Assembly (NCBI GenBank): GCA_001914815.1
Contig: MNDG01000060.1
Span: 1 to 34,820, forward strand
Origin: Acidobacteriales bacterium 13_2_20CM_55_8
GTDB lineage: Bacteria > Acidobacteriota > Terriglobia > Terriglobales > Acidobacteriaceae
Length of the DNA: 34,820 bases
Reading direction: 5' to 3'
The position numbers were made by a program, and so were the translations under genes. Within the stretch, counting starts at the first letter, position 1; each line of letters starts with the position of its first letter. Under the pieces are notes generated by a model. It ran no database searches, was not told where the DNA came from, and saw only the letters and a list, made by a program, of their open reading frames with translations. This document shows, one piece after another, positions 1 through 34,820 of the stretch.

Positions 1-833
1 CTAAAAAAATATCGAAAGAGGCGACTCGTATTTCGTACACAGAAAGCTGCGAGATGATCCTGACCGGAGTGGAAAAAAGACGTGCGTAACCAGGTGTGCG
101 CAATTTCACCAGCAAGTCCGCTGCTTTTCAGCCTGGAAATGTGACTGACATATAAGAACGCGCACAGCGCCAAGGCTCCCAGCTGAGCAACGATCCATGC
201 CACGACCAGTCCCGTTTGCGGCTTACTCGTCCAGATGCGAACTAGCGCGTAAATCCCAAGTGTGAGGGCGAAAATGAAAGAAGAATAGTGAGTCAGTAGG
301 GCCAGATAGAGTGTTAAGGAAGAAAGTAACATCAGGCCTACGGACTTTTCTCCGATTGCACGATCCAGAAGGTAGAGGCTGGTGGCGCAGAAAAACATCA
401 ACAACGAATACTGCCGGTTCTCCGCCGAAAGCGAGATTAGGGATGGCGAGAACGAAAGAAGAGCAAGGCCGATTAATGCAGTCGTCCTGTCTGTCACTCT
501 TTGCAACCACAGGAACGTGATCCAGCAGAAGGCGGTTCCCATTAGCACCGAAGGAAGGCGCAAAACAAATTCGGAGTTGCCCAACAAACGCCAGTAGTGC
601 AGAAGCACGATCAATAAGGGAGGATGCGCCGTAGTGAGACTGGCTTGGTAAACCAGAGCGAGCGAAGGTTGTGCGGATAACAAATAATGTAAGGCTTCGT
701 CCGGATTCAGGAAAGTTCGATGCGCGAGGACCAAACGTGCGGCAAGAGCGCCCTCTATCAAAAAAAGTGGAAGCGCAGCCCGATGAGATAGTCGTCGTGT
801 CGCCGAAATCTCGGATGCGCTGGAAAATTTCAT
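1..833 (-). CDS. Partial glycosyltransferase family 39-like integral membrane protein (3' end runs off the left edge of the window)
   Basis: Manual minus-strand translation from ATG at 833 reads MKFSSASEISATRRLSHRAALPLFLIEGALAARLVLAHRTFLNPDEALHYLLSAQPSLALVYQASLTTAHPPLLIVLLHYW..., open to the window edge. The NPDEALHY and AHPPL elements and hydrophobicity resemble GT39/ArnT-like proteins. Absent from the ORF track because it has no stop in the window. Confidence 0.75.
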   Translation of the reverse strand, partial: MKFSSASEISATRRLSHRAALPLFLIEGALAARLVLAHRTFLNPDEALHYLLSAQPSLALVYQASLTTAHPPLLIVLLHYWRLLGNSEFVLRLPSVLMGTAFCWITFLWLQRVTDRTTALIGLALLSFSPSLISLSAENRQYSLLMFFCATSLYLLDRAIGEKSVGLMLLSSLTLYLALLTHYSSFIFALTLGIYALVRIWTSKPQTGLVVAWIVAQLGALALCAFLYVSHISRLKSSGLAGEIAHTWLRTSFFHSGQDHLAAFCVRNTSRLFRYFF

Positions 834-982
834 GTATTCGTTCGTGAGATGGATCTATCCTATCTGGCCTTGCTGGCAACGCACCAGCCGAGGTTCAGGG
901 GAACCCAAAATATCGGTGTTCAATGTGAGTTCCAAAAATCAGATCATGTTAGATTGTGCGATACCCAAGCTGGGCACACAGA

Positions 983-2827
983 ATGACAGACCGCCATTCC
1001 GCTACGCGATCCCAAGTCCCTAGCGGATCGTCCGCGCCCATTGGGACGCTCGTGTTAATTGCCGCGTGGTTCGGGATTTTTGCTGGGCTGACGGAAGGTG
1101 TCGGACTGCTGCTTTTCCAGAGAATCAATTGGGCTCAGTGGGGACGGCTCATGCATGTTTCAGAGGAAGTCCTGTGGATCTCCCCGCTCGTCGATCTATT
1201 CTTTTTCCTCATTGTCACGCTCTTGGTGTGGCTGATATCGCGGTGCTCATGGCGCGTTCCCCCCACTCGACTGCTTGTCTTCTTGCTGACGTTCTTGACG
1301 ATTTATGACTGGCTGACCCTGACTAACCGTCTCTACCATCGAGCATGCATAGTCCTGGCGCTCGGAGTCGCGGTGGCATTCACTCGTTGGATAACGAAGA
1401 GAGAGGCGTCGAACATCAGCTTTTGGAAGACCTCAGCACCATGGTTGGCCGTGGTTTTCCTGTTGACATTGGTGGCGATTCAGGGCGAGAAATGGACGCA
1501 CGAAAGAATCGCAGTCGCCAAATTACAAGCCGCGCCCCAGTCATCGACCAACGTGCTGGTGATTGTGTTAGACACGTTGCGCGCCGATCATCTTTCGTCC
1601 TATGGTTATCCCCGGGCGACCAGCCCAGAAATTGATCGGATCGCGAGCCAGGGAGTGCTGTTTGAAAATGCGATTGCCCCGTGCTCCTGGAGTCTTCCAT
1701 CTCATGCTTCTCTACTGACGGGACGCGCCCCATCCGAGCATGGAATGCAGAATGTTCAACCCATGCCGTGGCTCGGATGGGGGAAAAATAGTCTGGGCGG
1801 CTATCCCACCTTGGGAGATGTGTTGAAGGAGAGAGGATACCGGACTGGCGCTTTCTCCGCGAACCGGGTCTATTTCACGCGCAATGTAGGACTGGGACGA
1901 GGTTTTGTTCACTTCGAAGATTACTTCGATTCTGTCGGAGATTCGTTCGTCCGTACGCTATATGGAAGGGAGTTCGCGCGCCTTTACCTCAACCGCACTG
2001 AGAAGAGCAAGGTGACGCGGGCGCTTCGATACCTGGGACTGGAGTCTTGGCTGGACAAGGATTCAGAGGGTTCGGGCGATTTTGGCGGCGCGTATGGTGT
2101 GCGAAAGCGTGCGAGCGTGGTGAACCAGGAACTACTGCACTGGATCGACCGTGACCAGCGACATCCCTTTTTTGCCTTCCTGAATTATTTGGACGTGCAT
2201 TACTCCTACGGCGGGCCCCAAGATTATCCGAAGCCTGATTGGGATCGGGGAACCACTATCGATGAATACGACGCTGGCCTGAAGTACGTTGACGATTACA
2301 TCGGGCGACTTCTGCGAGAGTTGGAACAGCGCGGATTAACAAGAAATACAATCGTAGTTATTACGTCGGACCACGGTGAATCACTCGGAGCACATGGGCT
2401 GACCTATCACGGGGCTGCGCTATATCGGGCGGTGAGTAATACAGCGATAGCTGCCACCATCATGGATCTGCTGGGGGCTGGCGACCAAGGCGCGTTCGCG
2501 TTCCCGGGGCCGCCCTTGAACGCATTATGGAAATCGCCGAAAGCGCAAGCCAACTGGCCGGATCCGATTTCCGAGCTGGCGCAGACTGACATCGTCGTAC
2601 CGGCAGATCGGGTTGTGGAAGGGAAGATACCTATCGCCACTAACGGTTGGATGAGATCAGTCGTAACGCCCCGATGGCACCTGATCACGCATGAAAAACT
2701 CGGCCACCAGCTCTATGACTGGACCAATGATCCCGATGAATCCAGGAATTTGATCGACACCACCGAAGGCCACGCGACAGCTCTCCGCTTAGCGGCGCAG
2801 TTCGACGCCGGGACTAAAGCCCAATGA
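983..2827 (+). CDS. Sulfatase / alkaline-phosphatase superfamily membrane protein; appears to lack a short internal segment
   Basis: N-terminal TM helices, then VLVIVLDTLRADHLSSYGYPRATSPEIDRIASQGVLFENAIAPCSWSLPSHASLLTGR and SDHGESLGAHGLTYHG. Start likely at 983 (MTDRHSATRS) rather than 956. Confidence 0.85.
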   Translation: MTDRHSATRSQVPSGSSAPIGTLVLIAAWFGIFAGLTEGVGLLLFQRINWAQWGRLMHVSEEVLWISPLVDLFFFLIVTLLVWLISRCSWRVPPTRLLVFLLTFLTIYDWLTLTNRLYHRACIVLALGVAVAFTRWITKREASNISFWKTSAPWLAVVFLLTLVAIQGEKWTHERIAVAKLQAAPQSSTNVLVIVLDTLRADHLSSYGYPRATSPEIDRIASQGVLFENAIAPCSWSLPSHASLLTGRAPSEHGMQNVQPMPWLGWGKNSLGGYPTLGDVLKERGYRTGAFSANRVYFTRNVGLGRGFVHFEDYFDSVGDSFVRTLYGREFARLYLNRTEKSKVTRALRYLGLESWLDKDSEGSGDFGGAYGVRKRASVVNQELLHWIDRDQRHPFFAFLNYLDVHYSYGGPQDYPKPDWDRGTTIDEYDAGLKYVDDYIGRLLRELEQRGLTRNTIVVITSDHGESLGAHGLTYHGAALYRAVSNTAIAATIMDLLGAGDQGAFAFPGPPLNALWKSPKAQANWPDPISELAQTDIVVPADRVVEGKIPIATNGWMRSVVTPRWHLITHEKLGHQLYDWTNDPDESRNLIDTTEGHATALRLAAQFDAGTKAQ

Positions 2828-4323
2828 TTCGAGCGGAGTCAACGAATCCGCTTATCAAAGGGCGGACTCTCCTGATATTCGCACTGGTATTCATTTCCTA
2901 CGCTTACTTCTATCAGGGCGGAGGCTGGAGCCAGAACTCACGGTTCGATCTGGTGCGCGCGATCGTGGAGCAGGGAACGCTGCGTATTGATGCCTATCAC
3001 GAAAACACGCAGGACAAGGCGTACTACCAGGGCCATTATTATTCTGACAAAGCGCCAGGACTGGCGCTGCTCGCGGTGCCGGTAGCAGCGATAGCGAGAC
3101 CGTTGCTGCCCGCAACAGGAATCGACCCCGTGTCGCCGCGTGGCTTGGTTGCTACGTCTTATCTTGTGACCGTATTTGCGGTGGCTCTGCCGGCTGCTTT
3201 GGCTTGTGCCTGCTTGTTTTGGATCGCCGTAAGACTCGGCAGCAATTTGAGCGGTGCCGCCTTTGCCGCGTTCTGCATGGGTCTGGCTACACCACTCTGG
3301 GCATACGCAACACTTTTCTGGGGACACGCACTCGCCGGAGCGTGTCTGCTGTTCGCGTTTGCCGCGGGCACGACGTTACAGAGTAGTGAACATGCCCGGC
3401 GTGATTTCCTCTGCGGAGTTGCCGTTGGCCTAAGCGCGGGGTGGGCGACAGTGTCGGAATATCCCGCTGCGCCGGCGTCCACGATTCTTGCTGTGTTCGC
3501 GCTGGCGCAGGTTTGGCCGGGGGGATGGCCGCGGCGATGGCGTACGGCTACCGGCATCGTCATTGGAGCGATTGCGTGCATCGCTGTACTAATGGATTAT
3601 CAACATCGCGCCTTTGGTTCAGCTCTTCATCCCAGCTACGCGTATTACCAGGAAGGAGCATTTCCCTGGATGAAGCATGGGTACATGGGCCTTACTTATC
3701 CGAGGGTCGAAGTCATGCTGAAGCTATTGTTCGGCTGCCGGCGCGGACTTCTTGTGGTTTCACCAATCTTGGCTGCGGCGCCTTTCGGATTGAGAGCGCT
3801 ATGGAAAAATCCAGCAACTCACGGCGCTGCTGTTGCGGCGTCGGCCGTAGCCGTCTATTACTTCCTCTTTAATGCTTCTTTCTCGGCCTGGGATGGCGGT
3901 TGGTCGTATGGTCCCCGCTATCTAAGTGCTGGACTGCCGTTGTTGTGCATAGGACTGGCGCCGGTGTGGACCCGCGCAAATCGGCTGTGGCACCGAGTGC
4001 TCCCTGCCCTCGCAGTGTGTGGTGGTTTGTTTTCACTGATGGCAGTCTCCACCACCGCACAGCCGCCGGACCATTTCCGATGCCCTCTTTTCCAGTTGTT
4101 GGTGCCTTCATTTTGGACCGGCACACTGTCGCTTACCCAAGGATCGATGCTCGCACTTTCAGAAAGGTCTGAGGGGCATGCCTACGGGGCATTCAATCTG
4201 GGAGAACTTACCGGACTGCATGGCTTACCTGGCTTGATTCCATTATTTTTGATCTGGGCTCTCGCTGCGTTCCTTTGGACAAGAACGAATCACGCTGAAC
4301 AGCGAGCGGCGGCGCCTGATTAG
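2824..4323 (+). CDS. Polytopic integral membrane protein, possibly glycosyltransferase-like; translationally coupled to the sulfatase
   Basis: 499 aa, many hydrophobic segments; ATGA overlap with the upstream stop (2824-2827). Confidence 0.7.
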   Translation: MIRAESTNPLIKGRTLLIFALVFISYAYFYQGGGWSQNSRFDLVRAIVEQGTLRIDAYHENTQDKAYYQGHYYSDKAPGLALLAVPVAAIARPLLPATGIDPVSPRGLVATSYLVTVFAVALPAALACACLFWIAVRLGSNLSGAAFAAFCMGLATPLWAYATLFWGHALAGACLLFAFAAGTTLQSSEHARRDFLCGVAVGLSAGWATVSEYPAAPASTILAVFALAQVWPGGWPRRWRTATGIVIGAIACIAVLMDYQHRAFGSALHPSYAYYQEGAFPWMKHGYMGLTYPRVEVMLKLLFGCRRGLLVVSPILAAAPFGLRALWKNPATHGAAVAASAVAVYYFLFNASFSAWDGGWSYGPRYLSAGLPLLCIGLAPVWTRANRLWHRVLPALAVCGGLFSLMAVSTTAQPPDHFRCPLFQLLVPSFWTGTLSLTQGSMLALSERSEGHAYGAFNLGELTGLHGLPGLIPLFLIWALAAFLWTRTNHAEQRAAAPD

Positions 4324-4346
4324 AGTGGAGTTCGGGGAATCTGTAA

Positions 4347-5582
4347 TTACTGGCCCGCGCGTAAAGGTGAAATCAACAGTCGCCCAGCAGCTTTCTTCTT
4401 GGCATCTCCCTTGTCGTGCCTGTAGGTGAGATCCAGCGAACCTTCGGCGGTGGACGCAGCGTCGGCCAGAGTAGCCGCAAGAGAGCGAAACGAACGACCA
4501 ATATCGTGGCTGTCATGGAGTGCCACCGGAGCGCCCTTATCGATGGCGGGCGCGATCGATTGATAGTTGTTCGGCAGCTTCCAAAGAAGTGTGCAGTTGG
4601 TAGCCTTCGCTACATCCTCGTCGCTGAATCCGGGGATTTTTTTATAGCGGTTGAGGACCAGACGTACCCGGTCACGACCCGATCCTTCTTCGAGGAAAGC
4701 ACGTATCCGGCCGGCGCTCCACAGCGATACCACATCGGTTTGAGCCACCAGCAAGACGGCATTGGACAAATCGCAAAGCATGCGCGACGTCTGGTCGAGC
4801 CGGCTGGAGCAATCCACAATCACATATCGGAAGTGAGCCACCAGCAGGTCGAACAAGCGGGCCATTTCGGCCACCGTTGGTAGCAATGAGTGCGGATGCT
4901 GCGGACCAGCCAGCAGTTGCAAACCGCCTTTGCACTGGGTCATCAGGCCATCGAGAAGAGAAGAATCCATGCGGTGCAAGTTCTGCAATGCGTCGACGAT
5001 GCCGAACGTGGGCCGAACATTCAGATGAAGAGCAGCATGGCCCAGCGGAGCAAAGTCCACCAGCAGCACACCACCCTGAGATTCCTGGAGCGCAATTGCC
5101 GTATTTACAGCGACGGTAGTCGCACCCGCTCCCCCTTTCGCATTGGTCACTGTGAAAACCCGAGCCCGACCGGAAGAGGTGCGCGTTTTGCCTCGCGACG
5201 CTGCGAAGCGCGTGAAAGACTCGACCAGAGCTTCGGAACCGGCGTGCATTTCGAGGTATTCACGAGCGCCCGCCCGCATGGCGGAGACAATCGTGGAGGG
5301 ATCATTCATAGGGCCAATTGCGAAAATTGCAATGTCACTGGTGGTCGAATGGATCAATTCAATGGCGCTGATGGCGCGTTGTACGTTGTGGGAATCGATA
5401 TCCACCAGCACTACTTCGGCGCGGACATCCTGTATCTGGCGCACGATGGGATCGGTGGCGCTGGCCGGGAAGCCGACATGGGTGAAGACGTTTCGGCCCA
5501 TGTTCGTTGTCTCCAGACGATGCTGGAGCACCGACACTCGCTCTTTGTCCTCGGTTAAAAGGGTGACCGCTATCCCGTGCAT
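4347..5582 (-). CDS. CpaE/TadZ-like pilus assembly ATPase (receiver-like N-terminus plus MinD/ParA-type ATPase)
   Basis: TNAKGGAGATTVAVNTAIAL deviant Walker A, VLLVDFAPLGHAALHL, YVIVDCSSRLD; receiver-like N-terminus. Start at MHGIAVTLL (5582) or the longer ORF start at 5723. Confidence 0.8.
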   Translation of the reverse strand: MHGIAVTLLTEDKERVSVLQHRLETTNMGRNVFTHVGFPASATDPIVRQIQDVRAEVVLVDIDSHNVQRAISAIELIHSTTSDIAIFAIGPMNDPSTIVSAMRAGAREYLEMHAGSEALVESFTRFAASRGKTRTSSGRARVFTVTNAKGGAGATTVAVNTAIALQESQGGVLLVDFAPLGHAALHLNVRPTFGIVDALQNLHRMDSSLLDGLMTQCKGGLQLLAGPQHPHSLLPTVAEMARLFDLLVAHFRYVIVDCSSRLDQTSRMLCDLSNAVLLVAQTDVVSLWSAGRIRAFLEEGSGRDRVRLVLNRYKKIPGFSDEDVAKATNCTLLWKLPNNYQSIAPAIDKGAPVALHDSHDIGRSFRSLAATLADAASTAEGSLDLTYRHDKGDAKKKAAGRLLISPLRAGQ

Positions 5583-5911
5583 GGCTTGGGCCTCACTGGT
5601 GTCGCCGATATCAGCATGGTATGAATGGACGAAGGCAGCGCCAAGTGACTTAGGTAACCATGCGCGACTTCCACAGAAAATCCCCTCTTCGCAGATCCTG
5701 AATGCAAGCGGAATCAAGAACAACTACAGCAGCGGGAAGGCCCGGAGCGAAAGAGCGTCCCTTCGGAACAGGTATTCTATGCGAAATCAGGGCGCTTGGA
5801 AAGGACCAAAACAGCCCAAAATCCGCGACCAACAGGCCGACTGTGGCGGATCCTGTGACCTCAAATACTCGGTCGTTTCTGGTAGACGAGCGCCAGCAAT
5901 ACTTTTCCGGG

Positions 5912-6301
5912 CTAATGTTCGTGCAGGCCTGAGATGCGATCGTAAGCTCGGGAATCGTCAGTCGCGGCCTCGGCTTGGGGCAGGAATTCATATCCGTGCA
6001 GGCGGACTGCAACCTCAAATGTCGTTCCACTCAAGGGTGGGACGACACGCATCACTTTGCCCCGGCAGCGGACTCTCATATTCTCGGCCAGCGTAATCTC
6101 CGAAGGCATAACCAGGGTCAACTCTACGGCGTCTCCTTCGGTCAAAGAAAAATCGGTACAGAAAAATGCTCCCCTGGCGCTCAAATTCTGGGTGACTCCT
6201 TGTCCTTCACCCTGTGGAATGAGCGATCGGACGGACACTGGAAGGGAAAAGCCAAACCGCTGTGCCGCTCGACGCTCGAGATGGCCTTGGACAGTGCTCA
6301 C
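5912..6301 (-). CDS. PilZ domain protein
   Basis: ERRAAQRFGFSLPVSVRS...TQNLSARGAFF pattern typical of PilZ; 129 aa. Confidence 0.8.
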   Translation of the reverse strand: MSTVQGHLERRAAQRFGFSLPVSVRSLIPQGEGQGVTQNLSARGAFFCTDFSLTEGDAVELTLVMPSEITLAENMRVRCRGKVMRVVPPLSGTTFEVAVRLHGYEFLPQAEAATDDSRAYDRISGLHEH

Positions 6302-6336
6302 AATTTTTGGAAACGTTTCCGATTTCCCGGACCTTA

Positions 6337-7821
6337 ATGCTTCTCCTATACTGGGCTTCTGACGGCCCTGCTAGGCCGCTGGCCAGCACGGGAAACTTTA
6401 CCGCAGCTCTTGACAGGAAGGAAGCACAAACTGAAAAAGATGAAAATCAAGCACCAGCGCGTGGCAGAACAGCATCCATAAAGAGCGCATTGAAAGTGGC
6501 GGATCCGTCTATTTCGAACTCACTTACAAATCAACCACCGCGTGGTTCCACGCCGTTGCAGCCGAAGCAGGGTCGGGTGCAGGTGACTTTGCGTGCCCTG
6601 CGGTATCGTAATTTCCAGCTTTTCTTCAGCGGACAACTTATCTCCCTGATCGGCACCTGGATGCAGACTGTAGCTCAGTCATGGCTGGTCTACCGTATGA
6701 CAGGTTCGTCACTGCTACTGGGTTTGGTGGGATTCGCCAGCCAGATCCCGGTCTTCCTGATAGCCCCTCTGGGCGGTATGGTAGCGGACCGCTACAACCG
6801 CCACCGGGTGATTATCGCGACTCAGACCACAGCCATGCTGCTCGCCGGTGTTCTAGCGGGCGTCACGCTACTGGGAGTGGTGCAGGTGTGGCACGTCTTC
6901 GTGCTGGCGACTTTGCTAGGCGTGGTGAATGCGTTTGATATCCCCGCACGCCAGGCATTCCTGGTGGATATGGTGGGCAAGGAAGACTTGATGAACGCCA
7001 TTGCCTTGAACTCGTCCATGTTCAACGGCGCGCGGATTATCGGCCCGGCCATCGCCGGCGTGCTGGTCGCGAAGATCGGCGAAGGCTGGTGCTTCTTCGC
7101 CAATGCTGTCAGCTACATCGCGGTGATTATTGGTCTGGTAATGATGAAACTGCCACCTCGGATTTATCAGAGGCATTCAGCATCCCCGATGGCACACATT
7201 ATCGAAGGCTTTCGCTTCGCCCGAGAAACCGGACCGATCCGCGCAATATTGCTGTTGTTGGGGCTCGTCAGCCTGGTTGGGATGCCGTACACGGTGCTGA
7301 TGCCAATATTCGCAGACAGGATCCTGCATGGCGGAGCTCGCGGCTTGGGAATTCTCATGGGCGCCACTGGAGTAGGAGCATTGCTGGGAGCGTTGACGCT
7401 GGCTTCGAGAACCGGCGTGCGCGGACTCGGGCGGTGGGTGGCATTTTCCTGTGCCGGGTTCGGCGTCAGCTTATTTCTGTTCTCTTGGTCTCGCCATTTC
7501 TGGCTCTCCGTGGCATTGCTGCTGCCGGTAGGCTTCTCCATGATGCTGGAAATGTCCTCTTCCAATACGCTGATTCAAGCCATGGTCCCCGATCACCTGC
7601 GAGGACGGGTGATGGCGATGTACTCAATGATGTTCATGGGCATGGCGCCATTCGGAGCGCTCATTGGAGGGGCGCTTGCCGATCGGCTTGGCGCGCCTAT
7701 TACGGTTTCAATCGGAGCGCTAGCTTGCATCGGCGGCGCCATCTGGTTCGGTATGTACTTGCCAAAGATACGGCTGGAGGCGCGTCAGTTGATCGTGCAA
7801 CAGACTGGCGAACCCTCATGA
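6337..7821 (+). CDS. MFS transporter, EntS/DHA3-like
   Basis: ALRYRNFQLFFSGQLISLIGTWMQTVAQSWLVYRMTGSS...GGMVADRYNRHRV; 12-TM-like hydrophobicity. Start uncertain (the 6262 start would overlap the divergent PilZ gene). Confidence 0.85.
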   Translation: MLLLYWASDGPARPLASTGNFTAALDRKEAQTEKDENQAPARGRTASIKSALKVADPSISNSLTNQPPRGSTPLQPKQGRVQVTLRALRYRNFQLFFSGQLISLIGTWMQTVAQSWLVYRMTGSSLLLGLVGFASQIPVFLIAPLGGMVADRYNRHRVIIATQTTAMLLAGVLAGVTLLGVVQVWHVFVLATLLGVVNAFDIPARQAFLVDMVGKEDLMNAIALNSSMFNGARIIGPAIAGVLVAKIGEGWCFFANAVSYIAVIIGLVMMKLPPRIYQRHSASPMAHIIEGFRFARETGPIRAILLLLGLVSLVGMPYTVLMPIFADRILHGGARGLGILMGATGVGALLGALTLASRTGVRGLGRWVAFSCAGFGVSLFLFSWSRHFWLSVALLLPVGFSMMLEMSSSNTLIQAMVPDHLRGRVMAMYSMMFMGMAPFGALIGGALADRLGAPITVSIGALACIGGAIWFGMYLPKIRLEARQLIVQQTGEPS

Positions 7822-7824
7822 GAA

Positions 7825-8865
7825 CTATCGCCGACGGGCCAGAAATTCGAGCAACGAACCATCCGCTACAGGAACAGGCATCAAAGTGAGCACCAGCATA
7901 GCAAGGCCAAAGAGAGCAAGCCATCGCCGTTCATCAGTCACACCGGGCCATTCCGGAACGATGGGATGGCGCATGCCAGTGATCCGCAACAGAACCGCCC
8001 ACAGCAGCCAACCAGCCCAGAAATAAATCGCTAGAGGAATCAGCGCGAGTATTGTAACGCGTGAAACGATTTTATGGGCCCGCGGAGACAGAGCAAAAAC
8101 AATGTGTCCCCCGTCCAGTTGGCCTCCGGGAAGGAGGTTCAGCGCGGTGGCTAACATCCCTACCCACGCCGCAATCGCTGTAGGGTGGAGATACATTCCC
8201 TGCAAGGAGGCCGAACCCGCACGGAGCTTCGCTAGCGGAAGTATGGCCCAGGTCAGGTGAAAAATAAGTGGATAGCCAAGCTGAACCTCGGAGGCAGCCG
8301 GCGCAAGCGGCATCATTTTCGATTGTGGCAAGGCAAAGACCAAGACCCCAACCGCGACGAGAAATCCCGCAATTGGCCCGGCGATCCCAATATCAAACAA
8401 TGCATTGCGCGAAGGGATCGGAGAACGAATCCGAATGAAAGCTCCCGCTGTCCCAAAAAGCGTCGGAAAAGGAATGAAAAATGGCAGCGTCGCATACACG
8501 CCATAATAGCGACAATAAAGATAATGCCCCATTTCGTGCGCCAGCAGGATCAACATCAGCGTGGAAGCGAAGGGCAATCCAAGCAGCAAGCGCGAAGGTT
8601 GTGCCAGTGCCCAATCCACGGGAAGGATAGGCAGCACGTCATCGTTGAAGGAAAAAGCCGGCAGATTATTCTGAAAATTGAACTCCATGTGCGCACCGAC
8701 TACCAGCGTAGTGAAGAAGGTCGCCAGAAACAGCAAGATGTGCAGCCAGTAACGCCGTTTTTGGGGACGAGGTACGTACACTTCCGACGGACGGTAATAC
8801 TCAATGGTAGGAGGCAGTGGGGGAATGGGATCAGACATGAAGATTCCGGGATAGGAGTCAATCAA
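7825..8865 (-). CDS. Site-2 protease (M50) family membrane metallopeptidase
   Basis: LLAHEMGHYLYCRYYGV (HExxH), NLLPGGQLDGGHI. Confidence 0.9.
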   Translation of the reverse strand: MIDSYPGIFMSDPIPPLPPTIEYYRPSEVYVPRPQKRRYWLHILLFLATFFTTLVVGAHMEFNFQNNLPAFSFNDDVLPILPVDWALAQPSRLLLGLPFASTLMLILLAHEMGHYLYCRYYGVYATLPFFIPFPTLFGTAGAFIRIRSPIPSRNALFDIGIAGPIAGFLVAVGVLVFALPQSKMMPLAPAASEVQLGYPLIFHLTWAILPLAKLRAGSASLQGMYLHPTAIAAWVGMLATALNLLPGGQLDGGHIVFALSPRAHKIVSRVTILALIPLAIYFWAGWLLWAVLLRITGMRHPIVPEWPGVTDERRWLALFGLAMLVLTLMPVPVADGSLLEFLARRR

Positions 8866-8922
8866 CCTTCGCGCCAGCGCACGCGATTTCCGCAGCAGGC
8901 GAAGCGAAGTCCTCAGCCAGGC

Positions 8923-9192
8923 TCAGTCAATAGACTGCAACTCCTTTCCTGGCTTGAAGCGTACGGCTTTGCCGGGAGGGATAGAAACTTCCGCGCCGGT
9001 GCGCGGGTTCCGTCCGATGCCGGTCTTTCGCGGCCGTACGTTGAACACGCCAAAGCCCCGCAGTTCAATGCGATCGCCTTTGGCGAGTGCTCGCTTCATG
9101 CTTTCGAAAACAGTTTCCACGGCCGTCTCGGCCTTGGTCTTGGTGATGCCGGTCTTGTTGACCACTTCGTTGATGATGTCGAGCTTAATCAC
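8923..9192 (-). CDS. HU/IHF family DNA-binding protein
   Basis: 89 aa; ELRGFGVFNVRPRKTGIGRNPRTGAEVSIPPGKAVRFKPGKEL. Confidence 0.95.
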   Translation of the reverse strand: MIKLDIINEVVNKTGITKTKAETAVETVFESMKRALAKGDRIELRGFGVFNVRPRKTGIGRNPRTGAEVSIPPGKAVRFKPGKELQSID

Positions 9193-9237
9193 AGGCGGCT
9201 CCCGACGGCGGGGTCAGTACGATCTACCAAGTGGTTG

Positions 9238-9266
9238 ATGCTAAGGGACATAACGTAGATTGTCAA
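9238..9266 (-). promoter_or_regulatory. Candidate sigma70 promoter for the HU gene
   Basis: Minus strand TTGACA (9266-9261), 17 nt, TAGCAT (9243-9238), upstream of the HU start at 9192. Confidence 0.55.
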
Positions 9267-9306
9267 CGGCAGGGTTTATCTCGGATGAGGCATGGGAGCC
9301 ACTGAT

Positions 9307-9771
9307 CTATCCCTTCCGCTCTGCTTCCTTATACATGTACTTAATCGAAGGCTTGTAGATCATCAGATTGGGCTGGCCGTTGCGATTCACTTTGATGCAA
9401 GACTTGTCATCCCACTCGATGATGCCATGAATTTCTTCACCGTCCTTCAGCACCACCACCATCGGCGTCCTGGATTGCATTTGCTTCTGGTAGTAAAAAT
9501 TCTCGGCGTTGGTCTGTTCCGGAGGCGCTGTCTTCCTGCCGCTGCCACCGCTACCACCACTGCCGCGGTCGTTGCGGTCATTGCGATCGGGGCGGTCCAC
9601 GCGTTCAGGCCGGTCACGGCGATCGCTGATGGAGAGCTGGGCCTGATTATTGTGCTCGGCGCGATTCAAGGAAGGCCGGATGAGCTTACGGTTGGCAAAT
9701 CCTTCCTGTTCGAGCGGTCGCTCGGCTGGCAAAGAATCGATTGCATCTTTCATGGCACCACCATTCGACAT
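9307..9771 (-). CDS. Hfq-like (Sm fold) RNA-binding protein with Arg/Asp-rich and Gly/Ser-rich N-terminal extension
   Basis: C-terminus [62 protein letters not shown] resembles Hfq Sm1/Sm2; preceded by [30 protein letters not shown]. Likely start at [11 protein letters not shown] (9771) or 9753. Confidence 0.75.
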
Positions 9772-9950
9772 ATTTTTTAGCGGGCCACAATACGTCGCTG
9801 CTGTGATTGTGGGTGCTGAAGGTGTGAAACGTTGCAATACCGTAGCACAGGAATCGAGCTGTGACAATCCTCAACTAGTAGGGAGGGAAGGATTTAGCAA
9901 AGTAGCTGTTTCTGGCGAGTTCTCCAATGCAGCTTCAACGCGCGAAGACG

Positions 9951-10009
9951 GCTGAATGCTGACGAATGCTGACGGCTGAATGTTGACGGCTGAATGTTGA
10001 GGGCTATTG
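9951..10009. repeat. Degenerate heptamer array, family A (GCTGAAT / GCTGACG / GTTGACG)
   Basis: GCTGAAT GCTGACG AAT GCTGACG GCTGAAT GTTGACG GCTGAAT GTTGAGG GCTATTG; the last unit overlaps the holB stop. Confidence 0.85.
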
Positions 10010-11038
10010 ATGACGACCAGGTTGCTCAACCCCGCTCCACCGCCGTAGCAAACGCGTCCAAAGAGAGCGAACGTAAGAGATTGCGGCGCATGCCGCGCTC
10101 CTGTTGCGAACCAGTTCCGGAGTACCGCTATTCAAGAAGGTCAGGTCCTGCAAGAGAGAATAAAGAGTACGCAGAAGTTCCTCGGTTTTTTCGCGGCCTT
10201 CCGCTCCAGCACGATAGGTCTCGGTCACTTTAAAAAGCTCGCTGTGATCCGTGCTGCGTAATGCGGAGCCAAGAATTGTCAGGGCATGGGCGCGGGCGGA
10301 AGTGTAGGCAGCGAGATCAAAACTGCGGGCGCGTCCCACGGCGCCTTCGCTGAGACGCGCTACCAGGGTGCGTTGTTTCGAGTTCCAATCAGGTCGATAT
10401 TTGGCTAGATACTGCTCGACTACTTGCGCGGGCAGAGCAGCCAGAGAACAAATCATCGAACGCGACCGTATTGTAGGTAGAAGTGCACCAGGGTTATCGG
10501 CCAATAGGAAAATCGTAGCGAACTCGGGAGGCTCCTCCAGCACCTTGAGCAGCGAGTTCGCTGCTTCTTTCATGAAGGCAGAATCGCTGAAAATATAGAC
10601 ACGTTCCTTTGCCTCTCCAGGACGGAAGTAAATGGTTTCGATCACGCGGCGCACCTGGTCCACTTTGATCATCATTTGCGGAGGGTCGGGCGGGATCACC
10701 AGTACGTCGGGATGAGTCTGCACAAAAAGACGCGTTTCTTTCTTGTCAGTCTCACGTAACGCTTCGCGAGCTTCGATGGCCTCAGTAAACCGGGTATCAA
10801 GATCTTCCGCTTGGGCGATGCGAACGCAGTTCGAACACTTGCTGCAGAAATCCGGCAGGTCGTCGGTAAGGATAGGCGACAGGCAATTCATCGCCTTGGC
10901 GAGCATCAGGGAAAGCGTATATTTCCCGGAACCGGCCGGACCAGCCAGGATCACCGCATGGGGAAAACGATTCCGCGCCAACATATCGCGCAGGCGATGA
11001 ATGACGTCGGCATTACCGTAGAAGTCGGAGAAGCCCAT
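10004..11038 (-). CDS. holB: DNA polymerase III subunit delta'
   Basis: FPHAVILAGPAGSGKYTLSLMLAKAM, CSKCSNC zinc-binding motif, NSLLKVLEEPPEFATIFLLADNPGALLPTIRSR; adjacent to tmk. Confidence 0.85.
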   Translation of the reverse strand: MGFSDFYGNADVIHRLRDMLARNRFPHAVILAGPAGSGKYTLSLMLAKAMNCLSPILTDDLPDFCSKCSNCVRIAQAEDLDTRFTEAIEAREALRETDKKETRLFVQTHPDVLVIPPDPPQMMIKVDQVRRVIETIYFRPGEAKERVYIFSDSAFMKEAANSLLKVLEEPPEFATIFLLADNPGALLPTIRSRSMICSLAALPAQVVEQYLAKYRPDWNSKQRTLVARLSEGAVGRARSFDLAAYTSARAHALTILGSALRSTDHSELFKVTETYRAGAEGREKTEELLRTLYSLLQDLTFLNSGTPELVRNRSAACAAISYVRSLWTRLLRRWSGVEQPGRHQ

Positions 11039-11049
11039 AAGTTAGAAGC

Positions 11050-11070
11050 ATTCAGCAATCAGCATTCAAC
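11050..11070. repeat. Heptamer array, family A, inverted relative to the 9951 array
   Basis: ATTCAGC AATCAGC ATTCAAC, 11 nt from the holB start codon. Confidence 0.75.
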
Positions 11071-11160
11071 CCAACATATTCCATGAGCTCTGAGCTCTGC
11101 ATAAACCAGCATACTCGCAAGCACATTGACGAGCAGTGTCCGAGACAACTGAACCCGAGC

Positions 11161-11188
11161 ACTCAGCAATCAGCACTCAGCATTGAGC
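11161..11188. repeat. Heptamer array, family A
   Basis: ACTCAGC AATCAGC ACTCAGC ATTGAGC, 10 nt from the tmk stop. Confidence 0.75.
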
Positions 11189-11197
11189 CAGCAAGGT

Positions 11198-11875
11198 TCA
11201 CGCCGTCTTCGCGGCCAGCTTCAACTTGCGCCGGACTACTTTCACGATTTGTGCGTGAGTCTCGTCAGCGCTGCCGCGTGCGTCTACTACAACGACACGT
11301 CCCGGTTCCCGGGCGGCAATCGCCAGATATGTGTTTCGCACACGGCCGAAGAAAGCGCGACTTTCTTGCTCGAAACGATTTTCATTTTCTCCGCTGCCAG
11401 TCGGGTCACGCCTCCGATTTCGGCGGCGGGCGCGTTCAACGCTGGCGGCAACATCAGAATCCATCAGGATCGTGAGCTCGGGTTTCAGATCGCCACAGAG
11501 AATTCGATGGAGCGCCAGCACTGGTTCGCTGCCGAGCTTACGTCCGCCGCCCTGATACGCCTCCGTGGAGTCGGTGAAACGATCGCACAGCACTACTTGA
11601 CTTTGAGCGAGAGCGGGCTGAATCACTTCCTCGATATGCTGCGCGCGCGAGGCGAACATCAGCGCCAGTTCGGCAAAGGGTGACAGCCCCGCAGTGGAAG
11701 TATCAAGCAGCAAGTGGCGGATTTTCTCTCCAGTCGCAGTTCCTCCCGGCTCACGAGTTACCAGCACCTGGAAGCCTTGCTCGCGCAACACTGCAGCCAG
11801 CTTCTCCGCTTGCGTGCTCTTGCCGCAACCATCAAGCCCTTCGAAAGTGATGAATTTGCCGCGATGGGCGGGCAT
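11198..11875 (-). CDS. tmk: Thymidylate kinase
   Basis: FITFEGLDGCGKSTQAEKLA, VTREPGGT, DRFTDSTEAYQGGGR. Start set at MPAHRGKFITFEG (11875); the longer ORF start (11929) reads through repeat sequence. Confidence 0.92.
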   Translation of the reverse strand: MPAHRGKFITFEGLDGCGKSTQAEKLAAVLREQGFQVLVTREPGGTATGEKIRHLLLDTSTAGLSPFAELALMFASRAQHIEEVIQPALAQSQVVLCDRFTDSTEAYQGGGRKLGSEPVLALHRILCGDLKPELTILMDSDVAASVERARRRNRRRDPTGSGENENRFEQESRAFFGRVRNTYLAIAAREPGRVVVVDARGSADETHAQIVKVVRRKLKLAAKTA

Positions 11876-11902
11876 CGAAGAAATGATAGCACCGGAAAAA
11901 GA

Positions 11903-11987
11903 CAGCACTTGGCACTTAGCAATTAGCATTTGGCCCCTTGAGGTCTGGGGAAGTTGCTAAGTGCCAAATGCTAAGTGCCAAGTGCTG
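11903..11987. repeat. Heptamer array, family B (CACTTGG/CACTTAG/CATTTGG), folded as an inverted repeat
   Basis: CAGCACTTGGCACTTAGCA (11903-11921) is exactly complementary to TGCTAAGTGCCAAGTGCTG (11969-11987). Further heptamers lie inside, including GCATTTGGC / GCCAAATGC. Confidence 0.9.
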
Positions 11988-12081
11988 GTTTTCTTGCGCG
12001 TGACTGCGATCGCTTCCAGCTGGTATATTCGTGAGCCTCGCTTGCATCTCGATGCGGTTAATCCATGCAGGAGCATCTCCG

Positions 12082-13891
12082 ATGACTACTTCCCCCTATC
12101 GTGTGCTGTGCTGGCTTCTATTTTTGCTCACGCTGACGATTCCTATCTTCGCGGCCGGACCTGCTCCGCACATCACAATCGCGCTAGACGCCACAGAGGC
12201 GCCTCGCAAGATTTTTCACGCGCGCATGACGATTCCTACTACCGGGGGCCCGCTCACCCTCTACTATCCGAAGTGGATTCCTGGCGAACACGGGCCAACC
12301 GGGCCGATTCAGGATCTGGCGGGACTGAAGTTCACTGCCAACGGTCAGATTCTGAAATGGCGGCGCGATCTGCTCGACGGGTGGACCATCCACGTAGATG
12401 TTCCCGCCGGAGCTGCCAGCGCGGACGCATCGTTGGACTTCATCTCCCCCGCGGGGGCCGAAGGTCTCTATACGGGCGGTCGGTCGGCTACGGACAAGAT
12501 GTCGGTAATAAGTTGGAACACCATGCTGCTTTATCCCGCGGGGTGGACTTCGGATGAGCTCACCTACGAAGCAACCCTCCGGCTTCCGGCAGGATGGAAA
12601 TACCCTGGTGGATTCGCCCGTGATCACCGGCCAATATATGCGAGTAGTGCCGCTGGCACAGAATCCGCTTCGCGAGATGGATATTGCCGCAGACAGTGCC
12701 GCCGCTCTGGACGCGCCTCCGGAAGTCGTAGATCACTATAAGAACTTGATTGACCAGGCTGAAAAGTTGTTTGGCGCGCATCACTATCGTGAATATCACT
12801 TCGTATACAGCCTCAGCGATCACGTCGCTCATTTCGGTCTCGAGCATCATGAATCGAATGACAGCCGGGTGGACGAACGTGGCATGGTGAACCCAGGCAA
12901 ACGGCTTCTTTTCGCTGGGCTCCTGCCCCACGAGTACGTGCATTCGTGGAACGGAAAATATCGCCGGCCGGCGGATCTGAGCACGCCTGATTACGAGAAG
13001 CCCATGCAGACCGATCTGCTCTGGGTGTACGAGGGGTTGACTTCCTATCTGGGAGATCTGCTGACTGCGCGCAGCGGCATCCGCACGCCGGAAGAAGCTC
13101 GGGACCAGTTGGCATCGATCGCAGCCGACTTGGATCACAGGTCAGGACGCGTCTGGCGCAATTTGCAGGACACTGCCGACGGTGTGCCTGATATGCAGGG
13201 AGCGCCCCGGCAATGGGATTCTTGGCGGCGTCCTTTGGATTATTACGACGAAGACGTCCTGAACTGGCTATGGGTGGATACGATCATTCGGCAGCAGACT
13301 CAAGGCAAGAAATCGATCGACGATTTTTGCCATCTCTTTCACGGCGGACAAAGTGGCCCACCCGAGGTCAAGGCCTACACCTTCGATGATGTAGTAAACG
13401 CGCTCAACCAAGTCACCGCTTACGACTGGCGTGGCTTTTGGACGGAGCGGCTGACTAATCATGGTCCGGGAGCACCCTTGGGAGGAGTCACAAACAGCGG
13501 CTGGAAGATTGTTTACGACGATACTCGTTCCAGCCTGATGAAGACTCGCGAAGAGGAGCGCAACACCATTGATGCTTCCTACTCGATCGGGCTTTATTTA
13601 CGCGACGATGGTTCCCTCGTGGACACGATTGAAGGCATGACGGCCGCCGCCGCAGGTATCGGTCCGGGAATGAGAGTCGTGGCTGTGAATGGACGACGTT
13701 TCACCGCAGACGTGCTGCGAGACGCGCTCAAAGCGGGGAAGAGCAGCTCACAGCCGCTGGAACTGCTGGTCGAGAACACGGACTATTACAAGACGTACAA
13801 GCTCGATTATCACGGCGGCGAGAAATATCCGCACTTGGTGCGTGATGACTCAAAGCCCGACATGCTAAGCGACATCATCAAGCCGCGTTGA
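12082..13891 (+). pseudogene. M61 family glycyl-aminopeptidase-like protein with C-terminal PDZ-like region; frameshifted near 12600
   Basis: Frame 1 (ORF 12031..12741) gives the signal peptide and N-terminal domain up to LRLPAGWKY. Frame 2 (ORF 12554..13891) resumes at NTLVDSPVITGQYMRVVPLAQNP, then GLEHHESN, LLPHEYVHSWNGKYRRP, WVYEGLTSYLGD. Confidence 0.8.
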
Positions 13892-13907
13892 GATAGGTTA
13901 GAGCAGT

Positions 13908-14651
13908 TTATGTCTCGCTAACGCCCGCAAACAGATCTGTCTCCTGCGCAATTGAGCTCGAACTCGACGCAGCGAGGTGAAACATTTCCTGCCGCGCCCG
14001 CTGGCGCATGTTCTCTTCAAAACGCGGCCAGAGCGGCCCCTGGCTGGTATGCGCCTTGAATGCGGCAATCTTGGCTTCAAGAAATTCACCAATATCGATG
14101 CACGCCGTGGGAGCGGAGGACACGATGGGCGGTCTGTTCGGAAGCGTGAAGTTGGCCGTCGAGTAGTACAGTTTTTGAGCGAGGTGCGGAGTAATTCCGC
14201 CCTGCAATTGATCGGGATAACGATTTGCGCGGCCTGCCCAATGAAAAGCCACAGTCGCGAATACTGAAACCATGGAATGGTCGGTGTGGCCGGTAAGGCC
14301 TCCTTCTGGTCCAAAGGTGAGTAGTACCTGAGGACGAAATTCGCGCAAATGCCGGGTCAGATCGCAAATGACCTTATAGGAATCCTGACGATGAAGCTGG
14401 CCGTCGGGATAGTCAAGCACAATTCCGCGATTCACTTTCAGAATCTCGCACGCAGCAGCGAATTCTTTGCGGCGAATGGCCGCGAGCTCCTGATCGTTCT
14501 TCGCTCCGCCGCGATTACTGGCTGCCTGTCCCGGCGTGAGACATGCGACGCAAGTCTCCACTTTACGTTCGCCATACAAGCGCAACGAACCGCCGAAGCT
14601 GCCGGCTTCGTCGTCCGGATGTGCCGTGATCACCATCAGCCGCAGAGGCAT
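13908..14651 (-). CDS. PIG-L / LmbE-like deacetylase
   Basis: MVITAHPDDEAGSFGGSL (AHPDDE) and GLTGHTDHSMVS. Confidence 0.88.
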   Translation of the reverse strand: MPLRLMVITAHPDDEAGSFGGSLRLYGERKVETCVACLTPGQAASNRGGAKNDQELAAIRRKEFAAACEILKVNRGIVLDYPDGQLHRQDSYKVICDLTRHLREFRPQVLLTFGPEGGLTGHTDHSMVSVFATVAFHWAGRANRYPDQLQGGITPHLAQKLYYSTANFTLPNRPPIVSSAPTACIDIGEFLEAKIAAFKAHTSQGPLWPRFEENMRQRARQEMFHLAASSSSSIAQETDLFAGVSET

Positions 14652-14693
14652 GCAGCGATTGTAACGGAGGACCCTGTTCGGCTGGATTCCTGC

Positions 14694-15449
14694 CTAAACT
14701 GCCTGCTCCTCAAGTTCGCGAACAGATTCTTCCTGATCTTCTCCCAGCATGAATGCCAGCACCTCCTGCGGCACAGGAGCATTCCACACAGGCGCGAACG
14801 ACTGGCGGTGGAGCGGAGAAGGACCGTGCTGACGCAGGGCAGCGAGATGATGAGCCGTGCTGTATCCCTTATTGGAGGCCAGTCGGTAAACGGGAAACAC
14901 AGGGTCCCACTCCCTGACCATGCGATCGCGCTCAACCTTAGCCAGGATAGAGGCCGCAGCGATGGATGCGGAAAGCGCGTCGCCGTGAATGATGGCCCTT
15001 TGCGGCAGATCGCAGTCCAACCGCAACGCATCGATCAGCAGATGGTCGGCGCTGGGTTTTAGCTGGGTTACTGCGTCCAGCATGGCGACCCGTGAGGCCT
15101 GATAAATATTTATCTGATCAATTCGGGCTGCATCCACCGCAGCGATGGCCCAGGCAATCGCATGCTGGCGGATGCGCTCAGCTAATATTTCCCGCCGCTC
15201 AGGCAGCAGCAGCTTCGAATCACGCAGTCCGCGAACTCTATATTCCGGATCGAGAATGACGGCGGCGGCAACAACTGGTCCAAACAGAGAGCCGCGTCCC
15301 ACTTCATCTACTCCTGCGACTAGACGAGCTCCGCACTCCCACGCTTTATTTTCGTATCGGAGCGTACAGCGCAGTCTTTTCAGCAGCCGAAGTTTTGCTG
15401 CGGACGGAGACAGCGTTTTCTCGGGCGCGAGTTTTGCTTTGGTGGCCAC
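14694..15449 (-). CDS. rnhB: Ribonuclease HII
   Basis: VAGVDEVGRGSLFGPVVAAAVIL, LRDSKLL, ASILAKVERDRMV; near rplS/trmD. Confidence 0.92.
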   Translation of the reverse strand: MATKAKLAPEKTLSPSAAKLRLLKRLRCTLRYENKAWECGARLVAGVDEVGRGSLFGPVVAAAVILDPEYRVRGLRDSKLLLPERREILAERIRQHAIAWAIAAVDAARIDQINIYQASRVAMLDAVTQLKPSADHLLIDALRLDCDLPQRAIIHGDALSASIAAASILAKVERDRMVREWDPVFPVYRLASNKGYSTAHHLAALRQHGPSPLHRQSFAPVWNAPVPQEVLAFMLGEDQEESVRELEEQAV

Positions 15450-15594
15450 GAACGAGAGACAAGGGCATCTTCGCCTAGACCAGTTTGCGATGCAACTGTG
15501 GAAAATGGCGAAATCTCCAAAAATGTGTTCCGGCGCCGTCCTCAGTTTGGAAGTCTCCGCACCAGGTAACTAATAGTGCGGTTACTACCGTAAA

Positions 15595-16419
15595 TTGACC
15601 CTCGTTCTGTCACTTGTTATTTTCACTCAAGGATTTGCCCGTCCGCGGACGTGGGTTGTGACACAAGAGCTCTCCAACAAGCCGCCGGAGCGCAGTGGCA
15701 AGCGCATCCATGTCGCTCTGCCCATTCGTGTTACTTATTGGGACAGCAAGCACAAACCATGCCTGGAAATGGCCTGCACCTATGACATTTCTTCGCGTGG
15801 TGCCAGAATCACCGGGTTGCGCTGCGTCAAGGCAACAGGAGAAATCGTTGCCGTCGAGCGCGGACGCAACCGTGCTTTCTGCCGTGTTATCTGGGTAGGC
15901 GAGGCCAACTCCGAGTTGCATGGCCAGGTTGGAATTCAATGTGTCGAGTCCGAACGTCTGATGTGGGAGACCGAACTGCGCGATATGGAAGAGGTCTACG
16001 ACCCGCTTCAGAGGGATACTGGGATTTCGCGCATGAATTCCAGAGCGTCGCTGGGAAGCGGCAACCGCAGACGTCAGCAACGTTTTTCAGCCGAGGGAGT
16101 GGCGGAGTTGCTAAAGCGTGGCCCAGACTCTACCCATACCGAAGCCGACTTGAAAAATCTGTCCGAGACAGGCTGCCTCATCAAGACCAAGCAAGCGGTG
16201 CTGCCGGGCACAGATCTAAAGCTGGTCTTGAATGTCTCCAACTACGATCTAAGCGTGAAGGGACAAGTTCGGCACGCGGCTGAGGTGGGACTGGGCGTCG
16301 AGTTTCGCGAAATTCGCAAAGGTGACAAGCAGACGCTGCAATACCTACTCCGCAAACTTTCCGAACAGTGGGAAGAAGAAGAGAAACCCAAAGCCAAGTC
16401 CGCCGTAATCTCGTTCTAA
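15595..16419 (+). CDS. Tandem PilZ-domain protein
   Basis: Two PilZ-like segments: GKRIHVALPIRVTY...DISSRGARI and RRRQQRFSAEGVAELL...NLSETGCLI. Start uncertain (TTG at 15595 or GTG further in). Confidence 0.7.
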   Translation: MTLVLSLVIFTQGFARPRTWVVTQELSNKPPERSGKRIHVALPIRVTYWDSKHKPCLEMACTYDISSRGARITGLRCVKATGEIVAVERGRNRAFCRVIWVGEANSELHGQVGIQCVESERLMWETELRDMEEVYDPLQRDTGISRMNSRASLGSGNRRRQQRFSAEGVAELLKRGPDSTHTEADLKNLSETGCLIKTKQAVLPGTDLKLVLNVSNYDLSVKGQVRHAAEVGLGVEFREIRKGDKQTLQYLLRKLSEQWEEEEKPKAKSAVISF

Positions 16420-16423
16420 AATT

Positions 16424-16804
16424 CTAGGACTTCCCAACTGCTTCCGCGACGACATGCTCTCGCTCGACATCCTTGAGTCGAGCTGCTTTGCCCCTGAGAG
16501 TGCGCAGATAATACAGCTTGGCGCGGCGGACTTTCGAAGAACGCAGCAGCTCGATCCGGTCAATCACCTTGGAGTTGATGGGAAATATGCGCTCCACACC
16601 GTGGCCAAAGCTGATTTTTCTTACTGTGAAGCTGGCTTGAGGGCCGCGGGTGCGCGCAATCACGACGCCTTCAAATGCCTGCAATCGTTCCTTGTCACCT
16701 TCTTTGATTTTCACATGCACGCGAACGCTATCGCCCGGAACAAAGGCAGGAAGATCGGTGCGCAGTGTCTTGGCCAGAAGTTTCTCGATGATCAGATTCG
16801 ACAT
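16424..16804 (-). CDS. rplS: 50S ribosomal protein L19
   Basis: [34 protein letters not shown]...[17 protein letters not shown]. Confidence 0.97.
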
Positions 16805-16822
16805 GATGATATCCCCCTCGTT

Positions 16823-17632
16823 CTAACTACTTCGGCCCGTAATCTGGGTCAGCAATTCCTTATCTTCCTCGCTGAGCACAATCTGCTGGAGAAGATCGGG
16901 GCGGTTCCGCACCGTTTTTTCAAGCGCTGTTCGACGTCGCCAGCGCCGGATGTCTTCGTGATTGCCTGAAACCAGCACTTCCGGCACCGTCATGCCCCGA
17001 AAATCGGCGGGTCTGGTGTAGTGCGGGTAATCCAGCAATCCGCCTGAAGCGCAGGTGGAAGTCGGGCCATCTGCAGCCTGGAAATCGGCTTGCGCAGTGA
17101 ATGATTCCTGTTGCGACGAAGCTTCATTCCCCAGTGCTCCTGGAATCAGCCGTGTCATTGTGTCCAGAATCACCGCTGCTCCCAGTTCGCCGCCACTCAA
17201 CACGTAGTCTCCGATGGACAACTCGCGGTCAGCGAGATATTCCCCGACTCGCTCGTCTACTCCTTCATACCGTCCGCAGATCAGGACGACCCGTTGCAGA
17301 CCCGCAAGTTCCTTTGCCGCGGCTTGGTCGAAGCGTTTACCTTGCGCCGAAAGCAGCACCACGCTCTGCTCGGTGCCGCCGGCCACGCGATCTTCCCACG
17401 AATGCACTTTCAACGCTTCCAGACATTCAAAGATCGGTTCCGGCTTCAGGACCATGCCCTCGCCGCCGCCAAATGGGCGGTCATCCACAGTGCGGTGCCG
17501 GTCATGCGCGAACGCCCGCAAATCGTTGATTTCGACATCTACCAACCCAGCTTCCCGCGCCCGACGGACAATGCCGTAATCCAGGGGTCCGCGAAAGAAA
17601 TCGGGAAAGATCGTTAAGATATCGACCTTCAT
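16823..17632 (-). CDS. trmD: tRNA (guanine-N1-)-methyltransferase
   Basis: MKVDILTIFPDFF, DDRPFGGGEGMVLKPEP, LICGRYEGVDERV, SIGDYVLSGGELGA. Confidence 0.96.
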   Translation of the reverse strand: MKVDILTIFPDFFRGPLDYGIVRRAREAGLVDVEINDLRAFAHDRHRTVDDRPFGGGEGMVLKPEPIFECLEALKVHSWEDRVAGGTEQSVVLLSAQGKRFDQAAAKELAGLQRVVLICGRYEGVDERVGEYLADRELSIGDYVLSGGELGAAVILDTMTRLIPGALGNEASSQQESFTAQADFQAADGPTSTCASGGLLDYPHYTRPADFRGMTVPEVLVSGNHEDIRRWRRRTALEKTVRNRPDLLQQIVLSEEDKELLTQITGRSS

Positions 17633-17681
17633 CGCGGATCTAAAAACTCGCTAACCAAAAAGGCCGGAGATCGCGAGATTT

Positions 17682-17718
17682 TCCTTCCTCCGTGTCGCTC
17701 TGTGTCCTCTGTGGTTAA
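17682..17718. repeat. Purine-rich short repeat (sense on the minus strand: TTAACCACAGAGGACACAGAGCGACACGGAGGAAGG)
   Basis: Three degenerate ACACAGAGG-type units directly after the rimM stop. Confidence 0.6.
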
Positions 17719-18257
17719 TGCTTTCTTTTCTTAGCAACTTGCTCCCGCTTTTCCTCCGCTGTCAGCGGAGAATTCACTTCCAACAACCCTTCGGGCAAGA
17801 GCATTTGAATTCGCCGATTCTTGAGATCTACGCCCTCAAGATAAGCTTCCGCGTAGGGGATCTCGTATTCTTTCGATCCTGCGCTTACGATCAGCAGCGG
17901 CGCTTCACCGGCGCCGAACTGCACATTCTGAATCGTGCCTACTTCACGATCTCCGGAAAAAACAACACATCCCATCAGATCGCTGACGTAGTTCCAACCC
18001 GGCTCAAGTGTGGCTCTCTCACTGACTGGAACTTGCAATTCACAAACTGCAAGGGTTTCCGCGTCCGAGATCGAGTCCACGCCTGCGAATTTCAGAACCA
18101 AGTGCCCTCTGTGCGGCCAAAGTTCTTCAATCTGCAACTCGCGCCGGCCGCCAACTTCATCGAGAGCCCAAAGTTTCATGCCTTGGTAGAAACGATCAGG
18201 CACGTCACTATGCACTTCGACGGCAACTTCACCACGGCGACCTTGCGTCTTGAGCAC
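17715..18257 (-). CDS. rimM: 16S rRNA processing protein RimM
   Basis: Position between khpA and trmD; HRGHLVLKFAGVDSISDAETLAVCELQVP, YVSDLMGCVVF, PLLIVSAGSKEYEIPYAEAYL. Confidence 0.9.
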   Translation of the reverse strand: MLKTQGRRGEVAVEVHSDVPDRFYQGMKLWALDEVGGRRELQIEELWPHRGHLVLKFAGVDSISDAETLAVCELQVPVSERATLEPGWNYVSDLMGCVVFSGDREVGTIQNVQFGAGEAPLLIVSAGSKEYEIPYAEAYLEGVDLKNRRIQMLLPEGLLEVNSPLTAEEKREQVAKKRKH

Positions 18258-18283
18258 GCGAGCGAGAGTAATGAACTCGTCGG

Positions 18284-18535
18284 CTATTCCAGAATCTCCA
18301 GCGTGAATCGCTTATGGAACTTCATCCCGGTCGCACTCAACAAATTGCGCATGGCGCGTGCCGTACGTCCCTGCTTGCCGATGACTTTACCTAGATCGTT
18401 AGGCGCCACCTTGAGTTCGAGCACGGTATCCTGCGCCGCGTCAATTTGATTGACTGAGACTTGGTCCGGTTCATCCACCAGCGCTTTCGCAATCTGCTCG
18501 ATCAAAGCCCGCATGTCTCTACTCTGCTCGTTCAT
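18284..18535 (-). CDS. khpA: KH-domain RNA-binding protein (KhpA-like)
   Basis: LELKVAPNDLGKVIGKQGRTARAMRNLL; start at MNEQSRDMRALIEQ (18535). Confidence 0.9.
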   Translation of the reverse strand: MNEQSRDMRALIEQIAKALVDEPDQVSVNQIDAAQDTVLELKVAPNDLGKVIGKQGRTARAMRNLLSATGMKFHKRFTLEILE

Positions 18536-18575
18536 ACCGGATTCCAAACGGGGATAGGATTGCGATCTTGCCGAA

Positions 18576-18833
18576 TCAGGCGGCGGGCTGGGCACTCGGC
18601 GGGGCTGGCTTGGAATAGATTTTGCTCACCCGATCCGACATCCTGGCGCCCTTCGACACCCAATAATCAATGCGTTCGCGCTTGAGATCGATGCTGGCAG
18701 GATTAGTGCGGGGATTATATGTCCCTACCACCTCGACCGGCCGGCCATTGCGCGCCCGTTCCTTCTCGATGACCACCACCCGATACTGCGGCTGTTTTCG
18801 CGCACCCGTGCGCGATAGACGAATCATTAACAC
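18576..18833 (-). CDS. rpsP: 30S ribosomal protein S16
   Basis: MLMIRLSRTGARKQPQYRVVVIEKERARNGRPVEVVGTYNP. Confidence 0.96.
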   Translation of the reverse strand: MLMIRLSRTGARKQPQYRVVVIEKERARNGRPVEVVGTYNPRTNPASIDLKRERIDYWVSKGARMSDRVSKIYSKPAPPSAQPAA

Positions 18834-19019
18834 TGAGCTTAAGTTCCTTTCCTAATTCCTTCCGGAGGGATAAGGCAAACTGTTATTGTTGCAGAATTTA
18901 CGGGGATTGGCAAGTTGAGGCGCCTAGTGGGCGTCCGAGCCCGCTGCCGAAATTCCTGAGCAAAGCGAAGGATCCTAAGGCTGCGAGAATCGCGGGGAGG
19001 GGACGAGAGTCTAGTTGCC

Positions 19020-19060
19020 AGTGGTCAGAACGAAACGGAGGCAGTTCGCCACTGACCACT
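19020..19060. repeat. Short inverted repeat of family C type (AGTGGTCAG ... CTGACCACT)
   Basis: 9-bp exact arms 19020-19028 / 19052-19060; the right arm ends 2 nt before the peroxiredoxin stop. Confidence 0.65.
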
Positions 19061-19062
19061 TT

Positions 19063-19752
19063 CTAAGGTCGCTTAACCGCGGTGAGAATCTCGCCTGGCT
19101 CTGGCCGCTCCGTGTAGTCGGGATTAGACGAGGCGTAGAGCACAGTACTGTCCCGTTCGATAATGTAGGTTGCAGGAATAGGAAGTTCCCAACTCTCATC
19201 TCCATTCGCCAATGGCAAATTGACAAATGCGCGCCGGTAAACGGCCTGCTGAAAATCCGGCACGCGATACACCAGTCCAAACTGGCGAGCCACGTCGTTC
19301 CCCACATCGCTCAATAGTGGGAACTGCAGCTGGTGTTGGTCGGCCATGAAGAACGACTGCTGCACGGTCTGAGGAGAGATTGCAATCAACGACGCTCCAA
19401 CTTCTTCGATCTCCGATACCAGGCGGTTCATCGCTTCCAGTTGCCCAACACAGAAGGGACACCAGCGTCCGCGAAAGAAACAAATCACCAGCCGGCCCTT
19501 GGTTAATAGCTCAATTGAAGAAAGTAATTTGCCGTTGTGGTCCGTTAGCTCAAAGGCAGGAGCTTTCGCGCCGGGAGCGAGAGCGCCTTCAGCAATGCGT
19601 TGCTGCTGCAGTTCGGCGATGACACGCGCATGAATAGCCTGGATTTCCGCCGGAACATACTTGGCCACCAATTCCTTCCGCTCCGCAAACTGCTCACGCA
19701 AAGAGCGAGCGTCCGCAGCCAAACCGCTTTCGTCGAGTGAGCGCCATTTCAT
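19063..19752 (-). CDS. Peroxiredoxin-like AhpC/TSA family protein
   Basis: APAFELTDHNGKLLSS, VICFFRGRWCPFCVGQLEAM; 229 aa. Confidence 0.88.
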   Translation of the reverse strand: MKWRSLDESGLAADARSLREQFAERKELVAKYVPAEIQAIHARVIAELQQQRIAEGALAPGAKAPAFELTDHNGKLLSSIELLTKGRLVICFFRGRWCPFCVGQLEAMNRLVSEIEEVGASLIAISPQTVQQSFFMADQHQLQFPLLSDVGNDVARQFGLVYRVPDFQQAVYRRAFVNLPLANGDESWELPIPATYIIERDSTVLYASSNPDYTERPEPGEILTAVKRP

Positions 19753-19754
19753 AA

Positions 19755-19911
19755 GAGCAGTGGCCAGTGACTAGTGGTTAGTGGCTAGTAAGAGCGAACG
19801 GCGGAGACTAGCCACTAACCACTAGTCACTAACCACTAGTCACTAACCACTAGTCACTAACCACTAGTCACTAACCACTAGTCACTAACCACTAGTCACT
19901 AGCCACTGGTG
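19755..19911. repeat. Large heptamer array, family C, with inverted left arm
   Basis: Left arm 19755-19789: GAGCAGT GGCCAGT GACTAGT GGTTAGT GGCTAGT. 17-nt spacer. Right arm 19807-19911 is 15 contiguous heptamers: ACTAGCC, six copies of ACTAACC ACTAGTC, ACTAGCC, ACTGGTG. Confidence 0.95.
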
Positions 19912-19913
19912 TT

Positions 19914-21272
19914 CTACATTCCGGGTAATTTCATCCCCGCAAGTCTTCGGGCGAAGCTAGGTTTGCCCATCTGCTTGAACATCTTTCGCATTTGGGCATA
20001 TTGGCGCAGAAGATTATTGACTTCTTGCACGCTAGTACCGGAACCGCGAGCGATCCGCTTGCGCCGGCTGCCATTGATGACTTCGTGATGCAGGCGTTCG
20101 TGAACTGTCATCGAGTTGATAATTGCCTCGACGTGACCGAGTTGTTTCTCGTCAACCTTATCGGCAGCCTTCTGCAATCCTGCGAACGGGCCAATGCTGG
20201 GCAGCATTCCCATCAGACTCTGGAGCGATCCCATTTTCTTGACCTGGCGCAACTGATCGCGAAAATCTTCCAACGAGAAGCCATCACCAGTCATGGCCTT
20301 GGCGGCCATTTCCTCGGCCTTCTTCTTATCTATCTGTTGTTCTGCTTTTTCGATCAGCGACAGAATGTCGCCCATCCCCAGGATTCGCGACACAATTCGA
20401 TCGGGATGAAAAGGTTCCAGCGCGTCGTATTTTTCGCCTACACCGATGAACTTGATCGGTTGACCTGTAACCTGTCGGATCGAGAGCGCAGCGCCACCGC
20501 GCGCATCGCCGTCCATTTTCGTGAGCACAACGCCGGTCAGTGAAAGTTTCTTGTGAAATTCGTCAGCCGAGCGCACTGCATCCTGGCCAGTCATGGCGTC
20601 AGCCACAAACAGAATTTCCTGAGGATTCAGAAGGCGCTTGAGCGACTGCATCTCCTCCATCAGTTGATCGTCGATGTGCAGACGACCAGCGGTGTCTACG
20701 ATGAGCACATCAGAACCAGTGTTAATGGCTTCGCGACGCGCTTCTTTGGCCAGACGCTCCACGGTTGCCGTATTGGCCTCGCCAACCTGACCTTCGTAGA
20801 TGTTGGCCTTGATCGCTTGAGCAACCACTCTGAGTTGCTCGCGGGCAGCGGGGCGGTAAACGTCCACCGAAACCAGCAACGGGCGGTGGCCCCCATTTTT
20901 CAACCAGTTTGCCAGCTTGCCCGAAGTGGTGGTTTTGCCGGACCCTTGCAGTCCCGCCATGAGCACCACGGTTGGCGGCTGGGAGGCGAACTTCAGTTTC
21001 GCCGTGTCGCGACCCAGAGTTTCGATCAATTCGTCGCGCAGAATCTTGATCACCTGATCGCCCGGCGATAATGCGGTTGCGACTTCCTGGCCGATCGCCT
21101 TCTCCTGGATGTGATCGATCAACTGCTTAACCACTTTGAAGTTAACGTCGGCTTCGAGCAACGCCAACCGGATTTCCCGCAGCGCCTCCTCCATGTTTTC
21201 CGGGCTGAGGACGGCCTGTCCGCGCAGGGTTTTGAACGCGCGCTGGAGTTTCTCTGAAAGATTCTCAAACAT
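19914..21272 (-). CDS. ffh: Signal recognition particle protein Ffh
   Basis: MFENLSEKLQRAFKTLRG, MAGLQGSGKTTTSGKLA, VDVYRPAAREQL, VDTAGRLHIDDQLM, TKMDGDARGGAALS, M-domain. Confidence 0.97.
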   Translation of the reverse strand: MFENLSEKLQRAFKTLRGQAVLSPENMEEALREIRLALLEADVNFKVVKQLIDHIQEKAIGQEVATALSPGDQVIKILRDELIETLGRDTAKLKFASQPPTVVLMAGLQGSGKTTTSGKLANWLKNGGHRPLLVSVDVYRPAAREQLRVVAQAIKANIYEGQVGEANTATVERLAKEARREAINTGSDVLIVDTAGRLHIDDQLMEEMQSLKRLLNPQEILFVADAMTGQDAVRSADEFHKKLSLTGVVLTKMDGDARGGAALSIRQVTGQPIKFIGVGEKYDALEPFHPDRIVSRILGMGDILSLIEKAEQQIDKKKAEEMAAKAMTGDGFSLEDFRDQLRQVKKMGSLQSLMGMLPSIGPFAGLQKAADKVDEKQLGHVEAIINSMTVHERLHHEVINGSRRKRIARGSGTSVQEVNNLLRQYAQMRKMFKQMGKPSFARRLAGMKLPGM

Positions 21273-21325
21273 AAGTATCAGCAGCTATCTTAGCAGGGGC
21301 GACCACGAGTACCCGGCCCCGGGAA

Positions 21326-22343
21326 TTATCCACCGAAAACTTCTTTCGCAGCGATCACCGTGTTGCAGTGAATCGTGACCGTATCTTCCACTCGACGCGC
21401 ATAGCCTCCAGCGAACGTCACCATCACTGGAATCTCACGCGCCCGAGCTACGCGGAACATCAGTTCATCGCGCCGCTTAAGTCCCGCGATGGTGAGCGCC
21501 AGTCCGCCAAGCTGATCTTCGCGATAAGGATCGGCGCCCGCGATATAACAAATTAATTCAGGCTCAAACTGACGGAGCCCGGAGCTGAGCGCGTTGTCCA
21601 GCCAGGCGAGATAATCATCGTCGCCCGTGCCATCCGGCAGATTCACATCAATCGACGATGTCGGCTTCCACGCCGGGTAATTATTTTCCTGATGAAGCGA
21701 AATCGTGAACACGTCGCCGGCAGTGGCACTGCGTACATCTGCACGGCTCGGCACAAAGGAAGCTCTGGATGGAAGTGGATCGCTGGCTTCACGCGTCCCA
21801 CTAAAAATTGCGGCCGTTCCGTTTCCCTGGTGAACGTCACAGTCCACCGTCATGGCCCGGACGATTTTTTTGTCACTTTGCAAGATCAGGGAAGGCGTGA
21901 TGGAAACCACCCCCAATATTGCAGGCTACCTTGTCTGTCAGCGCTCTTTGCCCAGCCAGGATCGACCCTCCTGCCGCCAAAACAAACGCTCGCACCAATC
22001 CCAGAGAATAGGGAACCTCCATCTGGAGTTCCTCGCGCGGAGAAAGAGTTCCGGTTTTCAGCTTGTGCACGTATTCGGGTGTGTGCACCAGCAAAACATC
22101 CTCGTCAGAGGCCGGGGATGGCTCAAGGAAATCCGACGGCTCTGCGACGCCGGTTTCCAGCAGCCGCTGATGAATGTAACGGTATTTCTGAGCCGGGAAG
22201 ACGTGGGCTCCGATCGGAAGATAGTAGCCGTCGCTGTACACCAATTTGAAAGGTAGCATGGGCTGGAACCGCCCCATAATACTCGCCAGTCGGTCGTCCC
22301 ATCTTGGACTTAATCCCTGCATCCTGTGTGAGTTGTGGCGCAT
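21326..22343 (-). pseudogene. Histone-deacetylase-family (acetoin utilization-like) protein, split by a frameshift near 21880
   Basis: ORF 21873..22343 encodes the N-terminus to ACNIGGGFHHAFPD; ORF 21326..21916 resumes at SDKKIVRAMTVDCDVHQGNGTAAIF. Confidence 0.85.
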
Positions 22344-22349
22344 CTAAAA

Positions 22350-22379
22350 GTTGACACAAAGTCACTCAAGTTCTATTAT
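22350..22379 (+). promoter_or_regulatory. dnaK promoter: sigma70 consensus overlapping a HAIR-like HspR operator
   Basis: TTGACA (22351-22356), 17 nt, TATTAT (22374-22379). HAIR-like gTTGAca-N7-ACTCAAG at 22350-22370. Confidence 0.65.
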
Positions 22380-22454
22380 GTGGCTGCTGGAGAACGGGTA
22401 GTAGCTGTAACTCGTTAGTTTATAAGCACTTATAATTAAGGGAGGAAGAGATTT

Positions 22455-24386
22455 ATGGCAAAGATTATAGGAATTGACTTGGGCACGACCAACTCTGTGG
22501 TGGCAGTCATGGAGGGGGGAGAACCCAAGGTCATTCCCAACGAAGAAGGCGGTCGGACGACCCCTTCCGTGGTCGGTTTCACCAAGACGGGCGAGCGGCT
22601 TGTAGGGCAAGTTGCCAAACGCCAAGCCATCACCAATCCAGAAAACACGATTTTCTCGATTAAGCGTTTCATGGGGCGGCGCTACGACGAAGTCAGCGAA
22701 GAAATGAAGATGGTGCCCTTCAAGGTCGTGAAGTCTGGCGACAACGTGGCCATCGTCGCCCAGGGCAAGGAGTACACCCCGCCCCAGGTCTCCGCAATGA
22801 TTCTTCAGAAGCTGAAGAAAGCTGCGGAAGACTACCTTGGCGAAAAGGTTAACGAAGCCGTTATTACGGTTCCGGCATATTTCAACGACGCGCAGCGTCA
22901 GGCTACCAAGGACGCCGGCAAGATCGCAGGGCTGGACGTCAAGCGCATCATTAATGAGCCCACTGCAGCCGCACTGGCTTACGGTCTGGACAAAAAGAAA
23001 GACGAAACCATTGCCGTCTACGACTTCGGCGGCGGCACCTTCGATATCTCCATTCTCGAAGTGGGCGAAGGCGTCATCGAAGTCAAAGCCACCAACGGCG
23101 ACACTCACCTGGGCGGTGACAACCTCGATCAGCGCATCGTGGATTGGCTAATCGACGAATTCAAAAAGGACGAAGGTCTCGACCTTCGCGGCAAGGGGAA
23201 CGAAATGGCGTTGCAGCGTCTGCGTGACGCAGCGGAGCGCGCCAAGATCGAACTCTCCACCACCATGGAGACTGAGATCAATCTACCCTTCATCACCGCC
23301 GATGCCAACGGTCCCAAGCACTTGGTCAAGAAGATGACTCGGGCCAAGCTGGAGTCGATGGTGGAGGACCTAATCCAGCGCTCCGTTGGGCCGTGCAAGC
23401 AGTGCATGAAAGACGCCGGAGTGGACGCGAGCAAGATTAATGAAGTCGTCCTGGTTGGCGGACAGACCCGCATGCCTCGCATTCAGTCCCTGGTGAAGGA
23501 GTTGTTTGGCAAGGATCCGCACCGCGGCGTCAATCCCGACGAAGTAGTCGCGATCGGAGCAGCCATTCAGGGTGGCGTGCTCGGAGGCGAGGTGAAAGAT
23601 CTTCTTCTCCTCGACGTTACTCCGCTCACGCTCTCAATCGAAACCCTGGGAGGCGTAGCCACACCGATGATCCCGCGCAACACGACCATCCCCACCCGCA
23701 AGACGGAGACTTTCTCCACCGCGGCGGATAGTCAGACTTCGGTGGAAGTCCATGTGTTGCAAGGCGAGCGTCCGCTGGCGCGAGACAATCGTACGCTGGG
23801 CAAATTCCACTTGACCGGTATTCCACCGGCTCCTCGCGGAGTGCCGCAGATCGAAGTTACGTTTGATATCGATGCTAACGGCATCCTGAACGTGACCGCG
23901 AAAGACAATGCTACCGGCAAGGACCAGAAGATTACGATTACGTCTTCTTCCGGCTTGAGCAAAGAAGAGGTCGAGCGCATGGCCAAGGAAGCCGACGCTC
24001 ACTCCGCCGAGGATAAGGCCAAACGCGAAGAGATCGAATCGCGCAATCAGCTCGACACCTTGGTGTACAGCGTCGAGAAGATGCTTCGTGAACAGGGCGA
24101 CAAGATCTCGGGTTCGGAACGCGGCGATGTCGAGAACGCAATCGCCGATGCCAAGAAAGCGCTCGAATCAAATGACAAGCGCAGCATGGACCAGGCCCGC
24201 GAGCGTTTGACCCAAGCTTCGCACAAACTGGCCGAGCAGATGTACAAAGCTGCTCAACCCCAAGGCGCCCCGGGAGCGGGACCTAGCGCAGGTGCAGGCC
24301 CCGCTGCTGGAAGTAACGACGAAGCACAAAAGAAAGACGAAGGAGTAATCGACGCTGAGTACGTAGATGTGGAAGACAAGAAATAA
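22455..24386 (+). CDS. dnaK: Molecular chaperone DnaK
   Basis: [40 protein letters not shown]...; 643 aa full length; SD GGGAGG at 22440. Confidence 0.98.
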
Positions 24387-24413
24387 GCGGCAACTCCTCT
24401 CGTTTGGACTTGG

Positions 24414-24447
24414 GTTGGAAAGGGGCGCTGCGGCGCCCCTTTCCAAC
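24414..24447. terminator. Perfect 15-bp hairpin between dnaK and dnaJ
   Basis: GTTGGAAAGGGGCGC-TGCG-GCGCCCCTTTCCAAC; no strong T-tract follows (GTTAATGTCT), so it could be a 3'-end stabiliser or processing signal instead of a terminator. Confidence 0.6.
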
Positions 24448-24671
24448 GTTAATGTCTGCAAGGCCGGGAATCTGAAGTACCGGGAGATTGAAATTGCAAT
24501 TCGAAAGTCTATTTTCTAAGTTTTATCGAGAGCGAGGGGTCCTGGTATTTGTTGGCGCCCACTTCAACGGGAGTGCGCCGCATTCCGATATACGTGGATG
24601 CACCTGCATTCGAAAAATTCGAGATTCTGGAAGCTACAGGACACAAAATCCAGAATTGATTGCACTTGAAA

Positions 24672-25898
24672 ATGGCAACTGCTGCTAAGAAGGACTATTA
24701 CGAGTTACTCGGAGTCAAGAAGTCTGCCTCCGCGGAAGAAATCCGGAAAGCCTTTCGCAAACTTGCGCGCAAATATCATCCCGACGTCAATCCAGGGGAC
24801 AAGACCGCCGAAGAGAAATTCAAGGCCATCTCCGAAGCCAATGATGTCCTGAGCGACCCCAAGAAGCGGAAGATTTACGACCAGCTCGGCTACTACTCAG
24901 ACAACATTAGTCCTGAAACTGCGGATGCTTACGCTCGCGCGGGTAGTGGCGGCGGTGGTTTTCCGGGCGGTTTCCCTGGCGGCCAGCCTCGTGGAGGCGC
25001 TGGGGCCCAGGGAGTGCACTTCGATTTCGGAGGCTTCGATTTCTCCGACATGTTCGAAGGCGGTGGGAGAGGGAAAAAGAGTTCAAGCGGCGGTTTCCGC
25101 GACGTTTTTTCCAGTATGTTTGGCGGCCGTGGCGCGCAGGCGCAAGAAGGTCCTGAGCCTGGCGATGATCTTGAATATCAAGTCAACGTGCCCTTTTGGA
25201 CCGCCGTCCGCGGCGGCGTAATGCGCCTCAATATCACCCGGCGCGATGTTTGCTCCAGCTGTTCCGGCAAGGGCTATCTCGAAGCGCCAGGTGTCTGTCC
25301 GGAATGCAAAGGCAAGGGAACGATCGAGCAGACCGGCGGACGTATGAAGTTCAACGTCACCTGTCCACGGTGTAACGGCACCGGCCGCAATATAACCACT
25401 TGCAACGTCTGTCACGGCGAGGGCACCGTCGAGCGCACCGAACCGCTCGAGGTCCGCATCAAGCCGGGAACTCGCGACGGCCAGCGTATTCGTATCCCGG
25501 GCAAGGGAAATGCGGGTGTTCGGGGAGGTCCCCCTGGCGACTTGTACGTAATCATCCGCGCCGGCGATCATCCCATCTTCCGCCGCGAGGGCGACGATAT
25601 TTATCTGACCGTCCCCGTGACTGCGACGGAGGCCGCCTTGGGGGGCAAAATTGAGGTGCCAACCATCGATGGACGCACTCTGCTTAAGATTCCGCCCGGG
25701 ACACAGTCCGGTCAGAAGCTGCGCTTGCGGGAAAAAGGCGTGCCTTCCGCCACCAAAGAAGGCACACGCGGCGATGAGATCGTTGAGATACAAGTGAATG
25801 TTCCCATGCCGCGGGATGAACGCTCCAAAGAAATTCTGCGCGAGCTTGCCCGCCTGAATCCCGAAGATCCCCGCGCAGAGCTCTGGAAGAACGTTTGA
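24672..25898 (+). CDS. dnaJ: Type-A DnaJ chaperone
   Basis: J domain ([36 protein letters not shown]), G/F region, four CxxCxGxG motifs ([32 protein letters not shown]). Confidence 0.96.
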
Positions 25899-25920
25899 GA
25901 ACTCCTAGGCCGGAATATCT

Positions 25921-26319
25921 ATGACCAAGAGGAGATCCAAAGGCGCATACATGATCTCGGCGGTGGCCGAGATGTATGGCATTCATCCGCAGACGTTGCG
26001 TCTCTACGAACGCGAGGGTCTTCTCAAGCCCTCCCGTACCGAAGGCAACACTCGCCTCTATACCGATGAAGATCTGCAGCGCCTTGAGTTCATTCTTTCC
26101 CTGGCTCGCGACCTGGGCGTAAATATCTCCGGCATTGCGATCATCCTGCAAATGCGCGAGCGTATGGAAGAGATGCAGCGCCAGATTCAGGATTTCGTGA
26201 TGTACATTCAGGAAGAAGTGTTATCACGTGCCACCGCTGCCGCTGATCCCTCGCGAGGCGCCATTGTCCCAGTCCGCCGGAGCATCGCCCAACCGGTGCT
26301 GCCAATACGAAAAAAGTAA
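25921..26319 (+). CDS. hspR: MerR-family heat-shock regulator HspR
   Basis: YMISAVAEMYGIHPQTLRLYEREGLLKPSRTEGNTRLYTDEDLQRLEFI...LGVNISGIAIIL; directly downstream of dnaJ. Confidence 0.88.
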   Translation: MTKRRSKGAYMISAVAEMYGIHPQTLRLYEREGLLKPSRTEGNTRLYTDEDLQRLEFILSLARDLGVNISGIAIILQMRERMEEMQRQIQDFVMYIQEEVLSRATAAADPSRGAIVPVRRSIAQPVLPIRKK

Positions 26320-26428
26320 GGCTCCTCTCACCTCAAATCCACTAGTTAAAGCCCAGTGCTAGATTACCCGACCGCCCAGATGCCACACCCCTGAAAAATG
26401 AGACCTGAGGCCTCTGTGCGATCACAGG

Positions 26429-26449
26429 GCTGACTGCTGAAGGCTGCCT
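26429..26449. repeat. Three-unit heptamer ladder resembling family A
   Basis: GCTGACT GCTGAAG GCTGCCT immediately adjoining the FNR-like gene's stop codon (26450-26452). Confidence 0.4.
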
Positions 26450-27172
26450 TCAATCATACTTCTCATACCGAATCGACTTTCGATCCCATCCCAGCGTCTT
26501 CAGCAATTCGCGATTTGCCTTGATCATTTTGTCCAGCCCGCAAATATAGGCGTTCATTTCGGCGCGGCCTTGAACGATGCCAGGAACGTGTTCCTGAACG
26601 TAACCGCGCAACCCCTTCCATTCCGGACCGCCTCGGCTGAGCGTCGGCAGATAATCGAAGTTCGGGTGCTCAGCAGCGAGTTGCAGGAATTCCTGATGAT
26701 AGTAAATATCTTTCTCCGTGCGGCTTCCGAAAAGCAGAAAGAAACTCCGGCCGTGATGGCGGGATGGATCGGCCAGAAGCCAGTGCAGCATGGAACGAAA
26801 CGGAGCAATACCTGTGCCGGTCGCAATAAAGATGGTGTCGCGTAATGGCGGACGCAGAATGAAATCGCCAAACGGCCCCTGACAGCTCATATGCTCGCCT
26901 TCCCTCATGTCGCACAGAAAGTTCGACATGAAGCCGTCCTGAACTCGATTGAGACAGAGCGCGAATCGATTGTCCTCCGCGGGCGGCGAAGCGATGGAGT
27001 AGGCGCGAGTGAGCTCTTCACCATCGGGCTTGGCCTGTTTCAGCGACAGCCACTGGCCGGGTACAAAGCCGAAGCGAGGAACTCCCTCCATTTCGAATTC
27101 GAGATGCTTAGTCGGCTCCGATAACGGGACGGAGCGGACCAGTCGCGCTGTGAAGGTCTGGAATACGGGCAT
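26450..27172 (-). CDS. Ferredoxin/flavodoxin-NADP+ reductase-like (FAD/NAD-binding oxidoreductase)
   Basis: FVPGQWLSLK, RAYSIASPP, GPFGDFIL, IFIATGTGIAPFRSML, FLLFGSRTEKDIYY, AYICGLDKM. Confidence 0.88.
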   Translation of the reverse strand: MPVFQTFTARLVRSVPLSEPTKHLEFEMEGVPRFGFVPGQWLSLKQAKPDGEELTRAYSIASPPAEDNRFALCLNRVQDGFMSNFLCDMREGEHMSCQGPFGDFILRPPLRDTIFIATGTGIAPFRSMLHWLLADPSRHHGRSFFLLFGSRTEKDIYYHQEFLQLAAEHPNFDYLPTLSRGGPEWKGLRGYVQEHVPGIVQGRAEMNAYICGLDKMIKANRELLKTLGWDRKSIRYEKYD

Positions 27173-27244
27173 GTAACTTTAGATGAAGGGGGTTGACCCA
27201 GCGACGCTGGACCATTTCAAGCAACGATCTGGAAGAAGAAAACC

Positions 27245-29075
27245 TTACTCCACGGTCACTGACTTAGCCAAGTTCCTGGGTTGATCAACATCGCAACCAC
27301 GCCGCACTGCAATGTGATAGGCCAGCAACTGGAGCGGAACGATTTCCAGTATCGGCAGCAATTCCTCCGGAGCTGGCGGAATGTACAGCACGTGATCCGC
27401 GGCTTCCTTGATCTCTTCGTCACCTTCAGTAGCCAGCGCGATGACTTTTCCGGAGCGTGCCTTAACCTCTTTAAGATTAGACATCGTCTTCTCATAACGC
27501 ACCAGCGAGAGGACATCTTTCGGATCGCGAGTTGCGATAATCACTACTGGCAAATTCTCGTCAATCAGCGCGTTCGGCCCATGCTTCATCTCTCCCGCCG
27601 GATAGCCTTCGGCGTGAATGTAGGAAATTTCCTTCAGCTTCAACGCTCCTTCCAGCGCAATGGGATAGTGGATGCCGCGTCCTAAGAAGAGGAAATCCTG
27701 CGAGCGCACGTACTCCTTGGCCAGGTCTTCGCAATCCTCTTCCTGGGTTAACAAATGCTCGAGCTTGCCCGGGATACGCGTCAATTCCTGAATTGCATCC
27801 TTGGCTTGCTCGGCACTGAGGGTGCCGCGCAATTGGCCCAGATAAAGCGCGAAAAGGTAGAGAGCAGTGAGTTGGGCAGTAAAGGCTTTGGTGGAAGCAA
27901 CTCCGATCTCGGGACCGGCATGGGTGTAGATAGTCCCCCCGGACTCGCGGGTAATCATCGAGCCCACCACATTGCAAATCGCCACCGTCTTGGAGCCTTT
28001 GGCTTTCGCTTCTCTCTGGGCAGCAATGGTGTCCGCCGTCTCACCTGATTGAGAAATCAGCATGGTGATGGTGTCCGAAGCGATAATCGGATCGCGGTAG
28101 CGCCACTCGCTGGCGTAATCGACTTCAACCGGAACACGCGCCAAGCGCTCAATCATGAACTTACCCGCTTGGGCTGCATGCCAGCTCGTCCCACAAGCTG
28201 CAATATTGATCTTCTTTGCCGCGCGAAATTCCGCTTCAGTAATCTCCATCTCGTCCAGGAAAACGTGACCCGTCTCCTGTGAAACGCGTCCCAGTGTGGT
28301 ATCGCGGACGGCGCGGGGCTGCTCGTAAATCTCCTTCAGCATGAAGTGCTTGAACCCGCCCTTTTCCGCCATAATCGGGTCCCAAGTGACATGCTGGACT
28401 TGCCTTACGATCGGCTGCCCATTGAAATCTGTGAGTTGCACGCCGTCCGGTGTAATGACCGCAAGGTCGCCATCAGCGAGAAAGAAAAGATCGCGGGTGT
28501 GATAGAGAATGGCGGGCCGCCGGCGGACCGTTGCGGGCGGCTACGATTTTGTTCGGCTCATCCACCGCGATCACTGCCAGCGCAAACACACCGCTTAGCT
28601 GTCCCACGGCTTTGCGCACCGCTTCTTCCAGCGAGGGACGACTGCCATTACTCCGCTTTAAGTAATATTTCTCCACCAGGTGCGCGATCACTTCGGTGTC
28701 GGTCTCCGTGGAGAATTTGTGTCCTTCTTCGATCAGCTTCTTTTTCAGCACAACGTAATTCTCGATAATCCCGTTGTGCACGACCACCACCCGCCCCGTG
28801 CAATCACGGTGCGGATGAGCGTTTTCTTCAGTGGGTCGGCCATGCGTGGCCCAGCGAGTATGGCCGATGCCATAAGTGCCATCCAGCGGCTTGAGACGAA
28901 TGACCTCTTCCAGGTTGCGCAGCTTGCCCTCGGCGCGCCGGATCTGCAGGCCTTCGCCATTCCCGCACACTGCAATTCCCGCTGAGTCGTAGCCGCGATA
29001 CTCCAGCCGCTTCAGCCCGTCAATGATGACAGGCACGACCCGCTTCTTACCCACGTATCCGACAATCCCGCACAT
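27245..29075 (-). pseudogene. glmS: Glutamine--fructose-6-phosphate aminotransferase (GlmS), disrupted by internal deletion/frameshift near 28515
   Basis: ORF 28473..29168 contains [33 protein letters not shown]...[12 protein letters not shown] second frame gives [34 protein letters not shown], continuing into ORF 27245..28441 with both SIS domains. Confidence 0.9.
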
Positions 29076-29223
29076 CTTTGTATGCTCCTTGTTTCGGCGG
29101 GGGCCGAAGGTTCGCTTATGAAGTAGGAACAAGATTGCCACGGAAGGCGCGCACTCTAGTTCCGTCAATAGCCAGCCTGCCTCGGCAGGATAATTTTGCT
29201 CACACCGAATCGGGGGGATTCGG

Positions 29224-29469
29224 TCAGTCCTCCAAGGAGAACCGGAATTCTTCGATCACCGGGTTGGTGAGAACGTCGCGAGCAATGCGTGCGATCTCGG
29301 TCTCCGCTTCCGTTCGAGTCAGACCGCCATTTAAGGTGAGCTCGAAATATTTGCCCTGTCGAACATCTTCCAAACCCTTGCAGCCCATTTTTTTCAGAGC
29401 ACTCTGGATGGTCTTGCCCTGAGGATCCAAAACGCTCTTCTTGAGCGAAACGTAGACGTACGCTTTCAT
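29224..29469 (-). CDS. purS: Phosphoribosylformylglycinamidine synthase subunit PurS
   Basis: [54 protein letters not shown]. Confidence 0.92.
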
Positions 29470-29525
29470 GGGGGACAGAGAACATTATACGTCAGAACGC
29501 CCCCTCCCCTCGCTAAACCTTGGAC

Positions 29526-29768
29526 TTAGCCCAGGCGTGCGAGTCGGGCGTCTAAGTCGCCCAAGGCGGTTTCCAACATCTTGCGATAAAAGGGGTTCTG
29601 CGCCGCCTGAAGTTGCTTTAGCACACGTTTGCGAGACAATAAAAGCCCTTGCTGTTGCTTCTGCTTGGCGACTTGCTCCGGCGTGAGTCGCTCTCCGGGG
29701 GAATCCGACGTCGCGCTAGCCTCGGCCTGTTGTTCCTCAACTGCCTTGCTCTCCCAGCCTCGTGCCAT
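29526..29768 (-). CDS. Small conserved-looking hypothetical protein (80 aa)
   Basis: MARGWESKAVEEQQAEAS...GLLLSRKRVLKQLQAAQNPFYRKMLETALGDLDARLARLG; charged helical C-terminus; the longer ORF start (30020) reads intergenic sequence. Confidence 0.55.
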   Translation of the reverse strand: MARGWESKAVEEQQAEASATSDSPGERLTPEQVAKQKQQQGLLLSRKRVLKQLQAAQNPFYRKMLETALGDLDARLARLG

Positions 29769-29809
29769 AGATAAATTATAGCCGGGGCTCTTAATGCTTA
29801 AGTCACCAA

Positions 29810-29923
29810 GTGCCGAAAAATCGGCACCGGTTGGAGAAAACCTATTCGCTCGGGAACTTGTTGTCGATGAGGAAAGTTGGCGAAATATCGGCAGACTAGT
29901 GTAAAGTTTTGTGCAACTGCCGA
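29810..29923. promoter_or_regulatory. Two inverted repeats sharing a TCGGCA core (candidate operators)
   Basis: GTGCCGA-AAAA-TCGGCAC (29810-29827) and TCGGCAG-N22-CTGCCGA (29888-29923), upstream of the XRE-like gene. Confidence 0.45.
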
Positions 29924-30094
29924 CGGAGCACGCCGTTGGTTTCGTGCAATGGTTTCTTGGTAACCTTGGAATACGGCTTGGTATCGACTGATACTTTTCG
30001 GATAACGCAGTTGCAAGCAAGCTGCTGAAGGGCGGTTGCCATCGTTGTCGCCGGTCTAAATCTACGAATCTCGCGGGAACGTCTGGGCCTCACG

Positions 30095-30859
30095 ATGCGA
30101 GAGGTCGAAACTGCAAGTGCCCGCATTGCGGACAAACACGGAAATGATGAATTCACGGTTAGCCCTAGCCGTCTTTCCGACATTGAAACCAAGGGTCTGG
30201 TCCCCAGTATCTATCGTCTTTATTCCCTGGCGGTCATTTACCGGCGCGACTTGCGCGAGATATTGTCTTGGTATGGCGTCGATCTGAATGCCACCACTGC
30301 GGATATGAAGCTTAACCTCCCACCTAAGTCGCACCCGTCCGAACTTCTGCAAGGTGCTTCAGTGGTGCAAATGCCCATCCGATTGGATCCTGCCTTTGAT
30401 CCGCGCCGCACAAATAATTTAGGCCGTATGGTGGAACAGTGGGGGTTAGTTCCGCTCGCGTACTTGGCACAGTTTGCCAGCGACAAGTACACCTATGGTT
30501 ACGTCGGCAGCGAAGACTTCACCATGTATCCGATTTTGCCGCCCGGCACATTCCTACAAGTGGACGAGTCAAAAAATAGGATTCTGCAAGGCATGTGGCG
30601 TTCCGAATACGAGCGCCCCATTTATTTCGTGGAAACCCGCGATGGTTACACTTGCTGCTGGTGCACTCTGAAGGGAGATCACATTATCCTGCAGCCGCAT
30701 CCCTTATCGCCAGTGCCGGTGCGAGTCTTGCGTCATCCGCAGGACGCGGAAGTTATCGGCCAGGTGATTGGCATCGCCGTTAGCTTGGGCGAGTGGCGTG
30801 CGGCCGAGTCTTTGCCTGACTCGAAGCCAGACTCGAAAGGGCGTGCAGCACTGAACTGA
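30095..30859 (+). CDS. XRE-type HTH regulator with LexA/S24-like C-terminal domain
   Basis: Reading frame upstream of ATG 30095 continues the HTH (LNLRISRERLGLTMREVETAS...SRLSDIETKGLVPSIYRLYSLAVIYRRDLREILSWYGVDL). C-terminus MYPILPPGTFLQVDESKN...EVIGQVIGIAV is S24-like. Confidence 0.65.
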   Translation: MREVETASARIADKHGNDEFTVSPSRLSDIETKGLVPSIYRLYSLAVIYRRDLREILSWYGVDLNATTADMKLNLPPKSHPSELLQGASVVQMPIRLDPAFDPRRTNNLGRMVEQWGLVPLAYLAQFASDKYTYGYVGSEDFTMYPILPPGTFLQVDESKNRILQGMWRSEYERPIYFVETRDGYTCCWCTLKGDHIILQPHPLSPVPVRVLRHPQDAEVIGQVIGIAVSLGEWRAAESLPDSKPDSKGRAALN

Positions 30860-31208
30860 AGTGCCGCGCCGACCCGCCGCCCAGGTCGGATGGTAACAAG
30901 GAAGGCGAACGCCCCCGTAAATCCCCTACATAATCTTCTGCCGGCTTTTGTTCCTCTCTGCTTGAAACTGCCACATCGTCTCGCAATGTTCGCAGGGAAG
31001 TACGCAGGATAACTAAGAAGATCGTGCGATGCGCTTCTGCCAGCGCCTGTTGTGCAGCTTCTTCCCCGTAAACTCTCGCGAGTCCCCAGTGGGAATAGGA
31101 GTCCGGCGCTTCTCGCAGACTGGAGAGGTATTCCAGTTTTCGCACAATCCCTGAAACCGCGGTAAGGGAAACGTCTAGCACATCGTCAATTGCAGACCTA
31201 AAAGTCAT
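30780..31208 (-). CDS. Hypothetical protein, convergent with and overlapping the XRE-like gene
   Basis: MTFRSAIDDVLDVSLTAVSGIVRKLEYLSSLREAPDSYSHWGLARVYGEEAAQQALAEAHRTIFLVILRT...; ordinary protein composition. Confidence 0.5.
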   Translation of the reverse strand: MTFRSAIDDVLDVSLTAVSGIVRKLEYLSSLREAPDSYSHWGLARVYGEEAAQQALAEAHRTIFLVILRTSLRTLRDDVAVSSREEQKPAEDYVGDLRGRSPSLLPSDLGGGSARHFSSVLHALSSLASSQAKTRPHATRPS

Positions 31209-31327
31209 TTCTTCTGTTCCAATTTCAGAAAACCGGACGATCCGTCGCCCGGACCTCCGAATAGCTCAATCCAGCCCACATTACCACGGTTGAACCACCC
31301 ACAACTACACACAAAGGAGTTCTACCG

Positions 31328-31459
31328 TGAAAAAGAAGATCCTACTCATCCTGGTTAACACCCTGCTGCTGGTCGGTGCGCTATCGATGCCGACAATCCT
31401 AAAGGCGGACGGAACACCTAACCCCAGTTGTCCCACAAAGGATCTGTGTAAACCATAAC
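31328..31459 (+). CDS. Small secreted peptide precursor (43 aa) with GTG start; not in the supplied ORF track
   Basis: Manual translation MKKKILLILVNTLLLVGALSMPTILKADGTPNPSCPTKDLCKP*: lysine-rich n-region, hydrophobic core, short Cys/Pro-containing tail. AAAGGAG SD about 8-10 nt upstream. Confidence 0.65.
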
Positions 31460-31508
31460 ACGCCGGACACGAAATGTGTGCGGCGGGCCGTCAGGCACGC
31501 CTTTGGCA

Positions 31509-31537
31509 TTGCGAGTGACTAGTAAAAAGGGTATATT
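31509..31537 (+). promoter_or_regulatory. Candidate sigma70 promoter upstream of the 253-aa membrane protein
   Basis: TTGCGA (31509-31514), 17 nt, TATATT (31532-31537), 15 nt before ATG 31553. Confidence 0.35.
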
Positions 31538-31552
31538 GCCGGAACGCTGGTT

Positions 31553-32314
31553 ATGTACCCTCACTCGTTCTGGTGGCACTACCTCTGGATAGCGCCTGAC
31601 GTCCTTCTGCTGTTCATTGCGGGAATAATCATTCATCGCCGTCTATTCTACGAATTTCCGATGTTCCTGGCCTATACGGTGTTCGAGAGCTTGCAGGGCG
31701 CTACTCTGTTCGTGCTGGATCATAGTTCGGCGATTTCCGCTACTGTGTACTGGAATACTCATTGGGTAGGATTGCTCATCACCATCGTATTGCGCTTTGC
31801 TGTTATCCACGAGGTATTCGCTTGTGTTTTCCGGCCCTATCCTGCACTTATGGAATTGAGTCGCGTATTGCTACGTTGGACGACTGTGGTCCTCGTTCTC
31901 ACAGCAGTAGCAGTAACCGCGTCCGCGCCCAAGGAGACTCCCTATCTTCTCTCCGGAATTCATGTGATAAACCGTACCGTTGGGCTAGTACAGAGTGGTC
32001 TGCTGGTTTTTCTCTTTCTGTTTTGCGCCTACTTTCGACTTTCTTGGCGGAGTTACGCGTATGGTATCGCGCTGGGGCTAGGAATTTTCGCCAGCGTGGA
32101 TCTGGCTACCGGGGCTCTTCGAGTCTGGATTGGCACCCCCGCGGCAGGAAGTTACGCGCTAGATTTTGTAACTATGGCAACCTATCATTGTAGCGTCTTA
32201 ATTTGGCTCGTTTATCTGCTGGCTCCTGAAACTGCCAGTCAGTCCGTTCAAGTGTTACCGGATAATAATCTCGAGCAATGGAATGCTGAAATGCAGCGCT
32301 TGCTATTGCGATGA
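31553..32314 (+). CDS. Hypothetical polytopic membrane protein
   Basis: 253 aa with about 6-7 hydrophobic segments; ATGA overlap with the next ORF. Confidence 0.65.
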   Translation: MYPHSFWWHYLWIAPDVLLLFIAGIIIHRRLFYEFPMFLAYTVFESLQGATLFVLDHSSAISATVYWNTHWVGLLITIVLRFAVIHEVFACVFRPYPALMELSRVLLRWTTVVLVLTAVAVTASAPKETPYLLSGIHVINRTVGLVQSGLLVFLFLFCAYFRLSWRSYAYGIALGLGIFASVDLATGALRVWIGTPAAGSYALDFVTMATYHCSVLIWLVYLLAPETASQSVQVLPDNNLEQWNAEMQRLLLR

Positions 32315-32847
32315 TTCTGACCTTTGCTCTCGTTCTTTTCTCCTTGATGGCGCTGCTGCTGATGTATGCCGTCCGAGGGAAGACTTCCGCGGTTGCCAAA
32401 TTGGACGACTTGGTCGGACGCACACGGCCGGTTGATATCGATGCCTTTCGAAATCTCATTGATCCTGCCGAGGAAGACTTCCTTCGTGAAAACCTACCCG
32501 CAAGCGAGTTTCGTGCTATCCAAAGGGAGCGCTTGCGTGCGGCCGTGGAGTATGTGAGTTGTACGGCGCACAATGCGGCCATCCTGGTGCGCCTGGGAGA
32601 AGCTGCGCGTGTCAGCCCCGACCCCAAGATCGCCGAGGCAGGACAGCAATTACTCGATAGCGCTCTCCGCCTCCGCCTCTATGCCCTGCTGTCAATGATC
32701 AGGTTGTATCTAGGAATCGCCCTGCCCGGTGCCCACCTCTCCGCTGGAAGATTATTGGATAACTATCAGCATCTCAGCAGCTTGGCTGGCCAGCTTGTCT
32801 TCATGCAGTATCCCACGCGCGCCTCTCGCCTGCCCGCCATTCTTTGA
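32311..32847 (+). CDS. Hypothetical protein with N-terminal membrane anchor
   Basis: ATGA-coupled to the upstream gene; N-terminal TM then helical soluble region. Confidence 0.6.
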   Translation: MILTFALVLFSLMALLLMYAVRGKTSAVAKLDDLVGRTRPVDIDAFRNLIDPAEEDFLRENLPASEFRAIQRERLRAAVEYVSCTAHNAAILVRLGEAARVSPDPKIAEAGQQLLDSALRLRLYALLSMIRLYLGIALPGAHLSAGRLLDNYQHLSSLAGQLVFMQYPTRASRLPAIL

Positions 32848-32990
32848 TAATTGCAACCTGCTGCCTTAAATCATCCAACTCCCAATGGATAAGCACTTCC
32901 GGTCGTTTACCGTCAATGTTATTATCCCCACCTCTGATCGTTGTTGCCCGATCATGTTGACTTACAAGCATAACGTTTTTCTTCTTTATC

Positions 32991-33022
32991 CAGTGTAGAT
33001 CGGGCTCAATGTAGATCGGGCT
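32991..33022. repeat. Two-copy tandem 16-mer (CAGTGTAGATCGGGCT / CAATGTAGATCGGGCT)
   Basis: Direct reading; one mismatch. Confidence 0.8.
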
Positions 33023-33081
33023 TAAGTCCTGATCCGTGCTTTGAGTTTGGAGTCCCACCAATACGGCCAAGGAGGTCTTTC

Positions 33082-33897
33082 GTGATGATCTCCGCAAATG
33101 CGGCCATGACTGGCTTCTACGACTACGGCGAGGCGGCTCGCTCGGTGTTGATAGCCATCGCTGCGTCCTATGCCGCGCTGGACCTTGCGGGACGCGTAAC
33201 CGCCGCCAGCGGCCGGGCTCGCCTGGCTCGGTTGAGTGGCGGCGCCATTGCGATGGGCATCGGCATATGGGCGATGCACTTCAAGGCGATGCTGGCCTTC
33301 CGCCTGCCGGTGTCCGTCAAATACCAATGGCCGACGGTTCTGTTGTCGCTCGTGATTGCAATTCTCGCCGCGGCGTTCGCACTCTATGTCGCGAGCCGGG
33401 AGAAATTCGGCTCCGTTCAGGCTTTGACCGGCAGCGTCATCATGGGCGGCGGCATCGCCACCTTGCACTATATCGACATGGCCGCAATGAGATTACCTGC
33501 CATCACCCGGTTTTCCCTCCTGCTGGTAATCTTTTCCATTTTGCTCGCAGTCTTGTTTTCGCTGCTTGCGCTGCAGTTGGCATTCGATCTACGAGAGGAG
33601 ACTAGATGGAGTGTCCCGCGGAGGCTTGGCAGCGCTACGCTGATGGGAGTCGCTGTCTCCGCCATGCATTACACCGGTATGGCTGCCGCAAGTTTCATAC
33701 CCGGCCCTCCTCCGGACTTATCCCATGCTGTGAGCATCTCCCAACTTGGCAACAATGGAATTGCCATTGTGACCTTGATCGTGATTGTCGCCGCCATGGA
33801 TTATCATCCCGTGCAACAGTTTATTGTAGAGTCAGTGGAAGGGGATCGCTTCTTCAATTCACTTTGCGTGCCAATAGCAGTGGTGTTTCATGACTGA
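33082..33897 (+). CDS. MHYT-domain integral membrane sensor protein
   Basis: Repeats IWAMHFKAMLAFRLP, ATLHYIDMAAMRLP and SAMHYTGMAAASF with regularly spaced TM segments; no effector domain attached. Confidence 0.8.
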   Translation: MMISANAAMTGFYDYGEAARSVLIAIAASYAALDLAGRVTAASGRARLARLSGGAIAMGIGIWAMHFKAMLAFRLPVSVKYQWPTVLLSLVIAILAAAFALYVASREKFGSVQALTGSVIMGGGIATLHYIDMAAMRLPAITRFSLLLVIFSILLAVLFSLLALQLAFDLREETRWSVPRRLGSATLMGVAVSAMHYTGMAAASFIPGPPPDLSHAVSISQLGNNGIAIVTLIVIVAAMDYHPVQQFIVESVEGDRFFNSLCVPIAVVFHD

Positions 33898-34664
33898 GGC
33901 GGGCTCCGTTGTTTTTGTAGTGGATGGCGATCCATCAGTTCGTCGCGCGATCAAGCGCCTCGTCAAGTCTGTAGGATTGCAAGTCGAGCTGTTCGGCTCG
34001 GCTTACGAGTTCCTCCGTAGCCAACGTCCCAACGCACCCAGTTGCCTGGCACTGGATATCCGGCTGCCAGGAACAAGTGGGCTTGATTTGCAACGCGAGT
34101 TGCTAGAGGCCAACATTCACATCTCCGTCATCTTCATCACTGCCCATTGGTCGCTGCCACCAATCGCGACTTGGCCAAGAGCGTCGCCGCCCGTGAGTTC
34201 CGTAGCGATTTGTTTTATCGGCTCAACGTCTTTCCTGTCCGCATGCCGCCGCTCCGAGAACGCGTCAATGACGTTCCCTTGCTGGTGCGGTATTTTGTGC
34301 AGAAGTTCGCCCGTCGCATGAACAAGCCGATCGAAACCATTCCCACAGAAACTATGAATGCATTGGTCGGTTGGGAATGGCCGGGAAATGTGAGAGAACT
34401 GGAAAATTTCATCGAACGATCGGTAATCCTTTCCGCCGGCAAAGTCCTGAGTGTTCCTTTGGCCGAATTAGTACCTGCATCCAGTTCTTTCTTCAGTGGC
34501 ACACTGGAAAATTTGGAGCGACAGCATATTATTCGCGTCCTGCGCGAAACTCGCGGGTGATTGCCGGCTCGAAAGGTGCTGCAGTCCGTTTAGGTTTAAA
34601 GCGAATCACTCTTCAGTCCAGAATTCTCAAAATGGGCATTACCCGGAATGAATTCGAGAATTGA
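33890..34664 (+). pseudogene. Response-regulator remnant: FixJ-like receiver joined out of frame to the C-terminal part of a sigma54 AAA+ activator, with a second frameshift before the Fis-type HTH
   Basis: Receiver VVFVVDGDPSVRRAIKRLVKSVG...LALDIRLPGTSGLDLQ...VIFITAH; other frame VAATNRDLAKSVAAREFRSDLFYRLNVFPVRMPPLRERVNDVPLLVRYFVQKF...GWEWPGNVRELENFIERSVIL; third frame RVIAGSKGAAVRLGLKRITLQSRILKMGI. Confidence 0.8.
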
Positions 34665-34700
34665 CGATTTCCGGCCTGCCTGTCTGCAACATTCTTCCGT

Positions 34701-34820
34701 GTGACGACCTATCGGCATACTGCCACTTCCCGAGAAGGCAAAGTCCTCATCCTCAAAATGGCCGAAGCCGGAGAAGTACTAGGCCTGAGCGCTGTCATCT
34801 CCGGAACCTGCTACGAATTG
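34701..34820 (+). CDS. Partial Crp/Fnr-family cyclic-nucleotide-binding-like regulator (runs off the right edge; N-terminus short or missing)
   Basis: Manual translation VTTYRHTATSREGKVLILKMAEAGEVLGLSAVISGTCYEL matches the REGK..IL...GE.LGL...SG pattern of Crp/Fnr effector domains. Confidence 0.6.
   Translation, partial: MTTYRHTATSREGKVLILKMAEAGEVLGLSAVISGTCYEL

Follow-up and report, generated by a model that had tools for sequence, protein, structure and literature searches.

Dispersed arrays of heptanucleotide repeats that can form long hairpins in an acidobacterial genome and in other Terriglobales

Introduction

In a metagenome-assembled genome (MAG) of Acidobacteriales bacterium 13_2_20CM_55_8, almost the entire gap between the ffh gene and a peroxiredoxin gene (prx) is occupied by heptanucleotides, which follow one another without a phase slip and recur in inverse orientation. 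This raises the question of whether the structure is a singular tract or a member of a larger family, and how it could have been built and kept. An initial annotation had compared it to the STRRs of cyanobacteria and had suggested that an acidobacterial equivalent might exist. The STRRs of Calothrix and Nostoc are tandem direct repeats of 7 nt, and several different words are present per genome. Here, the locus was characterized within a stretch of 34,820 nt (contig MNDG01000060.1, called the window), and related arrays were sought in the same MAG, in a sister species, and in further Terriglobales.

Results

The ffh-prx gap contains the following elements, and a further hairpin lies just behind the prx gene:

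19914..21272, minus strand: ffh (SRP54)
19807..19911, no strand assigned: main array of 15 heptamers, ACTAGCC (ACTAACC ACTAGTC)x6 ACTAGCC ACTGGTG
19790..19806, no strand assigned: loop of 17 nt, AAGAGCGAACGGCGGAG
19755..19789, no strand assigned: five inverse heptamers, the 3′ hairpin arm of the ffh-prx transcript
19063..19752, minus strand: prx, AhpC/TSA-type peroxiredoxin gene
19013..19060, no strand assigned: another hairpin of heptamers from the word family of the main array, decayed, just past the prx stop (2-mismatch pattern matches at 19013-19029 and 19044-19060)

The coordinates and the phase of the 15 heptamers, the five inverse heptamers and the 17-nt spacer proved to be exactly as described in the initial annotation, and arms and loop indeed fill 157 of the 161 nt of the gap (19753-19913) between the end of ffh at 19914 and the prx ATG at 19752. 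Only in a proposed check had the neighbors been named ffh-rpsP instead of ffh-prx. On the transcribed (minus) strand the main array is the 5′ arm and begins 2 nt past the ffh stop codon, while the 3′ arm ends 2 nt short of the prx start codon. Read as reverse complements, the inverse heptamers are ACTGCTC, ACTGGCC, ACTAGTC, ACTAACC and ACTAGCC; the outermost heptamer on either side (ACTGGTG, ACTGCTC) is degenerate. In the window, the heptamer-related pattern had 20 matches versus 1.3 expected. Of the 15 units of the main array, 12 make up a 14-nt double unit repeated six times without a mismatch (TRF: 14-mer, 7.2 copies, 97% match), and the identity of these copies suggests that the array expanded recently, by 14 nt at a time.

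The exact reverse complementarity claimed for the arms was verified over 21 nt, and the pairing can be extended to 31 nt with 2 mismatches. The gene-strand RNA of the gap folds at -91.1 kcal/mol (z = -9.8), and 0 of 200 shuffled sequences were as stable, so that the predicted long hairpin can form. At gathering scores no curated Rfam family matched the window, and a simple terminator scan flagged no site at the array. The prx ATG is preceded by CACTGCTCTTATG, which contains no Shine-Dalgarno sequence, as had been noted before; its absence cannot be attributed to the array, because prx orthologues with other gap sequences mostly lack a clear one as well (judged by eye, uncounted). Within the word family of the window, arms swapped between sites paired nearly as well (15.9/17) as the true arms (17/17), and therefore this locus alone is no proof that one arm was copied from the other.

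Two features near this locus are of other kinds. At 21326-22343 a gene of the histone deacetylase family is distributed over two reading frames, with each of the two ORFs matching another part of PF00850, which could be due to a frameshift, an error in sequencing or a genuine split. A perfect 15-bp hairpin of non-heptamer type (GTTGGAAAGGGGCGC tgcg GCGCCCCTTTCCAAC) is found at 24414-24447, past a gene that ends at 24386.

The window's own MAG (G000; 2.77 Mb, 168 contigs, 67% complete) is fragmented. Scans covered sampled stretches, and genes were called with our own dicodon caller. Some G000 contigs had been picked for holding ACT arrays; for this reason, the densities given below come solely from contigs numbered serially. 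On 27 contigs of the MAG, the pattern (ACTNNYC)x3+ACT had 74 matches, overlaps included, versus 0 for the reversed control; the array is thus not a unique tract without relatives, a possibility that the initial annotation had raised, and its family is dispersed genome-wide. A scan for any period revealed 68 intergenic arrays with period 7 in 649 kb of the MAG and only 0-4 arrays for each of the other periods from 4 to 13; signals at 14 and 21 are harmonics of 7. Likewise, 518 kb from 80 Terriglobales loci contained 48 arrays with period 7 and at most 4 for other periods. The arrays are thus intergenic and have a period of almost exclusively 7. Serially numbered contigs contained 24 sites in 330 kb of G000 and 37 sites in 679 kb of the sister species G001, and the value of 0.73 sites per 10 kb suggests roughly 200 sites per genome.

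The arrays belong to at least 10 word families, including AGTGRYY, AGCANTC, AGCAYTT, GATTNNC, CAGTTNT and GTCGTTG, and in the first sample most of the long inverted repeats between genes consisted of heptamer words. The words ACTARYC, AGCAYTT and GATTNNC are devoid of G-tracts and are thus not of the quadruplex-capable kind. Two further arrays of other word families are present in the window itself:

11047..11188, no strand assigned: arrays of the AGCANTC type, which fill the intergenic space of the DNA polymerase III delta′ and thymidylate kinase genes
11903..11987, no strand assigned: AGCAYTT/GCTAART hairpin at the opposite end of the thymidylate kinase gene, at a site conserved in G001

The G001 orthologue of the first site is a perfect 26-bp AGCANTC hairpin. 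In addition, an imperfect 14-nt repeat (GACGGCTGAATGCT) at 9947-10005, in the gap beside the stop of the delta′ gene, is probably another decayed heptamer array.

The arrays are nearer to stops than to starts, and in codirectional gaps they begin at a median distance of 7-9 nt past the upstream stop. In the congeneric genomes G000 and G001 together, arrays were present in 9 of 201 divergent, 74 of 617 codirectional and 24 of 120 convergent gaps (p = 0.002 and 2e-5). The orientation bias was weak in serially chosen contigs, and it was not significant in the 80 Terriglobales family loci alone. The hairpins are flanked by A-rich sequence before and by T-rich sequence after the stem, a modest enrichment with 191 T versus 96 A in the 9 nt that follow (p = 2e-8). 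This fits bidirectional terminators, and the flanks may also simply be further pairs of the stem.

An exact complement of at least 10 nt was present nearby at 30% of the sites, in contrast to 2% for swapped neighborhoods; within 150 nt, most arrays lacked an exact inverted partner. At sites with two facing arrays, the true pairs matched at 15.9/17 positions versus 14.7/17 for swaps within the same word family (n = 49, p = 3e-7). When all sites were included irrespective of a partner, own and swapped pairs did not differ (p = 0.45). As significance was reached only after the restriction, the result applies to sites with two facing arrays, and for this subset it supports joint pairing of the arms. 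In the AGTG family and in the genome G056, arms often start with CAGTG and finish with CACTG. The loops between facing arms are short, and they are mostly unrelated between sites. A conserved loop as the core of the element was considered and rejected, because a search with the motif GCGAACNGC revealed one place in the genome and the other loops differ.

G001 is a separately binned MAG with about 88% DNA identity to G000. Twenty-four sites could be placed in it on at least one flank, and most of them are common to both genomes and have different numbers of units. An array follows ffh at the same position (locus L032), with about 4 heptamers versus 15 in the window, so that the copy-number variation for which the initial annotation had proposed a comparison is present, here between sister species and not between strains of one species. 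At one site (L069:9206) both arms are of the CGATTGT type in G000, while both are of the AATTTCC type at the orthologous G001 site, i.e., the word has changed jointly in the two arms. The single clear gain or loss was found on contig C93 (13050-13122), where a whole hairpin is present in G000 and the G001 site is empty. This element and that of the window are 90% identical over 61 nt, including the loop, and share the arms and a few flanking bases; they are the only clear loop copies within the AGTG family. Because the loop is included in the copy, it can be concluded that complete elements can be duplicated. No target-site duplication was visible when the filled and the empty site were compared, at this one site with diverged flanks.

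In G001 a region of about 33 kb is inverted relative to G000, with one breakpoint at the ffh array (window 18975-19883; G001 contig C111, 20402-53846). The array was rejected as the cause of the inversion, because the other breakpoint region in G000 (contig C64) contains no array. The prx gene, which is conserved behind ffh in several other genera, is missing from the ffh locus of G001, and no close copy was found elsewhere in this incomplete genome.

The gap behind ffh was then read in 75 named Terriglobales loci. In 24 of them a period-7 array follows the ffh stop, and the words differ between genera (CAGTTCT, GTCGTTG, CAGTTGC, AGCATTC, GGCTCTA, GGACCTT and others). An inverted arm before prx is often present, and arrays with control periods are rare in these gaps. 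Thus, the layout lasts and the sequence changes, as the ffh gaps of relatives hold similar arrays in other words. At the level of the class, the ACTNNYC type has a patchy distribution: it was detected in 25 of 61 genomes and occurred at a very large number of places in four genomes from other families, while AGCAYTY was present in 8 of 151 genomes. The reversed-pattern control was not clean in G056, G058 and G059, which are three of these four genomes, because their words fit the reversed pattern as well. No arrays were found in 200 kb sampled from a complete genome of the same family (G018), and as some genomes of the family had none in the sample, an essential role is unlikely.

On contig C71 of G056, a heptamer hairpin is present twice together with its flanks, the two copies being inverted relative to each other (L195 near 11,000 and L197 near 39,100). 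The duplicated block is bounded by 26-nt direct repeats (CCGCTCCCTCACGGTCGCGGCTCGGA), possibly a second, REP-like repeat family.

Discussion

An acidobacterial counterpart of dispersed heptanucleotide repeats exists, and its members can form long hairpins. The arrays share with the cyanobacterial STRRs the in-phase tandem unit of 7 nt and the several words per genome; they occupy many intergenic loci, and the copy number varies between sister species. The proposed analogy therefore holds for the dispersed heptamers, but it does not extend to a common sequence, since the 7-nt step and the inverted layout are all that the many word families have in common. Three STRR words are given for Calothrix (cited in PMC4692102), and few of the Nostoc GGGGAYT repeats are paired into inverted repeats (PMC4692102), in contrast to the common inverted pairing found here.

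Two other systems are closer analogues than plain direct-repeat STRRs. The GGGAATC repeats of Xanthomonas occur at about 180 sites per genome, mainly in codirectional gaps and near stops, and are scarce in divergent gaps; they often consist of two inverted arrays, and sites are common to different species, between which the length is variable (PMC4692102, Rehm et al. 2015). The acidobacterial arrays resemble them in the number of sites, the position near stops and the inverted pairs. However, Xanthomonas uses one G-rich, quadruplex-forming word, whereas here many families without G-tracts are present and words are replaced between genera. In the P6b stem of the Nostoc tRNA-Leu intron, 7-nt repeats are present on both sides, the length shifts by 7 or 14 nt, and two words serve one structure with repeated shifts between them (PMC4476775). 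The interchangeability of 7-nt words for one stem is the same, but P6b is one locus in a group I intron, in contrast to about 200 intergenic loci here. The TAACTGA repeats of Beggiatoaceae are also dispersed intergenic heptamers; they are direct repeats of a single word just upstream of start codons and nearly never inverted (PMC4679880).

Like REP and REPIN sequences, the arrays are palindromic, intergenic, near gene 3′ ends and present in hundreds of copies. Unlike them, they have no conserved palindrome of 20-40 bp and no tagged end, and RAYT genes are not flanked by them. They are thus dispersed heptanucleotide repeats and not REP/REPIN elements. In the openly licensed literature no description of such arrays in Acidobacteria was found; a survey with four acidobacterial genera classified three-fold 7-nt repeats as "normally represented" in the phylum (PMC4060949), but it could have overlooked imperfect arrays of the present kind. 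What is new is the combination of many words per genome with word replacement at a conserved site and in a conserved layout.

With about even confidence we propose that the hairpins are built by slippage and are kept at gene 3′ ends as terminator or mRNA-end structures, possibly acting in both directions. Slipped-strand replication would let arrays grow or shrink in steps of 7 or 14 nt. A strand switch of replication across the inverted repeat would allow an existing arm to template its partner, and thus both arms would change jointly and a site could take on a new word. Now and then, a whole element would be copied into another gap. The hairpin would be kept at gene 3′ ends because the RNA is a stable stem able to act there, as a transcription terminator and/or as a block to 3′ exonucleases. 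At the window locus it might uncouple or damp the expression of prx relative to ffh.

A purely neutral origin is a serious rival and quite possible, even if we lean against it. Replication machinery prone to 7-nt slippage and to template switching at hairpins would leave arrays in weakly selected DNA, and their position would mirror purifying selection elsewhere. The period of 7 whatever the word, the turnover of words between genera and the patchy presence are all as such a process would predict, and among longer simple repeats, heptanucleotides were found to be the most frequent class in most repeat-rich bacteria, and a 7-nt polymerase contact was proposed (Mrazek et al. 2007, as summarized in PMC4679880). 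On the other hand, the arrays start a few nucleotides past stops instead of at arbitrary positions between the genes, complementarity is maintained in paired arms, and arrays persist behind ffh in many genera. In Xanthomonas, transcripts start or stop more often at quadruplex-capable repeats than at control repeats (PMC4692102); as heptamers are also the commonest longer repeats in many bacteria, the literature is compatible with functional and neutral readings alike.

It is improbable that the arrays are the long inverted ends of a small REPIN- or MITE-like mobile element family served by a transposase in trans. The shared arms, loop and flanking bases of the window and C93 elements, the empty G001 site, and the recurrent CAGTG and CACTG arm ends would fit such a family. 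But the remaining loops are mostly unrelated, no target-site duplication is visible at C93 with its diverged flanks, most of the 24 placed sites are common to both sister species, and the sole copy pair of G056 sits within a larger repeated block. RAYT was rejected as the mover: five PF01797 loci in G000 and G001 had no array within about 1 kb (one reaches the contig end), and G018 has a RAYT gene and no arrays in the sample.

Still less probable is a regulatory role in which the heptamer is the binding site of a Csp-, S1- or CsrA-like protein that acts on downstream translation, as proposed for TAACTGA of Beggiatoaceae. The window array ends 2 nt before a prx start that is devoid of a Shine-Dalgarno sequence, which would fit such a role, but the arrays hug stops more than starts, and a sequence-specific binder is not readily allowed because the words differ between neighboring genes and between orthologous gaps. 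An assembly artefact of one metagenome bin is highly implausible, even though the MAG is fragmented and the exact 14-mer count is that of the assembly, because an array occupies the same place behind ffh in the separately binned sister MAG and arrays are present in dozens of other genomes.

Heptamers are reported to be the favored longer simple repeats of bacteria. With sites by the hundred, a multitude of words and numerous sister species, this clade allows the birth of words, their expansion and copying from arm to arm to be followed in orthologous gaps. If the hairpins do act at transcript ends, function would reside in a repeating geometry and not in the sequence. It is tempting to speculate, although we regard this stronger version as rather doubtful, that gene-end hairpins of Terriglobia inherit only their architecture, i.e., the 7-nt step, the inverted arms and the position behind the stop, while a copying process that inherently proceeds in 7-nt steps rewrites all the letters in both arms in concert. 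If this were true, sequence searches would miss the homology of these elements, although they would be the same functional part.
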